Shown here piece after piece: positions 1 through 64,000 of a DNA stretch of 64,000 bases (position 1 is its first letter; each line of letters opens with the position of its first letter). Below the pieces are notes generated by a model. That model was not told the origin of the DNA, did no database searches, and was given only the letters and a program-made list of their open reading frames with translations. A program made the translations under genes and the position numbers. This stretch comes from Cognatundibacterium curvum (GTDB taxonomy: Bacteria > Pseudomonadota > Gammaproteobacteria > Burkholderiales > Burkholderiaceae_D): contig NZ_JACOGD010000003.1 of NCBI RefSeq assembly GCF_014284235.1, forward strand, positions 1 through 64,000, given 5' to 3'.

Positions 1-2
1 GA

Positions 3-134
3 ACACACCGCATTCCTTTACCGGTAGGCCGGGTACAACGATTCGCGCTCAAACCCGGTGCCCACTGGAATGGTCAGGCCAGTCCTAAACCAGAGATCGT
101 GCGCTTGTTTCAGACCGGGCCGGGGAAAGACTAG
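3..134 (+). CDS. C-terminal fragment of an unidentified protein (cut by window edge)
   Basis: An open frame enters from the left edge and stops at a TAG at 132-134, giving 43 residues that end in LFQTGPGKD. It has no start inside the window. I do not recognise it. Its position just before tssF suggests it belongs to, or borders, the type VI secretion cluster, but the 249 bases between it and tssF hold no clear gene, so it may be unrelated. It could also be a chance frame. Confidence 0.3.
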   Translation, partial: THRIPLPVGRVQRFALKPGAHWNGQASPKPEIVRLFQTGPGKD

Positions 135-383
135 TTTTCTGATGCTGACGCAAGACTGCTTTTAAGGACATGAAGATGAATCATCCATTTTATCCGTACC
201 GCCGTAGCTGGCTGTTGCAAGTGAGAAGTAAGGCATTTAGTTTGGGCGAATTTGCTTCTGTCCATGTCTATGGAAATTTTGGTCTGAGTTAGTTAACTAC
301 GCACGGATCCAGACATCGTGGCAGTTGCCTGATGCGATCGTAACCTAAATAAATCATCGGAATACCCACAAAGAAAGTGAAAC

Positions 384-2264
384 ATGGAACCACAACTTTT
401 GGAGTACTACAATCAGGAGCTGACCTATATGCGCGAGAGCGCTGCGGAGTTTGCTGAGCTGCACCCTAAGATTGCACGGCGTCTGGGTTTGCATGGGGTA
501 GAGGTGGCTGACCCTTATGTGGAAAGGCTGATCGAGGCATTTTGTTTTATGTCGGCGCGTATGCGTATCAAGCTGGATGCGGAGTTTCCACGCTTTACCC
601 AGCGTTTGCTGGAAGTGGTGTATCCGAATTATGTGAGCCCTACCCCGTCGATGGCGGTAGCACAGCTGCGCCCGGCGATGTTAGTCGGTGACTTTAGCAG
701 TGGCTTTGCAGTACCGCGCGACACGGCATTTTTTTCCAAGATACCGGAGGGTGAACAGACCGCTTGTGAATTCCGCTCCAGTCAGGATGTGATGTTGTGG
801 CCGATAGAAATCGTCGATGCCAGGCTGGCCGGCGTACCGCCCGATATTCCGGCCTTGGGGCGATATTTACCACCGCATTTGCAGGTCGCAGGCAGTCTGC
901 GCTTACGGCTGCGGGTTGTGGGTGAACTGAATTTTTCTGATCTCAAAGGCCTCGATAGTTTGCCCATCTATCTGAGCGGTGATGAGCAGATTGCCTCACA
1001 CTTGTTTGAATTGCTGCATGCAGGTGCGGTTGCGACGCTGACTGGCTTGCCGGGGCATATGGCGGATCAACCTCATGTGGTGGTTCAGGATGCACTGGTA
1101 AAGGAGGGCTTGCAGCCGGAACAGAGTGTGTTGCCGCTGGCCTGGAATACCTGGCATGGCCATAATTTACTGCATGAATATTTCGCTTGCCCGAGCCGGT
1201 TTTACTTTTTCTCTTTACAAAATCTGTCCGCCGGTTTGGCAAAAATCCAGGCGAAAGAAGCAGAAATCGTTATTCTGCTCACACGTGATACGCAAAGCCT
1301 GCGCGGTCTGGTAGATAAAAATCAGTTCGCATTATTTTGTACTCCGGTGGTGAATTTATTTCCGCGCCGGACCGACAGACTGGAAATAAAAACCGGTCAC
1401 AATGAGTTTCATTTGTTGCCAGATCGCGCACGCCCTATGGACTATGAAGTTTTCAGCGTATCTGAAATGCTGGCACAGCGTTCGGAAGCGGATGCCGGTG
1501 TGAGCTTCCGCCCTTTGTTCCAGACTTTGAACCAGGATGAGGGAAATCACGGGCGTTATTTTTCATTGCGGCGTGAACCCAGACTGGATTCTGACTCGGC
1601 CCGTAAATACGGCACCCGCACCGCCTATACCGGTACCGAAGTGTTTGTCAGTCTGGTGGATCAGCATGAAGCCCCCTACAGCGAAACACTGCGCTATTTG
1701 TCGGTACAGGCGATGCTCACCAATCGTGATTTGCCACGTCTGATACCGCGTAATGGGGTATCCGATCTGCGCGTGGTGGCATCCTTGCCACTGGAAAGTG
1801 TGGGTTTGATTCGCCCCCCCAGCGCACCGATGCCAGCGTTCGCTCAGGGCGAGATGGCCTGGCGTCTGGTGCGGCAGCTCAGCTTTAATTATCTGCCTTT
1901 GCTGGATATGGATGCACGCCAGGGGGCACAGGCTTTACGCGATATGCTGCGCTTATTCGTCAACACTCAGGATGTGGTGGCAGCGCGCCAGGTCAGCGCG
2001 CTGATCGGTAGCCATATAGAGCCAGTGACACGGCGTTTGCCTGGCAACGGGCCGTTGGTGTACGGGCGTGGTGTGCAATGTACGCTGACTGTGGATGAAG
2101 ACGGTTTCAGTGGCGTCAGTCCCTATTTGTTTGGCGTGGTCCTTGAGCATTATCTGGCACGTCATGTCGCCATCAATGTGTTCACCCAAACCAGGCTGGA
2201 GTCCATGCAGCGCGGCATGGTGGCAGAGTGGCCCGTGCGCATGGGCACACGAGGAGTGGTGTGA
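384..2264 (+). CDS. tssF: Type VI secretion baseplate protein TssF (VasA/ImpG family)
   Basis: The protein (626 aa) is a baseplate subunit of the type VI secretion system. In this family TssF joins TssG, TssE and TssK to form the cytoplasmic wedge that anchors the contractile tail to the membrane complex. The N-terminus MEPQLLEYYNQELTYMRESA, followed by a segment reading FAELHPKIARRLGL and then DPYVERLIEAFCFMSARMR, is the recognisable start of TssF. The length is typical (about 580-630 aa). The start is the ATG after a purine-rich stretch. The last bases overlap the tssG start (TGATG), so the two are translationally coupled. The upstream 249 bases hold no tssE or other recognisable type VI gene, so the usual order is broken or the partners lie elsewhere. 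Confidence 0.95.
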   Translation: MEPQLLEYYNQELTYMRESAAEFAELHPKIARRLGLHGVEVADPYVERLIEAFCFMSARMRIKLDAEFPRFTQRLLEVVYPNYVSPTPSMAVAQLRPAMLVGDFSSGFAVPRDTAFFSKIPEGEQTACEFRSSQDVMLWPIEIVDARLAGVPPDIPALGRYLPPHLQVAGSLRLRLRVVGELNFSDLKGLDSLPIYLSGDEQIASHLFELLHAGAVATLTGLPGHMADQPHVVVQDALVKEGLQPEQSVLPLAWNTWHGHNLLHEYFACPSRFYFFSLQNLSAGLAKIQAKEAEIVILLTRDTQSLRGLVDKNQFALFCTPVVNLFPRRTDRLEIKTGHNEFHLLPDRARPMDYEVFSVSEMLAQRSEADAGVSFRPLFQTLNQDEGNHGRYFSLRREPRLDSDSARKYGTRTAYTGTEVFVSLVDQHEAPYSETLRYLSVQAMLTNRDLPRLIPRNGVSDLRVVASLPLESVGLIRPPSAPMPAFAQGEMAWRLVRQLSFNYLPLLDMDARQGAQALRDMLRLFVNTQDVVAARQVSALIGSHIEPVTRRLPGNGPLVYGRGVQCTLTVDEDGFSGVSPYLFGVVLEHYLARHVAINVFTQTRLESMQRGMVAEWPVRMGTRGVV

Positions 2265-3379
2265 TGCAATCCAAAACAAGACACAAGAAGCCAGCCAATG
2301 CCGATAGCGAACAGCGTTTGCGGCAAGCGCAGGAGCAACCATGGCAACACGGCTTTGTTCCCTTGTTGCGCTATCTTGCTGCAGTTCATACGGATCAACC
2401 AGCGATAGGACAGGCGCAAAGGCCATCACAAGAGCGTTACCGCTTAGGGCAACAAGCCAGCCTGGCCTTTTCACCGCGCGAAATCGCCTCAGTATCTGAA
2501 CGTGACGGACGTTGGATGATCAAGCTGTTTGGCTTAGGGATGCTGGGTTCGAATGGCGTATTGCCTTTGCACTTTACCGAATTAGTTCGTGAGCGCAGCG
2601 AAGCGAAGCTGGATCATACTTTGGCAAATTTTCTGGATATGTTTCACCATCGCTGGATGACACATATGTACCGTGCCTGGTCTCAGGCACAAAGTGCAGC
2701 CGGTCTGGACCGGGCCGATGCAGAGAGTTTTTCCCGCTACATTGCGCGCATAGGCGGTGATGAACCGGATGAGGTTCAGGGTAGCGCGCTGAGCCCGCAT
2801 GCACGCTGGGCTTCAGTAGCACACAGAGTGCGTGCTGCACGTAATCCGGATGGTCTGGTTAGCACCCTGGCGCGTTATTTTGGGGTGAAGGTTGCATTGC
2901 GTGAATACTGTCTGGCATGGATGCCGATAGAGCCACAGGATCAATGTAGGCTTGGTCAGGCCGGAATGGCGGGGACGTTGGGGCAGGGCGCTATGCTGGG
3001 GGAAGTGGTGGCTGACCGGCAAACCCGGTTTCGCCTGATTATTGGCCCATTAAACCTGAGCGCCTATCTGCGCCTGACGCCTCAGGGTGATCAAACAGGC
3101 AGTGATCTGGCGGCACTGGTCGAGCTGGTGCGTGCCTTTGTCGGCTTTGAATATATCTGGGAAGTTGAATTGCTGATCCAGTCTCATGCTGCTCCGGCAA
3201 CGCAATTGGGTGAGCATGCTCAGCTGGGCTGGTCCAGCTGGATGGGTGGTGAATCCCTGGCTGGATTGGAATCCATCACAGGCATGATACTGGAGCCGGA
3301 AAATTACATAGGCAAGCGTGATCAGCAACAGCCTGCCGTTACCACACTAGCCACCACAACACCAGGATATCCGCAATGA
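2264..3379 (+). CDS. tssG: Type VI secretion baseplate protein TssG (VasB/ImpH family)
   Basis: TssG (371 aa) is the second wedge protein of the type VI baseplate and binds TssF and TssK. The match is seen in FVPLLRYLAAVH near the N-terminus, the FSPREIASV and LFGLGMLGSNGVLPLHFTE segments, and the following HRWMTHMYRAW block, all typical of the family. An ATG 36 bases further upstream is in frame, but the ATG overlapping the tssF stop is preferred because a strong GAGGAG lies 7 bases before it, inside the end of tssF. The 3' end overlaps tssA by 4 bases (ATGA). The length is slightly above the usual 300-350 aa, mainly through the polar N-terminus. Confidence 0.94.
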   Translation: MQSKTRHKKPANADSEQRLRQAQEQPWQHGFVPLLRYLAAVHTDQPAIGQAQRPSQERYRLGQQASLAFSPREIASVSERDGRWMIKLFGLGMLGSNGVLPLHFTELVRERSEAKLDHTLANFLDMFHHRWMTHMYRAWSQAQSAAGLDRADAESFSRYIARIGGDEPDEVQGSALSPHARWASVAHRVRAARNPDGLVSTLARYFGVKVALREYCLAWMPIEPQDQCRLGQAGMAGTLGQGAMLGEVVADRQTRFRLIIGPLNLSAYLRLTPQGDQTGSDLAALVELVRAFVGFEYIWEVELLIQSHAAPATQLGEHAQLGWSSWMGGESLAGLESITGMILEPENYIGKRDQQQPAVTTLATTTPGYPQ

Positions 3380-4524
3380 AAGCCTTACAGCAGCTCTACA
3401 GCAAATTAATCGATGGCTTAAAGCCTGCGGAAAATATCCCCACACAATTTTTAGAACCCATCAGCGAGGCCGCACCTTGTGGCGACAGTCTGGAGTACGA
3501 CAATGAGTTTGCAGTCCTGCGCAGCCGTTTGGAGCCAAGGGCGGAGGTGCAATATGGCAGCTTCACCAGCAAAGCCGAGGAGCCTGACTGGAGCGAGATA
3601 GAACGTGACTGCCTGCGCTTATTATTGCGCTCCAAAGACATCACTTTGTTGATCTGGTACGCACGCTGTCGTACCCGCTCTGCCGGTGCCGAAGGCGTGG
3701 CACAGGGGCTGTGCGCATTGAGCGCAGTGCTTTCCCGTTTTGAACGTGAGGTTCATCCGCAATTGCTGATTGATAATTGCATCGACCCGGCCGTGCGCGC
3801 CAATGCGCTGGCGGCATTGTGTGATCCCGAAGGCTTATTGAGTGACATCCGTAATGTACTGATTTCCGGTAATACCTCGGCTCGCCTGACGGTACGTGAC
3901 GTAGAACGTGCACTGGCAGTCCCCAGACTGCCAAATGCCTTAGACCCTGATCTCGTTAAGCGTCAGTTGGCCGACCTGTACACGCGTCAGGGGAGTGGCA
4001 TTAAAGCATTACTGTCTGCGGGAGTGCATACGCAGAAAATCATCGATTGGGCAAAGGCTAACCTCAAAGGTGAAGCACCGGATCTGACTTCTTTGCAAAG
4101 ATTACTAGCGACGATGACTGCCTTTTCACAAGGGCTGCATTTTTCTGAGAAAGTGACACCCAGCAAAACGGCTCATCCTCCAAATAGCAGTGAAAACCAC
4201 GAAGCTGATTCGATTCAAGAATCGCAGACAAAGAGCAGCGCGCAATCACCGGGGGCAGAGTCTGGCCGGGCGAATCTGCTGTCACCGTTCGGGAATCAAA
4301 CTATGGCCGTATCACAGGAAATTGGCATGAGCACTGAGCAGCAGCGCGAACATATCCGTCAGTTACTCAGCCAGGCCCGTATCTGGATAGAAAAAAATGA
4401 ACCCAGCAGCCCAGTCGCACTGCTGCTCAAACAGGCTGAACGCCTATGGGGCAAACGCTTTTCCGAAGTTGCTCATTTCATTCCCGCAGATTTATTAAAG
4501 GCTTGGGATGAAGAGGAAGGATGA
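3376..4524 (+). CDS. tssA: Type VI secretion protein TssA (ImpA N-terminal domain)
   Basis: This protein (382 aa) belongs to the TssA group, which caps the growing sheath/tube or primes its assembly at the baseplate. The ImpA_N domain covers about residues 20-150 and includes the diagnostic PCGDSLEYDNEF and PDWSEIERDCLRLL segments. A low-complexity Ser/Glu/Gln-rich linker follows (about 255-305), then a short helical C-terminus with SPVALLLKQAERLWGKRF. The linker and the brief C-terminal domain set it apart from TssA forms with long C-terminal extensions. The start overlaps the tssG stop (ATGA). No further type VI gene follows; the sequence decays into a gene-poor region, so this is the end of the local cluster. 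Confidence 0.92.
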   Translation: MKALQQLYSKLIDGLKPAENIPTQFLEPISEAAPCGDSLEYDNEFAVLRSRLEPRAEVQYGSFTSKAEEPDWSEIERDCLRLLLRSKDITLLIWYARCRTRSAGAEGVAQGLCALSAVLSRFEREVHPQLLIDNCIDPAVRANALAALCDPEGLLSDIRNVLISGNTSARLTVRDVERALAVPRLPNALDPDLVKRQLADLYTRQGSGIKALLSAGVHTQKIIDWAKANLKGEAPDLTSLQRLLATMTAFSQGLHFSEKVTPSKTAHPPNSSENHEADSIQESQTKSSAQSPGAESGRANLLSPFGNQTMAVSQEIGMSTEQQREHIRQLLSQARIWIEKNEPSSPVALLLKQAERLWGKRFSEVAHFIPADLLKAWDEEEG

Positions 4525-4664
4525 GCTGGCAAAGCCAAAGCTTAAGTCCGCCCGTTGGCTATGTTTATCAGTTCATTTCCGTGCCGCCCGCGCTACTTTC
4601 GAAATCAAGAGCAGGCTTGCAAAGCTGCTCGCTGGTTTTTCACAAGCTGACCAGGTGCCCGTAG
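4521..4664 (+). CDS. Possible 47-aa ORF coupled to tssA (probably a remnant)
   Basis: An ATG overlaps the tssA stop (ATGA) and opens a 47-codon frame beginning MSWQSQSLSPPVGYVYQF. Its start layout copies the tssG/tssA junction, which suggests that another type VI gene once followed and has been lost or truncated. I recognise no domain. It also overlaps the minus-strand pseudogene at 4605-4990. It may not be translated to any purpose. Confidence 0.2.
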   Translation: MSWQSQSLSPPVGYVYQFISVPPALLSKSRAGLQSCSLVFHKLTRCP

Positions 4665-4990
4665 AGGATGACGGTACGGCTGTATAGATGATTTTTGATT
4701 TTCTGCGACGAAGGTCCATCCGATTTCTTTGCTGACTGAGTGAGCGTCAGTGCTGCGCCTGAATTGCTCACTGAAGAACTGCTTTGTGTCCTCCGCTTGC
4801 AGATTCAAGCCATATGCCGCTCAATGAATGGCAGTGAGTGCGCCAGACGCATCGCTGCCATCAATGTGTTGCTGGCAAAGTAAAGCAGCATCTTTGGGCA
4901 GTAATGGATGTAATAACAGTTCTGAAAGATTCGCTGGTTCGGCCAGGCAGCACTGAGTCACAAAAAGAGCTGTCAGCAAAAGTTTTTCAT
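4605..4990 (-). pseudogene. Decayed gene for a small secreted protein
   Basis: Read on the minus strand from the ATG at 4988-4990, the frame gives MKN then a TGA. If one A is restored in the A5 run just after the start, it reads MKKLLLTALFVTQCCLAEP, a convincing signal peptide with a cysteine pair. It then runs 56 codons to an in-frame TGA, and reading through that TGA continues in the same frame for another 70 codons to the TGA at 4605-4607. Thus a single 1-base deletion plus one nonsense change would account for the break-up of an approximately 128-residue exported protein. I do not recognise the family. The interpretation rests on frame continuity and the signal peptide only. Confidence 0.45.
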
Positions 4991-5161
4991 CGATAGTTCT
5001 TACTTAACTTTAACAGCTTATTACTATATCTGGTCGTCAGATACGCCAGTGCGCAGCTGTGCTGGATGCACTTGATCTCAAGGTCGTTGTGTAGCTCAAG
5101 AGTAGTTGAAAAAAGGATGGACTGCGTCAGCAGGTAGATATATTTTGATGGGATGAATCCA

Positions 5162-5194
5162 GAATTGCGGAACTACTGCCGAATTGCGGAACTA
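5162..5194. repeat. Two 14-bp direct repeats
   Basis: The 14-mer GAATTGCGGAACTA occurs at 5162-5175 and again at 5181-5194, a 19-base period. It lies in the gene-poor stretch between the decayed gene and the tRNA-Leu. It could be a trace of an insertion or a small binding site; nothing else identifies it. Confidence 0.6.
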
Positions 5195-5204
5195 AATCCA
5201 CATA

Positions 5205-5238
5205 AAATAAATGCGGCGTACATCGCTGTAAGCCGCAT
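5205..5238 (-). terminator. Probable terminator of the tRNA-Leu transcript
   Basis: On the minus strand, just past the tRNA-Leu 3' end, ATGCGGC (5232-5238) pairs with GCCGCAT (5211-5217) across a 14-base loop and is followed by an A/T-rich tail, TTATTTTATG. The fit is moderate because the stem is only 7 bp and the T tract is interrupted. Confidence 0.5.
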
Positions 5239-5247
5239 GAATTCTTG

Positions 5248-5332
5248 TGGTGCCGAGAGCCGGAATCGAACCGGCACGCCTTGCGGCGCGGGATTTTGAG
5301 TCCCGTGCGTCTACCTATTCCGCCATCTCGGC
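5248..5332 (-). tRNA. tRNA-Leu (anticodon CAA)
   Basis: The minus strand folds as an 85-nt class II tRNA including an encoded CCA. The acceptor stem GCCGAGA pairs perfectly with TCTCGGC. The anticodon loop reads CTCAAAA with CAA as the anticodon, a long variable arm follows, and the T-loop is TTCGATT. The long variable arm and the A73 before CCA agree with leucine identity, reading UUG codons. It stands alone rather than in a tRNA cluster. Confidence 0.97.
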
Positions 5333-5421
5333 AACGCGTAGGCGAGATTATGACAGGGTGGAGGGGGTTTTGCAAGCCGACATCGGTTTTTGCTATGCAA
5401 TGCGCTGGGGTGCTTGCCGTT

Positions 5422-6807
5422 TCATGCACCGGATACGGTTTTGTGGTGCTGGCGTTGTACGTGTCGCAGATAGCACCACAGGCTGATGGCGATCAGTACC
5501 ACGCTGAGTGTGTTGGCGATCCAAAAGCCGGTTGCGCCATGTACGTTTGCCGGAAACCAGCCGCCAGGATCGATGCCTAACAGGTAGCCACCACCCAGTC
5601 CACAACCCCACAGCGTCAGCGCATACAACAGGGTGGGGACGATGGCGACGTGGTAGGCGCGCAGGATGAAGGCGATGATGACTTGGATCGCATCAAATAT
5701 CTGATAGACCGCAACCAGAATAAACAAGGGCATGGCGGCTTCAATGATGGCGGGATTATCGGTGTAGGCGAGCAGTATCCAGCTTCTGCCCAGTACAATC
5801 AGTAGCGCCAGTGGCAGGTTCAGGCACAGGGCCAGCCTGATACCTGCACTGGCGGTCAGCCTGGCTTGATTATGCTGACCGGCACCCAGCGCTTGTGCAG
5901 TCAGCGTGGCGCAGGCATTGGCGATAGAAAGAGGCAGCATGTAGAGCACAGTGCCAAAATTGGCGCTCAGCTGATGGCCGGAGACGGCGATTTCACCAAA
6001 GCGCGCAATGAATAAAGCCATGAAGGCATAGGCCGTGACTTCAATCAGATAGCTCAGGCCCATAGGGATGCCAAGTCGCAGCAATTGCTTCATGCTGGGC
6101 CAGTGCGGCCAGACAAAACCGCTGCCAAACAGAGCAAACTGTTGATACAGCGTGGCATGGCGCAGTATGAACCACGCGATCAGCAGCGTGAGCCAGGAAA
6201 TGATGACGGTTGCCACGGCACAGCCCGGCCCGCCCATGGCAGGCAGACCGTAACCACCAAAAATAAATAAACTGTTTAACGGGAATTTCAATCCCAGGCT
6301 GAGCACCTGTATCGCCATCACCATTTTGGGTTTGCCTATCGCATTATTGAGTGCGCTGTAAATCCTGAAGCCCATAGTGGCGGGCAGGGCATAGGCGAGT
6401 ATCTGCAGGTATTGCGCCGCTTTGTCGGTCAGTGTGGCATCGGCATGCGCAATGCTGAGTAAAGTCTGCGGGAACAGTAAGGCCAGGCAACCGATGATGG
6501 TCAGCAGCGCGGCCAGCCACATACCTTGTTTCACGCGTAGTCCAATCGCGCGGAATTCCTGTGCACCGTATAGCTGGCCTATGGTGGGAGAGAGTGCCTG
6601 CAGCACGCCATTGAGCCCGACAAAGATGCTGATATAAATCGATACGCCGATAGACAGCGCGGCCAGATCGGTGGCGGAATAGCGTGAAGTCAGTGCGGTA
6701 TCAATGACGCCGTTACTGACGGTGGCGAGCTGCCCGACCAGCACCGGCCAGGCTAGCGCGCCTATGCGGCGCATTGCTTGTTTCGCGCCGCCCGCGGTGT
6801 CACTCAT
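5422..6807 (-). CDS. MATE-family multidrug/Na+ antiporter (NorM-like)
   Basis: This 461-aa inner-membrane protein is a MATE transporter, which couples H+ or Na+ entry to export of cationic compounds. The N-terminal LAWPVLVGQLATVSNGVIDT and the following AALSIGVSIYISIFVGLNG segment are typical of the first two helices. The pattern repeats in the second half (RLGIPMGLSYLIEVTAYAFM), giving the two six-helix bundles of the family. The length is normal. It overlaps the upstream glycosyltransferase gene by 4 bases (ATGA on the minus strand), so the two form one operon. The substrate cannot be predicted. The pairing with a lipid-linked sugar transferase may mean an envelope-related role, but this is inference. 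Confidence 0.9.
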   Translation of the reverse strand: MSDTAGGAKQAMRRIGALAWPVLVGQLATVSNGVIDTALTSRYSATDLAALSIGVSIYISIFVGLNGVLQALSPTIGQLYGAQEFRAIGLRVKQGMWLAALLTIIGCLALLFPQTLLSIAHADATLTDKAAQYLQILAYALPATMGFRIYSALNNAIGKPKMVMAIQVLSLGLKFPLNSLFIFGGYGLPAMGGPGCAVATVIISWLTLLIAWFILRHATLYQQFALFGSGFVWPHWPSMKQLLRLGIPMGLSYLIEVTAYAFMALFIARFGEIAVSGHQLSANFGTVLYMLPLSIANACATLTAQALGAGQHNQARLTASAGIRLALCLNLPLALLIVLGRSWILLAYTDNPAIIEAAMPLFILVAVYQIFDAIQVIIAFILRAYHVAIVPTLLYALTLWGCGLGGGYLLGIDPGGWFPANVHGATGFWIANTLSVVLIAISLWCYLRHVQRQHHKTVSGA

Positions 6808-8525
6808 GGACGCTTGCGGCGATACAGTGTGAACAATTCATCCTTGTCGGCAGCGCGGTGTCCTATCCAGATCGACTCCCATTCTTTGGCCTCGTAGTGG
6901 CTTGGCATCTCAGGCGTGAAGCTGTATCGGCGGCTGTGCTGCAGCAGCAGGTATTGGCAATTGTGATCAGAGAAACCGGCAAAGCGTAGTTTGCCAAAGT
7001 AGGCAAAACTGGCGCGCTGTGACGGGCCAACATAGGCTTCCACACAAGCGTTCTGAGTCGGCAGATGTTGTTGTAAGTCCTCAGACAGTGCGGCGTAACT
7101 GATGCGGTGATTGATCCATGGCAGGCCTATGCTGAGCAATAACAGCCAGCATAAAATCACGCCACCGGCTGACAGCACCACGGCGCGCCACAATACAGAC
7201 GGGCGACGTGAAATGCGCCAGTAGACCAGCATGAACCAGGCGATAGTGGCTGCACACGCGATTAGAAAAACCAGGGGCTGGAAGCTGGACTCGAAACCCG
7301 GTGCAAGCAGGCGCAGCTTCAGACTCAGCTTATCTGGCCAGCCCGTCTGTAAAGCGATATATGCGAGCCAGATCAGACTGGCTGTACCTGTCATGACCAT
7401 CACAGCAAACCAGTCGACCGCATTGATTGCACTGCGTTTCATGGTTGGCAGGCCAAACGCGGCGAGTATAGAAATCGCCGGTAGCAGTGGCAGTAACAGC
7501 GATTCTTCAGAGTTGTGGTTGATGAATGCGAGTATCGTAAAACACAGCAAAAATGCCGCTGATAAGGAAATATGCAGCGCTTTTTCTTGTCTGCGCCAGG
7601 CAAACACAGCCCAGGCCGCGAACGGCCATGCAGGCCAGGCAAACCAGATTGCATATTTAAAGAAGTAGCTGATGCTATCCAGGTCAGGCATTCTGATCTG
7701 GCGATAATTCCATTCCATCCAGGCTGGAAAAGGGCTGCTGTCGAAGGGGTGATGCTGACGTAATACCAGCATCCAGGCTATCGGTAGCAGACATGCCAGC
7801 GGCAGCGCGCCAAGCACATAGCGTATCTTTGCAGACTGTCCGCGCACTATGCATAAAGCGGACAAGGTCAGTGTCAAAGCTGCGGGTACCACCCAGCCCC
7901 GGTTCAGGATCAGTAAGCCCAGTACCAGCCCCAGTTGCAGGCTGTAGCGAATGTTTGGTTCATCGAGCAAACGCACGCACAGATAAAAAGTGAAGGCGAC
8001 CAGTGCCATTTGCAGGCTTTCCACCCCGGTTTCATGGCTGTGTAACAGCAAACCCAGGCTGGCGATATAAATCAGCAAAGCGCCGTCAGCCAGCGTACGT
8101 CCGAAATCACGAGGCTCAGGCTGGCCGCCAAAGGCTAATTTGAGGGGCTGAGCTTCTGGTCTTCGGCCCAATAAATAAGTCGCATACCAGACTGAAACCG
8201 CACCGATCAGAAAAAATAGTCCTGTCATCAGACGCGCGGCCATAGGCTCGCCCATAACGCCACCTAACAGCTTGATGCTCACAGCGCCTATCCAATAGGC
8301 GAGCGGGCCTTTTTCCGGTAATGGCAAGCCAGCGATATGTGGCCATAACCAGTCTGCGATCGTGCCGTGAGCCATCGTCCACATCACACCAAAGCTGGTC
8401 GCATCATCGCCTTTCCAGGGATCGCGTCCTATCAGTCCCGGCAGAATATACAGCAGGCAAAGAGCAAAAATTCCCCAGCGTGGTAAGGCAATGGTGGCAG
8501 CAGCAGGCAGACGGACTGGCTTCAT
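6804..8525 (-). CDS. ArnT-like lipid-linked glycosyltransferase (GT39/PMT superfamily)
   Basis: This 573-aa polytopic membrane protein resembles the ArnT/PMT group, which moves sugars from undecaprenyl phosphate onto lipid A or proteins on the periplasmic side. The N-terminal helix is followed by GRDPWKGDDATSFG, matching the first periplasmic loop with the acidic pair (here DD) that acts in catalysis in this superfamily. About a dozen hydrophobic segments follow, then a soluble C-terminal periplasmic part of roughly 100 residues. The length fits ArnT (about 550). It is first in a two-gene operon with the MATE transporter. Whether the substrate is aminoarabinose or another sugar cannot be told from sequence, and no arn genes are nearby. 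Confidence 0.82.
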   Translation of the reverse strand: MKPVRLPAAATIALPRWGIFALCLLYILPGLIGRDPWKGDDATSFGVMWTMAHGTIADWLWPHIAGLPLPEKGPLAYWIGAVSIKLLGGVMGEPMAARLMTGLFFLIGAVSVWYATYLLGRRPEAQPLKLAFGGQPEPRDFGRTLADGALLIYIASLGLLLHSHETGVESLQMALVAFTFYLCVRLLDEPNIRYSLQLGLVLGLLILNRGWVVPAALTLTLSALCIVRGQSAKIRYVLGALPLACLLPIAWMLVLRQHHPFDSSPFPAWMEWNYRQIRMPDLDSISYFFKYAIWFAWPAWPFAAWAVFAWRRQEKALHISLSAAFLLCFTILAFINHNSEESLLLPLLPAISILAAFGLPTMKRSAINAVDWFAVMVMTGTASLIWLAYIALQTGWPDKLSLKLRLLAPGFESSFQPLVFLIACAATIAWFMLVYWRISRRPSVLWRAVVLSAGGVILCWLLLLSIGLPWINHRISYAALSEDLQQHLPTQNACVEAYVGPSQRASFAYFGKLRFAGFSDHNCQYLLLQHSRRYSFTPEMPSHYEAKEWESIWIGHRAADKDELFTLYRRKRP

Positions 8526-8592
8526 AATTCGGTGAGTAAGCAGAGCGGTTGTTTAACAGTAGGGGATGGTAGATTGTAAGTAAAGCCGCAGT

Positions 8593-8620
8593 AAAAAAGG
8601 CAGCCTGAGCTGCCTTTTTT
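8593..8620. terminator. Bidirectional rho-independent terminator
   Basis: AAGGCAGC and GCTGCCTT form a perfect 8-bp stem around the loop CTGA, flanked by an A run and a T run, so it can act on both strands. On the minus strand it lies just after the rpmE2 stop and ends that transcript before the glycosyltransferase operon. Confidence 0.9.
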
Positions 8621-8639
8621 ATGGAAATCGTTGCGCTGA

Positions 8640-8906
8640 TTAGTTGGCAACTGCGGTTTTGGAACCGACTTTGCCGAACTTTTGGCGGAATTTTTCAACG
8701 CGGCCAGCGGTATCAACGATTTTATGTTTGCCAGTGTAGAAAGGATGGGATTCTGCAGAAACCTCGATCTTGATCAGTGGCAGAGTTTTGCCTTCGAATT
8801 CAACTGTTTCTTTGCTGTGAATTGTAGAGCGTGTTACGAATTTGAAATCGTTAGAAACGTCGTGGAACAACACTTCACGATAATTTGGGTGGATGCCGTC
8901 TTTCAT
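8640..8906 (-). CDS. rpmE2: 50S ribosomal protein L31 type B
   Basis: The 88-aa product begins [18 protein letters not shown] and contains ESHPFYTGK, the signature of L31. It lacks the CxxC zinc motif, which places it in the zinc-independent type B group. A longer frame runs 17 codons upstream, but the chosen ATG is the family start and has GAGG a few bases before it. L31 sits on the large subunit near the central protuberance and bridges to the small subunit. In gammaproteobacteria the type B form is a low-zinc paralogue; in many betaproteobacteria it appears to be the ordinary L31. No Zur-box-like palindrome was obvious upstream. Confidence 0.95.
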
Positions 8907-9253
8907 GCTTGCCTCGAAATAAAAGTTGGTAGCCAATAAGCACTTCGTCGGTCGCACAGCTTCTTGACCCGATTGCGTATCACTTGCCAGAATTGAATTA
9001 AATTAATTGATAACCTGCACATGCAAGTTGCCAAGCCCGCGATTATACAATGCAAACCGGATTGAATGCCAGCTTGGCGAGTTTAGCGTGGTTCTGTAGC
9101 GTGGTTTATGCTGGGAAACAGTCTGTCTATATGTCACTTTTAATGTTGCATATAAGAATTGCATCGCTACAGAACAGACTTCTAACAGGTAAAATCTCAT
9201 GGTTTGAGTTAAGAAAGCAGGGAATGGCAAGTACGACATTAGGAATGAATGCC

Positions 9254-9853
9254 ATGTTGCACACGATAGAGTTCGTCGGCGTGCTGGCATTTGCATGTTC
9301 GGGATTTATTGAAGCCCGGCGTAAGCGTATGGATTTTGTCGGGGTATTTACGGTCGCCTTTATTACGGCTTTTGGCGGTGGTACTTTGCGCGATCTGTTG
9401 CTGGATCGGCGGCCCTTGTTCTGGGTGGAAAATCAGGAATATCCGATACTGATATTTATCTTTGCTCTGATCGCTGTCCCGCTATTGCGCCGTTTGCGCC
9501 ATGTGGTGACTGAGAATATTCTGGAATGGGCCGATGCACTGGGTCTGGGCTTATTCAGCGTGACCGGCACTTCGCTGGCTTTTGAATCCGGCATGCCTAT
9601 GTTTGTGTGCGTGATGATGGGCGTCGTGACCGGTATTTTTGGTGGTGTGCTCAGGGATGTGATCTGTAATGAAATCCCGCTGGTATTCCGGCGCAGCCAG
9701 TTGTATGCAACCTGCGCCTTCACCGGTTGTTGGGTCTATCTGGGGATGTCGTATTTTGAGTTTAGCGATGCAGCCGCGTTGTCAGCCGGGATCATCAGCA
9801 CCTTTGCTTTGCGTATGCTGGCGGTGAAATTCGATCTGAAGCTGCCTGCCTGA
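9254..9853 (+). CDS. TRIC-type cation channel family protein (YadS/UPF0126)
   Basis: The 199-aa protein has six to seven hydrophobic segments arranged as two similar halves. Each carries the glycine-rich motif followed by an Arg-Asp: AFGGGTLRDLLLDRRP in the first half and IFGGVLRDVICNEIP in the second. This is the hallmark of bacterial TRIC/UPF0126 proteins, trimeric inner-membrane cation channels. The frame is open for 68 codons upstream, but the ATG at 9254 has AGGA about 9 bases before it and gives the usual length near 200 aa. It converges on the TetR gene 34 bases downstream, with no clear terminator between them. Confidence 0.9.
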   Translation: MLHTIEFVGVLAFACSGFIEARRKRMDFVGVFTVAFITAFGGGTLRDLLLDRRPLFWVENQEYPILIFIFALIAVPLLRRLRHVVTENILEWADALGLGLFSVTGTSLAFESGMPMFVCVMMGVVTGIFGGVLRDVICNEIPLVFRRSQLYATCAFTGCWVYLGMSYFEFSDAAALSAGIISTFALRMLAVKFDLKLPA

Positions 9854-9887
9854 GCTGGTGCCTTGCGGTCTGATTTCGTTTGCAGGT

Positions 9888-10529
9888 TCAGGCCGCAGCT
9901 GGTTTTTTGAGTGGCGGTCGCGCGATTAAGCCAGCCAGGAACATATCTACCATCGCCTCTGCATGTTCGTTCATGTTGTAAGCGCGCGTATCTTCCAGCC
10001 ATTCACGCAGCAGGCCGATCAGGAATCCATGGTTGGCTTGCATCGCGATCCAGGTATCTGTCTGGGCCGGTAATTGCCCTTGATTCACCGCATTTTGAAT
10101 AATGCCCTGGACTTTGGCCAGGCACTCATCGCGCTTTTCTCTTTCGTCGACAAAGAAAGGCAGGTCAGAGTTCTTTTCACAGCGATGCATGATGATGTCG
10201 AATACTTTGCGCTGACGCAGATCACTGGCAACCTGGCGTAAGAAGTGAATATTCAACTGGCGTAAAGCAGCGATAGGATCCCGGTCAGGTGCAGCAGAAA
10301 TCTCATTCAGCAGTGACTCCATAGGCAGGAAGGCGCGGTCACACATGGCCTGAAATAAGGCATTTTTATCTTTAAAGTGCCAGTAAATGGCACCACGCGT
10401 CATTCCCGCTGCGCTGGCCACATCATTGAGCGTGGTGTTAGTCACACCTTTGCTGGCAAAGACCTCCTCTGCTGCATCTAATAATGCGGCATAGGTTTCT
10501 AATGCTTCTTCTTTGGTCTTTCTTGCCAT
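9888..10529 (-). CDS. TetR/AcrR-family repressor, probable regulator of the adjacent RND pump
   Basis: The 213-aa protein opens with a TetR helix-turn-helix: ALLDAAEEVFASKGVTNTTL, then DVASAAGMTRGAIYWHFKDK. The last segment is almost identical to the AcrR/TtgR/SmeT recognition helix region. The C-terminal 150 residues form the all-helical ligand pocket, including the typical FDIIMHRCEKNSD. It is transcribed away from the tripartite efflux operon, the classic layout for AcrR-type repressors. The palindrome at 10901-10920 in the pump promoter resembles the AcrR box and is the likely target. Inducers cannot be inferred. Confidence 0.92.
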   Translation of the reverse strand: MARKTKEEALETYAALLDAAEEVFASKGVTNTTLNDVASAAGMTRGAIYWHFKDKNALFQAMCDRAFLPMESLLNEISAAPDRDPIAALRQLNIHFLRQVASDLRQRKVFDIIMHRCEKNSDLPFFVDEREKRDECLAKVQGIIQNAVNQGQLPAQTDTWIAMQANHGFLIGLLREWLEDTRAYNMNEHAEAMVDMFLAGLIARPPLKKPAAA

Positions 10530-10898
10530 GATATGTGTTTGCTTTCTGATCCCGGTATATGACGAACTGCCTGCAGTAAAGCGTTTCCTTACTTCAAAAC
10601 TGGTAAGGACGGCATCTTAAAAGTTGGCCTCGGTTTGCGCAATGTACGTCTGTCATCGAATTCGAAAAAAGTGCAGATATACAGCTTTCTACTGTGTAAT
10701 TTTGTTTGTAAGCAACATTTACTTATTGAAATGCTAATTTATTGCCTGTGATAATGAAAACACTGCACAGATAATTGCTGTCAGGCAGCGGTTTTCCCAA
10801 CGTTGAATAAAAAAACCAACAATTCATCTATTCGTCATTGCATTGTCATTGTGCTAGCGCAATGTCTTGTTAATCTATAAGGGTATTGCAGAACCTTA
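10530..10898. other. Divergent intergenic region between the repressor and the efflux operon
   Basis: This stretch of about 370 bases is A+T-rich near the efflux side and holds no frame of note. The repressor promoter must lie in its left part, but no clean -35/-10 pair stands out there. The right end leads into the promoter and operator of the efflux operon. Confidence 0.6.
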
Positions 10899-10926
10899 TT
10901 TACAAACATTCGTGTATGTATATAAT
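10899..10926 (+). promoter_or_regulatory. Efflux operon promoter with an AcrR-like operator in the spacer
   Basis: A near-consensus sigma-70 promoter is visible: TTTACA at 10899-10904, a 16-base spacer, then TATAAT at 10921-10926. The spacer and -35 edge are filled by an imperfect 20-bp palindrome at 10901-10920 whose arms are TACAAACA and TGTATGTA, with TTCG at the centre. It resembles the AcrR/TtgR boxes of other RND operons. A repressor bound here would block polymerase directly, so the divergent TetR gene is the obvious candidate. Confidence 0.8.
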
Positions 10927-10962
10927 AGCACACCATCCTTTCATCAATCAGAAAGAATTACC

Positions 10963-12300
10963 ATGCACTCTACAGGCATCCCTTCCTCCCGGTCATCCGA
11001 CCTGTCCGCTCAGATAGAGCAATTATTTTCCCGTCGTTCCCTGCGCGTGCTGGCTGTCAGTTTGCCTTTGCTGGCACTGGCTGCGTGTGGCAAGCAAGGT
11101 GCGCCGCAAGGTGCGGGCGGCATGCCACCACCTGAAGTTAACGTGGTCAAGCTGGAAAGCAGCGATCTGGCGCTGGACTATGAATATGTAGGCCAAACCG
11201 CAGGTTCCAAAGAAACTGAAATCCGTGCGCGTGTACCTGGTATTTTGGAAAACCGTCTTTACGAAGAAGGCGCGCGCGTCAAAGCTGGAACCGTATTGTT
11301 CCAGATAGACCCATCCACTTATCAAACCCAGCTCGCTTCTGCTGAAGCGGCGGCGGCGGTATCCGAAGCTAAGCTGAATCAGGCCAAGCGTGAATATGCG
11401 CGCTTAGCGCCACTGGCCGCAGAAAAAGCGATCAGCCAGAAAGAATTTGATGACGCTAAATCCAATTTGGAAACAGCCGAGGCCAGCCTGAAGCAGGTCC
11501 GTGCTCAGGTCAATGAAGCACGTCTGAATCTGAGCTACACCAAAGTTGTCGCACCTATCGATGGCGTCACCGGGATGGCAGCTAAATCCAACGGCAGCCT
11601 GGTGACTGCAGCCGACAGCCTGCTTACGAGCATCGTACAAACCGACACGCTGTATGTGAACTTCAGTATCCCTGAAGCCGACTACCTGAAAGTAGCAAAA
11701 GAAGTCGGTAGCGGCAAAGTTGCAGTTCCGGGTAAGCGAGCCAATAACGGCAGTATCGGTTTTGATGTGAAGCTGAAGCTGGCAGATGGTTCAATGTTCC
11801 CGACCACAGGAAAAATGAATTTTGTGAGCGAGCGTATCAATACCGCTAATGGTGGCTTTGATGCACGTGCACAGGTCGCGAATCCCGAAGGCACACTGCG
11901 TCCTGGGCAATTTGTACGTGTGATTTTATCCGGTGCCAAACGTACAGCCGCACTGGCTGTGCCACAACGTGCAGTCATCGATGGACCTATGGGTAAGATG
12001 GTTTTTGTGGTGACACCGGATAACAAACTGGTACCTAAGCCAGTAGAGCTGGATGGCTGGACACATGGACAATGGATAGTCACCAAGGGCTTGCAGGCCG
12101 GTGAGCAAGTGATGGTCGACGGTGTGATCAAGGCGCATGATCCGGGCATGACCGTCAAGCCACTGGTCGTTTCCGCGCAGGCTGCGCTGAACCCGCCGCC
12201 AGCGATGCCAGGCGCGCCTGCAGGCAAGCCTGCATCAGCCAGTGCTTCTGCATCGGCTCCGGCGGCAGCATCGGCAGCATCTGCCTCAGCAGCAAAATAA
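10963..12300 (+). CDS. RND efflux periplasmic adaptor lipoprotein (AcrA/MexA family)
   Basis: This 445-aa adaptor links an inner-membrane RND pump to the outer-membrane channel. A hydrophobic segment ends in the lipobox LAAC, so the mature protein is anchored by a lipidated Cys near residue 44, after an unusually long leader of charged residues. The beta-barrel/lipoyl/hairpin order is readable: VGQTAGSKETEIRARVPGI (lipoyl half), a long Ala/Glu coiled hairpin with AISQKEFDDAKSNLETAEAS, then LSYTKVVAPIDGVTG (second lipoyl half). The last 40 residues are Ala/Pro/Ser-rich. The chosen ATG follows GAAAGA; a frame open further upstream would cross the promoter. It is the first gene of the three-gene efflux operon. 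Confidence 0.93.
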   Translation: MHSTGIPSSRSSDLSAQIEQLFSRRSLRVLAVSLPLLALAACGKQGAPQGAGGMPPPEVNVVKLESSDLALDYEYVGQTAGSKETEIRARVPGILENRLYEEGARVKAGTVLFQIDPSTYQTQLASAEAAAAVSEAKLNQAKREYARLAPLAAEKAISQKEFDDAKSNLETAEASLKQVRAQVNEARLNLSYTKVVAPIDGVTGMAAKSNGSLVTAADSLLTSIVQTDTLYVNFSIPEADYLKVAKEVGSGKVAVPGKRANNGSIGFDVKLKLADGSMFPTTGKMNFVSERINTANGGFDARAQVANPEGTLRPGQFVRVILSGAKRTAALAVPQRAVIDGPMGKMVFVVTPDNKLVPKPVELDGWTHGQWIVTKGLQAGEQVMVDGVIKAHDPGMTVKPLVVSAQAALNPPPAMPGAPAGKPASASASASAPAAASAASASAAK

Positions 12301-12391
12301 GCTGAGCCGGTTCAAAGGCAATTCCAAGCCAGGCAGTTACTTTTTCATGAACATCCTGTCCTGAATTAGGGCGGGCGATAAGGAAACATTC

Positions 12392-15300
12392 ATGTTCTCA
12401 AAATTTTTTATTAACCGGCCGATTTTCGCGACTGTGGTGTCGCTGATCATCGTGCTGGCAGGTCTGGCCGCACTGCGTGTGCTGCCGATCTCACGCTATC
12501 CGGAGATTTCTCCGCCAGTCGTGAATGTGACAGCGTTTTATCCTGGCGCTTCGGCTGAAGTGATAGAACGTACAGTTGCAGCACCGATTGAGGAACAGAT
12601 CAATGGTGTGGAACACATGCTGTATATGGACTCTGTGTCGTCGGCAGATGGTCGCGTTTCTATCAACGTGACTTTTGAAGTCGGCACCAATCTCGATATT
12701 GCAGCGGTTAACGTGAACAACCGTGTGCGCCAGGCTGATGCCAAGCTGCCGCAAGAGGTACGCCGTCAAGGTGTAACCGTCTCCAAGAGTTCGTCGAACT
12801 TCCTGGTGGTGGCTGCTTTGTATTCACCGGATAACCGCTACGATTCTCTCTACCTGTCAAATTACGCTACGCAGAACGTACTGGATGCAATCAAACGTAT
12901 TCCGGGTACCACCAATGTACAGATTTTCGGTGCCAAAGATTATGCGATGCGGATCTGGATGCGTCCTGATCGCATGGCGCAACTGGGCGTGACGGTAGCG
13001 GATATTTCTAACGCCATCAATGAGCAAAATGCCCAGTATGCGGCCGGTAAAGTTGGTGCGACACCGAACACCACTGAAGAGCTGACCATGACGGTGACGG
13101 CCAAAGGGCGTTTGCTGGAGCCAGAACAATTCGCCAATATCATCGTCAGAACAGATAAAAGCGGCGCTGCTATCCGCATCAAAGATGTGGCCAGGGTAGA
13201 ACTGGGTTCGAAAGATTACAACCTGTATGGACGCGTGAATGGACATCCATCTGCCAACGTCGGTGTCTTCCTGCAGACTGGTGCCAATGCGTTGGAAACC
13301 CGTCAAGCAGTAGAAAAAACTTTGCAGGAGCTGAAGGCGAAATTCCCTGAAGGGATGACTTACGCGGTTCCTTATGACACCACACCGTTTGTGACGGAGT
13401 CGATTGCTGAAGTGCTTAAGACGCTGGCTGAAGCGATGGTGCTGGTATTTATCGTGGTTTACCTGTTCCTGCAAAGCTGGCGTGCCACCATCATTCCTAC
13501 TCTCGCTGTTCCAGTCTCACTGATTGGTACGATGGCGGGTCTGCATTTACTCGGATATTCGATCAACACGCTGACCCTGTTCGGCATGGTGCTGGCGATC
13601 GGTATCGTGGTCGATGACGCGATTGTGGTGCTGGAAAACGTAGAACGTCTGATGAATGAAGAGGGCATGTCTCCCAAAGAGGCCGCCATCGAAGCGATGC
13701 ATGAAGTTACCGGGCCGGTGATTGCGATTGTGCTGGTGCTGGTTGCCGCGTTTGGTCCGATTGCTTTCCTCGGTGGGCTGGCAGGTGAGTTATACCGTCA
13801 ATTCTCGGTCACGATTTCGATTGCGGTTGTATTGTCCGGTATCGTCGCGTTGACACTCACCCCTGCCTTGTGCGCGATTTTGCTGAAACCGGGTGCAGAG
13901 AATCATCATCCTTTCTTCCTTTGGTTTAATGCGGCTTTCCTGCGTTTGACCAAGCGTTATACCAACGGTGTGAGCTTCTTCCTTAAGCGTGCAGTGTTAG
14001 GCACGGCGCTGGTGCTGGGTATGGTGGCACTGACCGGTGTGTTATGGAAAACGGTACCTGGTGGCCTGGTACCGGATGAAGATCAGGGTTATTTCATTGG
14101 CGCTGCTATCCTGCCTGACGGCGCGTCGCTGGACCGTACTGATGCGATGGTGAAGCAAGTCGAAGCCGCGATGAAATCGAATGGGAGCATAGACACGACG
14201 TTTGCGCTGGTCGGTCTGGATTTCCTTGGTGGTGGTGGTCTGAAATCCTCTTCAGCAACCATGTTTTTCCCGTTGAAACCCTGGGATGAGCGGTCTAAGT
14301 CTGCTCAACAGCTGGTCGGTGAAAGCTATATGAAGACCGGGCATATCAAGGAAGGTTTGCCGCTGTTCTTTGCGCCGCCTGCAATACAAGGTCTGGGACA
14401 AACCGGTGGTTTTGAATTCTATTTACAAAATGCCGGTGAAGGTGGTGTGAAACGTTTAGCACAGATACTGCCTTTGCTGATCGCAGAAGCGAATAAGCAA
14501 CCGGAACTGGCTGGTGTGAAAACCTTATGGCAGGCTAATTCCCCGCAGTTGTATGTCGACGTAGATAATGAAAAAGCCAAATCCATGGGCGTATCTTTGC
14601 CAGATGTGTACAACACGCTGGCAGCGACTATGGGTAACTACTATGTGAACGACTTCAATAAAAACGGTCGTATCTACACGGTACAGTTACAGGCAGATGG
14701 ACAGTTCCGTGCCAAGCCAGAAGACATAGGCAATATGTATGTGCGCAGCGCTTCCGGCCAGATGATACCGGTACGTGCTTTCACCACCATCAAGTTCATT
14801 ACCGGACCGGATTCTGTGCAGCGTTTCAATGCAATGCCAGCGATTAAACTGATGGGCGATGCCAAACCAGGCTTTAGCTCGGGACAGGCAATTGCAGCGA
14901 TGGAGCGTGCTGCGAAAAATGTGTTGCCGGCTGATGTGGTGTACGACTGGGGCGGTGCTTCATTCCAGGAAAAACGCAGCAGCAATGCAGCGGGTCTGGC
15001 TTTAGGTGCCGGTGTACTGATGATCTTCCTGATTCTGGCTGCTCAGTATGAAAAATGGTCACTGCCATTCTCAGTATTGCTGGCTATGCCTTTCGGTATC
15101 TTCGGCGCCTTGCTGGCTGTGTATCTGCGTCACTTTAATAATGACGTGTATTTCCAGATCGGTCTGGTGACCTTGCTTGGCTTATCGGCGAAAAATGCGA
15201 TTCTGATTGTGGAGTTTGCGGTGATGAAGGTGCATGAGGGTTACGCGCCGGTAGCAGCCGCAGTGGAAGCCGCCCGTCTGCGTTTCCGTCCGATTCTGAT

Positions 15301-15550
15301 GACTTCGCTGGCCTTTATTCTTGGCGTAGTACCTCTGGCGTTTTCGCATGGCGCCGGTGCCGCAGCCCGTCAGTCACTGGGGACCGGCGTGTTGGGCGGT
15401 ATGCTGGCAGCGACTTTCCTGGCGATCTTCTTTGTGCCTTTGTTCTTTAAACTGATCAATGACAAACGCTTTAAAACAACAGCAGAAGATTTCCATCATC
15501 CGGATCACATTCCTCTGAGCCAGTCGCATCAAGCACAAGGGAAGGAATAA
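12392..15550 (+). CDS. RND multidrug efflux pump, HAE1 family (AcrB/MexB-like)
   Basis: The 1052-aa inner-membrane trimer exports hydrophobic and amphiphilic compounds using the proton gradient. The N-terminus MFSKFFINRPIFATVVSLII is the standard first helix. TM4 carries the proton-relay pair Asp408-Asp409 in GIVVDDAIVVLENVER, and TM10 has the partner lysine (about residue 934) in GLSAKNAILIVEFA. Two large periplasmic loops follow TM1 and TM7 as expected. These residues match the drug-type HAE1 pumps rather than the heavy-metal CusA group. A good ribosome site (AAGGAAA) precedes the ATG. It sits between its adaptor and its outer-membrane channel, so the tripartite system is complete. Confidence 0.96.
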   Translation: MFSKFFINRPIFATVVSLIIVLAGLAALRVLPISRYPEISPPVVNVTAFYPGASAEVIERTVAAPIEEQINGVEHMLYMDSVSSADGRVSINVTFEVGTNLDIAAVNVNNRVRQADAKLPQEVRRQGVTVSKSSSNFLVVAALYSPDNRYDSLYLSNYATQNVLDAIKRIPGTTNVQIFGAKDYAMRIWMRPDRMAQLGVTVADISNAINEQNAQYAAGKVGATPNTTEELTMTVTAKGRLLEPEQFANIIVRTDKSGAAIRIKDVARVELGSKDYNLYGRVNGHPSANVGVFLQTGANALETRQAVEKTLQELKAKFPEGMTYAVPYDTTPFVTESIAEVLKTLAEAMVLVFIVVYLFLQSWRATIIPTLAVPVSLIGTMAGLHLLGYSINTLTLFGMVLAIGIVVDDAIVVLENVERLMNEEGMSPKEAAIEAMHEVTGPVIAIVLVLVAAFGPIAFLGGLAGELYRQFSVTISIAVVLSGIVALTLTPALCAILLKPGAENHHPFFLWFNAAFLRLTKRYTNGVSFFLKRAVLGTALVLGMVALTGVLWKTVPGGLVPDEDQGYFIGAAILPDGASLDRTDAMVKQVEAAMKSNGSIDTTFALVGLDFLGGGGLKSSSATMFFPLKPWDERSKSAQQLVGESYMKTGHIKEGLPLFFAPPAIQGLGQTGGFEFYLQNAGEGGVKRLAQILPLLIAEANKQPELAGVKTLWQANSPQLYVDVDNEKAKSMGVSLPDVYNTLAATMGNYYVNDFNKNGRIYTVQLQADGQFRAKPEDIGNMYVRSASGQMIPVRAFTTIKFITGPDSVQRFNAMPAIKLMGDAKPGFSSGQAIAAMERAAKNVLPADVVYDWGGASFQEKRSSNAAGLALGAGVLMIFLILAAQYEKWSLPFSVLLAMPFGIFGALLAVYLRHFNNDVYFQIGLVTLLGLSAKNAILIVEFAVMKVHEGYAPVAAAVEAARLRFRPILMTSLAFILGVVPLAFSHGAGAAARQSLGTGVLGGMLAATFLAIFFVPLFFKLINDKRFKTTAEDFHHPDHIPLSQSHQAQGKE

Positions 15551-15552
15551 TT

Positions 15553-17013
15553 ATGTTGAAATTATCGTTGAGTTATAGCGCAGTGCTGAGTGCCTTGATG
15601 CTGAGTGCCTGTGCTTCAGTGGGGCCGGATTATCAACGTCCTGCACTGGAATTGCCGGGATCTGCGAAAACAGAAAACCTGGCAAGCGCAGGCAAGCCTG
15701 GCCTGCTTGCTGCTGATCTGACCCAGTGGTGGGCACAGTTCCAGGACCCGGTGCTGACCGACCTGATATTGGAAGCTGCGAAATATAATCAGGATTTATT
15801 ACTGGCTACCGGACGCATAGAAGAAGCGCGTGCACTGGCAGTTGGTGCGACTTCAAACCGCTATCCTACGGTGGATGCCACCCTGGTCGGCACCAAAGTC
15901 CGCACCAGTGAAAATGCAGGCAAACTGGCGGCTGGTGCCAATCCGGTCAGTAAAGATTTTCAGCTCGGTTTGACGGCTTCCTATGAAGTTGACGTTTGGG
16001 GCAAGTTATCGCGTGCCGATGAGGCTGCCAAAGCACGTTTACTGGCGCAGGAACAGAATCGCAATGTAGTGCAAACTACTCTGTTCAGTAATCTGGCTCA
16101 GTCTTATTTCGCATTACGTGCAGCCGATGCCCAGTTAAAGCTGGCGCAGGAAACCGATAAGACCCGCGCCGAAAATCTGCGTCTGCAACAGAAGCGTCGT
16201 GCCGCCGGTGCCATTAGCGAGCTGGATTTACATCAGGCTGAGGCAGAAACTGCAAGTGCTGAAGCCAGCGTTGCGCAAGCTAAGCAAAATGTCGCCAACC
16301 TGGAATCTGCCATCGCAGTATTGTTAGGCCGCAGCCCGGCTGGCATCGCGCATCCCGTGATTGCGCGCGGCAGTGAGATTTCCAGTCTTTATCAGCATTT
16401 GCAATTACCTGCTGATTTATCGTCTGAGGTCTTGAATCGCCGTCCTGATATTCTGGCCGCAGAGCAGGCGTTGGTGGCGGCGAATGCAGACATCGGTCAG
16501 GCAAAAGCTGCTTACTTCCCGAGTCTGAAACTGACCAGCGGTATCGGCTACGAATCGCGCGTGTTTAAAGACCTGGTCGACCCTTCTTCCCTGTTGTGGA
16601 ATCTGGGGGCGAATCTGGTACAACCGGTATTCAGGGCCGGTGCAATCGGAGCTGTGGTAGCGGGTGCAGAAGCACGTAAAACCCAGGCTACGGCTCAATA
16701 TGTGCAAGCGGTACAGGGGGCATTCCGCGATGTGCATGATGCGCTGAATAATGCTGAGGCCAATGCCCAGCTTTACACCGCGAATCAAAAACGCGTGCTG
16801 GCCTTGAAAGACAGTCAGCGTCTGGCCGAGTTACGCTACAAAAATGGCTATTCCAGCTATCTGGAAGTGCTGAATGCGCAGCGTGATCTGGCTCAGGTTG
16901 AGTCTGGCCTGATCGAAACTCAGCGCGCCCATCTGAGTGCCGTCGTTGGCCTGTACAAGGCCTTGGGCGGTGGCTGGAATAATGCCGCAAGCGCAAACGT
17001 TCAGAAACCATAA
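15553..17013 (+). CDS. Outer-membrane efflux channel lipoprotein (OprM/NodT family)
   Basis: The 486-aa protein forms the trimeric outer-membrane exit duct of the RND system. The signal peptide ends in the lipobox LSAC, followed by ASVGPDYQRP, the usual start of mature NodT/OprM lipoproteins. Two OEP repeats are seen. The first contains DLTQWWAQFQDPVLTDLILEA and the second DLSSEVLNRRPDILAAEQAL, each leading into long helical hairpins. It starts 2 bases after the pump stop, with the GGAAGGA ribosome site inside the pump coding end, so the three proteins are made from one message. A strong terminator follows at 17051. Confidence 0.95.
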   Translation: MLKLSLSYSAVLSALMLSACASVGPDYQRPALELPGSAKTENLASAGKPGLLAADLTQWWAQFQDPVLTDLILEAAKYNQDLLLATGRIEEARALAVGATSNRYPTVDATLVGTKVRTSENAGKLAAGANPVSKDFQLGLTASYEVDVWGKLSRADEAAKARLLAQEQNRNVVQTTLFSNLAQSYFALRAADAQLKLAQETDKTRAENLRLQQKRRAAGAISELDLHQAEAETASAEASVAQAKQNVANLESAIAVLLGRSPAGIAHPVIARGSEISSLYQHLQLPADLSSEVLNRRPDILAAEQALVAANADIGQAKAAYFPSLKLTSGIGYESRVFKDLVDPSSLLWNLGANLVQPVFRAGAIGAVVAGAEARKTQATAQYVQAVQGAFRDVHDALNNAEANAQLYTANQKRVLALKDSQRLAELRYKNGYSSYLEVLNAQRDLAQVESGLIETQRAHLSAVVGLYKALGGGWNNAASANVQKP

Positions 17014-17050
17014 GCTCAGGCTTCAAAACTCAGGTCATTGCGTTTAACAG

Positions 17051-17090
17051 GACAGCCCCTCAGCAATTGTTGCAGGGGCTGTCTCTTTTC
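17051..17090 (+). terminator. Rho-independent terminator of the efflux operon
   Basis: GACAGCCCCT (17051-17060) pairs perfectly with AGGGGCTGTC (17074-17083), followed by TCTTTTC. It lies 37 bases after the outer-membrane channel gene. Confidence 0.88.
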
Positions 17091-17190
17091 TAAACATGAT
17101 CATTTTTGAGAAAAGCTGATTGTGTTGAGTGTAAGACCCGAATCGTCAGCCTGAGAGTATCCATCTTTTTTTGTGAATCGACAGTGAAAT

Positions 17191-17225
17191 AAAAAAGGGC
17201 TGGCAAATTGATTTGCCAGCCCTTT
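17191..17225 (-). terminator. Rho-independent terminator of rho
   Basis: A 15-bp perfect inverted repeat (AAAGGGCTGGCAAAT with its complement) surrounds a 2-base centre and, on the minus strand, is followed by a T run. It starts about 20 bases after the rho stop codon. Confidence 0.9.
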
Positions 17226-17245
17226 ATCTGTCTCAGGCAGACAGA

Positions 17246-18508
17246 TTAACCACCACGACGCATCATTTCAAAAAACTCTGCATTGTTTTTAGTGGCTTTC
17301 ATTTTGTCCTGAATGAATTCCATCGCTTCGATTTCATCCATCGAGTACAGCAACTTACGCAAAATCCAGATCTTTTGCAGCTGATCCGGTTTGATCAGCA
17401 ATTCTTCACGGCGGGTGCCGGATTTGTTCAGGTTGATAGCTGGATAAACGCGTTTTTCTGCCAGGCGACGTTCCAGGTGAACTTCCATGTTACCTGTACC
17501 TTTGAATTCTTCGTAAATCACGTCATCCATGCGGCTGCCAGTTTCGATCAGCGCGGTAGCGATGATGGTCAGCGAGCCACCTTCTTCCACGTTACGTGCT
17601 GCACCGAAGAAGCGTTTCGGACGTTGCAGTGCATTCGCATCGACACCACCGGTCAATACTTTGCCGGACGCCGGAATCACTGTGTTATAGGCACGTGCCA
17701 GACGGGTAATGGAATCAAGCAGAATCACCACGTCCTTCTTCATTTCAACCAGACGCTTGGCTTTTTCCAGCACCATTTCGGCAACTTGTACATGGCGCAA
17801 AGCGGGCTCATCGAAAGTCGAGGCAACCACTTCGCCGCGCACCGAACGCTGCATCTCAGTGACTTCTTCCGGACGTTCGTCGATCAGCAATACGATCAGT
17901 GTCACATCCGGATGGTTAGTCGTTATCGCATGTGCCACGTGTTGCAGCATCACAGATTTACCAGACTTAGGCGAGGCAACCAACAGACCACGCTGACCAC
18001 GGCCTATCGGTGCAATCATGTCGATAATGCGGCCAGTAGTATTTTCTTCGCCGCGCATTTCGCGTTCCAGCGTCAGCACCTTATTCGGATGCAGTGGCGT
18101 CAGGTTTTCAAACAGAATACGGTGTTTGGACGCTTCCGGCGATTCGCCGTTGACTTTGTCCACTTTCACCAGTGCGAAGTAACGCTCACCATCTTTCGGG
18201 GTACGGACTTCACCTTCGATCGAATCGCCGGTATGCAGATTGAAACGGCGGATCTGGGAAGGAGAAATATAGATATCGTCGGTCGAGGCCATGTAGCTGG
18301 CATCTGGTGAACGCAGAAAGCCAAAGCCGTCTGGTAAAACTTCCAGAGTGCCGTCGCCGAAAATTTGCTCGCCCGCTTTGGCGCGTTTTTTCAGGATGGC
18401 AAACATTAATTCCTGCTTGCGCATACGGGCTGCGTTGTCGATTTCAAGTCCTATGGCCATGTCCAGCAAAGCGGATACGTGCAGGGCCTTTAATTCAGAT
18501 AGATGCAT
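17246..18508 (-). CDS. rho: Transcription termination factor Rho
   Basis: The 420-aa product is the hexameric RNA helicase that ends untranslated transcripts. In order it shows the N-terminal helical domain ([18 protein letters not shown]), the cold-shock-like primary RNA site ([14 protein letters not shown]), the Walker A loop SPKSGKS, the Walker B region with [15 protein letters not shown] (Q loop), and the R loop around [20 protein letters not shown]. The length matches the compact Rho of proteobacteria with no insertion domain. It lies downstream of trxA on the same strand, the trxA-rho order common in proteobacteria, but the 215-base gap suggests a promoter of its own. Confidence 0.98.
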
Positions 18509-18595
18509 GGTGAGTGTCCCGGGATGGGAAAATGAGGTGGGGGAGTGAACGGGGGAAATGACAGAATAAACAGAATAGTTATTATGTACTCTTGT

Positions 18596-18607
18596 GTACT
18601 TAAGTAC
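18596..18607. promoter_or_regulatory. 12-bp perfect palindrome in the rho leader
   Basis: GTACTTAAGTAC is a perfect palindrome in the 215-base gap before rho. A CATAAT box on the minus strand lies at 18581-18586, closer to rho, so the palindrome would sit at or just upstream of a promoter. Whether any protein binds it is unknown. Rho is autoregulated in E. coli by attenuation in its leader, not by an operator of this kind. Confidence 0.35.
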
Positions 18608-18723
18608 TTAACTGACACACAGCCAGTTTCGGTTCTTGTTACTTAGTCGTTCAGTAATCGGTAATCGTATTTAATTCACGCTGTAACTGCCGGTGTCAGC
18701 AGCTACAGCGTGGTGATGATACC

Positions 18724-19050
18724 TTAGATATTGCTATCAATGAAGGAAACCAACTGACCTTTTGCCAGCGCGCCGACTTTTTGTGCAGCTGCAGCGCCAT
18801 CCTTGAACAGGATCAGGGTTGGAATGCCACGGATACCGAATTTGGCAGGTACTGCCTGGTTCGCATCGACGTCCATTTTGGCAACAACAATTTTGTCGCC
18901 ATATTCTTTAGCAACTTCTTCCAGAATAGGGGCGATCATTTTGCAAGGACCACACCACTCAGCCCAGAAGTCAACCAGTACTGGTTTGTCAGATTTCAAT
19001 ACGTCAGCTTCAAAGGAAGCATCGCTTACATGTTTGATGTTTTCGCTCAT
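18724..19050 (-). CDS. trxA: Thioredoxin 1
   Basis: The 108-aa cytoplasmic redox protein carries the active site WCGPC (Cys33 and Cys36) in [13 protein letters not shown], the buried Asp (Asp27), and the cis-proline loop [11 protein letters not shown]. It reduces disulfides in ribonucleotide reductase, PAPS reductase and methionine sulfoxide reductases, using thioredoxin reductase. The length is standard. A GAGGA ribosome site precedes the ATG. It is followed by rho on the same strand. A 9-bp inverted repeat (18677-18685 with 18704-18712) lies just after the stop but lacks a T run. Confidence 0.98.
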
Positions 19051-19489
19051 GGAATCCTCGTTGAGAGGGAAAAATTAAGGGGTAACAGCGCCACAGAATG
19101 TCGGTCGGTTATTTGGAATTTGCCGAATTCAAATTTGTATCTGAAGGCGATTGGCCAGAATTCAATGGTGACATCCAGAATGTACCAGAATTATGCCAAC
19201 GAAGAGTCAGGCGTGGTTAGCTATGCAGCAAATAATAACCTATTTTTTTAAAAAGTGGGTCGTTGAACATAAAAATCTGTAAGTCGCTCATTGAATCCCT
19301 TGCTGCCTGCCGCTTAGCAGGTAGAGTTAAGTGCACTCAGGGCGACACTTTGGTGCCTGGCAGAATTGGACAGTCTGGCTTTGAAAATTCGCAGCTGCTT
19401 AGGGCTGCGCTTGTTGAATATGCTTGCGACTTGCTGCTGGTTTCCCGCCTGGTTTGAGGGATTTAACGAAATTTCGCGTCAGACTCAGC
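19051..19489. other. Gene-free region between trxA and the zap genes
   Basis: About 440 bases separate the divergent trxA and zapB-like genes. Short frames here lack ribosome sites and family features. The trxA promoter must lie in the left half but is not clear. A small hairpin, CCTGC/GCAGG, occurs near 19305-19320. I see no RNA gene or mobile element. Confidence 0.6.
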
Positions 19490-19517
19490 TTGGCTGCTGG
19501 AAATTTGCTCGTATAAT
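19490..19517 (+). promoter_or_regulatory. Promoter of the zapB-like/zapA genes
   Basis: TTGGCT at 19490-19495, a 16-base spacer and a perfect TATAAT at 19512-19517 precede the first start codon by about 35 bases. This is a plausible sigma-70 promoter for the two-gene unit, and possibly for read-through into 6S RNA. Confidence 0.65.
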
Positions 19518-19552
19518 AAGAGCTCAGATTTGTTGCATCCAAAACCTAGCCT

Positions 19553-19783
19553 ATGATGATTCCCGAATTCGAATTACTCGCCGAAAAAGTCGCCAGACTC
19601 GCTGAGCTGACGCATGCATTGCGCGCAGAAAACGCTGCCTTACGCAATGAACTGGCTGGCCAGACGGCAAAGAATCTGGATATGCAACAACGCATAGAGC
19701 AAGCACAGGATCGTGTGCTGGCGCTGATACAGTTATTGCCACCAGAAATTGTTAATCAAGATCAAGAGGAAGATGCGGCATGA
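19553..19783 (+). CDS. Small coiled-coil protein, ZapB-like
   Basis: The 76-aa protein is almost wholly helical, with heptads through LAEKVARLAELTHALRAENA and the following ALRNELAGQ segment. Its last residues are acidic. It overlaps zapA by 4 bases (ATGA). In many betaproteobacteria a short coiled-coil gene sits directly before zapA and is annotated as a ZapB-like or cell-division protein; the inference here rests on that position and the heptads. Two adjacent ATGs exist, and the first was used. It probably acts at the Z ring with ZapA, but direct sequence similarity to E. coli ZapB is weak. Confidence 0.75.
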   Translation: MMIPEFELLAEKVARLAELTHALRAENAALRNELAGQTAKNLDMQQRIEQAQDRVLALIQLLPPEIVNQDQEEDAA

Positions 19784-20106
19784 CCGAGAAAAAAGTCATA
19801 CAGGTAGATGTGATGATCATGGGACAAAGTTATAAGTTGTCCTGCCGTGAGGGTGAAGATCGCGCCTTACGCGAAGCCGCCGCCTATCTGGATGCAAAAA
19901 TGTGCGCCATCCGCGATACGTCCAAGGTCAAAGGGACGGACAGGATAGCCGTGATGGCGGCCTTGGGCATGACCACGGAATTGCTGGCGACCAAAACCTC
20001 AGAAGGCCCGCTGTCCGGCATGTCGATTTCCGAAGTCAGGCAGAAAATCACTGGCATGCACCAAATCATGGATCAGGCACTGACGCCGCAAGAAAAGCTA
20101 TTCTGA
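19780..20106 (+). CDS. zapA: Cell division protein ZapA
   Basis: The 108-aa protein stabilises FtsZ filaments at mid-cell by cross-linking them. The N-terminal domain reads VDVMIMGQSYKLSCREGED and continues with ALREAAAYLDAKM, the typical ZapA fold. Then comes the coiled coil with KGTDRIAVMAALGMTTELL. The length matches the family (about 105 aa). It is coupled to the upstream coiled-coil gene. The 6S RNA gene follows directly, the arrangement (ygfE/zapA-ssrS) seen across proteobacteria. Confidence 0.95.
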   Translation: MTEKKVIQVDVMIMGQSYKLSCREGEDRALREAAAYLDAKMCAIRDTSKVKGTDRIAVMAALGMTTELLATKTSEGPLSGMSISEVRQKITGMHQIMDQALTPQEKLF

Positions 20107-20176
20107 ACCTGAACTTTATTAGATTATTTCATCAAAACAACTTTCCTTGAAGCCGGTTTTAGGAGTAAACTTTAAT

Positions 20177-20350
20177 TCCCTGCCGTGTTCGCCAATGTCA
20201 TATATTCCTTGAACCATTTATGTGCATAGGCTGCGGAACATAGTTCGATGGGCGTGAGCGTCGCTAGTCCGATGAACCCGAAATTGAACTGACTGTGGCC
20301 AACTTGAACCATCAGGTTCAGGATGCCGGCATAGCGGCTCTGGTGGGGAC
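20177..20350 (+). ncRNA. ssrS: 6S RNA (ssrS)
   Basis: Directly after zapA lies a non-coding stretch that begins CCCTGCCGTGTTCGCC and ends GGCATAGCGGCTCTGG then GGGG. The two ends can pair (CCC with GGG, GCCG with CGGC) to close the long 6S hairpin, and the centre contains CCTTGAACC and related segments typical of proteobacterial 6S. 6S RNA mimics an open promoter and holds sigma-70 RNA polymerase in stationary phase. The position after zapA is conserved. The boundaries are approximate (within about 10 bases at either end). A weak -10-like TAAACT is at 20166. A folding or Rfam search would settle the exact ends. Confidence 0.82.
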
Positions 20351-20358
20351 TTATACAG

Positions 20359-20391
20359 AACGGCTGTCAGCAATGACAGCCGTTTTCTTTT
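20359..20391 (+). terminator. Rho-independent terminator after 6S RNA
   Basis: AACGGCTGTCA and TGACAGCCGTT form a perfect 11-bp stem around the loop GCAA, followed by TTCTTTTG. Confidence 0.93.
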
Positions 20392-20532
20392 GTATCGCTG
20401 ATTAAGTATCGCTTAGGCAGCAAGGCGTTGACAGCCTTTGATAGGGAACCCCGTTCCTACCCGTTGTGCGCTGTCTGGATCGCGCTGTGCGACAATATGC
20501 TTTTGAGAATTTGCGACAGTCAGGAGAGGATG

Positions 20533-20991
20533 ATGGCGTATTGGTTAATGAAGTCTGAACCCGATGAAGTCAGTATCGATGATGCATTAGCGGCTGGCAG
20601 CGTTCCCTGGTTCGGTGTGCGTAATTATCAGGCCAGAAATTTCATGCGTGATCAGATGCAATTGGGCGATGGCGTGCTGTTTTATCACTCCAGTTGCGCT
20701 GAGCCTGGTATCGCTGGCATTGCTGAGGTATGCAGCAGCGCCTATCCCGACCATACCCAGTTTGATGCGGCGAGTCATTATTACGATCCGAAATCCACTC
20801 AGGAAACACCGTGCTGGATGATGGTCGATGTGCAGGCAATCAGAAAGACCCGCTTGCTGAGTCTGGCTGAAATGCGAACGCACGCTGAGCTGGCGGATAT
20901 GCTGGTTTTACAAAAAGGCAGCCGCTTGTCAATTACCCCAGTCTCCACCGCAGAATGGCAGGCCGTGTTAGCACTGCTGGATCAACCGTGA
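20533..20991 (+). CDS. EVE domain-containing protein
   Basis: The 152-aa product is a single EVE domain, a PUA-like fold thought to read modified bases in DNA or RNA. It starts MAYWLMKSEPDEVSIDD, includes VPWFGVRNYQARNFMRDQM and the aromatic/hydrophobic pocket residues of the fold, and ends just before ybiB. Two adjacent ATGs occur; the second gives the usual family start with AGGAG 6 bases upstream. In several betaproteobacteria this gene lies near zapA and ssrS, as here. Stand-alone EVE proteins are housekeeping-like, and nothing nearby suggests a modification system. Confidence 0.92.
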   Translation: MAYWLMKSEPDEVSIDDALAAGSVPWFGVRNYQARNFMRDQMQLGDGVLFYHSSCAEPGIAGIAEVCSSAYPDHTQFDAASHYYDPKSTQETPCWMMVDVQAIRKTRLLSLAEMRTHAELADMLVLQKGSRLSITPVSTAEWQAVLALLDQP

Positions 20992-20998
20992 GAAAAGC

Positions 20999-22018
20999 AT
21001 GACTGCGCAAGAACTGAGTAGTGGCCAAACATTGCCAGCCGCCCGTTTTATTAAGGAAATCGGACGCGGTAAAGACGGTGCACGTGATTTGTCGCGACAG
21101 GATGCCTGCAGCTTGTTTACTGCAATGCTGGAGCAGCGCGTCAGCGATTTGGAGTTAGGCGCGATTCTGCTGTCTATGCGTATAAAGGGGGAGTCCATCA
21201 ACGAACTGGCGGGCTTCATGGATGCTTTAGCGCCAGCCATGCTGAAGCTACAACTGCCACCCGGTCTGACCGCTGCGCCCGTACTGATACCAAGCTATAA
21301 CGGTGCGCGTAAAAAAGCTAATCTGACGCCGCTGCTGGCGAGCTTGCTGGCGCGCGAAGGTATTCCGGTACTGGTACATGGGATTGCCGAAGATCCTGGT
21401 CGTGTGACCAGTGCTGAGATTTTTCAGGCTATGGATTTGCCTCTATGCCTGTCGGCGCAGGAAGTCAGCCAGCGCTTTGCGTCTGGTCTGCCAGCAATGA
21501 CAGGTTTGGATTGTTTGTCGCCCGCTTTGCATCGGCTGCTGATGCTAAGGCGTATTCTGGGCGTGCGCAATTCTTCTCATACTCTGGTCAAGATGCTGCA
21601 GCCCTTCGATATTCCCGCACTGCGCTTGTATTCCTATACCCATCCTGAGTATTTGCAGTCTTTGGGCCATTATTTTTCTACCCATCTGACGTCGACGCAA
21701 GGCGAGGTGCTGATGATGCGCGGAACTGAAGGTGAGGCAGTTGCCAACACTGGCCGCGCGCAGCAGATAGACAGATTTGCCCAAGGCGTGCGTGAGACGC
21801 TGTTGGAAAAGCAAGAGCTGTTAACTGCTACAGAGCCTGAACTGCCTGAAGACACTGATGCCGCCTCCACCGCAGCCTGGATACTTAAGGTCTTAAATCA
21901 GGAATTGCCTGTCCCGGCGAACATCGCAGAGCAAGTCAGACTGTGCGTGAGCATCAGTCGCCGCTTGCATGGGGGGATAGCGAACGCCGTTGAGAATTCA
22001 TCCCACGGTAAGGCTTAG
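20999..22018 (+). CDS. ybiB: DNA-binding protein YbiB (TrpD2 family)
   Basis: The 339-aa protein has the fold of anthranilate phosphoribosyltransferase but belongs to the YbiB/TrpD2 group, which binds nucleic acids and is linked to the LexA/SOS response in E. coli. The helical N-terminus (FIKEIGRGKDGARDLSRQDA) and the GARKKANLTPLLASLLAREG segment are recognisable, while the phosphoribosyl-binding glycine loop of real TrpD is absent. It starts 7 bases after the EVE gene stop with no strong ribosome site of its own, so coupling is likely. No LexA box was seen upstream. Confidence 0.88.
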   Translation: MTAQELSSGQTLPAARFIKEIGRGKDGARDLSRQDACSLFTAMLEQRVSDLELGAILLSMRIKGESINELAGFMDALAPAMLKLQLPPGLTAAPVLIPSYNGARKKANLTPLLASLLAREGIPVLVHGIAEDPGRVTSAEIFQAMDLPLCLSAQEVSQRFASGLPAMTGLDCLSPALHRLLMLRRILGVRNSSHTLVKMLQPFDIPALRLYSYTHPEYLQSLGHYFSTHLTSTQGEVLMMRGTEGEAVANTGRAQQIDRFAQGVRETLLEKQELLTATEPELPEDTDAASTAAWILKVLNQELPVPANIAEQVRLCVSISRRLHGGIANAVENSSHGKA

Positions 22019-22066
22019 GCCAATTAAGGCACGCTATTCGTCTGAGTGTGTTTTGTTTTACACAAT

Positions 22067-22127
22067 AAAAAATGCACCGGTTTTAAGGCCAGTGCATTTT
22101 TTTGTGCCCGCTCTGTGTAGAGCGGGC
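22067..22127. terminator. Convergent terminators between ybiB and the TonB receptor gene
   Basis: Two hairpins lie side by side. AAAAAATGCAC (22067-22077) pairs with GTGCATTTTTT (22092-22102) and works on both strands. GCCCGCTCT and AGAGCGGGC (22106-22127) form a perfect 9-bp stem around GTGT. On the minus strand the second hairpin is met first and the first supplies the T run. Confidence 0.85.
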
Positions 22128-22142
22128 TGGACCATCAGGTAA

Positions 22143-24413
22143 TCAGAAATTGACTTTGAACTGGACGCCGTAGTTGCGTGGTTCATTGACGATACCTGTC
22201 AGGTTGTTGAAGTCGATTGCTGCGATGACTTGTTGCTTGTTGGTGATGTTACGACCATAAGCAGCCACTTCATATTTGCCATCGTTCCAGATGTAACCGA
22301 TACGAACACCACCTTCGAGTAAGGATTTCGCCTTGTACTCTTTGGCTTCATACAAGAACATATTGTACGTGTCTTTGTAAGACCAGTCGGTATTAGCATA
22401 CAGCGTGCCTTCGCCGATTTGTGTGGTGTACTTCAGTGCGAAGTTACCTACCCATTTCGGTGCGCGTGGCAGTGGATTGCCACCGATCAGAACTGTACCG
22501 GCAACCGGGCCTTTTGGATTGGTCACGGTACATCCGTTACCGCAAGGAGAAACAAACAAGCCGGAATCTTTAATCTCCGTATCATTGTAGCTGATGCCTA
22601 CATTTGCCTTCCAGTTGCGGTTGATGTTAGCTTGCAGATCCAGTTCAAAACCCTGACCGGTTGCTTTGTCAGCATTAACCAGGCGGTTTTGGTTAACTGC
22701 ACCGCTACCTGCTGTCAGCTGCAAATCTTTCGCTGTGTACTGGAATACAGTTGCACTCACACGTGCTGTGTTATCCAGGATGTCTTTCTTGATACCTGCT
22801 TCGAAAGACAGATTTTTTTCAGACTGGGCAACAGAGATGGAATCGCCGAACAATACGCGACCCTGGATACTAGGAGCGCGGTAGCCAGTTGCAACGCGCG
22901 CAAACACATTGGTTTCTTTATCCAAAGTGTAGCTGCCGCTCAGATCCCAGGTCAGATTGCTGGAGGATGGATTGGCTGTGAACAGTGGAGTGATGCCTAC
23001 GCCAGGTGCTTTGCCTGGAGTCCAGGTACGTTGTGCGTCAAAATCTTTCTTGTCGCTGGTGTAGCGCAAACCGGCGCGCACTTTAAACTGATCGCTGACA
23101 GCATAGTTAATAGTGCCGAATGCTGCGTAAGAAGTTGCATTTTGGTGCTGAACTGCATAACCGTCTTGTACATTGCCGCCGAGAGAGTTGAAGTCAAAGC
23201 TGTCGACTTGCAGTTTTTCGTTGAAGTAGTACAGGCCAGCGATCCATTGCAGCTTGTCTTTCGTATTCGATTCAATGCGAACTTCCTGAGTCAATTGCTT
23301 CAGATATGGCAGTCCGTCAGCTGTTTCAGCCGGGAATGGAATGAAGCCTGGGCCCATAGGCAATGCGAAGGAAGCACCGTAACCACCGTCAACGTCAGCG
23401 CGGCTGTAGAACTTTGCCTTGTCATAGCCAGTGATGGAATGGACTGTGATGCCGTCCAGATCCCAGCGCAGACGTGCGCTTGCGCCGGAGGAAGTCAGCG
23501 TTTGCTTGTTCAGGCCATCGGTAGGATAGCTGCCGTAGTCAAAGCCAGGTACCAGCTCATTCGAGCCTTTTTGTATGATGTTAGCGCGGAACAGGGTGGC
23601 ATTGCCTGACATGTCACGACCATGCAGATTCAGCAAAGCACTGAAATTACCGTTTTTGTACAGGAATTGCAGACGTGCGGCGTTATCGCGGTAGCCTTCC
23701 AGGTTTTTCTCACCGGTAGCACGTGGATTGGTCACGCGGTTGTCACGGCTTTGTGCCTGACCGGAGAAGCGCATTGCCCAGTCCTGGTTCAAAGGAATAT
23801 TGATCGCTCCTTCCAGGTTGACGGCATTGTAGTTGCCATAACCGATGTTGCCATAGCCTTCAAAGCGGCGGCTAGGTTTAGCGGAGTCAAACTTGATCAC
23901 ACCAGCCGGAGAGTTACGGCCGAACAAAGTGCCTTGCGGACCGCGCAGGATCTCTACCTGTTCTACGTCGAATACCGGGAAGCCTTTGAGCATAGGGCTT
24001 TCCTGAACCACATCGTCATACACCAGGCCAACAGGCTGCGATGCATTCAGATCGAAATCGGTATTGCCCAGACCGCGGATATAAAAGCGTGGGAAAGAGC
24101 GGCCAAAGTCAGATTCAACGTTCAGACTAGGCACGCGCGCTGCCAGGAAACGGATGTCCTGGCCGCTGGCATTGTAGGTGTCGAGCGCATCGCCTTTGAT
24201 CGCAGAAATCGACATTGGTACTTCTTTGATGTTTTCCGCGCGGCGGTTGGCGGTTACTATCACTGTTTCCAGCTTAGTGCCGTCATTTTTTGCTGCTTCT
24301 GGTTTGGCTTCCTGAGCCCAGGCGGCATGCATAGGGAAGGCTGTGGACACAGCCAGCGCGATCAGGGTTTGGGTAGTCCCTTTGTAAAACTGACGCTTGG
24401 ATTTCGCAGTCAT
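22143..24413 (-). CDS. TonB-dependent outer-membrane receptor
   Basis: The 756-aa protein is an outer-membrane gated porin driven by TonB/ExbBD. A signal peptide ends near AAWAQE. A TonB-box-like ETVIVTANRR follows, then the plug domain with DIRFLAARVPSLNV and VEQVEILRGPQGTLFGRNSPAG. The rest is a 22-strand barrel ending in the canonical C-terminal Phe (VQFKVNF). The plug sequence is closest in style to receptors that sphingomonads and burkholderiales use for complex organics (the CirA-like/Fe-siderophore-or-other group), so the substrate is open. A strong AAGGAAA ribosome site precedes the ATG. No Fur box was found by eye, and no transporter or siderophore gene is adjacent. Confidence 0.93.
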   Translation of the reverse strand: MTAKSKRQFYKGTTQTLIALAVSTAFPMHAAWAQEAKPEAAKNDGTKLETVIVTANRRAENIKEVPMSISAIKGDALDTYNASGQDIRFLAARVPSLNVESDFGRSFPRFYIRGLGNTDFDLNASQPVGLVYDDVVQESPMLKGFPVFDVEQVEILRGPQGTLFGRNSPAGVIKFDSAKPSRRFEGYGNIGYGNYNAVNLEGAINIPLNQDWAMRFSGQAQSRDNRVTNPRATGEKNLEGYRDNAARLQFLYKNGNFSALLNLHGRDMSGNATLFRANIIQKGSNELVPGFDYGSYPTDGLNKQTLTSSGASARLRWDLDGITVHSITGYDKAKFYSRADVDGGYGASFALPMGPGFIPFPAETADGLPYLKQLTQEVRIESNTKDKLQWIAGLYYFNEKLQVDSFDFNSLGGNVQDGYAVQHQNATSYAAFGTINYAVSDQFKVRAGLRYTSDKKDFDAQRTWTPGKAPGVGITPLFTANPSSSNLTWDLSGSYTLDKETNVFARVATGYRAPSIQGRVLFGDSISVAQSEKNLSFEAGIKKDILDNTARVSATVFQYTAKDLQLTAGSGAVNQNRLVNADKATGQGFELDLQANINRNWKANVGISYNDTEIKDSGLFVSPCGNGCTVTNPKGPVAGTVLIGGNPLPRAPKWVGNFALKYTTQIGEGTLYANTDWSYKDTYNMFLYEAKEYKAKSLLEGGVRIGYIWNDGKYEVAAYGRNITNKQQVIAAIDFNNLTGIVNEPRNYGVQFKVNF

Positions 24414-24812
24414 GGGTTTTCCTTGGAAAGTTGATGGGTAATCTGGAATTGCAGAGCTTCAACATGATGCCGTCTTTCTCTGATGCCTTGCACTCAGACA
24501 GACACATGGAGCGCATTGCGCAAACGTTTGCGGCCTATGTCCAGCAGTTAACTCTTAGTGCTTGAGCTTCGTCAAGAACATATTATTTCCTTATATGAAT
24601 ACTTAAAGTTATTCTATGAAAATGTTGTGTATATCAAACAAATTAATGGTTAATTGGCAATTGCAGTTATTGAGGTGGGCCTGCCTGGGAATTGCTGTGT
24701 TTAAGCGCATGCAGGCTTGTTTTGCGCAACTTTTGCTACAAGTTTAATCCTGTTCAGATGAGTGTTCGTCTGCTATCCGCTACAATCGCGCGTTCTGAGA
24801 AACGGAAATGTT
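24414..24812. other. Divergent intergenic region between the receptor and the flavoprotein
   Basis: About 400 bases, A+T-rich around 24570-24680, must hold the promoters of both divergent genes. I see no unambiguous -35/-10 pair, Fur-box-like repeat or RNA gene, and no frame with coding character. Confidence 0.55.
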
Positions 24813-26012
24813 ATGAATAAACAGGTCGATGTGGTGGTGATCGGTGCCGGTGCCGCCGGAATGATGTGTGCGGCAACTGCCGCTAAGCGCGGCAAGCGTG
24901 TGGTGTTAATTGATCATGCAAGTAAGCTGGCAGAGAAAATACGTATCTCTGGTGGTGGGCGCTGTAACTTTACCAATCTGCAGGCCGGTCCGGCTAATTT
25001 TCTGTCAGAAAATCCACATTTTTGTAAAAGTGCGCTGTCACGTTACACCCCACAAGACTTTCTTGCTTTATTGCAGCGCTATCGCGTGGCCTGGCATGAA
25101 AAGCATAAGGGGCAGTTATTTTGCGATAGCTCGGCGGAGGATATCATTCAAGTCCTCAAGTCGGAATGTGATGCGGCTAAAGTGCAATGGCGTATGCCTT
25201 GCAGTGTAAGTGGCGTTGAGCAGCTGCCTGAGCGGGGCTTTTTGGTTAAGACCTCGCAGGGTGAGTTGGTGACTGAATCCGTCGTCATTGCAAGCGGAGG
25301 TTTGTCGATTCCGAAAATAGGTGCGACTGATTTTGCACATCAGATTGCGCGTCAGTTTCAATTAAAAATGGTTGAACCCAGACCGGCCTTGGTGCCCTTA
25401 ACATTTGATGCGCAATCCTGGGCGCCGTTTATTCCTTTGGCGGGTATTTCGCTGGAAGTAGATATCGCGACTGGTGATAAAAAACAGAAAATGCAGTTCC
25501 GTGAGGATTTGCTGTTCACCCATCGGGGCTTGTCTGGCCCTGCGGTATTGCAGATATCCAGTTTTTGGCAGCCGGGTACTGCGATCAGAATTAATCTCTT
25601 GCCGGAAGTTGATTTGGCAGAAGAGTTGTTAGTTGGAAAAAACAGTAGCAAGAAGAATCTGGTGAATTTTCTCGCGCAGTATTTGCCAGCCCGACTGGCG
25701 GATGGATTATTGCAGGCCCATGGATTTGATGGTGCAGCGAAATTGGCGGAGATGCAGGATAAGCGCCTGCGTTTGCTGGGTGAAAAGCTGAATCGCTGGG
25801 AATTGATACCAAGCGGATCAGAGGGCTATAAGAAAGCCGAAGTGACACGCGGTGGTGTCGATACCCGTGAACTGTCGCAACAAACGATGATGGTGACTAA
25901 GGTGCCGGGCCTGTACTTTATCGGCGAAGCGATGGATGTGACGGGTTGGCTGGGAGGCTACAATTTCCAGTGGGCCTGGGCGTCCGGATTTGCAGCCGGA
26001 TCGTCGGTCTGA
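24813..26012 (+). CDS. HI0933/YhiN-family flavoprotein (NAD(P)/FAD-dependent oxidoreductase)
   Basis: The 399-aa protein starts with an FAD-binding Rossmann motif, VDVVVIGAGAAGMMCAATAA. It also carries the family signature KIRISGGGRCNFTNL and, near the C-terminus, GLYFIGEAMDVTGWLGGYNF. These are diagnostic of the HI0933 group, whose biochemical role is not well established. The length is typical (about 400). The chosen ATG is the family start; a frame open 17 codons further up lacks a ribosome site. It stands alone, read in the same direction as rpsU, which follows 238 bases later. Confidence 0.92.
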   Translation: MNKQVDVVVIGAGAAGMMCAATAAKRGKRVVLIDHASKLAEKIRISGGGRCNFTNLQAGPANFLSENPHFCKSALSRYTPQDFLALLQRYRVAWHEKHKGQLFCDSSAEDIIQVLKSECDAAKVQWRMPCSVSGVEQLPERGFLVKTSQGELVTESVVIASGGLSIPKIGATDFAHQIARQFQLKMVEPRPALVPLTFDAQSWAPFIPLAGISLEVDIATGDKKQKMQFREDLLFTHRGLSGPAVLQISSFWQPGTAIRINLLPEVDLAEELLVGKNSSKKNLVNFLAQYLPARLADGLLQAHGFDGAAKLAEMQDKRLRLLGEKLNRWELIPSGSEGYKKAEVTRGGVDTRELSQQTMMVTKVPGLYFIGEAMDVTGWLGGYNFQWAWASGFAAGSSV

Positions 26013-26250
26013 GTCAGTTTGTAATTCTTAAGGTGCCAGCATTCATGCTTTGGTGTACAATGCCGCCTTCAGGGTTAGCTCCGGTCAGACCGGAATTTCA
26101 AGAAAATTGGATAGACTCTGAAAGGTTTTGTGGTTTTTGTTGCTACAGAATCTCAAAATTTGCGTAAGATTTAATCAGTATTCTTCCCATTTTTAAGAAT
26201 TCCTGTTAATATCTCTGTCTTCCTATAATTTTTCCATGGTTTGAACTTAA

Positions 26251-26463
26251 ATGACCACAATTCGCCTTAAAGAAAACGAGCCGTTCGAAGTCGCCATGCG
26301 CCGCTTCAAGCGCACTATCGAAAAGACCGGTCTGTTGACCGAATTGCGCGCTCGCGAGTTCTACGAGAAGCCAACTGCAGAGCGTAAGCGTAAGCTGGCT
26401 GCCGCAGTTAAGCGTCACTACAAACGCATTCGTAGTCAGCAATTGCCTAAGAAGATGTACTAA
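26251..26463 (+). CDS. rpsU: 30S ribosomal protein S21
   Basis: The 70-aa basic protein ([20 protein letters not shown], then [17 protein letters not shown]) is S21, the small-subunit protein that helps initiation near the 3' end of 16S rRNA. It opens the macromolecular synthesis block. No Shine-Dalgarno sequence is visible before the ATG: the preceding bases read TGGTTTGAACTTAA. A TATAAT lies at 26224-26229, and a small hairpin (TCCGGT/ACCGGA) at 26081-26095 in the leader. A terminator follows the gene, so it can be made apart from the downstream genes. Confidence 0.97.
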
Positions 26464-26522
26464 TCCTGATTGGTGTCTGGTTATGCCAGGTGCTTTCAGA
26501 GTTGTATAGCTTAGGTTTGCAT

Positions 26523-26560
26523 GCCCGCTCCGGTAAGCCGCAGCGGGCTTTGTTGTTTTT
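26523..26560 (+). terminator. Terminator after rpsU
   Basis: GCCCGCT (26523-26529) pairs with AGCGGGC (26542-26548), followed by TTTGTTGTTTTT. It lies between rpsU and yqeY. In E. coli a weak terminator also separates rpsU from dnaG and lowers primase output; here it may do the same. Confidence 0.8.
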
Positions 26561-26587
26561 ATCTGATTCAGTATTCAGGGGTAAGTA

Positions 26588-27034
26588 ATGAGCTTAAAAG
26601 ACCAAATCACCGACGACATGAAAGCAGCAATGCGCGCTAAAGAAGCAAGTAAGCTGGCGACGATACGTCTGCTGACTGCGGCAATGAAGCAAAAAGAAGT
26701 CGATGAGCGGGTTGAGCTGGATGATGGCATGGTGTTGGCCATCATAGAAAAAATGATCAAGCAGCGTAAGGACTCGGTTCAGCAGTTTGAAGCTGGCGGA
26801 CGTCAGGATCTGGCAGATATTGAAAAAGCGGAAATCGAAGTGCTGGCGACTTACATGCCTGCGGCTTTGTCCGATGAAGAAGTGCAGGCTGCGGTGAATG
26901 CTGCGGTCGCTGAAACAGGTGCTGCCGGCCCTCAGGATATGCGCAAAGTCATCGATGTGTTGAAGCAGAAGCTGGCTGGCCGCGCAGATATGGGTAAAGT
27001 ATCCGGTCTGGTCAAAGCTGCCTTGTCTAAATAA
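26588..27034 (+). CDS. GatB/YqeY domain-containing protein
   Basis: The 148-aa protein begins MSLKDQITDDMKAAMRAKEA and is a stand-alone YqeY domain, related to the C-terminal domain of the amidotransferase subunit GatB that contacts tRNA. Its role in isolation is not settled. A location between rpsU and dnaG is common in many bacteria. The length is standard. GGGG lies a few bases before the ATG. The next gene starts 35 bases downstream, so yqeY and dnaG are probably cotranscribed. Confidence 0.93.
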   Translation: MSLKDQITDDMKAAMRAKEASKLATIRLLTAAMKQKEVDERVELDDGMVLAIIEKMIKQRKDSVQQFEAGGRQDLADIEKAEIEVLATYMPAALSDEEVQAAVNAAVAETGAAGPQDMRKVIDVLKQKLAGRADMGKVSGLVKAALSK

Positions 27035-27069
27035 TTGAATACGAATGCCGGACCTTCCGGCTGTATGCA

Positions 27070-28866
27070 TTGATACCGCAAAGTTTTATTCAGGATCTGC
27101 TTGCCCGCGTTGATATTGTCGACGTGGTGGGTAAGTACGTTCAGTTGAAAAAAGGTGGCGCAAACTACATGGGTTTGTGTCCCTTCCATAACGAAAAATC
27201 TCCCAGCTTTACCGTCAGTCCGACCAAGCAGTTCTATCATTGCTTTGGTTGTGGCGCACATGGCAGTTCCATCGGTTTTTTGATGGAATATTCCGGACTC
27301 AGCTATGTCGATGCGATACGCGATCTGGCGCAAAGCCAGGGGCTCGTGGTGCCGGAAGAAGATCGCATGCTGCCAGCTCAGCGCGCAGAAGTGCAGGCTA
27401 AAAGTCTGGCATTATCCGAAGTAATGACTAAAGCTGGTGAATATTACAAGCAGCAATTACGTCATGCACCGCCAGCGATCGCTTACCTCAAGAAGCGTGG
27501 CCTGACGGGCGAAATTGCGGCCCGTTTCGCGCTGGGTTTTGCGCCTGATGCCTGGGATAGTCTGCGCAGTGTGTATCCGGATTATGCGGCGCCGGAACTG
27601 GTTGAAGCTGGGCTGGTCATCGATAAAAGCGATGAGGAAGGTGCAGGACGCAAGCGTTATGACCGTTTCCGTGATCGCGTGATGTTCCCGATTCGTAATA
27701 CCAAAGGCCAGATTATTGGTTTTGGTGGTCGCATCATGGAGCAGGGCGAACCCAAATATCTGAATTCCCCTGAGACCCCGCTGTTTCAAAAAGGTTTTGA
27801 GTTATACGGACTGTTTGAAGCCAGACAGGCTATCCGCGACGCTGGCTATGTGCTGGTGACGGAGGGCTATATGGACGTGGTGGCGCTGGCACAAATGGGT
27901 TTTCCGCAAGCGGTTGCCACATTGGGAACGGCTTGTACGCCGACCCATGTGCAAAAACTGTTACGGCAGACAGATCATGTGATCTTCAGTTTTGATGGCG
28001 ATGCAGCAGGGCGCCGGGCGGCACGGCGTGCGCTGGAAGCCTGTCTGCCGCATGCGAATGATGATAAATTTATCAAGTTCCTGTTTTTGCCGCCTGAACA
28101 TGATCCGGATAGCTATATCCGCGAATTTGGTGCAGATGCATTTGAGCAGCAGGTGCGTGATGCGATGCCTTTGTCGCAGTTTTTTATGCGTGAAGTGATC
28201 GGTGTTAATGACCTCAATTCGGCAGAGGGCCGCGCTAAGACGCAGTTTGATGCCAAGCCTTTGCTACAGGCGATGCAGGCCTCGGGATTGCGCTTGCAGA
28301 TAGTTCGCAACCTCGCGCAACAGACCATGACAGCACCGGCAGAGATCGAAGCTTTGTTTGAGCTGAGTCAGCCGGTCGCCAGGGTTAAGTTAGCGCCTCC
28401 ACGCACTAAGCGTAGTGCTCCGGTTGGCCTGGAGCGCCAGATTATGCGTATTTTGGTCGCGTATCCTGCCTTGGCCGTTTATGTTGATGAGCATGTGTTG
28501 CAAGACGCCGCCTTATTAGCACCGGATGGTGCAGCTATGCTCAAAGAATTGGTACAGGTTTGCATGTCGCTGGGCGAAAATGCGCAATTCGTTGCGCTTG
28601 CTGAGCAATTGCGGGGAACGGGATCGGATTTTGATGGTCTGATTGCTGAAGTTGCCGAGCAGACGGATACTGAGCCTGAACTGGTCAGACTTGAATTATT
28701 GGGGGCTGTGCGCCAGATACGTACCCAGGCACTCAAGGTAGAGGCGGAGCGCTTGGTTGCTGCTGGTTTGCATGGTGAGCAGGAAAAGAATCGTTGGCGG
28801 GATATTATGTTGGCACTAGATCAATTGCGTAAGCAGGCGATTTCCGAGGCAGCTAACCGTCAATAA
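27070..28866 (+). CDS. dnaG: DNA primase DnaG
   Basis: The 598-aa primase makes RNA primers at the replication fork. It shows the N-terminal CHC2 zinc ribbon (CPFHNEKSPSF then FYHCFGCGAHG), the RNA polymerase core with the TOPRIM motif VTEGYMDVVALAQMGFPQAV and SFDGDAAGRRAA, and a divergent C-terminal DnaB-binding domain. The start is a TTG at 27070. It gives the family N-terminus MIPQSFIQDLLARVDIVDVV, and no in-frame ATG lies near. A start of this kind fits the low expression of primase. It sits between yqeY and rpoD in the classic macromolecular synthesis order. Confidence 0.97.
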   Translation: MIPQSFIQDLLARVDIVDVVGKYVQLKKGGANYMGLCPFHNEKSPSFTVSPTKQFYHCFGCGAHGSSIGFLMEYSGLSYVDAIRDLAQSQGLVVPEEDRMLPAQRAEVQAKSLALSEVMTKAGEYYKQQLRHAPPAIAYLKKRGLTGEIAARFALGFAPDAWDSLRSVYPDYAAPELVEAGLVIDKSDEEGAGRKRYDRFRDRVMFPIRNTKGQIIGFGGRIMEQGEPKYLNSPETPLFQKGFELYGLFEARQAIRDAGYVLVTEGYMDVVALAQMGFPQAVATLGTACTPTHVQKLLRQTDHVIFSFDGDAAGRRAARRALEACLPHANDDKFIKFLFLPPEHDPDSYIREFGADAFEQQVRDAMPLSQFFMREVIGVNDLNSAEGRAKTQFDAKPLLQAMQASGLRLQIVRNLAQQTMTAPAEIEALFELSQPVARVKLAPPRTKRSAPVGLERQIMRILVAYPALAVYVDEHVLQDAALLAPDGAAMLKELVQVCMSLGENAQFVALAEQLRGTGSDFDGLIAEVAEQTDTEPELVRLELLGAVRQIRTQALKVEAERLVAAGLHGEQEKNRWRDIMLALDQLRKQAISEAANRQ

Positions 28867-29269
28867 GAATTTTTCGAGCTCCATTTGTTTTTTGCGCGTC
28901 TTTTTTGTATAAATGCTTATCGCCTTAGAAATAGGTTAAATGAAAGCTTTGCCTATTTTTTTATCAGTTCTGGGCTGTCGCAGACCTGGTCAGGCTAGAG
29001 AATGTGATGTCCGCGTGGTATAATTAAAAGCTTTCGATTCAAGGTCTTAGGTTGTTTCATTCTGCAAATTTTGATGTTTTTCTGTGCAGAATGTGTTGTT
29101 TAGGTGAGCAGATGCTCCTCCGAGTAACCCAAAACGCTGGCGCTGAGACTCGGGAAGTCTGAAACAAAATGAGGTGCAGGGCTTGCAGATGCAGAGTCTG
29201 TAAGCTGTTCTTCCTTTTGTATGAGAGGTATAGACAGACGACTTCCTCAGTACCGGATGGTTTGATTCA
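28867..29269 (+). promoter_or_regulatory. rpoD leader with extended -10 promoter
   Basis: The 403-base gap before rpoD holds TGGTATAAT at 29016-29024, a perfect -10 with the extended TG motif and no good -35. It would give a 5' leader of about 240 bases. Within the leader, CTTGCAGA and TCTGTAAG near 29182-29206 can pair. A second -10-like TATAAA lies near 28908. No coding frame was found. An internal rpoD promoter here fits the known practice of making sigma-70 independently of primase. Confidence 0.6.
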
Positions 29270-32041
29270 ATGGCTAACGCAATGAAGAAACCCGCGAAAA
29301 CCCTGATGCCGACAACGGTAAAAAAAACAGCGGCTAAGGCGTCTGTGAAAGATGCCAGCGATGTACCCGTAAAAAAAGCAGCACGCCCATCAGCTGCAGC
29401 TAAAGCAGTCAGTGTCAGTGCAAAAGCGCAGACGAAAACGGCAGCCAGTGCGGCTGCACGAGTTGCCTTAAAAAATGATGCCCCTCAACATGATCCTAAG
29501 CTCAAAGCTGCAGAGAAAAAAGGGGTTGCGAAAGACGTGAAAGCGCCTAAAGTGAAATCTGCCGTAGCAGTGACTGCGGCAGCTAAAGTCACTGAAAAAG
29601 CCAGTCCGAAAAAGTCTATGACCGAATCAGCAAAATCGACTTCAGCAAAGAAAGCGCCTGTGAAAGAAGTTAGCACCAAGCCATCCTCCAAATCCAAGAA
29701 AGCCGATGTGGCTGCAGAGAATCTGGAATCCCTTGCCCCTAAAAAGCGTAAAGCAACTGCCGTAGCCAAGGCTGAAGCCGCTGCGCCGGAAGCGCCGGCT
29801 GTTGTCGAAAAAGCTGAAGCGAAAGCAGCGCCAAAATCTGCGCGCAAGCCGGCAAAAGCAGTGCCTGAGGTTCAGGAAATTAAAACCGGATCAGCACCTG
29901 CCGTCAGCCAGACTACCGATGCTGCTTTGCTCGCGACGATAGACACGTCGGGCTATGTTTTGCCTGGTGTGAAAGTGCCTGGGCGCCGTGGTCGCAAACC
30001 TAAAGAATACCAGCCTGAAAACGAAGAAATTGCAGCTCTGAACGCGGTTGAACGCGCGGAGATGAAAGCCATTGATAAGGCGAAAGCAAAAGACCGTAAG
30101 GCGAAAGAAAAAGCATTGTTGAAAGATGCGTTCTCTTCTGATCCAGAGGCGACAGAAGAAGAACTGGAACGCCGCCGTCAGAAATTAAAAACCCTGATCA
30201 AACTGGGTAAAGACCGCGGCTATCTGACCTTTGCAGAAATTAACGATCACTTGCCGGAAAACGTGGTTGATCCGGAAGCGATTGAAGGCATTATCGGCAC
30301 CTTCAACGACATGGGTGTTGCGGTGTACGAGCAGGCTCCCGACGCGGAAACCCTGTTGTTGTCTGATAATGTAGTAACAGTCACCACAGACGACGATGAA
30401 GTCGAGGCAGCTGCTGAAGCCGCCTTGTCGACGGTTGATTCCGATTTCGGTCGCACCACCGATCCGGTTCGCATGTATATGCGTGAAATGGGTTCGGTTG
30501 AGTTGCTGACCCGCGAAGGTGAGATCGTCATCGCGAAGAAAATCGAAGAAGGTCTGAAAGACATGATACAGGCGATTTCCGCCTGTCCGACCACGATCGC
30601 CGAGATTCTGGCTGCTGCCGACAGGATTGCGGCAGATGAAATCAAGATTGATGAAATCGTTGACGGTTTAGTTGATCCGAATGCTGTAGAAGATGCGCCG
30701 GCGGTTGCGGTGGCTGCGCCTTCCGATGAAGACTCTGATGAAGAGGAAGAAGAGGAAGAAGAGGAAGAAGAGGAAGAGGAAGACGGTGGTGCCGCAGGTG
30801 CTGCAGCGATTTCTTCCGAGCAGCTCGAGCAGATGAAGCGTGATGCGCTGGCTAAGTTTGAGATTATTGCGACCAACTTTGAAAAAATGCGCAAATCTTA
30901 CGAAAAAGAGGGTTATAACTCGAAGTCGTATGTAAAAGCGCAGGAAGCAATTTCGAATGAATTGCTGGGTATACGCTTCACGGCAAAAGTCGTTGAGAAG
31001 CTGTGTGACACTTTGCGTGGTCAGGTCGACGAAGTGCGTCACATCGAGAAGCAAATTCTGGAAGTGGCAGTTAATCGTTGCGGTATGCCACGCTCGCATT
31101 TCATCAAAGTTTTCCCGGGTAATGAAACCAATTTATCCTGGGTCGAAGGTGAAGTGAATTCTGGTCATTCCTATAGCGCTATCCTCGGCCGTAATGTACC
31201 CGCTGTGCAGCAGTTGCAGCAAAAACTGATCGATCTGCAGGCACGTGTAGTATTGCCTTTGGCTGATCTGCGCAATATCAATAAGCGCATGTCTGCCGGT
31301 GAAATGAAGGCACGTAAAGCGAAGCGTGAAATGACTGAGGCTAACTTGCGTCTGGTGATTTCTATCGCTAAAAAATATACTAACCGTGGCTTGCAATTCC
31401 TGGATCTGATTCAGGAAGGGAATATTGGTTTGATGAAAGCCGTCGATAAATTTGAATACCGTCGCGGTTATAAATTCTCGACCTATGCAACCTGGTGGAT
31501 ACGTCAGGCGATTACCCGCTCTATCGCAGATCAGGCGCGTACTATCCGTATTCCGGTACATATGATAGAGACGATCAATAAAATGAATCGTATCTCGCGT
31601 CAGATTTTGCAGGAAACCGGTGTTGAGCCGGATCCGGCTACGCTGGCGATCAAAATGGAAATGCCGGAAGATAAAATCCGCAAAATCATGAAGATCGCTA
31701 AAGAGCCGATTTCCATGGAAACACCGATCGGTGACGATGATGATTCCCATCTGGGCGACTTCATTGAAGACAATCACACCCTGGCGCCAGCCGACGCAGC
31801 TTTGCATGCATCGATGCGAAATGTGGTCAAGGATGTGTTGGATTCATTGACGCCACGTGAAGCTAAAGTGCTGCGCATGCGCTTTGGTGTTGAAATGTCG
31901 ACCGATCACACGCTGGAAGAAGTTGGTAAACAATTTGACGTGACACGTGAACGTATTCGTCAGATAGAAGCAAAAGCTTTGAGAAAATTACGTCATCCAT
32001 CGCGTTCTGATAAGCTCAAGAGCTTCCTAGAAGGTAATTAA
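29270..32041 (+). CDS. rpoD: RNA polymerase sigma factor RpoD (sigma-70) with a very long N-terminus
   Basis: The 923-aa protein is the primary sigma factor. Region 1.1 ([20 protein letters not shown]) starts only near residue 300, where E. coli RpoD has it almost at residue 1, so about 300 residues are added in front. The extension is rich in Lys, Ala, Ser and Pro ([19 protein letters not shown]), much like a histone H1 tail. Region 1.2 lies near 395 ([20 protein letters not shown]), and the non-conserved region carries an acidic Glu run near 490-505. Region 2 is near 683-770 ([20 protein letters not shown]) and region 4.2 ends with [18 protein letters not shown]. All catalytic and promoter-reading regions look intact. 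Confidence 0.97.
30738..30783 (+). repeat. GAA/GAG microsatellite encoding a poly-Glu run in RpoD
   Basis: The unit GAAGAGGAA repeats about four times in a row and codes for an uninterrupted run of about 15 glutamates in the non-conserved region of RpoD. Such short tandem units can gain or lose copies without breaking frame when the unit is a multiple of three, as here. Confidence 0.85.
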
Positions 32042-32046
32042 TCGTA

Positions 32047-32080
32047 TATAATGGGCGCTGATTTTTTTCGGTGCCCGTTT
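32047..32080 (+). terminator. Hairpin after rpoD, with a TATAAT just before it
   Basis: GGGCGC (32053-32058) pairs with GTGCCC (32071-32076) around a T-rich loop, followed by GTTT. It is a weak terminator candidate. A perfect TATAAT at 32047-32052 directly before it, with TTCCTA 17 bases upstream, could instead be a promoter for the tRNA/helicase transcript. The two readings compete and I cannot choose between them. Confidence 0.4.
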
Positions 32081-32211
32081 AATATGTTGTGCTGAGTTTT
32101 CAGTACAATATTTGCAGGCGGCAGCATCTGGCTTTACCTGCAAATCCTGAAGTCCTTTTCCAAACCTGGATTAACCTCAGATTACAGCAGGCATTGCTTG
32201 CAGAAAGAATT

Positions 32212-32289
<78 letters not shown>

Positions 32290-32295
32290 TTTATC

Positions 32296-33756
32296 ATGAC
32301 CGATACGAAGTCCCAGACCCCATCCCCCACAGATCAAACAGCGGCACAAGTCCGGTTTGAAGATTTTGGCTTGTCGCCAGATATTTTGCGTGCATTGACC
32401 GAGCAAGGCTATGTGCATCCTACCCCGATTCAGGCACAGGCGATTCCTGTAGTACTGCAAGGTAAAGATGTCATGGGCGCTGCTCAGACTGGTACTGGTA
32501 AAACAGCCGGTTTTTCCTTGCCTATTATCCAGCGTTTGCTGGCGCATGCGAACTCCAGTGCCTCACCTGCGCGTCATCCGGTACGAGCATTGATTTTGAC
32601 ACCGACCCGTGAACTGGCGGATCAGGTGGCTGAAAATGTGAAAGCGTATTCCCGCTTCACGCCTTTGCGTTCTACTGTGGTGTTTGGCGGGGTCGACATG
32701 AATCCGCAAACGGCTGCATTAAGGGCAGGCGTGGAAATTGTGATCGCAACGCCGGGACGTTTGCTTGATCACGTTCAGCAAAAAACGATCAACTTGTCAC
32801 AGACCCAGATACTGGTGATGGATGAGGCGGATCGTATGCTGGATATGGGATTCTTGCCTGACCTGCAGCGTATCATCAACCTGTTGCCAAAACAGCGGCA
32901 GAATCTGATGTTTTCTGCGACGTTCTCGCCTGAGATCAAAAAACTCGCAGCGAGCTTCCTGAATCAGCCGCAAACTATCGAGGTCGCACGCAGCAATGCG
33001 ACCTCCGATAATGTGACGCAGATACTGTATAAAGTCTCAGAGGAAGAAAAGCGTGATGCGGTTTCTTTCATTATTCGTGAGCGCGGCCTGAAGCAGGTTA
33101 TCGTATTCTCTAATACGAAGATAGGCGCTTCACGTCTGGCGGTTCATCTGGTGAAGCAGGGTGTCAAGGCAGCCGCAATTCATGGCGATAAATCGCAGAA
33201 TGAGCGCATGGTGGCGCTGGAAGATTTCAAGCGCGGAGAGGTTGAAGTGCTGGTCGCAACCGATGTGGCTGCGCGCGGACTGGATATCTCTGAAATGCCA
33301 TGCGTGATCAACTTTGATTTGCCTTACAACGCCGAAGACTATGTGCATCGTATTGGCCGTACCGGTCGTGCCGGTGCCAAAGGGGATGCGATTTCTTTGC
33401 ATACCGATCAGGACGAACGTTTGCTGGTCGATATAGAAAAGCTCATCAAACAGAAAATCGTACGTTTGCAATTATCCGGATTTGTTGCGACTTCAGTGCA
33501 TACTGAGCGTACCAAGCCAGCGCGCGAACGCTTTGATGCGGGTAGCAGACACGAATCTGGCAGCAGACATGATGCGCGTCCAGCCAGAGGTTATCAGCCA
33601 CCGCGTGAAAAAGTAGACCCGTGGTTCCTGAAGCCCTACACACCAAGTACAACAGCGTCGCTGCCGGTGGCAACTGCGCAGGCGGAAGAAGTCAGCGCAG
33701 CTAAGCCTCAGAAGCGGGCGGCGTTATTGGGTGGCTTACTCAAAGCCCGCTCTTAA
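32296..33756 (+). CDS. DEAD-box RNA helicase, RhlE family
   Basis: The 486-aa ATP-dependent RNA helicase shows the Q motif (FEDFGLSPDILRAL), Walker A AQTGTGKT, PTRELADQV, TPGRLLDH, the DEAD box in LVMDEADRMLDMGF, SAT, and the C-terminal HRIGRTGRAG. A basic, Arg/His/Ser-rich tail of about 90 residues follows, ending in a Lys/Ala-rich motif, as in RhlE proteins that act on ribosome assembly or RNA decay. The start codon lies only 6 bases after the tRNA CCA end, so the sole Shine-Dalgarno-like sequence (GGGAGG, 32277-32282) is inside the tRNA acceptor/T-stem. No better start exists downstream. Confidence 0.94.
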   Translation: MTDTKSQTPSPTDQTAAQVRFEDFGLSPDILRALTEQGYVHPTPIQAQAIPVVLQGKDVMGAAQTGTGKTAGFSLPIIQRLLAHANSSASPARHPVRALILTPTRELADQVAENVKAYSRFTPLRSTVVFGGVDMNPQTAALRAGVEIVIATPGRLLDHVQQKTINLSQTQILVMDEADRMLDMGFLPDLQRIINLLPKQRQNLMFSATFSPEIKKLAASFLNQPQTIEVARSNATSDNVTQILYKVSEEEKRDAVSFIIRERGLKQVIVFSNTKIGASRLAVHLVKQGVKAAAIHGDKSQNERMVALEDFKRGEVEVLVATDVAARGLDISEMPCVINFDLPYNAEDYVHRIGRTGRAGAKGDAISLHTDQDERLLVDIEKLIKQKIVRLQLSGFVATSVHTERTKPARERFDAGSRHESGSRHDARPARGYQPPREKVDPWFLKPYTPSTTASLPVATAQAEEVSAAKPQKRAALLGGLLKARS

Positions 33757-33795
33757 GAAGGTGCTGGTCGCGCTTTTTATGCTGTGACCAATAGT

Positions 33796-33830
33796 AAAAA
33801 AGGAGCTGCGTAGGCACAGCTCCTTTTTTT
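33796..33830 (+). terminator. Rho-independent terminator after the helicase
   Basis: AAAAAAGGAGCTG (33796-33808) pairs with CAGCTCCTTTTTTT (33817-33830) around an 8-base loop. It is symmetric enough to serve the ohr transcript on the minus strand as well. Confidence 0.92.
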
Positions 33831-33876
33831 ATTTCTGGCGCCGCATGTAGCCGGTCAGAGGTGACCGGCTCCGGGC

Positions 33877-34296
33877 TTACACCAAATTCAGATTCACTTC
33901 CACATTACCACGCGTCGCATTGGAATATGGGCAGACTTCATGCGCCTGGTGTATCAATGCTTCTGCCGCTTCTTTCTCCATGCCAGGTAAGGAGATATTC
34001 AGCGTGACGGCGATACCAAAACCACCTTTTCCATTTGGACCTATGCCGACCAGTCCATTCACGGAGACATCTGCTGGCAATGCTTTTTTCTGGCTGGCCG
34101 CAACGAATTTCATTGCGCCGATAAAGCAGGCAGAATAACCCGCTGCGAATAATTGTTCAGGATTCGTGCCTGCACCACCAGCGCCACCCAGCTCTTTTGG
34201 TGTCGTCAGTTTCACATCCAGTTGTTGGTCGTCAGAAGTGGCGCGGCCATCACGACCACCGGTTGCAGTTGCATTTGCTGTGTAAAGAATTTGCAT
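33877..34296 (-). CDS. ohr: Organic hydroperoxide resistance protein Ohr
   Basis: The 139-aa thiol peroxidase of the OsmC/Ohr family reduces organic and lipid hydroperoxides using lipoylated partner proteins. The catalytic Cys57 is in [12 protein letters not shown] and the resolving Cys122 in [13 protein letters not shown], both in the Ohr (not OsmC) context. The start [19 protein letters not shown] is typical. AAGGAAA lies before the ATG. It is read in the same direction as, and downstream of, its probable regulator ohrR, with its own promoter between them. Confidence 0.96.
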
Positions 34297-34318
34297 GATC
34301 AGTTTCCTTTAAATAGTT

Positions 34319-34330
34319 GGGGGGGGGGGG
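34319..34330. repeat. Homopolymer of 12 G (C on the ohr strand) in the ohr leader
   Basis: Twelve consecutive G lie between the ohr promoter and its ribosome site, so the ohr message would carry a C12 tract about 10 bases upstream of the AAGGA. Such tracts are prone to slippage and may change leader length between cells; they are also a common spot for sequencing error. Confidence 0.85.
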
Positions 34331-34388
34331 CAGAACAGGAGCGGTGGTCTGCAAGTTTCTGTCAGCAGGCTAGTGCTCCAATGAATAA

Positions 34389-34418
34389 ATTATAGTTCGC
34401 AATTGAATTGCGCGCAAT
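34389..34418 (-). promoter_or_regulatory. ohr promoter with a palindromic OhrR-type operator
   Basis: On the minus strand TTGCGC (34412-34417), a 17-base spacer and TATAAT (34389-34394) form a good sigma-70 promoter. The -35 is covered by ATTGCGCGCAAT (34407-34418), a perfect 12-bp palindrome, and further AATTG/CAATT repeats flank it. MarR-type OhrR proteins bind such AT-flanked palindromes and leave when their reactive Cys is oxidised. The assignment to this OhrR is inferred from position. Confidence 0.72.
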
Positions 34419-34530
34419 CTAATTGTTCATTGTATATTCCTATGCTTACGATAGATTCTTACTAAATGTGCGGTTGTTTGCCAGCAGCGCCGACTGCTGG
34501 CAAATAAAAAATGTGCTGAATTGCCGCTGG

Positions 34531-34992
34531 CTATACTTCCTGTTGCTGATGTAATTCATCGCGTAAGCCGCTTAACTGCTGCCTGAGCGCCATCAGGCTG
34601 TCCAGATTTTGCCCACTGGCACACATGATTTTTTCCGGTATGCTGCGCGCAAGCTTGCGCAATGCTTTACCATCCTGCGTCAGCAGGATCCTGACCTGAC
34701 GTTCATCTTCTTTGTCGCGCTGGCGTAGCAGCAGGCCAGCTGTTTCCAGCCGTTTTAATAAGGGTGTCAGTGTGCCTGAATCCAGAAACAGCGCGTGCCC
34801 TATGTCCTTCACCAGAATATGATCTTTTTCCCACAGCACCAGCATCACCAGATACTGCGGATAAGTCAGTCCTATCTCATCAAGCAAAGGTTTGTAGGTC
34901 TTGGTCAGTGCAAGCGAGGCTGAGTACAGTGCAAAGCAAAATTGCTTGTCGAGTGCCAGTAAGTCCTGGCCGGAGTCAATTGTATCGTTCAT
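34531..34992 (-). CDS. ohrR: MarR-family peroxide-sensing repressor OhrR
   Basis: The 153-aa protein has the MarR winged helix (LTYPQYLVMLVLWEKDHILV, then LDSGTLTPLLKRLETAGL and the wing RDKEDERQVRILLT). The reactive Cys19 in DKQFCFALYSASLAL matches the peroxide-sensing cysteine of OhrR. Oxidation of that Cys releases DNA. It lies upstream of ohr on the same strand with 234 bases between, an ohrR-ohr layout common in proteobacteria. The start ATG lacks a strong ribosome site. Confidence 0.93.
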   Translation of the reverse strand: MNDTIDSGQDLLALDKQFCFALYSASLALTKTYKPLLDEIGLTYPQYLVMLVLWEKDHILVKDIGHALFLDSGTLTPLLKRLETAGLLLRQRDKEDERQVRILLTQDGKALRKLARSIPEKIMCASGQNLDSLMALRQQLSGLRDELHQQQEV

Positions 34993-35184
34993 ATCAGTCT
35001 GAGCGGTAAGCGCTGGGTAAGTAGGTGGCGGCGTGGCTATCTGCAGCGGGGTTAGCCATTCGGAGCAGCCTTTACAGCAGGATAATAATCAATAATCCCG
35101 GCGATGTCCTGCCTGTCGTGAAATTGAGCAATAGCGGGGCGCGGTATAATGGCGGGATACAGATTAATTTTACCGGGGCAGACC

Positions 35185-36012
35185 GTGACTTTTATTGAAA
35201 ATCTCAACGCCGTATGGCAACAAAATAACTCCTTACTGTGCGTAGGCCTGGACCCGGACATCAGTCGTTTCCCCGCTGAATTTGCTGGCAAGCCAGATGC
35301 GATTTTCCAGTTTTCCAAAGCCATCATCGATGCTACCGCAGATCTGGCTTGTTCATTTAAACCACAGATCGCCTACTTTGCTGCCTTATCAGCAGAAGAT
35401 CAGTTGTTGGATATTTGTCGCTATATCCGCCAGACTTACCCCCATATTCCCGTGATCCTGGATGCGAAGCGCGGTGATATCGGTGCGACAGCAGAGCAGT
35501 ACGCGCGTGAAGCGTTTGAACGCTACGGTGCCGACGCGGTTACCGTGAATCCTTACATGGGTTTTGATTCAGTCGCGCCTTATATGGAATGGAAAGATAA
35601 AGGATGCATCGTGTTGTGCCGCACTTCCAATGCCGGCGGTTCAGATCTGCAATTCCTTGAAGTGAATGGCAGACCTTTGTATCAGCATGTGGCGCAACTG
35701 GTCGCAGAACGCTGGAATCTGAACGGACAGGCTGCACTGGTAGTAGGCGCGACCTTCCCGAACGAACTGGCGGAAGTCCGTAAAATCGTCGGCGATATGC
35801 CTTTACTGGTTCCCGGTATCGGTGCGCAGGGTGGCGATATCGTCGCGACTGTGACAGCCGGGCAGACAGCGAATGGCGGCGGCATGATGATTAACTCTTC
35901 ACGTGCAATTCTGTACGCCAAACCCGTGGCTGACGAGGGCTTTGCCGCTGCCGCACGCCGGGTCGCCCTGGAAACCCGTGATGCAATTAATCTGCATCGC
36001 GTTTCGGCCTGA
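35185..36012 (+). CDS. pyrF: Orotidine-5'-phosphate decarboxylase (long, type 2 form)
   Basis: The 275-aa enzyme decarboxylates OMP to UMP in the last step of pyrimidine synthesis. It carries LLCVGLDPD at the N-terminus and the catalytic [16 protein letters not shown] motif with the Lys and the paired Asp residues. It is the longer PyrF2 type (about 270 aa) rather than the 230-aa E. coli type. The start is a GTG at 35185, giving the usual [11 protein letters not shown]; an ATG 12 codons upstream is in frame but lacks family support. The gene converges on a small membrane protein 5 bases later. Confidence 0.95.
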
Positions 36013-36017
36013 TCTGA

Positions 36018-36293
36018 TTAGTCTGGTTGACCCAGACGCGCAGGTGCCTGGCGGCTTTTTCTCACATTGAAGAGCGTCAGCGCACCCAGCAGTTTGAGCA
36101 AAACAAACAACACAAACAAGCTTAATGCCAAAGGCAACACGCTGATGAAAATCGCCAGCGCCAGACAGGTGACCAGCAGATGTGGCAATGGAGTGCGCTC
36201 CAAAGAACGCAGGCCGCTGCGTATCAGATAAGCAAACTCTTCCAAACATTGCTTGAAGAACAGATAGATGTTGTCGCGATTGTTTGTATTCAT
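36018..36293 (-). CDS. Small membrane protein of unknown function
   Basis: The 91-aa product has a charged N-terminus (NRDNIYLFFKQCLEEFAYLI) and then a long hydrophobic stretch of two adjacent helices (LLVTCLALAIFISVLPLALS and onward). It ends with a basic tail. The ribosome site GGGGAGA is strong, which makes it likely to be real. I do not recognise a family. It overlaps nothing and faces pyrF tail to tail. Confidence 0.7.
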   Translation of the reverse strand: MNTNNRDNIYLFFKQCLEEFAYLIRSGLRSLERTPLPHLLVTCLALAIFISVLPLALSLFVLFVLLKLLGALTLFNVRKSRQAPARLGQPD

Positions 36294-36499
36294 GATTTTC
36301 TCCCCGGAAACCGTTAAGATAGATAAAACTGGCAGAGCGCATGGTTAATCACATTGAGTCTGGCCTGCGTTCTTCAGTTATTAGCTTAAGGTCGTCCTTG
36401 AGCTGGCACCAGCAGTTTGCGATCAATGGTCGAAAATGCCAACCAAAGCGTCATCTGCTGCGACGGATGCCTCTCATCGCCGGGTAAGGAAAGCGCATC

Positions 36500-37351
36500 A
36501 TGGAAAAAAACGCAGAATTCACATTTCTGGAAGACTTTACAGCGGAGTTGTCGGCGAAAAAGCTGGTGTTCCCTACTTCGCTTGGCGCCACCATGAAAAT
36601 ACGCAAGGCGCTCAGCCAGCCGGATATTTCCAATGATCAGGTAGCCAGGATTATTGGTGCTGAACCGGTGCTATCTGCTAAGGTTTTACATTTGAGTAAT
36701 ACAGCCAGCTTCAATCCTTCTGGCCGTCAGGTCACGGATTTACGCTCAGCCACGTTATTGCTGGGATTTGCGGCCGTCAGAAATATCGCGATTTCTGTCG
36801 GTATGAAACAGCTCGCTGAAAATAAATACAAAGGCGGCTTTTCGGTGCAAATGGATGGTTTATGGCGGCGCAGCCTGCGTGTGGCTGCGCTGGCGATGGT
36901 AGTCGCCAGAAACAAGACTCGTATGAGCCCGGATAAGGCCATGCTTGCTGGCCTGCTGCATGATATCGGGAAATTCTACATTCTTAACCGGGCCCATCAA
37001 TACCAGGATATTTTTAACTCAGAAGCCGTGCTATGGAATCTGATCGATGACTGGAATGCGAGTATAGGCGCGGCCATACTCGAAGATTGGGAAGTCCCGG
37101 ACGAAATCCGCGATGCGGTCGTGAATTTCAAACATTATCAGGCTGCACCCCAACATAAAATCAGCCTGACCGATGTGCTCACAACGGCTGATTTTCTGGA
37201 TGCGGTATTTGTGCATAATCAGCCGGAACAATTGGACTGGAGCCAGGTTCCGGCCAGCCTGCAGCGCCTGCATATTGATGCGGATAATCTTCCGGCACTG
37301 ATGCTGGAGACGAAAACCGAGCTCAGCATAGTGCTGCATGCAATTCAATAA
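36500..37351 (+). CDS. HDOD domain protein (signal transduction)
   Basis: The 283-aa cytoplasmic protein is an HDOD domain, a variant of the HD phosphohydrolase fold. Seen are SLGATMKIRKALSQPDIS, LSAKVLHLSNTASFN, LLGFAAVRNIAISVGMKQLA and the residual HD motif LLHDIGKFY. HDOD proteins of this kind often serve in chemotaxis, quorum or stress signalling without catalytic activity. The LHD pair here still resembles an HD dyad, so enzymatic activity cannot be ruled out. AAGGAAAG precedes the ATG. It stands alone and faces the LytTR operon. Confidence 0.88.
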   Translation: MEKNAEFTFLEDFTAELSAKKLVFPTSLGATMKIRKALSQPDISNDQVARIIGAEPVLSAKVLHLSNTASFNPSGRQVTDLRSATLLLGFAAVRNIAISVGMKQLAENKYKGGFSVQMDGLWRRSLRVAALAMVVARNKTRMSPDKAMLAGLLHDIGKFYILNRAHQYQDIFNSEAVLWNLIDDWNASIGAAILEDWEVPDEIRDAVVNFKHYQAAPQHKISLTDVLTTADFLDAVFVHNQPEQLDWSQVPASLQRLHIDADNLPALMLETKTELSIVLHAIQ

Positions 37352-37390
37352 AACTGCTACGCATCGGACTGTTAGCAAGCTTCAGTCCGG

Positions 37391-38158
37391 CTAAGTCAGG
37401 CTGGGCTTTATACGCTCCAATCCCGAACGGCTGACCGGAATTTTGTGACCATTCCTCAGTACCGCGAGCTGACTGTCTTTACTGATTTTTTCCAGACTGT
37501 GCAGTGCAGGCAGGTGCAGCAGGTAGGAACGGTGCACGCGGATGAACTGAGCCGGGTCTAATTGTGCTTCCAGATCGGACAGGCTTTGCGTTTTCATCCA
37601 GGATTTCTGGCCTGCATGGATCAGGATGTAATCGTCCTGGGCCTCAATAAAATCGATGTCTGCAATTGGCACCACATGCGTTTGCCCTCGGTCGCGTATC
37701 AACAGGCGTTGTGTCTGTGCGGTTTGTGCTGCCAGCATGCCTGGCAAGCCTGCTGCGGTCTGTGACCTGGACGTATCCCGCGCATCACCTTGACTACTGA
37801 TCAGTTTCCTGGCTTTGCTCAGCGCCTCATTGAAACGTTGCTGCGAGTACGGTTTAAGCAGGTAATCAATGGCATGCAAATCAAAAGCACGCAGCGCGTA
37901 TTGGTCGTAAGCGGTAGTAAAAATGACGCCATGCTGGCGGCCAGTCGCTTCCAGCACTTCGAGTCCGGTTAGTTCCGGCATTTGTATATCGAGAAATACC
38001 AAATCAGGCTGCAGATGGGTTATGGCATCCACCGCCTCGGTTCCGGTTTCACATTCTGCGATTATATGCAGATCGTTATGCGGTTTCAGGTATTCAGTAA
38101 TCAGGCGTCGTGCCAGATCTTCATCATCAGCAATGACTACACGTAAGGGCTCATTCAT
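37391..38158 (-). CDS. LytTR-family response regulator (AlgR/LytR-like)
   Basis: The 255-aa regulator has an N-terminal receiver (acidic pair Asp11/Asp12, phosphoacceptor Asp57 in LVFLDIQMPELTG, then the TTAYDQYALRAFDLHAIDYL segment) and a C-terminal LytTR DNA-binding domain (LIRDRGQTHVVPIADIDFIE through FIRVHRSYLLHL). It overlaps the sensor kinase gene by 8 bases. LytTR regulators of this type control envelope, virulence or polysaccharide genes. The neighbouring LiaF-like membrane proteins may be part of its regulon, but no repeated operator was found. Confidence 0.94.
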   Translation of the reverse strand: MNEPLRVVIADDEDLARRLITEYLKPHNDLHIIAECETGTEAVDAITHLQPDLVFLDIQMPELTGLEVLEATGRQHGVIFTTAYDQYALRAFDLHAIDYLLKPYSQQRFNEALSKARKLISSQGDARDTSRSQTAAGLPGMLAAQTAQTQRLLIRDRGQTHVVPIADIDFIEAQDDYILIHAGQKSWMKTQSLSDLEAQLDPAQFIRVHRSYLLHLPALHSLEKISKDSQLAVLRNGHKIPVSRSGLERIKPSLT

Positions 38159-39215
38159 ACGCTAACTCCAGCGGTAAGGCAATTTCGATTAAAAATTCTG
38201 TCTCAGTCCTGCTCCAGCTGACTCGGCCTTGATCCGCATACAGCGCGGCAAAGCGTTGCTTCAGGTTTTGCAAACCTAAACCATTTCCTTTGCCGGGCAG
38301 GTCTTGTTGCGCCACCGGATTTCTGACTTGCAGATGTAGCCAGCCAGCCTGAGCCTGTATCCTGACCTGAATTTCTCCACCCTGACGCAGATTCCGTATG
38401 CCGTGCTTGATGGCGTTTTCCAGCAAGGGTTGGAGGATCATGGGAGGGATCAGCGCGGCTTGCGCCAGTTCATCGACCTGTATGCTGCTTTGCAGTTTTT
38501 TACCAAAGCGGATTTTTTCTACGGCCAAAAATTGTTCGCACAACTCAGTCTCTTGCTTCACAGTGATTTTTTCTTTTTCAGACAGACTCAGCGTCAGACG
38601 GAAAAAATCAGCCAGCGCTATCGTCATTTCGCGTGCTGCGGCCGGATCAATGGCAGTCAGCGCGCTGATGGAATTCAGGCTATTGAACAGGAAATGCGGA
38701 TCTATCTGCGAACGCAATACTTGCAGTTCGGCGTCACGTGCCAGTAGCCTCGCGTCGGCTTCACGGCGCTCAGCTGCATGCATATGATCCAGTGCGATCA
38801 ACACATCGTAAGCAAACAAATTCAGCAAGTAAAGCGCGAAGGCGATGCCAAAAATAATCAAGCTAATATGCTCATCCAGACTGACCGCGAACGCGTCTTC
38901 ATACAGGCTATGCAGGATTTGCAGCCACAGACTGCTGATCAGCACGCAAGCAAGCGCTGAAAGAAAAGCCGCACTGACAAAGATCAGGAAGGCCAGATAG
39001 ACAGCGCGTTTGTGATGCGGAAAGATGCGGCAAATATAGTAGGCCGAGGTAGACAGAAAACTGTATACAACGATGACCGGCATCAGGAACAGCAAGGCTT
39101 GTGACCAGTTGGCATAGGCCATCGTTACCATCAGTCTCGTAAGTAAAAGCGTGAGTAACAGCCAAATCATGGCGTACCACAGAAAACGTCTGGTGTCGGA
39201 CAAGAGTGGATGCAT
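38151..39215 (-). CDS. LytS-type sensor histidine kinase (His_kinase PF06580 group)
   Basis: The 354-aa membrane kinase has four N-terminal hydrophobic helices, then a coiled linker and the diagnostic LRSQIDPHFLFNSLNSISAL box with the phosphorylated His. An HATPase domain follows (MILQPLLENAIKHGI and GNGLGLQNLKQRFAAL). This is the kinase partner of LytTR regulators. A GTG lies 3 codons upstream of the chosen ATG; neither has a clear ribosome site. No periplasmic sensing domain of size is seen, so it probably senses within the membrane. It is paired with the regulator just downstream. Confidence 0.93.
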   Translation of the reverse strand: MHPLLSDTRRFLWYAMIWLLLTLLLTRLMVTMAYANWSQALLFLMPVIVVYSFLSTSAYYICRIFPHHKRAVYLAFLIFVSAAFLSALACVLISSLWLQILHSLYEDAFAVSLDEHISLIIFGIAFALYLLNLFAYDVLIALDHMHAAERREADARLLARDAELQVLRSQIDPHFLFNSLNSISALTAIDPAAAREMTIALADFFRLTLSLSEKEKITVKQETELCEQFLAVEKIRFGKKLQSSIQVDELAQAALIPPMILQPLLENAIKHGIRNLRQGGEIQVRIQAQAGWLHLQVRNPVAQQDLPGKGNGLGLQNLKQRFAALYADQGRVSWSRTETEFLIEIALPLELAYE

Positions 39216-39300
39216 AGTGTGCACAATAGTTAGCTAGTGAGATGCGAAACTGAACAGTGGCGAAGTGATAGCTGCAAATTGAGAGCCACAAAATGAAAGC

Positions 39301-39339
39301 AAAAAAATGCCACCATCTGTCTTGAGAATGATGGTGGCA
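39301..39339 (-). terminator. Terminator of the LiaF-like operon
   Basis: TGCCACCAT and ATGGTGGCA form a perfect 9-bp stem (39308-39316 with 39331-39339). On the minus strand it is followed by a run of seven T. It separates the LiaF-like genes from the kinase operon, so the two units are transcribed apart. Confidence 0.9.
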
Positions 39340-39355
39340 CTGCCTGGCGCATTGT

Positions 39356-40048
39356 TCAGTTACTGATTTCCACTCCACCCATAATGGCATATCCCTGGAT
39401 GTAGAGCTTCTTACTTTTATCCATAGGTGGTACGGTTTTATCTTCGATACCACCCAACAGTGGCACGCCTTGTGAAACCACGGTCCAGTCATTTGGTACA
39501 CGTACGGTAATACCGCCCCAAATCGCAAACACATTCAGTACCGCTTCAGACTGTATCGAGGCGCCGCGCATATCCAGTTCTATGCCACCCATCACAGCAG
39601 TCAGTTCACCGCCTTGAAAGTCAGGCGACGCATTATTGATTTTGGCTCCACTCATCATGGCAGATACGTTGCAGATGTTTTGTGGCGATTGTTCCGAATT
39701 CAGCGGATTCAGGTTATTTTCAGTAATCAAGCGGTCTTTAAAGATGACGGCCATACCTCCTGCGATAAGAAAGATTGGCCACCAGTTACGCATGCGGAAG
39801 TCAATAATGCCCATGTGTTGTAAAGTCATGGCTGCACCTACCGCGATAAACATACCGCCGATCAAGTGTCCGGAAACGGTATCGCTGCGTGAAATTTTCA
39901 AAGCACCGACGGCAATGAATACCATAGGCCAGAAGTGGAAAATATTGAGTGTGTTGAAAACATTCAGATTATCGAGCAAAGCTAAGGCGCCGAAGATCAT
40001 CAGTATGGCACCGAATACCAGGCGGTTTTGTGGGTTACGTTGGCGCAT
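39356..40048 (-). CDS. LiaF-like membrane protein (cell-wall-stress response, DUF5668/LiaF C-terminal)
   Basis: The 230-aa protein has four hydrophobic segments in the first half, each spaced by Phe/Met-rich turns (LVFGAILMIFGALALLDN), and a soluble C-terminal half with repeats of the kind MGGIELDMRGASIQSEAVLN, IWGGITVRVPNDW and YAIMGGVEISN. This beta-rich repeat is the LiaF-type domain found in cell-wall-active antibiotic response proteins. GGAG precedes the ATG. The upstream gene codes for a shorter DUF5668 protein, so the pair probably works together at the envelope. Confidence 0.85.
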   Translation of the reverse strand: MRQRNPQNRLVFGAILMIFGALALLDNLNVFNTLNIFHFWPMVFIAVGALKISRSDTVSGHLIGGMFIAVGAAMTLQHMGIIDFRMRNWWPIFLIAGGMAVIFKDRLITENNLNPLNSEQSPQNICNVSAMMSGAKINNASPDFQGGELTAVMGGIELDMRGASIQSEAVLNVFAIWGGITVRVPNDWTVVSQGVPLLGGIEDKTVPPMDKSKKLYIQGYAIMGGVEISN

Positions 40049-40116
40049 GATGCGACTCCAGTTAAATATAAAATTCAGTCAGATTTTAGATATTGTGACG
40101 TGATAGACGCCGGACT

Positions 40117-40473
40117 TTACTGACGCTTGGCAGACATCGCGATCACCAGGTGACGCAGTCCTACACCTATGATCAACACTGGCCAGCTGGTGCGGAAAGT
40201 CCAGCCCCATAAGTGCTCAGCGGAAGCAAACAGCCAGAACGCTAAAATGATTTGAAATAGGCCATTGGCACGCTCTTCGGGATTTTCGCGGGAAAACAGA
40301 TTGATCACACCGGCTATTGCAATCATCGCTGGAGCCACGTACCACCATTCGAGCGCATTGATCATATTCATGCGGTCAAGCAGGAATAAGCCACCGATGA
40401 CGATCATCGCCAAACCTATCATCAGGTTATTCGATTTGTTACCAGACTTAGTATTGACTTGCTGAGTATCCAT
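40117..40473 (-). CDS. Four-helix membrane protein, DUF5668/LiaI-like
   Basis: The 118-aa protein has four hydrophobic helices (LMIGLAMIVIGGLFLLDRMN is the first) and no soluble domain. It matches the N-terminal half of the LiaF-like protein just downstream, which suggests duplication. The ribosome site AAGGAG is excellent. It is the first gene of a two-gene unit that ends in the terminator at 39301. The function is unknown; LiaI-type proteins act as envelope-stress anchors in Gram-positive bacteria, and extension to this organism is inference. Confidence 0.8.
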   Translation of the reverse strand: MDTQQVNTKSGNKSNNLMIGLAMIVIGGLFLLDRMNMINALEWWYVAPAMIAIAGVINLFSRENPEERANGLFQIILAFWLFASAEHLWGWTFRTSWPVLIIGVGLRHLVIAMSAKRQ

Positions 40474-40714
40474 GTTGATCTCCTTAGTATTTGGGGTTCA
40501 GGTTTGTTTTGCTGACATGCTCAGAATAGAGCAGGCTGATCTGTCTGTCTTGTGTTGATCGGCGAATGACGGCGGCTGGTCGGTGAATGACGCCGGATAG
40601 CAGAAAGCGTGTAGATTTTTGCTGTGAAGGCAGTGATGCATACGGGCTCAGACAGCTATGCCTGAACCGCATCGGGTTGTGCGCCGGGCGCAGCGCAACT
40701 AAGGGGATTTGGGG

Positions 40715-41086
40715 TTAGCTCAGCAGTAAAACAAATTCATCAGCCTGACGTACCGTACGTTTGGTTTCCACGCCAAACACATCATGAGTCTCTTGCACGA
40801 TGAAGTCGTTAGAGCCACGGGTGCAATACAATAGTCCGCGGAAATTGGTACCCAGATAGGTGAAAGGTGCCAGTTTAGTTTTGACCGGCGTATCGTCACC
40901 GATCAGTGCCCTGAGTTTACGCTCCACGTCGTACAGGCTTTTTTCTTGAATAGTCACCATGCCGCCCTTAGGGTTAGGAAAGCTGGTATCGTAACTTGGG
41001 CTTTGTCCCATTGGGTTTTTGAAGGTGATTTTGACGCCGAGTTTGAGAAATTTAGAAACTGCCGTGAAGTCGTTTTTATCGTACAT
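40715..41086 (-). CDS. Conserved hypothetical protein
   Basis: The 123-aa soluble protein starts MYDKNDFTAVSKFLKLGVKI and has alternating beta-type hydrophobic patterns. I do not recognise a domain. AAGGGA precedes the chosen ATG; the open frame runs 44 codons further up but lacks a ribosome site. It lies after the spermidine-synthase-like gene on the same strand, about 140 bases away, and is probably not coupled to it. Confidence 0.7.
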   Translation of the reverse strand: MYDKNDFTAVSKFLKLGVKITFKNPMGQSPSYDTSFPNPKGGMVTIQEKSLYDVERKLRALIGDDTPVKTKLAPFTYLGTNFRGLLYCTRGSNDFIVQETHDVFGVETKRTVRQADEFVLLLS

Positions 41087-41227
41087 AGTCTGGTCCCTTA
41101 GCCTGTTTCTGAGCACCTCAAACGATAGACTTTGGCGCTGAAACGATGATGCAGTCAGCTTGCCAGAAATACGCCCGCCTGACAATCTGCGTGCGCAAAC
41201 TGCCACAGTTTGCTGCAAATTTGTTGT

Positions 41228-42157
41228 CTAGAGCCGCGCGAATACCTGCGATCTCCAGGCCGCATAAGTAGTCGGCACATTCTGATCAATCACGAGCAGC
41301 TGACGCATTTTTTCTGTCAACATCTCCAGGTCTTGCTCAGTGGCGGGGCTGGGCAAGCTATCCAGTGATGCAGCGATGCGCAGCCAAGGCAATTCCGGCT
41401 GTATTTGCTGTAAGCGGCTGGCTCGCTGTTGCAGCACTGTCTGTTCGAGGGTTTGCTGACTGGCGTACACGATCAGGTTATAACTGTCGGGTGAACGTGC
41501 CCAGCAGACCTCGGTAAATTGGCTGCGTAAGCTATTCAGCATGTGGGCGATGCTGCTGGGTTTGCCCCAGACATTGGCAATCAGCATGCCTTGTGGCCGC
41601 AAATGCTGCTGGCAACTGCGGTAAAACTCTGCTGTATTTAATGCCGGTACCAGGCCTTGTTTGTCATAGGCATCCAGAAAAATTACATCCACCTGTTGCG
41701 TCATCACCGGCAGATAGCTTGCGCCGTCGGCCTGTATTACTTGCAAACGGGCGTCATCGGCGGGCAGTGCGAATGCATCACGCAGTGCAATCACATCCGG
41801 ATTGATTTCCAGCGCAGTGATGTGCGATTCCGGCAGATGGGTCAGGATATGTTTGACCAGCGAGCCACCGCCCAGACCGATCAGAAAAAACTCGCGCGGC
41901 TGTTCCTGAAACAAGCGAAATCCCATCATCCATTGCGAATACGCGCACAGTAATGCATCTGGCTGCTCCATATGCATCACGCTTTGCATGCATTTCGGCG
42001 TCAGGTACATCATCCTGAGCGGCGCATCCTCCAGCACAAAGGCCTTACCATCACTAGCTTTGGCCAGCGTGCGCAGGCGCTTCTGATGGGCCTGCTCAGC
42101 CGGATCAGGCGAGCTGTTTAAAAATAGCTGACTTAAACTTGGTCTGCGGTTTGCCAT
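41228..42157 (-). CDS. Spermidine-synthase-like methyltransferase-fold protein
   Basis: The 309-aa protein has the SpeE-type Rossmann core: FFLIGLGGGSLVKHILTHLP (motif I), ITALEINPDVIALRDAF (motif II with the acidic ribose binder), and VDVIFLDAYDKQGLVPAL. The N-terminal tetramerisation strands of true spermidine synthases are shortened, and the catalytic Asp sits in LDAYD rather than the usual DSTDP. Many such proteins in betaproteobacteria are annotated as spermidine synthases but their substrate is unknown. It is followed by an unrelated hypothetical gene; 20 bases separate it from the ParB-like gene upstream. Confidence 0.82.
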   Translation of the reverse strand: MANRRPSLSQLFLNSSPDPAEQAHQKRLRTLAKASDGKAFVLEDAPLRMMYLTPKCMQSVMHMEQPDALLCAYSQWMMGFRLFQEQPREFFLIGLGGGSLVKHILTHLPESHITALEINPDVIALRDAFALPADDARLQVIQADGASYLPVMTQQVDVIFLDAYDKQGLVPALNTAEFYRSCQQHLRPQGMLIANVWGKPSSIAHMLNSLRSQFTEVCWARSPDSYNLIVYASQQTLEQTVLQQRASRLQQIQPELPWLRIAASLDSLPSPATEQDLEMLTEKMRQLLVIDQNVPTTYAAWRSQVFARL

Positions 42158-42177
42158 TGGTGTTCGATCCGGATTGT

Positions 42178-43065
42178 TTATACCTGCGCGCGTTGTAAAG
42201 CGGTGCGCAACTGCTCAATTTCATCTTTCAGGCGCTGGTTTTCGGTTTCCAGCTCGTACAGACGTTGCTGCAATTCCTGCTGTGGAACCGCAGGATGATC
42301 TGCAGTTGCAGTTAAGCCTGGCGCTGCAGTGTTCGGTGTTGCGTCGCTCTCCCAAGGTGGGGACGCCACTTCGGATGCTGTCGTTTCTGGCTTAGGCTTA
42401 GCTTGCTGGCGCTGTACGCGGTTCTTTTCGCGTACTTGCCGCGCTATCTCCTGCAATTCCTTACGGCCACCGGCAACTGCTGCTTTTTGTTCTTCTGTGG
42501 GCAGGCTGGCGATGGTGGCGGCCGCACTGATGGAGATGCTGCCATCACGTACCGCCCTGACTAACTCCGGTGATGCAGCACGCTGGATTTTCTCTATCTG
42601 CACTACAGCATGGCTGCTGATGCCTGCTACGCGTGCGATTTCCTGACGGCTCTGAGTCGGTTTAGTTACGGGGATAGCTTGTTCGCTTTCCTGTTGCTCA
42701 GGCTTTGCATTGGCCGAATGCTGTTGACTTTGTTGCTGGTTTCTGGCGCTCAGAATTTCTTTCTTGCGCAAGGCCAGCATGCCACGCTGGAAATCAGACA
42801 CACTGCGACGTGCGAGATGATTATCGATCATCCACAACTGGACTTCTTCGATATTGGCAAAGTGATCGTTTTGTACCACCTTGTAGGGCAGCTGGTGCTT
42901 TTGGCAAATCGCATAGCGATTGTGGCCATCGATGAGCACATTGCCCCAGCACACCAATGCATCCCGGCAGCCTTCAGTCAACAGGCTGCGTTCCAGTGCT
43001 TCATATTCATGTTCTGTCAGTGGATCAATGTAGGCGCGTAATGCGTCGTGGATGACGATGCTCAT
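42178..43065 (-). CDS. Solitary ParB/Srx-fold DNA-binding-like protein
   Basis: The 295-aa protein has an N-terminal ParB/sulfiredoxin-like domain (DPLTEHEYEALERSLLTEG, then VLIDGHNRYAICQKHQLPYK) in which GHNR replaces the GERR of chromosomal ParB. A helical HTH-like middle follows (RQEIARVAGISSHAVVQIEK, then ISISAAATIASLP), a Gln/Pro-rich linker, and a leucine-zipper coiled coil at the end (LYELETENQRLKDEIEQLRT). No parA, parS or plasmid gene is near. AAGGA precedes the ATG. It may be a regulator or nucleoid protein of the KorB type; the role is unknown. Confidence 0.8.
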   Translation of the reverse strand: MSIVIHDALRAYIDPLTEHEYEALERSLLTEGCRDALVCWGNVLIDGHNRYAICQKHQLPYKVVQNDHFANIEEVQLWMIDNHLARRSVSDFQRGMLALRKKEILSARNQQQSQQHSANAKPEQQESEQAIPVTKPTQSRQEIARVAGISSHAVVQIEKIQRAASPELVRAVRDGSISISAAATIASLPTEEQKAAVAGGRKELQEIARQVREKNRVQRQQAKPKPETTASEVASPPWESDATPNTAAPGLTATADHPAVPQQELQQRLYELETENQRLKDEIEQLRTALQRAQV

Positions 43066-43291
43066 AAAAATCCTTGCGGCAAAATCGTAGTTGGCACCAT
43101 GCGCCATCAATGCTCAGATTACTGATGGTGCTATGGGTAAAGCGAAAGGCCGCATTGTAGCCGAGAACGGCGTTCACCAGATGAGCCTGCGGCGTTAATT
43201 CAGAGGAGGAGGGGAAGTCGCTATCTGCCCCTCGTTTGTAAAAAGAACGAAAGGGCAGAAAGCAGATATGCAGGCTTGAGGGCCTGCTGTA

Positions 43292-44377
43292 TCAGGGCTT
43301 GGTGGTTCTGGCTTTTTTGGCGGCAGGGGCAGTTTTTGCCTGCAGTTTAGCCGCAGGGAAAGGGAACTTCTGCGCTGGCTTCTGTGCGCTGGCGGCATTG
43401 GCGCTGGTAGTTGCTACAGGTGTGGCCGCAGCACTGAGTTCCGGTGCGACTGGCTTGACGACCGCTTGCTTGGTAGTTGCTGGCTTAGTAGTTGCAGGCT
43501 GAGCACTGGCGCGTTTGGCAGCCGGTGCTACTGCTTTTGCGGCGACTACGGGCTTAGTTTGCGGCGCTGGACTGGGTGTCAGCTTGGCAGCTGCGCTTAC
43601 GCCGGTTTTGCTAATGGACGTGGCTTTAGTGGTTTTGCTGGCGCTTGCAGATTGCTGCGTGGGTTTGTCAGAGGGGACTGCTGCTGTGGTAGCAGGCTGC
43701 ACTGACTTGGTGACGGCTTTTTTGGGTGCTGCTTTTGGGCTGGGTGCAGTCTTAGCCGCTGTATTAGTTTCTGCCGTCAGCAGGGATAGCTGGCTGACTG
43801 AGCCTGGTACTGTTGCTGGGTTTGCAACTGCAGGTGCGGGGGTGATATCAATTTCAGTGACGCGCTCTTCTGCAATCGGTACCAGCGTCGTGGTCGCCTG
43901 CACCTGGGTGTTCAAAGGATTGCTGACGGTGATACTCAGGGTATCGGGTATCAGACTGGCTGGCACATTGAACACGGTATTGCTGTGAAAACTCAAGCCA
44001 TGACCCTGATCAACGAGTTGCTGTTCAAGCTGACTTTTCCATTGACTGCCAGCCTGCTGCCATTGTTGCAGCCATTGTTCGCGGGTCTGTTCGCCGAACT
44101 GTTGCAAGGCTTGATGATGAGCCTGCAAATGGTCTGCGCGGGTTTGTGAACGTTGTTTGCTCAGCTCCACCCATTCCTGGGCATCTTTTGCATTTAATAA
44201 CTGATGTGAAGTCTGGCTGTAATCATTCAACGACTGGCGCGCGAACTGGAATTGCAATGCAAGAATCTGCTCCAGACTTTGAAATGCGAATGCCGCGTAT
44301 CCTTGCAGTAGTGTAAATTGTTGGCTGAGCTGCTCTTGCGCAGCAGCAGCGGTGACATCGGGGTGTGGCAACGGCAT
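43292..44377 (-). CDS. Phasin-family protein with a long Ala/Pro/Lys-rich tail
   Basis: The 361-aa protein has a phasin domain in about residues 10-130 (LLQGYAAFAFQSLEQILALQ, then LLNAKDAQEWVELSKQRSQT), which coats polyhydroxyalkanoate granules. The remaining 230 residues are low complexity and dominated by Ala, Pro, Thr and Lys (KAAPKKAVTKS, TKPATTKQAVV). That tail resembles the histone-like PhaF/PhaM type of phasin that ties granules to the nucleoid, which is the best-supported guess. AAGGAG precedes the ATG. No phaC or phaB gene is near. Confidence 0.82.
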   Translation of the reverse strand: MPLPHPDVTAAAAQEQLSQQFTLLQGYAAFAFQSLEQILALQFQFARQSLNDYSQTSHQLLNAKDAQEWVELSKQRSQTRADHLQAHHQALQQFGEQTREQWLQQWQQAGSQWKSQLEQQLVDQGHGLSFHSNTVFNVPASLIPDTLSITVSNPLNTQVQATTTLVPIAEERVTEIDITPAPAVANPATVPGSVSQLSLLTAETNTAAKTAPSPKAAPKKAVTKSVQPATTAAVPSDKPTQQSASASKTTKATSISKTGVSAAAKLTPSPAPQTKPVVAAKAVAPAAKRASAQPATTKPATTKQAVVKPVAPELSAAATPVATTSANAASAQKPAQKFPFPAAKLQAKTAPAAKKARTTKP

Positions 44378-44588
44378 GAAGCTCTCCTTCAGATTAGGTA
44401 AGACGGTTCAGGCGGGCTGCGTCAGGCCAGATTTGACAATTGACGCATTGCAGCAATCTTGATTTTACTCTGGGATTGCTTAAAAAGTCAGCAAATTATT
44501 TTGTATGAGCATCTGGCTTTTTTGTATGCACAGCTTGCAGGGCAGGATGGCAGCTTATGGATGAACAGATCAACACAGGAAGGAAAAG

Positions 44589-44954
44589 ATGCAGGACAGT
44601 TTAATCACCTTACAACAGGCACTCAGGGAATTTGCTGCTGAACGCGATTGGGCGCAATTCCACACGCCGAAAAATCTGGCTGCTGCCTTGACGGTAGAAG
44701 CAGCTGAGTTACTCGAAGTTTTTCAGTGGTTACCCAGCGGTGAGAAGGACACTTTGAACCCGGCGCAATATCAGGCGGCCGAACATGAAATGGCTGACGT
44801 ATTGTGCTACTTACTAATGGCGGCAGACCGCTTGCAAATTGATTTATTCGCCGTCACACAAGAAAAAATCAGAATAAATGCCTTGAAGTACCCGGTTGCC
44901 AGGTTTGCAGGAAAATCCGATAAATATGATCAGCCCGGGCAGCCGGATTCCTGA
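44589..44954 (+). CDS. MazG-like nucleotide pyrophosphohydrolase (RS21-C6/dCTPase type)
   Basis: The 121-aa all-alpha enzyme shows the MazG metal motif: EAAELLEVFQWLP, followed by HEMADVLCYLLMAADRL, with the Glu and Asp residues that bind Mg. This short single-domain form matches RS21-C6-type (d)CTP or general house-cleaning pyrophosphatases rather than the full MazG. AAGGA lies before the ATG. It has no partner gene next to it; the next gene is convergent 5 bases after the stop. Confidence 0.9.
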   Translation: MQDSLITLQQALREFAAERDWAQFHTPKNLAAALTVEAAELLEVFQWLPSGEKDTLNPAQYQAAEHEMADVLCYLLMAADRLQIDLFAVTQEKIRINALKYPVARFAGKSDKYDQPGQPDS

Positions 44955-44959
44955 CGTAA

Positions 44960-45406
44960 TCACGCACATTGATGTTGGCGCTGTTCGAGCTTGTTTAAAA
45001 ATACCTGGTGTGGATACTGCTCCGGCGTGATTGCGAAGCCGCGCTGGCTCAGCCATGCACAGGCTTGCTCCAGGCTGGTACAAGATTGGTAGCGAGGATT
45101 TTCTGCCAGTCCGCCCTGGCGGCGCATGATATCCAGATGCAATTTACTGGGCAGAATAAATGCAACACAAACGCAGCCATTGGCGAACACCCAGTCACTC
45201 ATGCTGCTGTAGGACTGCAGGGAATCCTGGGTTGACATTTCCCACATGGCGCCGTGTGCTAATCCAGCCCAAGGTCTGTCTTTAGGTGCCTTGGCTTGCA
45301 ATTCTGCGAATAAGGCTTCTGTTCCCTGCTGGTTAAAACTACCACCGAAAGTTCTGACCAGCACATCGCCGACCAGGTCAATCTGCCACTGACCGTGGAT
45401 ATTCAT
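44960..45406 (-). CDS. Conserved hypothetical protein, STAS-like pattern
   Basis: The 148-aa protein starts MNIHGQWQIDLVGDVLVRTF and alternates strands and helices (TEALFAELQAKAP, then WAGLAHGAMWEMSTQDSLQS). The layout is somewhat like STAS or SpoIIAA-type folds, but I see no diagnostic residues, so this is only a guess. GGGAA precedes the ATG; a GTG six codons upstream is an alternative. It converges on the MazG-like gene. Confidence 0.65.
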   Translation of the reverse strand: MNIHGQWQIDLVGDVLVRTFGGSFNQQGTEALFAELQAKAPKDRPWAGLAHGAMWEMSTQDSLQSYSSMSDWVFANGCVCVAFILPSKLHLDIMRRQGGLAENPRYQSCTSLEQACAWLSQRGFAITPEQYPHQVFLNKLEQRQHQCA

Positions 45407-45596
45407 GTTACTTTCCCGACTCACTTTATCAGCTCGTAGTCTGGCAGTGTTTCCCTGTCAAAACAAGTGAAAATGGTTGTTTTTGTGCAACGATGTTACT
45501 TGTCCAGCGTCACTGGCGCGTCATAATTTTTCTATATTGTTTCTCCACACTTTAACGGCGATCCCCAGATCGTCTTTGCTCACTTTTTGAGTTCGT

Positions 45597-46001
45597 ATGA
45601 ATCAGCCAGAAAAACGTCAGTATCAACGCATACAATTTTTCCGTTTAGTCAAAGATCAGGATCTGATTCCGGTTTGGGTATTCAATAGCGTGTCACCGGG
45701 CAGCAGCATCGCGGCTCTGGTGATTGATATGAGTGAAACCGGTATCCAGGTGCTGACTAATGCTGAGGAAAAACCGGAAGCGATTCACTATTTTCTGCAT
45801 TTTTTAGGCGATGAAGGAAATGCATTGGATATTCCAGCCATTCAGGTGGAACGCGTTTGGTCAGAAAATGAGCAGGGCTTGTATGTCCGTAGCGGATTCA
45901 GGCTCGATGCTATCGATAGACTGACGCTGGAACTGATGCAAGACAAAATGCATAAAAATCCAGTCGCCTTCATACGCTGCAGTCTGTCGCCGGCTCAATG
46001 A
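45597..46001 (+). CDS. PilZ domain protein (c-di-GMP receptor)
   Basis: The 134-aa protein is a single PilZ domain. It has the N-terminal RxxxR (Arg7 and Arg11 in KRQYQRIQF) and the D/N-x-S-x-x-G motif in IDMSETGIQV, the two parts that bind cyclic di-GMP. Stand-alone PilZ proteins act as effectors on motility, pili or polysaccharide machinery. No such genes are nearby, so the output is unknown. The ribosome site is weak. It converges on the MFS gene 19 bases after its stop. Confidence 0.87.
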   Translation: MNQPEKRQYQRIQFFRLVKDQDLIPVWVFNSVSPGSSIAALVIDMSETGIQVLTNAEEKPEAIHYFLHFLGDEGNALDIPAIQVERVWSENEQGLYVRSGFRLDAIDRLTLELMQDKMHKNPVAFIRCSLSPAQ

Positions 46002-46020
46002 TCGCAGACGCGCTTACCGC

Positions 46021-47283
46021 TCAGCGCGTGGCGTGACGGGTGGCATCGCGGTAAAGTGAAGGAATTTTATGCTGACTCAAAATCACCATCACCAGACTGC
46101 CGGCAGCCAGTAATCCCCAGTTGATGGCAGGTGTGTTCCAGCGTTGTGCCAGGTCAAATAACAGACCACCGGCCAGGCTGCCCGTCATATTCCCCATACT
46201 CTGATACAGCATCTGACGCGACATCAGCTGGCCGGTATCGGCTGATACCCGGTCTGCATAGCGTGCGGTCAGCACATCCAGCGAAGGGCCATAAAAAATC
46301 TGGGCAAAAGACAGCAGCACCGAGGCGATGATCACTGTCGCAGCGTAGGCCGGAAACGCCAGCATGCACAGGAAACTCAGAAACAGGCTCAGGTAACCGA
46401 ATTGCAGGAAACGGAAATGGTCTTTGTTGCGCACGGCCTGTCTGGATACCGGAATTTGAAACGCAATGATCACCACGGCAGCGATCCAGAATGGGGTAGA
46501 GACGGAAAGATCCGGGGTGAATTTAGGTATATGCAGACTGAAGCCTATGGTTGGTTGCACGGCAAAGCACCAGAACACTGCGTTGGACAAATAAAACAGC
46601 AAGGGCAATTCTGACTGCTGACACCGTTCATGGCTTAGCTTTTCATTGCCGGCCACCAGATCACAGGCGAGTTTTTGTTGCTGTTCCTGCTCAAGCTGTT
46701 GCTTCAGTAAGTTGCTTTCATGGCGCACGATAGCGCGCATGGCTGCTAACATCAGTAGGCCATAGCTGATAAATGTGAGTAGCACGATCAGGAACACCAG
46801 CTTCATGGTGTGATGTGGAATCCAGCCCGCCAGCAGATAGCCTGCCACCAGGCCTATCCTGATGGCGAAAGATAAGCGGCTGAATAAAGCTGTCTGATCC
46901 AGATCGCGTAGCTTTAGCAGGTAAAACTTCAGCCCCGGAAACGACAAGCCGCTGCCCAGCCCGGCCAGCACAGCAAAGACAGCCAGCGCCCAGGCCTGTT
47001 CCAGGAATGCCATGCAATACAGGGCGATGCCCTCAAGCAAAATATTGCCGGACACCGCCAGCGGATGATTGGCTGTTGCGGGGAAACGGCTGCCTAACCA
47101 GGACCCGATTACCCGTCCCAGGTTCAGGCCGCACAAAATAGACGCAGCCCAGAACCCGGAAAATTTAATCCCGGTTTCAGACACAATCAGCGGCGTATAT
47201 AAAGCCACACCTCCCGAAGCGATGGCAACGCCAAGATAAATCAGATAAGCATTCAGGCGGGAATTCAGAGTTTGTTTATGCAT
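46021..47283 (-). CDS. Major facilitator superfamily permease
   Basis: The 420-aa protein has about 12 hydrophobic segments, with a polar loop rich in Gln/Glu (KQQLEQEQQQKLACDLVAGN) between TM6 and TM7, as MFS proteins do. FSGFWAASILCGLNLGRVIG resembles TM2 and its loop. The substrate is unknown. The ATG at 47283 gives a clean first helix (LNAYLIYLGVAIASGGVALY); a frame open 54 codons further up is polar and unlikely. No neighbour gives a clue to what it carries. Confidence 0.85.
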   Translation of the reverse strand: MHKQTLNSRLNAYLIYLGVAIASGGVALYTPLIVSETGIKFSGFWAASILCGLNLGRVIGSWLGSRFPATANHPLAVSGNILLEGIALYCMAFLEQAWALAVFAVLAGLGSGLSFPGLKFYLLKLRDLDQTALFSRLSFAIRIGLVAGYLLAGWIPHHTMKLVFLIVLLTFISYGLLMLAAMRAIVRHESNLLKQQLEQEQQQKLACDLVAGNEKLSHERCQQSELPLLFYLSNAVFWCFAVQPTIGFSLHIPKFTPDLSVSTPFWIAAVVIIAFQIPVSRQAVRNKDHFRFLQFGYLSLFLSFLCMLAFPAYAATVIIASVLLSFAQIFYGPSLDVLTARYADRVSADTGQLMSRQMLYQSMGNMTGSLAGGLLFDLAQRWNTPAINWGLLAAGSLVMVILSQHKIPSLYRDATRHATR

Positions 47284-47528
47284 GGAGCAAGTGGCCGGTA
47301 GACGGGAACTACATCTCTCCCTGAGCGGGAGACTGAAGTAGCTGGCTGCTGCCACACAGATAGCAGAATGGATAGCAGCTATTTTACCCGTCGTTAATGC
47401 CTGAGTGCAGCACAAATTAAACGGAAATTCCGTGCCAACTGTCACTGTTGCAGTCTGACCGCATGCGCTTGGTGCGGGCGGCCAGGTCGTGGGCTACAGC
47501 GTTTAGCGATGGTTTGCGTATTGAGCGA

Positions 47529-48194
47529 TCACTTGCTGACTGGCAGCAGGCGTATCGAGTAGGGCGCGTTGTACAGCTTACCGGCGGTAGTGGCTGGGTT
47601 GAATTTGCAGCTTTTGACAACACGTATGCTTTCACGGTCCAGTGCTTCATCACCGCTGGCCCATTCCAGAGAAGTGCGTTGTACTTCGCCGGTTTTACTG
47701 ACCAGGCTGCCTACCACAATGCCTAAGCCATTTTCTTTGGGATCAGCAATTTTGACAAGATCGGATTTTTCACAACTGTCCGCGATCAGTTCCGGATCTG
47801 CGTCGAAACGATATTTCTCATCCAGACGGAAGTGATAGCTGACTGCTGCCGTGATGTCTTTACCTGGTGCTTGGTCCAGGATTTTGCAGCCCACCACAGA
47901 TTTTGCCAGGGCCTCATCGAGTACCCACCAGCCACTGCTGCGTAAAAAGTCTACTGCATCGACTTTTCCGTCAGTATCAATTTTCAGTAATACTCTGGCA
48001 CTTCCATGAAACCGGTTTAATTGCGCGGCTTTGGGATATTTAGGTGGGACGCAGTGGTCGAGAATATCAATTTTTTTCAGCAGCATATCGGCTGTGGCGG
48101 GCTGTGTAGACTGCTGGGCTGACTCAGGTTCGTTCGCATAGCAAACAGAGTTGCCAAGACTGAAGATAAGAGCAGAGATAAGCAAACTGCGCAT
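47529..48194 (-). CDS. Periplasmic protein with two TonB-C-type domains
   Basis: The 221-aa protein has a signal peptide (LLISALIFSLGNSVCYANE) and then two TonB C-terminal folds in tandem. The first is YPKAAQLNRFHGSARVLLKI with DTDGKVDAVDFLRSSG, and the second is SLVSKTGEVQRTSLEWASGD with ALDRESIRVVKSCKFNPA. No membrane anchor or Pro-rich periplasm-spanning arm is present, so it cannot energise receptors like normal TonB. Single-domain relatives exist in this window (53492-53827). It may serve as a stress-related or peptidoglycan-facing protein; the role is unknown. Confidence 0.8.
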   Translation of the reverse strand: MRSLLISALIFSLGNSVCYANEPESAQQSTQPATADMLLKKIDILDHCVPPKYPKAAQLNRFHGSARVLLKIDTDGKVDAVDFLRSSGWWVLDEALAKSVVGCKILDQAPGKDITAAVSYHFRLDEKYRFDADPELIADSCEKSDLVKIADPKENGLGIVVGSLVSKTGEVQRTSLEWASGDEALDRESIRVVKSCKFNPATTAGKLYNAPYSIRLLPVSK

Positions 48195-48513
48195 AGGAAA
48201 GCACTTTCAATCAGAAGAAATACAGGACTTGCTCAAAACCGCCCCAGTGGCGTGGTGGCTCTTTGTCGTACACATTATGCTAAGTGCGTCGCCAAGCCTT
48301 GCCGGGAAAATTTTGCATCGTCCTAAAACAAATGAGAATCAGCAGAAGGTCATTGCTGAGAGAATAATTGCGTTCAAGCAAGGCCGCTGATCATAGCATG
48401 ACTACCTTGCATGAATTGTAAATAAGCCAGCAAAAATACGGGTTTGGCCAGGCAGCTGTTGTACAGATGGCGCAGGCATTCCCGCTCAGGCATCCCATCA
48501 CTCAGAAAAGTGC
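48195..48513. other. Gene-free region before the Hpt/receiver gene
   Basis: About 320 bases. A 79-codon frame on the plus strand (48151-48390) overlaps the tandem TonB-C start and lacks a ribosome site, so it was not called. No RNA gene, repeat or clear promoter was seen. Confidence 0.55.
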
Positions 48514-49266
48514 TCAGGACTTGATGAGGTGATGTACAAACTGACCAAAACTCTCTTTAAAATGCGCGTCTTTTTTGAGTATCGCATCGGGTAATTCTTT
48601 ATCATGCCTGAGCTCAGATGCTGTGACTAACACACTTTGGGTGTGCCTGTGTCTGGGGCTGGATTTTTGCATCGCGCTGATTAAGGCAAGTCCATTTAAA
48701 CGCGGCGTTTCCAGCCCGGTGACCACCAGATCGAATGGTTCAGACAAAACGCGGCCCAGGGCCAGATAACCATCATTAACGACTTCTACCCGAAAGCGGT
48801 AAGGAATCAGGATGTCACGCACTACGCTGATGATCACATCAGAGCTTTCTACGATCAGTGCCGAATAGCTGCATTGTGCGGTGCGCAGCCGGATATGACT
48901 CAATTGCGCACGGATATCATCACCGGGTAATTCTTGCTGTCGGTATAGCAGGATCACACGTCGTAACAGATCCAGGTACTCCAGCGCCGTCGGAGTGAAA
49001 CGCTCACGTAGTAAGCCCGGCTGCTCTATTAATGCAGAAATCAGATCTTCAAACGGGTGACAAATATCAGACACGATATGCATGCCGTAGGTACCACCAC
49101 TGCCTTTCAGGCTATGAATACGCCGGTATAACTCTCTGCACGTCTCCAGATTAAAGGAGTGTGCATCCATGTGCAGGATCAGATTTTCCAGTTCATCCAG
49201 TTGGGAAGGCAGATCATTGAGGTAGTGAGCGCGCAATGCATCCAGCATTGCCTGAGCCTTATTCAT
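48514..49266 (-). CDS. Hpt domain fused to a degenerate receiver domain
   Basis: The 250-aa cytoplasmic protein joins a histidine phosphotransfer domain (RRIHSLKGSGGTYGM, phospho-accepting His51) to a CheY-like domain (YSALIVESSDVIISVVRDIL onward). In the receiver the phosphoacceptor position is Gly: DLVVTGLETPRLNG, where active receivers have an Asp six residues into this motif. So the second domain cannot be phosphorylated in the normal way and probably binds a partner. The start at 49266 has no good ribosome site; a GTG at 49425 opens 53 more codons and is possible. Hpt proteins relay phosphoryl groups from hybrid kinases, none of which is near. Confidence 0.83.
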   Translation of the reverse strand: MNKAQAMLDALRAHYLNDLPSQLDELENLILHMDAHSFNLETCRELYRRIHSLKGSGGTYGMHIVSDICHPFEDLISALIEQPGLLRERFTPTALEYLDLLRRVILLYRQQELPGDDIRAQLSHIRLRTAQCSYSALIVESSDVIISVVRDILIPYRFRVEVVNDGYLALGRVLSEPFDLVVTGLETPRLNGLALISAMQKSSPRHRHTQSVLVTASELRHDKELPDAILKKDAHFKESFGQFVHHLIKS

Positions 49267-49423
49267 AGGGAGAGTGCCTGTTTTTTTAGGGTCAGTATCC
49301 GTGACGCATTCTGTCTGGCCTTGATGCGTTTCCTGCTGCAGTGTGAGCTTAGCTTTTCGCTGCGTCAATTCCAGCACCGGAAAAATGTATGTTTCTCTTG
49401 CTAAATGTTGTAAAAATAATCGC

Positions 49424-49435
49424 ACGAACGTTCGT
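49424..49435. promoter_or_regulatory. Perfect 12-bp palindrome upstream of the Hpt gene
   Basis: ACGAACGTTCGT is a perfect palindrome about 160 bases upstream of the Hpt start and 260 bases before the OmpX-like gene, in the divergent region between them. It looks like a TetR-type operator. No adjacent TetR gene exists, so the regulator would act in trans. Confidence 0.5.
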
Positions 49436-49697
49436 GAAGCATACGTTTCTTTATATCTGAAATTCGTCGCTTGGTGTAAAAATAATACTCTTAATTGTGT
49501 TAAATAGTGGTTGTAGTATTGATTTTCAGTACCTTTCTTCTAGTTAAGATGCACTTTGAGATAATTGATTTTCTTCAAGTGAGCAGGCTGTCAGACTGTG
49601 TTCACGGTGAAGCAAACAGGAGTAAGCGCAATGCAAACTTGCGTAGCACCTGTGGATTCAGTCGAAGACTCTATACACAATGACTAAGGATATGACT

Positions 49698-50285
49698 ATG
49701 TTGAAAAATAAATTAATCAGTGCAGGCCTGGTAGCAGCTGGTCTTTTGTTGAGCGCAGCGGCGTCTGCCCAGGTCTATGTGGGCGGCACTATCGGTAAAG
49801 CAAAATGGAATAACGATTGCAGCGGCACCACCACTTGCAGCACAAACGCCAATACCTACAAATTATTGGGCGGCTACAACATCAATAACACGTTTGCGGT
49901 AGAAGGCAGTTACTATTCGCTGGGAACGATAGACGCGTCTTACCGCGATGCCAAGTCCAGCGGCACAGCCAGCCTGAAAGGTAAAGCGTTTGAATTGGCC
50001 GGTATCGCTAAATATGACCTCACCAATGAACTGACTGGCTTTGCTAAACTGGGTATCGCCAGCGTTAAGGCAGAAGGCAGCGCAAGCGGTAGCGTTGCTG
50101 GTTTGGGCAGTTTCACCGGCTCAGATTCCACTACTTCTACCCAACCTGTGTTTGGTCTGGGTCTGACTTACAAGCTGACCAAAGAACTGGCGCTGCGCGG
50201 TGAATTCGAAACACGCAAAGTCAAGTTTGGTGATGACAAATCTGCTGTGAACAACCTGTCGGTCGGTGTGCAATACGCATTCTGA
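49698..50285 (+). CDS. Small outer-membrane beta-barrel protein (OmpX/Opa-like)
   Basis: The 195-aa protein has a signal peptide (LVAAGLLLSAAASAQVYVGG), then an eight-stranded barrel with alternating strands (TYKLLGGYNINNTFAVEGSY, FELAGIAKYDLTNELTGFAK) and an aromatic end (VGVQYAF). This is the small OmpX/Ail-type porin fold, linked to adhesion, serum resistance or envelope stability. The start follows AAGGA at a normal distance; a second ATG 6 codons up is less likely. A clear terminator follows. It is read away from the Hpt gene. Confidence 0.9.
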   Translation: MLKNKLISAGLVAAGLLLSAAASAQVYVGGTIGKAKWNNDCSGTTTCSTNANTYKLLGGYNINNTFAVEGSYYSLGTIDASYRDAKSSGTASLKGKAFELAGIAKYDLTNELTGFAKLGIASVKAEGSASGSVAGLGSFTGSDSTTSTQPVFGLGLTYKLTKELALRGEFETRKVKFGDDKSAVNNLSVGVQYAF

Positions 50286-50331
50286 TCCCCCGTTGTAAAG
50301 TGCAGTGTCGATGACGCTGCATTGCCTTAAT

Positions 50332-50375
50332 ACTCAGCCCCGTACGGCCATCTGGTCGTCCGGGGCTGAGTTTAT
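50332..50375 (+). terminator. Terminator after the OmpX-like gene
   Basis: ACTCAGCCCCG pairs with CGGGGCTGAGT around an 18-base loop and is followed by TTATT. The T tract is short but the stem is 11 bp. Confidence 0.8.
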
Positions 50376-50399
50376 TACTGATCTTATTGCTGTTCCTAT

Positions 50400-50903
50400 T
50401 TATTCTGTCGGGCGGCAGAAATCCTGTTCTATCCAGTGCAGTGCGCTTTGGCGGCTTAGTTTGAAATGTGGAGCCACCCGCACGCGTGCAATTTCTTCGC
50501 CGAACTGGTCGGCAGCGCTCAGCTCGGCATACGGTTCATATTCATCCGGGATGATTTGCAAACGCACGGTGTAATCACTGTCAGCATGGCTGAGTTGTAC
50601 GCTTTTATGTAGCTGCGCATGCAATTGCTGTTCGTGTCGTCGTATCACTTCGCAGGCCGTTTTTACCAGCGTACGGAAGGCATTGCCATCCAGCGGTTTA
50701 GGATTTTTTTTATCCCTGCCCATAGTCCAGGGGCCGACCAGCGCGGGTTCCGGTTCGCCATCCTTGATCATGGCAACCGCCCAGCCATCGTCATCTTCAT
50801 TTTTGATGACACGGGCGGTCCAGCCTTTATCGCGCCATAGGCGCGCTTCCTGTATGGTGTCGGGGATGTCGCCGGAACTGGCATTGTTTGATGCTTGTGA
50901 CAA
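50400..50903 (-). CDS. Conserved hypothetical protein
   Basis: The 167-aa soluble protein has no signal peptide. A first part (ARLWRDKGWTARVIKNEDDD) and an alpha/beta region (NAFRTLVKTACEVIRRHEQQ) are visible, with no domain I can name. The start is a TTG at 50903 with AGAGAGAA upstream, and no in-frame ATG is close. It converges on the OmpX-like gene, and the cytochrome c gene lies upstream on the same strand. Confidence 0.68.
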   Translation of the reverse strand: MSQASNNASSGDIPDTIQEARLWRDKGWTARVIKNEDDDGWAVAMIKDGEPEPALVGPWTMGRDKKNPKPLDGNAFRTLVKTACEVIRRHEQQLHAQLHKSVQLSHADSDYTVRLQIIPDEYEPYAELSAADQFGEEIARVRVAPHFKLSRQSALHWIEQDFCRPTE

Positions 50904-50994
50904 GTTGATTCTCTCTCAGGGCTGCTGCAAATTAGCCGAGGCAAATTTTGCGAAGGCGCCATCCTACACTGTTCGGTGCTTCAGGTGTGGGTGC

Positions 50995-51390
50995 TCAGTC
51001 TTGCTGGCGCAGGTAAGCCAGGATATTGGCCAGTTGCTGCTCATTGCTGATGCCATAAAAGCGCATCTTATTCCCCGGTACTACTTCACCCGGTGCGCGC
51101 AAAAAAGCCACCAGTTTCTCGTCCGTCCACACAAAGCCTGCATTTTTCATCGCACTGGAATAGGCAAAGTCTGGCACTGACCCGGCTTTGCGTCCTACTA
51201 CCTGATACAGCGGCGGGCCAAATCCGGCGCGTGCTGCAGGCCCGGTCTGATGACAGGAAATACAGATGCGGAAACTGGCTTTACCCGCTTTGGCATCACC
51301 CGCAGGCAAAGCCGCACTGGCAGGCAGCGCAAAACCAGCCAATAGCAGCAGTGAAGCGGGGCGCAGGGATTTCATCATGGCGTAGTGCAT
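50995..51390 (-). CDS. Small class I cytochrome c
   Basis: The 131-aa periplasmic haem protein has a signal peptide (ASLLLLAGFALPASAALP), then the CxxCH haem site in ICISCHQTGP and the axial Met in GNKMRFYGI. It resembles the short c-type cytochromes of the cytochrome c2/c550 group. It could donate electrons to an oxidase or reductase, but no such gene lies close. Three Met codons cluster at the start; the first was used. Confidence 0.9.
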   Translation of the reverse strand: MHYAMMKSLRPASLLLLAGFALPASAALPAGDAKAGKASFRICISCHQTGPAARAGFGPPLYQVVGRKAGSVPDFAYSSAMKNAGFVWTDEKLVAFLRAPGEVVPGNKMRFYGISNEQQLANILAYLRQQD

Positions 51391-51511
51391 GGCAGGGCTG
51401 TGTGAATGGGATCGGTTACATATTGTGCGACAGAATCACAAAGTTTGCACTGCGACTCTTGTATTCTCAGCGTTCGCAGCCACTATAGTCTGACATCACA
51501 GGAGTATCCCC

Positions 51512-51688
51512 ATGTTTGTATTACATCATCCTCAGCCTGTGCGGCCACGCAAAGAAGTCGCGACTTTACAGGTGCAACAACAGCAGAAAACCAGTGTGCC
51601 GCAGATACTGGTGGCGCGCCAGCCAGCTATTGGTAATACGGATGCTACTGCGCCTGCACTAGTGAAACCAGCAACGGATGCCAAATAA
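51512..51688 (+). CDS. Small 58-aa Gln/Pro-rich protein
   Basis: A 58-codon frame begins MFVLHHPQPVRPRKEVATLQ and ends LVKPATDAK. AGGAG lies at a good distance before the ATG, and TTGTAT with TATAGT 19 bases apart precede it, which argues for expression. The composition is low complexity. I do not recognise it. A GC-rich hairpin (ACAGCGGC/GCCGCTGT) follows at 51691-51722 but lacks a T run. Confidence 0.5.
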   Translation: MFVLHHPQPVRPRKEVATLQVQQQQKTSVPQILVARQPAIGNTDATAPALVKPATDAK

Positions 51689-51783
51689 AAAACAGCGGCG
51701 CACCGGTGAGGTGGGCCGCTGTCCGCGCTTGCTTAGCGCAAGCTGTGGTCTGGCAAATTAGTTTGCTGCATTAGTTTGCTGAC

Positions 51784-53259
51784 TTAGTTGGCCACCTTAG
51801 CCGGTATCCGCTCCAGCACCGCCAGCAACAATGTCCAGTATTGACCGACGGTTTCGATGTTGACCATCTCATCCGGGCCGTGTGGATAACGGATAGTCGG
51901 GCCTATCGATACCATGTCCAGATCCGGATAATGTTTTTTGAACAGGCCACACTCCAGACCCGCATGGATCACCATGATCACGGGTTCCTTGTGATAAATG
52001 CTCTCATAAGTTTGACGTACGATCGCCATCACCGGTGAGCTGGTGTCTGGTTTCCAGCCCGGATAGCAACCGGAAAAAGCGATCTGCGCGCCAGCCAGGT
52101 CGCTCAGACTTTGCAGGCTGCTTTCTATGTTTTCACGGCCACTGTCGATCAGTGAGCGTATCAGGCACAGGACGGTGACTTTGTCGCTGCTGGTACTGAT
52201 CACACCGACGTTCAGCGAACTCTCAGTCACACCGGCGATCTCGTCGCTCATGCGGATCACGCCGTTAGGGCAGCTGTTGATCAGGTTGATCAGTGTGCGC
52301 TGGCTGTCCGCCTGCAGAGTTTGCGCTGGTGCTGTGCTGGTTTCTAATTGCAGTTTCAATGCAGGTTCTGCACTCGCCAGTTCCGCTTGCAGTATGGCCT
52401 GATATTGCGACACGCGTTGTTGCAGCAAGCCGGCCTGTGCGGTTGGAACGGTAAAGCTGCATTGCGCTTCACGCGGGATCGCATTACGCAGCGAGCCTCC
52501 TTTGATCTCTGACAGCGCCAGACCCAGCTCTGCCGCATGGCCTGCCAAAAAACGTGCGATCAGTTTGTTTGCATTGCCACGGCCCAGATGGATATTCACA
52601 CCCGAGTGACCACCTTTTAAGCCAGACAAACTCAATGTATACGCCTGCTGATCTGCGGCTGCAGTCTGCCAGCTGACCGGTAATGAAATCTCTGCGTCCA
52701 CGCCACCGGCGCAGCCCATGTAAATTTCGCCTTCCTGTTCGGAGTCGGTATTGATCAGGATTTCTGCCTCCAGCATGCCAGGCTGCAGGCCGAAAGCGCC
52801 TGTCATGCCGGCTTCTTCATCGACCGTCAGCAGCACTTCCAGCGGGCCATGGCGGATATCATCCGCGCCCAGTATCGCCAGTGCAGATGCCATACCGATG
52901 CCATTGTCGGCACCCAGCGTGGTTCCGGTCGCCTTGACCCAGTCACCATCTATGCGTGGCTGAATAGGATCGGTCACGAAGTCATGCACCTTATCGGCAT
53001 TTTTTTGCGGCACCATATCAATATGCGCCTGTATCACCACCATTTTGCGGTCTTCCATGCCAGCCGTGGCTGGTTTGCGGATAATCAGATTACCTACCTG
53101 ATCCACTACCACCGGCAGGCCGCGTTGTTTCGCCCAGTCCTGGATCAGCTGGCTCAGCGCAGCTTCGTGCTTGGATGGGTGTGGGACTGCACAGATTTGT
53201 TCAAACCAGTGCCACAAAGGGCGAGGGAAAAGCTGATTCAGTTCGGTAGTGGTGGTCAC
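51784..53259 (-). CDS. pepD: Aminoacyl-histidine dipeptidase (PepD, M20 family)
   Basis: The 491-aa cytosolic metallopeptidase cleaves His- and other dipeptides. The M20 metal site is seen as VIQAHIDMVPQK (His and Asp ligands), LGADNGIGMA, and VDEEAGMTGAFGLQ (Glu base), and the C-terminal dimerisation domain follows. The length is typical of PepD. The start is a GTG at 53259 with CAGGA upstream; the frame runs 38 codons further but crosses the leader. No partner gene is adjacent, and the small TonB-C gene follows on the same strand. Confidence 0.93.
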   Translation of the reverse strand: MTTTTELNQLFPRPLWHWFEQICAVPHPSKHEAALSQLIQDWAKQRGLPVVVDQVGNLIIRKPATAGMEDRKMVVIQAHIDMVPQKNADKVHDFVTDPIQPRIDGDWVKATGTTLGADNGIGMASALAILGADDIRHGPLEVLLTVDEEAGMTGAFGLQPGMLEAEILINTDSEQEGEIYMGCAGGVDAEISLPVSWQTAAADQQAYTLSLSGLKGGHSGVNIHLGRGNANKLIARFLAGHAAELGLALSEIKGGSLRNAIPREAQCSFTVPTAQAGLLQQRVSQYQAILQAELASAEPALKLQLETSTAPAQTLQADSQRTLINLINSCPNGVIRMSDEIAGVTESSLNVGVISTSSDKVTVLCLIRSLIDSGRENIESSLQSLSDLAGAQIAFSGCYPGWKPDTSSPVMAIVRQTYESIYHKEPVIMVIHAGLECGLFKKHYPDLDMVSIGPTIRYPHGPDEMVNIETVGQYWTLLLAVLERIPAKVAN

Positions 53260-53434
53260 GATAAATATCCTGTAAAAACATAGCGCTTGCGTATGCGGCT
53301 GGCAGCCATCTACAGCAAGGCGGGCCGCGCGGCGGAAGCGGAAAGAAGACCCGCAGTTTACCATAGCGGGCATACGGCTAAGTGTCCGTAGCTGTACTGA
53401 CCGTGAGGGCGGTGCGGCTTAGTAACAAAGGCAA

Positions 53435-53465
53435 TAAAAAAGGATGACACCCGGTCATCCTTTTT
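53435..53465. terminator. Terminator between pepD and the small TonB-C gene
   Basis: AAAAAGGATGAC and GTCATCCTTTTT form a perfect 12-bp stem around ACCCG, with an A run before and a T run after, so it works for both strands. Confidence 0.92.
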
Positions 53466-53491
53466 GTCACAGCTTCATTGCGCAGACTGAA

Positions 53492-53827
53492 TTACGACAG
53501 GCTCCAGACGTATTCCAGTTTCGTCCAGACTTGCTGTGCTTTACCGTCTTTGCTGCCTGGTTTGAATTTGCAGGAAGAGAAAATCTTGGCAGTTGCCTTG
53601 TCCAGGGTTTTGGAGCCGCTGGATTTTTCGATTTTAGAATCCATCACGTTTCCATCCGCACCGACCAGCACTGCCAGCGTGACAGAACCACTTTCCTCAT
53701 TGATCAATGCCGCTTTTGGATAAACCACTTTTTCGCAAGTGTTTTTATCCATTACAGGGGAAATTTCGTTGGCAGAGACGCTGGACACAACAGCCAGCAA
53801 CGCAGTAGCTAATAGAATTTTTTTCAT
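53492..53827 (-). CDS. Small periplasmic TonB-C domain protein
   Basis: The 111-aa protein has a signal peptide (LLATALLAVVSSVSANE) and one TonB C-terminal domain (YPKAALINEESGSVTLAVLV, then SSGSKTLDKATAKIFSSCKF). It is related to the tandem-domain protein at 47529-48194. Like that protein it has no anchor or Pro-rich linker, so it is not a usual energy transducer. Such orphan domains may bind receptors or cell-wall components. The ribosome site is weak. Confidence 0.82.
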   Translation of the reverse strand: MKKILLATALLAVVSSVSANEISPVMDKNTCEKVVYPKAALINEESGSVTLAVLVGADGNVMDSKIEKSSGSKTLDKATAKIFSSCKFKPGSKDGKAQQVWTKLEYVWSLS

Positions 53828-54095
53828 GGGAAAATGCTCAATACAGACAAAGGTAAAAATGAATCAACAATCCGTGCCGGCGCGCAAATTTGTGCAGCGC
53901 AATAAACATGCGGGATTTTACGTATTTACTTTCTGAGTGGCAATTCATTTTGAAAAAAATTTGCCTGTTTATTCAACAGTAAAGCCGGTTCTGCACGAAA
54001 ATAGTGCGACTTGACTGCAACTGGTATTGATTGCATTACGACTGGCATTTGAAGTGGCATTGCACCGGTGCACAATGCCCGTGCTTCAGGCGCGC

Positions 54096-55499
54096 CTAGT
54101 CGTCCAGCCCGACCGCATAGTGATCTGCCTGACGCTGTCCAGGTACCCGGTGGCTGTACACCTCTTTGGTGATAGGCAGCATCGTGGCATCCCATTGTTG
54201 CCATTGCTGTTTCAGGCGCTGAAATTGCGCTGCCTGTAGTACCGCCAGATTGGCGCGTTCACGCGGGTCCTGGCGCAGATCGAATAAAAATTCGTTATTG
54301 CCGATTTTCAGATACTTCAGATAATTATCGATCACCGCGCGCTGCTGAAACGATTTATAACGCCAATACAGCGTGCGTGGAATTGCTTTTTCCTGTTGCG
54401 TCAGTACCGGCAACAGATTCACCCCGTCACTGGGAAAATCCGGGTCGGGCGCGACGCCTGCGGCTGCCAGCAAAGTCGGCAGCCAGTCCATGCCTATGCA
54501 AATCTGATCGGACACAGCAGGCTTGAGTGCGGCGGGCCAGCGTACGATGGCCGGTACCCGTATGCCGCCTTCCAGCAACTCAGTCTTTTGTCCCGACAAA
54601 GGCCAGGTATGAGAAAAACGTTCACCGCCATTGTCACTGGTAAAAATCACGATGGTATTGTCCGCCTGACCGGTTTCTTTTAAGGCCTGCAAGACTTTGC
54701 CTATGCCACTATCCATTGCGGCCACCATTTTTCCATAGGTTTCCAGACTGCCGCCATCAGCATGGATCAGTTTTTTCAGCGTGCCAGCCACGGCTTCATC
54801 CATAGGGCCTTCCCAGGGCCAGTGCGGTGCTGTGTAATGCAGGCTGAGCAGGAAAGGTGCGGCCTCTCTGGCATGCGCCCGCACATATTGCTCCGCGCGC
54901 TGGCTCAGGATGTCGGTGTAATAACCATGCTCATGCACCAGCTGCTCGCCTTCCCACAAATCCACCGGCTCGTTCGCACCTACCCCGGCCTTATGCGTGA
55001 AATAGTCGATTCCACCCTGCATATTCCCGAAAAAATACTGATAGCCACTTTTCAGCGGACCAAACTCAGGTGCTGCGCCCAGATGCCATTTGCCCGGCAG
55101 CGCAGTACGGTAACCGGATTTCCCTAACAGAGAAGGCAGCGTAGGATGGGCAGGCGATAAACCATGCCTGGATTTCGCATCCGGTATCGGCTCTTCCAGC
55201 CCGACGCGCAAACGGTATTGGTAACGTCCGGTGATAATGGCAGTGCGCGAGGCGGAACAGACCGGCGAATTTGCATACGCATGCGTCAGCCGCACGCCAT
55301 CACTCGCCAGTTGATCCAGCACTGGCGTGGCAAAGTCCCGCATGCCATAACAACCCAGATCGGCCCAGCCCAGATCATCCGCCATGATGAACAGAATATT
55401 CGGCCGCGCCTGCTGCGGCTTGGCCTGAACCAGCCCGGATAACATACTGGCAGCCAGGGCTGAGCTTCCTAAAAACTGACGACGTGAAATGGGTGGCAT
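54096..55499 (-). CDS. Tat-exported sulfatase (FGly type)
   Basis: The 467-aa enzyme hydrolyses sulfate esters in the periplasm. A twin-arginine signal (SRRQFLGSSALAASML) precedes the mature protein, and the core starts NILFIMADDLGWADLG with the metal-binding Asp pair. The formylglycine site is Cys81 in VCSASRTAIITG, matching the C-x-[PA]-S-R rule, so it needs a maturase elsewhere. The HIS and metal residues of the arylsulfatase family (GKWHLG, TSDNGG) are present. The substrate is unknown; no anSME or FGE gene is adjacent. Confidence 0.92.
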   Translation of the reverse strand: MPPISRRQFLGSSALAASMLSGLVQAKPQQARPNILFIMADDLGWADLGCYGMRDFATPVLDQLASDGVRLTHAYANSPVCSASRTAIITGRYQYRLRVGLEEPIPDAKSRHGLSPAHPTLPSLLGKSGYRTALPGKWHLGAAPEFGPLKSGYQYFFGNMQGGIDYFTHKAGVGANEPVDLWEGEQLVHEHGYYTDILSQRAEQYVRAHAREAAPFLLSLHYTAPHWPWEGPMDEAVAGTLKKLIHADGGSLETYGKMVAAMDSGIGKVLQALKETGQADNTIVIFTSDNGGERFSHTWPLSGQKTELLEGGIRVPAIVRWPAALKPAVSDQICIGMDWLPTLLAAAGVAPDPDFPSDGVNLLPVLTQQEKAIPRTLYWRYKSFQQRAVIDNYLKYLKIGNNEFLFDLRQDPRERANLAVLQAAQFQRLKQQWQQWDATMLPITKEVYSHRVPGQRQADHYAVGLDD

Positions 55500-55891
55500 A
55501 GTGCGTGCAGACGCAAAATGGAAAACTGGATTTTAATGGCAAGCAGCGCTTAGCTTCCACCGGCAGGCTAGATTCTTTTTTTATAAATTCATATCAGCCA
55601 TCATCTGTAGTGGCTGCAATGGTGCGCTTGTCGCTGGGGTTGGAGTAAAGATAGCAGTGCAATCTGAGCTGATTGCGCATGTGGCAGGCGAAGCTTCAAC
55701 ATCACTGCGACGCTGTTTAAGCAAGACGCCGCTAAAAAAATCAATCCTGCGCTGGCGGGAATTCAGCGTCGTTAAATGCAGGCGATAAGAGCCCAAAAAC
55801 AAAAGTAGAGTAGGGAAGGTTTTAAATAATCCGCCTGAACAGCGCCGCGGAACGAAGACCTGCTAAGTCAGCGCAAGCCGTGTGCCACAGC
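55500..55891. other. Gene-poor region downstream of the accessory gene
   Basis: About 390 bases hold no recognisable gene. A 73-codon minus-strand frame near 55581-55802 has no ribosome site or family features. A transition to more A+T-rich DNA begins to its right. Confidence 0.55.
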
Positions 55892-56065
55892 TTACTTGCC
55901 CGGCTTTTGTACACCCGATGCCGGCGGTAAAAAACCCAGGCGCTGCGCTTTTTCCACCGCTTCGCAAACTGCTTGCTTGACCAGCTTATTCATCATTGCG
56001 CTATCACGCAATTTTGCAGCGATCAAATCAGGCGGCTGCTTTATATCGACTGGAGGTGTTGCCAT
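55892..56065 (-). CDS. Small 57-aa protein of unknown function
   Basis: A 57-codon frame on the minus strand starts MATPPVDIKQPPDLIAAKLR and continues NKLVKQAVCEAVEKAQRLGF. AAGGG lies before the ATG at a good distance. The predicted helices and clean start make it a likely gene. It is divergent from the ATPase-HEPN gene and could be its small partner or antitoxin, but nothing in the sequence shows that. Confidence 0.5.
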   Translation of the reverse strand: MATPPVDIKQPPDLIAAKLRDSAMMNKLVKQAVCEAVEKAQRLGFLPPASGVQKPGK

Positions 56066-56300
56066 GATAAGCCCTTGTGAATAATAAGATCAGTGGCGAC
56101 GCCCTCTGCCACTAATTGTGGATCAGATAAAGCGGAATTGTCATAGACCCGCCACTCATCTGCTATACGAAGATACAGGAACTCTTTCTTGCTAATTAAG
56201 AAATTTTAATGCATTATTGAAATTGGTAATTGGTTAATAAAAGTACTTGTGTGAAGACTTTAAGCGTTTAGTATTAGCAAAATTGGAAGAATTAAAAATT

Positions 56301-58295
56301 ATGAATGACAAGCAGAATCCGGGTATATTGCCAGGTCTCGAACTTCGCGATTTCGGACCGCAAGAAATCCAAATCATTAATAATCTTAGCGCGTTCTGGT
56401 TTGTTTCTGGAGCCTCCATTTTGCGCACGGGGAAAAGGAATAGATTTCCATATGCATTCCTAAAGCCAACCGATCTCTTCATTCAGCGATTTAATTTTCA
56501 TGCTCAGTTGCTCTGTATCTTTCATAATTATCCCGAGGTAGACGGTCGGTTATTAGAAGCTATAGATAAAATAATTGCTACGAACGGACATCGTGTAGAC
56601 AGACTGTGCATTGTTCTTGTCACGAATGGAGAGGTCGTTTCTTCCACGTTATCCCGCTTTGAGGCTGATGGTGACCCTCGGATTATGGTGGCCTTCCGAT
56701 ATCACGAGTTAACTGGAGGGGTGAGCGCCAAGGAAGCGCTTATGATTCGACGGCTCGAAGAAACGCTTTATACAAAAGACCTCTTCTCAATTTCCTCTGT
56801 TCTTAAAACAGAGCGCTATTTCTATGGTCGAAAAACTGAGTTGCAACGGCTGATAGGTCAATATAACAATGGGGAGAATGGTTCGCTTTTTGGGTTGCGC
56901 CGCATAGGAAAATCGTCGTTGCTTTGGGCAGTGCTTCGAACGCTGAAACAAATGACCGTGCCTGTTGCATTTTTAGATTGCTCGGACCCCGGATTTCACA
57001 AAACCAAGTGGAATAAAGCCCTGTTCCGCGTCAAGGACACACTTTTCCGTGCCAATGGCATGGAGGATCTTGGTAAACAAGAGACTGCTTACACAGAAGA
57101 GGATGCCACAACCTGTTTCGCATCAGACCTAGCATTAGTGCGATTCAAATTTAATCGCCCGTCCTACCTGATTTTTGATGAGGTTGAGAACCTTTGTTTC
57201 GATGTTTCATCTTCAGAGCATTGGCGTAGCGGTGAGAACTTCCTTCCATTCTGGCAAGCGATTCGTTCGACATACCAACAGTCCACAAATATGTTTTCAT
57301 TTCTAATGTGTGGAACGAATCCCTATCCCCTAGAGACAGCTTATCTCCCTGGTGGTGTTGATAACCCTATTTATAAGTACATCGAACCCTATTACTTAGG
57401 CTTTTTTAACGTCGATGACGTAGAGCGCATGATCTCTCATTTGGGATTCTACATGGGAGTGACATTTGATCGTGAGGTATATACATATCTAACAGATGAC
57501 TTTGGCGGCCATCCGTTTTTAATTAAACAAGCCTGCAGCTTTCTTCGACTTAATCGTGTTACCGAAAATGTTCCACGGAAGATTCATATTCGAAAAGAAG
57601 AATACCGTGCCGCAAGAGATCAAATCAAAGCGCATACACGAAACTACATTGCATTAATTTTACAAGTGCTAACCGAACGATTCCCTCGCGAGTTTTCCTT
57701 GCTTAAACACCTTGCTGTTGATGATAAAAAGCTGTTTAATGCATATGCGGAAGATGATCCCCGCTCCATTGAACATCTGGTCGGTTACGGTCTAATAGAG
57801 AAGGTTACACAAGATTTTTGCTTTCGCATCAAGCTCGTTGAGGCTGCCGTGCAATATGATGCGCGGGATCTAGCGTGCCCCGAATCGTTGGAAGAACGCT
57901 GGGCATTGTTGAGCAAAGAGCGCAATCAGTTCGAGTTCGGATTCCGTGAGTTGGTTCGTAGCGTAGTTAAGATGGGCTACGGAGCTAAAGCAGGCAAAGA
58001 TTTTATTATCGGTTGTTTGAATAAACAGGTACAGATAGAAAAAGCAAGATGCCTGGATTTCGATGATATTTTCCGTGGGGAGATGTACTTCCTAGACTTG
58101 AAGCGAGCAGTCTTAAAAGACTGGGACAGATATCGGTTCATATTTAACGACGACAAAACTAAGTTCTCGGAATATGTAGATGCTGCGAATAAGTTTAGGT
58201 CTGATGCACATGCTGAGACGATTACGAAAGAAGAGTTCCGTTCAGTTATGCCCAAACTTGTTTGGTTGACCAAGGCGTTAAAGGATAATTCGTAG
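56301..58295 (+). CDS. P-loop ATPase (STAND/archaeal ATPase type) fused to a C-terminal HEPN/Swt1-like domain
   Basis: The 664-aa cytoplasmic protein has an N-terminal domain of about 150 residues that I cannot name. The ATPase follows: FYGRKTELQRLI, Walker A GLRRIGKSSLL (about 198-206), Walker B YLIFDEVENL (about 288-296) and the sensor-like FLMCGTNP. A winged-helix part comes next, then a C-terminal domain with YFLDLKRAVLKDWDRYRFIF and FRSDAHA (about 632-638). That pattern is close to the HEPN domain of the Swt1/ApeA type, where an Arg-x-x-x-His pair cuts RNA. ATG 56301 was chosen for the GGAAG upstream. The gene is visibly more A+T-rich than its neighbours. NTPase plus HEPN suggests a defence or abortive-infection protein; this is inferred from architecture. 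Confidence 0.78.
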   Translation: MNDKQNPGILPGLELRDFGPQEIQIINNLSAFWFVSGASILRTGKRNRFPYAFLKPTDLFIQRFNFHAQLLCIFHNYPEVDGRLLEAIDKIIATNGHRVDRLCIVLVTNGEVVSSTLSRFEADGDPRIMVAFRYHELTGGVSAKEALMIRRLEETLYTKDLFSISSVLKTERYFYGRKTELQRLIGQYNNGENGSLFGLRRIGKSSLLWAVLRTLKQMTVPVAFLDCSDPGFHKTKWNKALFRVKDTLFRANGMEDLGKQETAYTEEDATTCFASDLALVRFKFNRPSYLIFDEVENLCFDVSSSEHWRSGENFLPFWQAIRSTYQQSTNMFSFLMCGTNPYPLETAYLPGGVDNPIYKYIEPYYLGFFNVDDVERMISHLGFYMGVTFDREVYTYLTDDFGGHPFLIKQACSFLRLNRVTENVPRKIHIRKEEYRAARDQIKAHTRNYIALILQVLTERFPREFSLLKHLAVDDKKLFNAYAEDDPRSIEHLVGYGLIEKVTQDFCFRIKLVEAAVQYDARDLACPESLEERWALLSKERNQFEFGFRELVRSVVKMGYGAKAGKDFIIGCLNKQVQIEKARCLDFDDIFRGEMYFLDLKRAVLKDWDRYRFIFNDDKTKFSEYVDAANKFRSDAHAETITKEEFRSVMPKLVWLTKALKDNS

Positions 58296-58340
58296 TTTTA
58301 TAGCGATCAATTGGCGCGAATTTCCACTTTCGGGATAGAA

Positions 58341-58367
58341 GTGGCCTAACACGAAGTGTTAGGCCAC
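58341..58367 (+). terminator. Strong hairpin after the ATPase-HEPN gene
   Basis: GTGGCCTAACAC and GTGTTAGGCCAC form a perfect 12-bp stem around GAA. It lies 45 bases after the gene and probably ends its transcript, although the tail GTTTGAATT is poor in T. The stem contains GCCTAAC and GTTAGGC, the same core heptamers found at the ends of integron attC sites, but the 27-base length is too short for a real attC. Confidence 0.65.
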
Positions 58368-58544
58368 GTTTGAATTACATTAGTTGCTATACCTAAAAGA
58401 AAATAAAATATTGACGTAATTTTATTTCTCTATAAAAATTCCATTATTAATTTTTTAATATTTTCTACAGGCTTAGGCCTAATTAATTCTTTTTGAATAT
58501 GCAATGCCTGCTGAAAGAATTAGTTAAGGTGTGTAGTTTAGATT

Positions 58545-60296
58545 TTACTTCCCAAATGAATCCTTCAAAGTCGTAATCCGGTTAAACACCGGTTTGCCGA
58601 CTGTGCTGTCAACGCGGTCGGTCACGAAATAGCCGTGGCGTTCGAATTGCAGGCGGGTGTCGGGGGCGATGTTGTGTAAGCCGGGTTCGACGTAGGCGCG
58701 TATGGTTTCCAGGGATGCAGGATTCAATAAGGTCATGAAGTCTTTGCCGCCTGCGTCCGGGTTGGCGTCGGTGAACAGGCGGTCATACAGACGGACTTCC
58801 ACTTCCATTGCATCGGCTGCGTTGACCCAGTGGATATTGCCTTTGACTTTGTAATTGGCGCTGCCTTCGGTGCCGGATTTACTGTCGGCGAAGTAGTTGC
58901 AATGTACTGCGATCACGTTGCCGTTTTCATCTTTGTCGCAGCCTGTGCATTCGACTACATAGCCATAACGCAGACGAACTTTATTGCCCGGGAACAGACG
59001 GAAATAGCCTTTGACTGGCTCTTCCATGAAGTCTTCCTGTTCTATCCACAGTTCTTTACCGATGGTGAATTCGCGGTTGCCGCGTTCCGGATGATGTGGA
59101 TGTACCGGTGCGCTGCAGGCGATGTTCTGAGCTTCAGGGAAGTTATCGATGATCAGTTTCAGCGGACGCAGTACGGCAGTGGCGCGCGCTGCTTTCGGGT
59201 CGAGATCTTCGCGCAGGCAGCCTTCCAGCGTGCTGTAATCGATCCAGCCGTCGGAGCGGGTCACGCCTATGCGTTCGCAGAAGGCCTGGATAGATTCCGG
59301 GGTATAACCACGGCGGCGGATACCGACCACAGTCGGCATGCGCGGATCATCCCAGCCGCTGACGATGCCGTCTTCAACCAGCTTGCGCAATTTACGCTTA
59401 CTGGTCACGACATAGGTCAGGTTCAGACGGGCGAATTCATATTGACGCGGTACCGGACGCTGGACAAAACCGCCTTCTGCGGCGCGTTCGATAATCCAGT
59501 CGTAGAAAGGACGGTGATCCTGGAATTCCAGGGTACAGATAGAGTGCGAGATGTTTTCTATCGCGTCTTCCAGCGGATGCGCGTAATCGTACATCGGGTA
59601 GATGCACCAGGCGTCGCCGGTGCGGTGATGATGCGCATGGCGGATACGGTAAATGGCCGGATCGCGCATATTCATGTTTGGCGAAGCCATGTCGATTTTA
59701 GCGCGCAGGATGTGTTCGCCATCTTTGAATTCACCGGCTTTCATGCGACGGAACAGATCCAGCGATTCAGCGGCGCTGCGCTCACGGAAAGGCGAGTTCA
59801 CACCCGGCTTGGAAAAGTCGCCGCGATTGGCTGCCATGTCTTCCGCCGACTGGCTGTCTACATAGGCGTGGCCAGTGCTGATCAGGTGTTCAGCGATGGC
59901 ATAGAATTTGTCGAAATAATCGCTCGCGAAATACAAGTGATTGCCACCGCCTTTGGCTGCGGATTCCTGCCAGTCAAAGCCCAGCCATTTCACGCTGTCC
60001 ATGATGGAGTCTACGTATTCCTGGTCTTCTTTTTCCGGATTGGTGTCATCAAAACGCAGATGGCAGCGGCCATCATAGTCGCGTGCCAGACCAAAGTTCA
60101 GGCAGATCGACTTAGCGTGGCCGATATGCAGGTAGCCGTTCGGCTCAGGCGGGAAGCGCGTGATCACACTGGGCATGCCATCGCGTTGATAAGTGCCTGC
60201 GGCCTGGTCGTTATCGATGATGGCGCGTAAAAAGTTAGATACCGGTGCGGCTTCGGCTGCCGCTGCCGCTGCTTTATTTTTGTTGTCGTTGCTCAT
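58545..60296 (-). CDS. glnS: Glutaminyl-tRNA synthetase
   Basis: The 583-aa class I synthetase charges tRNA-Gln. It has the HIGH motif at residues 57-60 in EPNGYLHIGHAKS, the KMSKS-like TSKRKLRKLV, and the two anticodon-binding barrels at the C-terminus. An Ala/Glu-rich N-terminal extension of about 20 residues precedes the catalytic domain. The ribosome site is weak. It is divergent from dnaE; a promoter for each should lie in the 455-base gap between them. Confidence 0.96.
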   Translation of the reverse strand: MSNDNKNKAAAAAAEAAPVSNFLRAIIDNDQAAGTYQRDGMPSVITRFPPEPNGYLHIGHAKSICLNFGLARDYDGRCHLRFDDTNPEKEDQEYVDSIMDSVKWLGFDWQESAAKGGGNHLYFASDYFDKFYAIAEHLISTGHAYVDSQSAEDMAANRGDFSKPGVNSPFRERSAAESLDLFRRMKAGEFKDGEHILRAKIDMASPNMNMRDPAIYRIRHAHHHRTGDAWCIYPMYDYAHPLEDAIENISHSICTLEFQDHRPFYDWIIERAAEGGFVQRPVPRQYEFARLNLTYVVTSKRKLRKLVEDGIVSGWDDPRMPTVVGIRRRGYTPESIQAFCERIGVTRSDGWIDYSTLEGCLREDLDPKAARATAVLRPLKLIIDNFPEAQNIACSAPVHPHHPERGNREFTIGKELWIEQEDFMEEPVKGYFRLFPGNKVRLRYGYVVECTGCDKDENGNVIAVHCNYFADSKSGTEGSANYKVKGNIHWVNAADAMEVEVRLYDRLFTDANPDAGGKDFMTLLNPASLETIRAYVEPGLHNIAPDTRLQFERHGYFVTDRVDSTVGKPVFNRITTLKDSFGK

Positions 60297-60751
60297 AGTC
60301 TGGCCATTCAGGACGATACGTGATTATTTATGTATTAAATATCAAAAATTTAATTTAATACGGTGATTTTTTTAAGGGATGGCAGCAAACTGTTTTGCCG
60401 CCCCCGTATATACATAGAGGCACACCCAGACCGCGCTTTGCTCATTTAGCCTGCGCAGCGAGGCGTATGCACCCATAGTGGGATGTCAAGTATTTTACCG
60501 TAGCGCAGCACAGAAAGCGCGTTTGTTTGCGCTTCTGGCGGGGAAAAGCGCAGTAAAGCCGCGTCTGGCAGGCTAGTCACAGCACTGAGTGCGCATCATT
60601 TTATTGAAAAGTTAAGTTTCAGCTTATTTCAGCTTATCTGTGCAGCCCTGACAATAAGCCGGTCGCAGCCTGTTACTGTGCAGGCCAGGAAAGCTGGCTG
60701 AAATCTGCGCCGGACTACTGTAACTGCAGCTTGGCGCGGTAGAATAGCGGG
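60297..60751. other. Divergent intergenic region between glnS and dnaE
   Basis: About 455 bases. It begins A+T-rich (60300-60375), which suits the glnS promoter. A tandem TTTCAGCTTA lies near 60614-60636. No frame or RNA gene is evident, and neither promoter can be placed with confidence. Confidence 0.55.
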
Positions 60752-63700
60752 ATGACTACAGAATTGATAATTTCTCCCGACCAGGCAGTGACGCCTGAGG
60801 CCAGCGGCCCGCGCGATCCCCAATTTGTGCACTTACGTGTCCACTCAGAATATTCTATCGTGGATGGTTTGGTGCGCATCGACGATGTGATCAAGGCGGC
60901 GGCTAAGGATAAGCAGCCTGCGCTGGCAGTGACTGACCTGGCCAATTTATTTGGTATGGTGAAGTTTTATAAAGCCGCGCGTGGCAAGGGCATGAAGCCT
61001 ATCGCCGGTTGCGATGTCTGGATCAGTAATGATAATGACCGCGATAAGCCTACCCGCATGCTGCTGTTGGTGAAAAACCGTCAGGGCTATTTGCAGTTGT
61101 GCGAATTGCTGGCGACCGCCTGGCTCACCAATCAGCATCGTGGTCGCGCTGAGCTGCGCATAGAATGGCTGAAGCAATTACAGGACAGCGGTGCAGGTGG
61201 CAATCTGATCGCCTTGTCCGGCGCGCATTTTGGTGATGTCGGTACTGCGATTGACAATGGCAATATCGCGCTGGCCGAGCAATTGGCACTTCAATGGGAA
61301 AGCATCTTCCCGCGCCACTTTTATATCGAGATACAACGTGCCGGTCAGCCGAATATGGACAACCATGTGCGCGCTGCGGTCGCACTGGCGGGCCGTTTGC
61401 GCTTGCCGGTGGTGGCCACTCATCCGGTCCAGTTCCTGAGCAAAGACGATTTCACTGCGCATGAGGCGCGGGTCTGTATCGCGGAAGGCGATATGCTCGC
61501 CAATGGCCGCCGCGTGCGCCGCTTCAATGATCAGCAATGTTTTAAAACCCAGCAAGAGATGCAGACCTTGTTTGCTGATTTGCCGGTAGCATTGAAAAAT
61601 TCGGTAGAAATCGCCAAACGCTGCAATCTGACGCTGGAACTGGGTAAGCCTAAGTTGCCGGATTTCCCGACGCCGGATGGCATGAGCCTGAATGATTTCC
61701 TGGTGTTTGAAGCGCAGCGCGGGCTGGAATTCCGTTTGCAGCATTTATTCACCAACGAAGAGAAGCGTGAAAAAGAGCGGCCACGCTATGAAGCGCGCCT
61801 CAAGTTCGAAACCGATACCATCATCAAGATGGGTTTCCCCGGTTACTTCCTGATCGTGGCAGACTTTATTCAATGGGCCAAAAACAATGGGGTACCGGTG
61901 GGACCGGGCCGTGGTTCCGGTGCGGGTTCGCTGGTCGCGTATTCGCTATTGATTACTGACCTCGATCCGCTGCAATACAACCTGCTGTTCGAACGTTTCC
62001 TGAATCCTGAACGCGTTTCCATGCCCGACTTCGATATCGATTTCTGTCAGGAAGGCCGCGACCGCGTGATTCAGTATGTGAAAGATCGCTACGGTAAAGA
62101 TGCGGTGTCGCAGATTGCGACCTTCGGTACCATGGCGGCCAAAGGCGCGATCCGTGACGTGGGGCGTGTGCTGGACTTCGGCTACATGTTCTGTGATGGC
62201 GTGTCTAAGCTGATTCCTTTCAAACCGGGTAAACAAGTCACCATCGCTGAGGCGATTGTCGAAGAGCCTTTGCTGGCTGAGCGTCAGGAAAACGAGGAAG
62301 AGGTGAAAACCCTGCTCGATCTGGCGCAGCAGGTGGAAGGCATCACCCGTAACATCGGTATGCATGCGGGTGGTGTGTTGATTGCGCCCGGCAAGCTGAC
62401 CGATTTTTGTCCGCTGTACACCCAGGGTGGTGATTCTGGTGTGGTCTCGCAATATGATAAAGACGACGTGGAAGCGGTCGGTCTGGTCAAGTTCGACTTT
62501 TTGGGTCTGACTACGCTGACTATTCTTGACCGTGCGGTGCGTTACATCAAAATGCTGGACCCGGCGCTGCAAGACTTTGATCTGGCCAAGCTGCCGCTGG
62601 ATGACCGCGCCTCGTATGACTTACTGACCAAGGCCAAAACCGTGGCCGTGTTCCAGCTGGAAAGCCGCGGCATGCAGGGCATGCTGAAAGATGCGCGGCC
62701 AGATCGCTTTGAAGACATTATCGCGCTGGTGGCTTTGTATCGTCCGGGTCCTATGGATCTGATTCCCGACTTCTGCAAACGTAAGCACGGCGAGAAATTT
62801 GATTATCCCGATCCGCGTACTGAAGGCATTTTGTCTGAAACCTACGGCATCATGGTGTATCAGGAGCAGGTCATGCAGATGGCGCAGGTGGTCGGTGGCT
62901 ACTCACTGGGTGGCGCTGACTTACTGCGTCGTGCTATGGGTAAGAAAAAAGCCGAGGAAATGGCGGAGCACCGTAAGATTTTCCGTGAAGGTGCGGCCAA
63001 GGGTGGTTTGTCTGAGCAAAAAGCCGACGAGATTTTCGATTTGATGGAAAAATTCGCGGGTTACGGCTTCAACAAATCCCATGCTGCCGCGTATGCGCTG
63101 CTGTCTTACCACACCGCTTATCTGAAAGCCCATCATCCGGCCGCGTTCATGGCAGCCAATATGTCGCTCGCTATGGATGATACCGATAAGGTGAAAATCC
63201 TGGTTGAAGATGCGATGGATATCTGCAAGCTCAAAATGCTGCCGCCGGATATCAATCAGTCTGACTACCGCTTTATGCCAGTTGGCGAGCCAGGTAAAAA
63301 AGCGAACCAGATCCGTTATGGTCTGGGCGCGGTCAAAGGTTCAGGCCAGAATGCAATTGAAAACATTGTTGCTGCACGTGAGGCCGACGGACCATTCAAG
63401 GATTTATTCGATTTCTGCAAACGCGTCGATAAGCGCCAGGTTAACCGCCGTACCATAGAATCGCTGATACGTGCCGGTGCTATGGATAGTCTGGGCAAAG
63501 ACCGTGCGGTGTTGCTGGCTACTGTGACACTCGCGATAGAAGCGGCAGAACAGGCCGATGCGGCCGCCAATCAGGTCAGCCTGTTCGGTGACGATGATGA
63601 TCTGATCCCGCCACCGGAATACATCAGTGTGCCGCATTGGACCGACAAAAAACGCCTGACCGAAGAGAAGCTGGCGCTGGGCTTTTATTTGTCGGGGCAT

Positions 63701-64000
63701 TTGTTTGATTCCTATGCGCCGGAAGTGCGCCAGTTCATCAAGACCACACTCGCCAAAGTTGAACCTTCGCGCGATTTGCGTATGATTTGCGGCATCATCA
63801 CCGGCGTACGTACCCAGATGACCCAGCGCGGCAAGCTGATGGTGGTGACGCTGGATGACAGCACCGCGGTGGTGGAAGTCACGGTCTACAGCGAGCTGAT
63901 GGAAGAGTTTAAATCGCTGCTGAAAGAAGATGAGTTTTTAGCGGTATTGGGCAAGGTATCGGAAGATCGCTTTTCAGGCGGTATGCGCATCTCGGCAGAA
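60752..64000 (+). CDS. dnaE: DNA polymerase III alpha subunit (partial, runs off the window)
   Basis: The first 1083 codons of the replicative polymerase are present; a complete DnaE is about 1150-1160 aa, so only the C-terminus is missing. The PHP domain opens FVHLRVHSEYSIVDGL (His residues of the metal site). The palm has VGPGRGSGAGSLVAYSL and the catalytic Asp426 and Asp428 in PDFDIDFC. The finger domain with GMHAGGVLIAP and the tandem HhH region with AGYGFNKSHAAAYALLSYHT follow. The ATG is preceded by only a weak GCGGG. The reading frame is intact to the window end. Confidence 0.97.
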   Translation, partial: MTTELIISPDQAVTPEASGPRDPQFVHLRVHSEYSIVDGLVRIDDVIKAAAKDKQPALAVTDLANLFGMVKFYKAARGKGMKPIAGCDVWISNDNDRDKPTRMLLLVKNRQGYLQLCELLATAWLTNQHRGRAELRIEWLKQLQDSGAGGNLIALSGAHFGDVGTAIDNGNIALAEQLALQWESIFPRHFYIEIQRAGQPNMDNHVRAAVALAGRLRLPVVATHPVQFLSKDDFTAHEARVCIAEGDMLANGRRVRRFNDQQCFKTQQEMQTLFADLPVALKNSVEIAKRCNLTLELGKPKLPDFPTPDGMSLNDFLVFEAQRGLEFRLQHLFTNEEKREKERPRYEARLKFETDTIIKMGFPGYFLIVADFIQWAKNNGVPVGPGRGSGAGSLVAYSLLITDLDPLQYNLLFERFLNPERVSMPDFDIDFCQEGRDRVIQYVKDRYGKDAVSQIATFGTMAAKGAIRDVGRVLDFGYMFCDGVSKLIPFKPGKQVTIAEAIVEEPLLAERQENEEEVKTLLDLAQQVEGITRNIGMHAGGVLIAPGKLTDFCPLYTQGGDSGVVSQYDKDDVEAVGLVKFDFLGLTTLTILDRAVRYIKMLDPALQDFDLAKLPLDDRASYDLLTKAKTVAVFQLESRGMQGMLKDARPDRFEDIIALVALYRPGPMDLIPDFCKRKHGEKFDYPDPRTEGILSETYGIMVYQEQVMQMAQVVGGYSLGGADLLRRAMGKKKAEEMAEHRKIFREGAAKGGLSEQKADEIFDLMEKFAGYGFNKSHAAAYALLSYHTAYLKAHHPAAFMAANMSLAMDDTDKVKILVEDAMDICKLKMLPPDINQSDYRFMPVGEPGKKANQIRYGLGAVKGSGQNAIENIVAAREADGPFKDLFDFCKRVDKRQVNRRTIESLIRAGAMDSLGKDRAVLLATVTLAIEAAEQADAAANQVSLFGDDDDLIPPPEYISVPHWTDKKRLTEEKLALGFYLSGHLFDSYAPEVRQFIKTTLAKVEPSRDLRMICGIITGVRTQMTQRGKLMVVTLDDSTAVVEVTVYSELMEEFKSLLKEDEFLAVLGKVSEDRFSGGMRISAE

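Follow-up and report, generated by a model that had tools for sequence, protein, structure and literature searches.

A candidate one-gene anti-phage system with a STAND ATPase and a Swt1-like HEPN domain beside glnS in Cognatundibacterium curvum

The window analyzed here comprises the first 64,000 nucleotides of contig NZ_JACOGD010000003.1 of Cognatundibacterium curvum, and the gene under study is an intact open reading frame near its end (Table 1). The gene lies between an ORF that we take to be a sulfatase (54096-55499) and another that is presumably glnS (58545-60296), both named by reading the sequence for known motifs, and it is convergent with glnS. A small ORF of 57 aa lies on the reverse strand (55892-56065), between the sulfatase-like gene and the gene studied here. 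An alternative upstream start, the TTG at 56247, would extend the protein to 682 aa; in most aligned relatives the first ATG falls near the ATG of the window gene, which favors the latter, in an argument that is partly circular as the starts of the relatives were picked by a rule in a script. The initial annotation had described the gene as richer in A+T than its neighbors and as standing alone in the way of inserted cargo, and both descriptions were borne out: its G+C content of 0.434 is the lowest among the 34 window ORFs of at least 200 aa (mean 0.522, sd 0.028), and the protein was found in 0/35 other genomes of the same genus (E 1e-3; some of these genomes are incomplete), and the glnS 3' border of relatives is occupied by different genes, many of them AT-rich. 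Third-position GC is 0.44, against 0.64 in glnS, and no transposase or replication gene was seen by reading directly beside the gene. Collectively, this is apparently an acquired, lone gene. No RNA was matched by Rfam within 53000-61000, and a promoter scan found three sigma-70-like sites where 6.3 were expected. A 20-nt direct repeat with 80% identity on either side of the gene (56007-56026 and 58291-58310) was taken as chance.

Table 1. Features of the gene and its surroundings, with the transposase genes found near glnS in relatives. Positions are those of the window unless given as residues or as numbered loci.
Feature	Position	Strand	Basis
One-gene REase-like/STAND/HEPN protein, 664 aa	56301..58295	+	Intact ORF, start ATG 56301
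N-terminal domain, residues 1-160, alpha/beta fold, putative sensor	56301..56780	+	Model; fold suggestive only
STAND-type P-loop ATPase and winged helix, residues about 161-525	56781..57875	+	Motifs, model, structure matches
ATPase motifs	Residues: FYGR 174-177, Walker A 198-206, Walker B 289-294, GTNP 338-341, GGHP 402-405	+	96-row alignment
C-terminal Swt1-like HEPN domain, residues about 530-664	57888..58292	+	Profiles and conserved residues
AT-rich gap from gene end to glnS 3' end; edge of swap slot	58296..58544	.	Sequence reading and glnS-flank comparison
Perfect 12-bp inverted repeat with 3-nt loop, possible terminator	58341..58367	+	Consensus match only
REP-associated-type transposase genes (presumed) in relatives	L143:8170-8751, L146:8805-9350, L148:2830-3411, L153:2780-3226, L154, L163, L165		

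STAND NTPases are recognized by a Walker A motif, a Walker B motif with two acidic residues, an N-terminal hhGR motif and a GxP-type motif near the winged helix. The window protein carries this whole set, in the form of GLRRIGKSS (K204), LIFDEVE (D293/E294), FYGR and GGHP, and the intact Walker motifs noticed in the initial annotation are thus present. In a 96-row alignment of the family, D293, E294, N340 and G402-P405 are conserved in 100% of the rows, and G176, R177, G198, G203, K204 and G338 in 98%. In single-sequence searches, all AAA/STAND matches in Pfam were subthreshold (best AAA_14, E 8.9e-4; nSTAND1, E 0.013), and searches of NCBIfam and PDB with the window protein returned no match. 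Structure prediction, as the initial annotation had recommended, yielded a full-length AlphaFold2 model from 11 rows (mean pLDDT 84.2, pTM 0.70), whose ATPase part resembles the NLR/CED-4 fold. VIA-align matched this part to an archaeal ATPase (2qen; Z 19.1, rmsd 5.1, 325 aligned), CED-4 (2a5y; Z 17.6, rmsd 4.1, 295 aligned) and the plant NLR RPP1 (7dfv; Z 17.5, rmsd 3.9, 295 aligned), and Foldseek on the window model listed Avs3 and EfAvs5 (8dgc, 9jap) among its matches. Since the helices and strands of the model, together with alignments to CED-4 and ORC2 that reach residue 525, point to a winged-helix-like stretch before that residue, the winged-helix region read from the sequence at the outset is supported as a predicted feature. 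ORC, Cdc6 and TnsC likewise appear in the VIA-align list, at Z about 13 to 19, as might be expected if the protein were a DNA-dependent AAA+ helper of mobile-element replication or transposition. We regard such a role as very improbable, because NLR and apoptosome ATPases occur in the same list at nearly equal Z, the protein ends in a HEPN domain, the gene travels as single-gene cargo in unrelated elements, and its immediate neighbors in the window, as read, include no gene for either process.

The segment behind the ATPase had been likened in the initial annotation to the HEPN domain of Swt1/ApeA-type proteins, on account of a layout that includes the RSDAHA motif (residues 633-638). R633, H637 and E545 each occur in 93 of the 96 rows, and R541 occurs in 91. 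R541, E545, N630, R633 and H637 are all invariant in 58 C-terminal domains chosen from those rows, a narrower statement than the 96-row counts, as three relatives with another C-terminus (L019, L020 and L026) were excluded. The HEPN toxin RnlA has a comparable set of R/E plus R/H residues. When the C-terminal domains were searched separately, PF18731 (HEPN_Swt1) was the only widely recurring Pfam family, matching 14/58 chosen domains (best E 1.9e-5), with no other family in more than two; 44/58, the window domain among them, had no PF18731 match. Scanned singly, 6/10 domains matched about positions 6-103 of the 115 of PF18731, and all single-sequence scores lay below the Pfam gathering cut-off (best 25.3 vs 27.5 bits). 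Profile comparison by hhalign of the family with seven genuine PF18731 domains gave Prob 94.7 over 111 columns, with R aligned on R and H on H, the family motif being one residue shorter than the RNxxxH of the genuine domains; a control with the N-terminal profile gave Prob 0.3. Run as a profile against PDB, the C-terminal alignment returned seven chance-level rows (best E 0.18), and PF18731 was found in 0/61 genomes around G718, a result that is uninformative because the controls also gave none. In the full-length model, residues 530-663 form helices only, with R633 and H637 preceding the helix at 643-663.

The spacing of the motif deserves mention, as the window protein has Rx3H and not the textbook Rx4-6H. 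By regular expression, 79 of 101 members showed Rx3H, 15 showed Rx4H (one of these, L083, is a false match, so that about 14/101 relatives have Rx4H) and seven showed neither (two of these, L003 and L004, have Rx3H on inspection). In the tabulated part of a 2013 survey of HEPN families, Rx4-6H marks active families and not membership, and families without R or H are included (PMC3710099). Judged from the profiles and the full-length model, the C-terminus is probably a divergent Swt1-like HEPN domain that would cut RNA; the profiles are HEPN-like and do not point to the other kind of fold that the initial annotation had considered as the alternative. Three relatives (L019:610-2727, L020:7896-9941 and L026:1474-3522) keep the front parts of the protein and carry a different C-terminal domain with RNxxxH and no Pfam match, an arrangement that, at the level of sequence, fits an exchangeable effector.

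The N-terminal domain was modeled alone from 54 rows (pLDDT 91.2, pTM 0.87). Foldseek found no PDB match for it at E 1e-3, the best being RPB5 at 1.4e-3, and in a viral library it found one unnamed protein (9.2e-4) followed by RPB5 proteins. Most of the VIA-align list consisted of RPB5 and of proteins that we take to have restriction-endonuclease-type folds, namely EndoMS (Z 6.7, rmsd 3.4, 103 aligned), FokI (6.6), EcoT38I (6.5), BspD6I, XisH and Can2; acetyl-CoA carboxylase appeared in it too. Because all Z scores are under 8, the resemblance of the model to restriction-endonuclease and RPB5-jaw folds is only suggestive. A separate profile search of this region, also proposed in the initial annotation, was productive in part: the N-terminal alignment returned no rows from PDB, and Pfam gave weak matches to RE_HaeII and PDDEXK_15, in 2/54 members each. 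These matches, and the likeness of the model to EndoMS, FokI, EcoT38I, BspD6I and Can2 (VIA-align Z 5.2 to 6.7), are what an active DNA-cutting nuclease would be expected to show, in which case the N-terminal domain would be the main effector and the HEPN domain structural or RNA-binding. That arrangement seems improbable to us, given that the PD-(D/E)XK motif is absent, with no E-x-K on the third strand, that the glutamate found at position 69 in 89/96 rows is Gln in the window protein, that the Z scores are low, and that conservation within the HEPN domain is highest at R, H and E. R83 and R98 of the N-terminal domain are kept in 92/96 rows each. We therefore prefer to view the modeled domain as a putative recognition module. 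In one relative (L016:7749-10058) a cold-shock domain is added at the N-terminus (Pfam CSD, E 2.8e-8), which hints that the sensor part may bind RNA or single-stranded DNA.

Avs proteins carry the effector at the N-terminus and a repeat sensor at the C-terminus. The window protein has in common with Avs3 and EfAvs5 the STAND ATPase core recovered by Foldseek and the predicted sensor-switch-effector logic, but its order is reversed, with the HEPN domain C-terminal and no repeats after it, the protein ending at residue 664; it does not have the Avs architecture. In PARIS, PrrC and other ATPase-controlled RNases, an ATPase likewise gates an RNA-cutting effector, whereas the ATPase and nuclease families are others, and these systems use two genes or ABC-type ATPases. 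Searched with PADLOC-DB 2.0.0 (2023), 63 members of the family matched only PDC-M34B models, in four and two members (best 6.8e-9), and the window protein had no match at E 1e-5 (weak PDC-S01, 1.4e-3); no PADLOC (2023) model covers the family, which is uncatalogued in that sense. The suggestion of the initial annotation that the gene may be an undescribed member thus stands for the catalog and does not stand for the fusion as a kind, since Swt1-like HEPN domains joined to STAND NTPases, with a predicted conflict role, already appear in a published table (Anantharaman et al. 2013, PMC3710099). The entry in Table 1 of that survey reads 'STAND-ATPase, TPR, S1 (Npun_F6454, MED222_16016, Desac_1927)'; compared by this description, it differs from the window protein, in which neither TPR nor S1 was found and which has an N-terminal REase-like domain. 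Among the papers listed by searches of the open-access literature, none was recognized as describing or testing the family. The available text on DefensePredictor (PMC13092281) reports several validated HEPN and P-loop systems, which may or may not include a relative.

By tblastn, 19 plasmid records were found to carry relatives, with conjugative Klebsiella plasmids accounting for 16 of these (36-37% identity), and the phages collection gave no match to the window protein. Fourteen loci came from IMG/VR viral contigs, and relatives occurred in three other genomes of 369 in the class and four other genomes of 398 in the phylum, one of the latter a weak partial match. GTDB genome contigs yielded no relative when searched with the single window protein, whereas a search with alignment A3 gave 87 loci, of which 80 were kept. 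In total, 102 family loci were collected, of which 95, with the window, make up the 96-row alignment statistics (L079, L082, L097, L021, L022, L004 and L016 were left out). The collection is partly redundant, as each of the pairs L024/L054 and L006/L092 probably represents a single contig and L083/L106 and L034/L035 are near-copies; allowing for near-copies, there are about 90 distinct relatives, in prophages, plasmids and chromosomes. Beta-proteobacteria supply the rows closest to the window protein, namely Giesbergeria (52%), an uncultured beta-proteobacterium (48%) and Gallionella (45%). In a tree of the window protein and 73 proteins from genome loci, with 14 phylum labels taken from record titles, the phyla are mixed: for Pseudomonadota the label has to change 11 times, and at least nine of these changes are forced by well-supported branches. 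This pattern suggests horizontal spread of the family, of which phylum mixing alone is no proof.

In E. coli, 5/5426 genomes have a copy 94% DNA-identical to the Klebsiella plasmid gene, all chromosomal. All five copies occupy the int-psu interval of a P4-like satellite at tRNA-Sec, beside the integrase, the P4-like assignment being made by reading from psu, ogr/Delta, Icd-like and primase genes; because they share the tRNA-Sec site, they are probably one lineage. The protein of the E. coli P4-satellite relative has the accession WP_021563882.1. IS elements interrupt int and psu in strain C5, and an IS21 element separates the gene from psu in CH4799. A second relative occurs in two more E. coli genomes, beside a prophage integrase. 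Two of the five P4-like copies are annotated as two pieces (L186:12001-14003 and L190:4001-6004), which may mark a costly or dispensable cargo gene. The int-psu locus of P4 has been described as a hotspot where antiviral systems probably accumulate as in a reservoir (Rousset et al. 2022, PMC9122126), and the E. coli relatives occupy this same slot; the available text of that paper mentions HEPN-containing uncharacterized systems and does not describe a protein of the window type. Around prophage copies on viral contigs (L011, L012, L014, L015 and L018), all ten neighboring proteins scanned match PHROGs families; nine fall into tail, baseplate, replication, DnaB-like or HNH families, and the tenth belongs to a family of unknown function. 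Two loci with prophage flanks that are common by reading have different occupants: a family member in L014:7962-9983, and in L021:6936-10813 a cold-shock/TPR/STAND relative with a second ATPase.

Residence in a hotspot need not mean a defensive role, and the same surroundings could be read as those of a selfish addiction or competition module, in which the ATPase or a neighbor restrains a HEPN toxin and the benefit is retention of the element. The prevalence of conjugative plasmids among the plasmid records (16/19) and the integrases adjoining the E. coli copies (7/7) would suit such a module, as would the toxin-antitoxin-like genes near some relatives: in L006 an HTH and a RelE-like ORF, identified by eye, immediately precede the family gene, VapBC lies at a distance of about 4.5 kb in L002, and PIN/AbrB genes occur in L003. 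However, no common partner gene stood out in the neighborhoods inspected by eye, the window copy is chromosomal and alone, and the slots used hold recognized defense genes; we consider this explanation unlikely, though less so than either an AAA+ helper or an active N-terminal nuclease.

The last of these points was followed at the locus itself by comparing the glnS border across the genus, as the initial annotation had proposed. A glnS search of 39 genus genomes matched 34, and the 3' flank was taken from 31 relatives; flanks no longer than 1.4 kb, with their intergenic DNA, were compared in 30 genomes including the window's own, with the 5' flank as the one control. Flank pairs had coding in common in 5/435 cases 3' of glnS, as opposed to 65/406 cases 5' of it (29 usable 5' flanks). 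The 3' flanks average 12.6 GC points below glnS (22/30 by more than 8), against 2.6 points for the 5' flanks (2/29 by more than 8), and in 18/32 loci, including the window, the ORF nearest to glnS falls 10 or more GC points below glnS itself. A PADLOC scan of 17 slot proteins from 16/31 relatives, picked as glnS-adjacent and mostly AT-rich, gave matches at E below 1e-10 for the occupants in 9/16: an RT-Toprim retron, a retron II-A partner (NDT_II-A), NsnA, a pAgo-associated protein, PD-Lambda-1, two AriA/PtuA-like ATPases (a broad ATPase class) and two SIR2 proteins (PDC-S25). The varied matches indicate that the slot holds different defense genes in different species, and the glnS 3' border (loci L138-L168) is a swap slot in the genus. 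The window gene is not a fixed resident there, as it would have been if shared by all relatives.

Since the gene is lone and apparently acquired, joins a possible sensor and a STAND-type ATPase to a probable RNA-cutting HEPN domain and sits at a site where relatives carry antiviral genes, it is probably a one-gene anti-phage defense, for which its position gives strong support; we put the probability that it is an abortive-infection system of this kind, with both defense and RNase activity predicted, at roughly 70%. The observed basis is the domain order, the conserved catalytic-type residues, the patchy, phylum-mixed distribution and the defense-gene slots, from which we infer N-terminal sensing, oligomerization, RNase activity and phage protection. 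In the proposed mechanism, the N-terminal domain would recognize an infection cue, which may be a phage nucleic acid, nucleotide or protein, and the cue would cause the STAND ATPase to exchange its nucleotide and to oligomerize, in the manner of NLR and Avs proteins. Oligomerization would bring the C-terminal Swt1-like HEPN domains together, and the HEPN dimer would then cut RNA, perhaps tRNA or mRNA, halting translation before phage release. More tentatively, and with odds short of even, the relatives may constitute a widespread, uncatalogued group of NLR-like one-protein receptors in reversed order, sensor first and RNase last, in which the sensor is a catalytically dead, RPB5-jaw-like restriction-endonuclease fold and the RNase part is exchangeable, being a Swt1-type HEPN domain in most and the RNxxxH domain in some. 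If the defense reading is true, the known repertoire gains a compact one-gene immune receptor whose family goes unrecognized by PADLOC (2023), with relatives under 14 phylum labels, in P4-like satellites of E. coli and on conjugative plasmids of Klebsiella; the protein would also offer a simple test case for a dead nuclease fold acting as a phage sensor.

On the same reading, the glnS 3' border would be a single-slot defense hotspot of this genus, with several AT-rich genes as further candidates. A significant PADLOC match was absent in 7/16 scanned relatives (L143, L144, L146, L154, L158, L160 and L165). Six of these loci have AT-rich slot genes (L143:9224-10303, L144:4098-5750, L154:5059-6150, L158:5084-6247, L160:323-3910 and L165:5077-6240); the occupants scanned there, in L160 the first gene only, had no significant PADLOC match, and we regard these genes as further candidate new defense genes. 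No integrase was noticed by eye in the slot. In 7/31 relatives, 1.4-3.9 kb from the glnS 3' end, there is a gene that we presume, recognizing it by eye from its start, to encode a REP-associated-type transposase (Table 1), which might help exchange in the slot.
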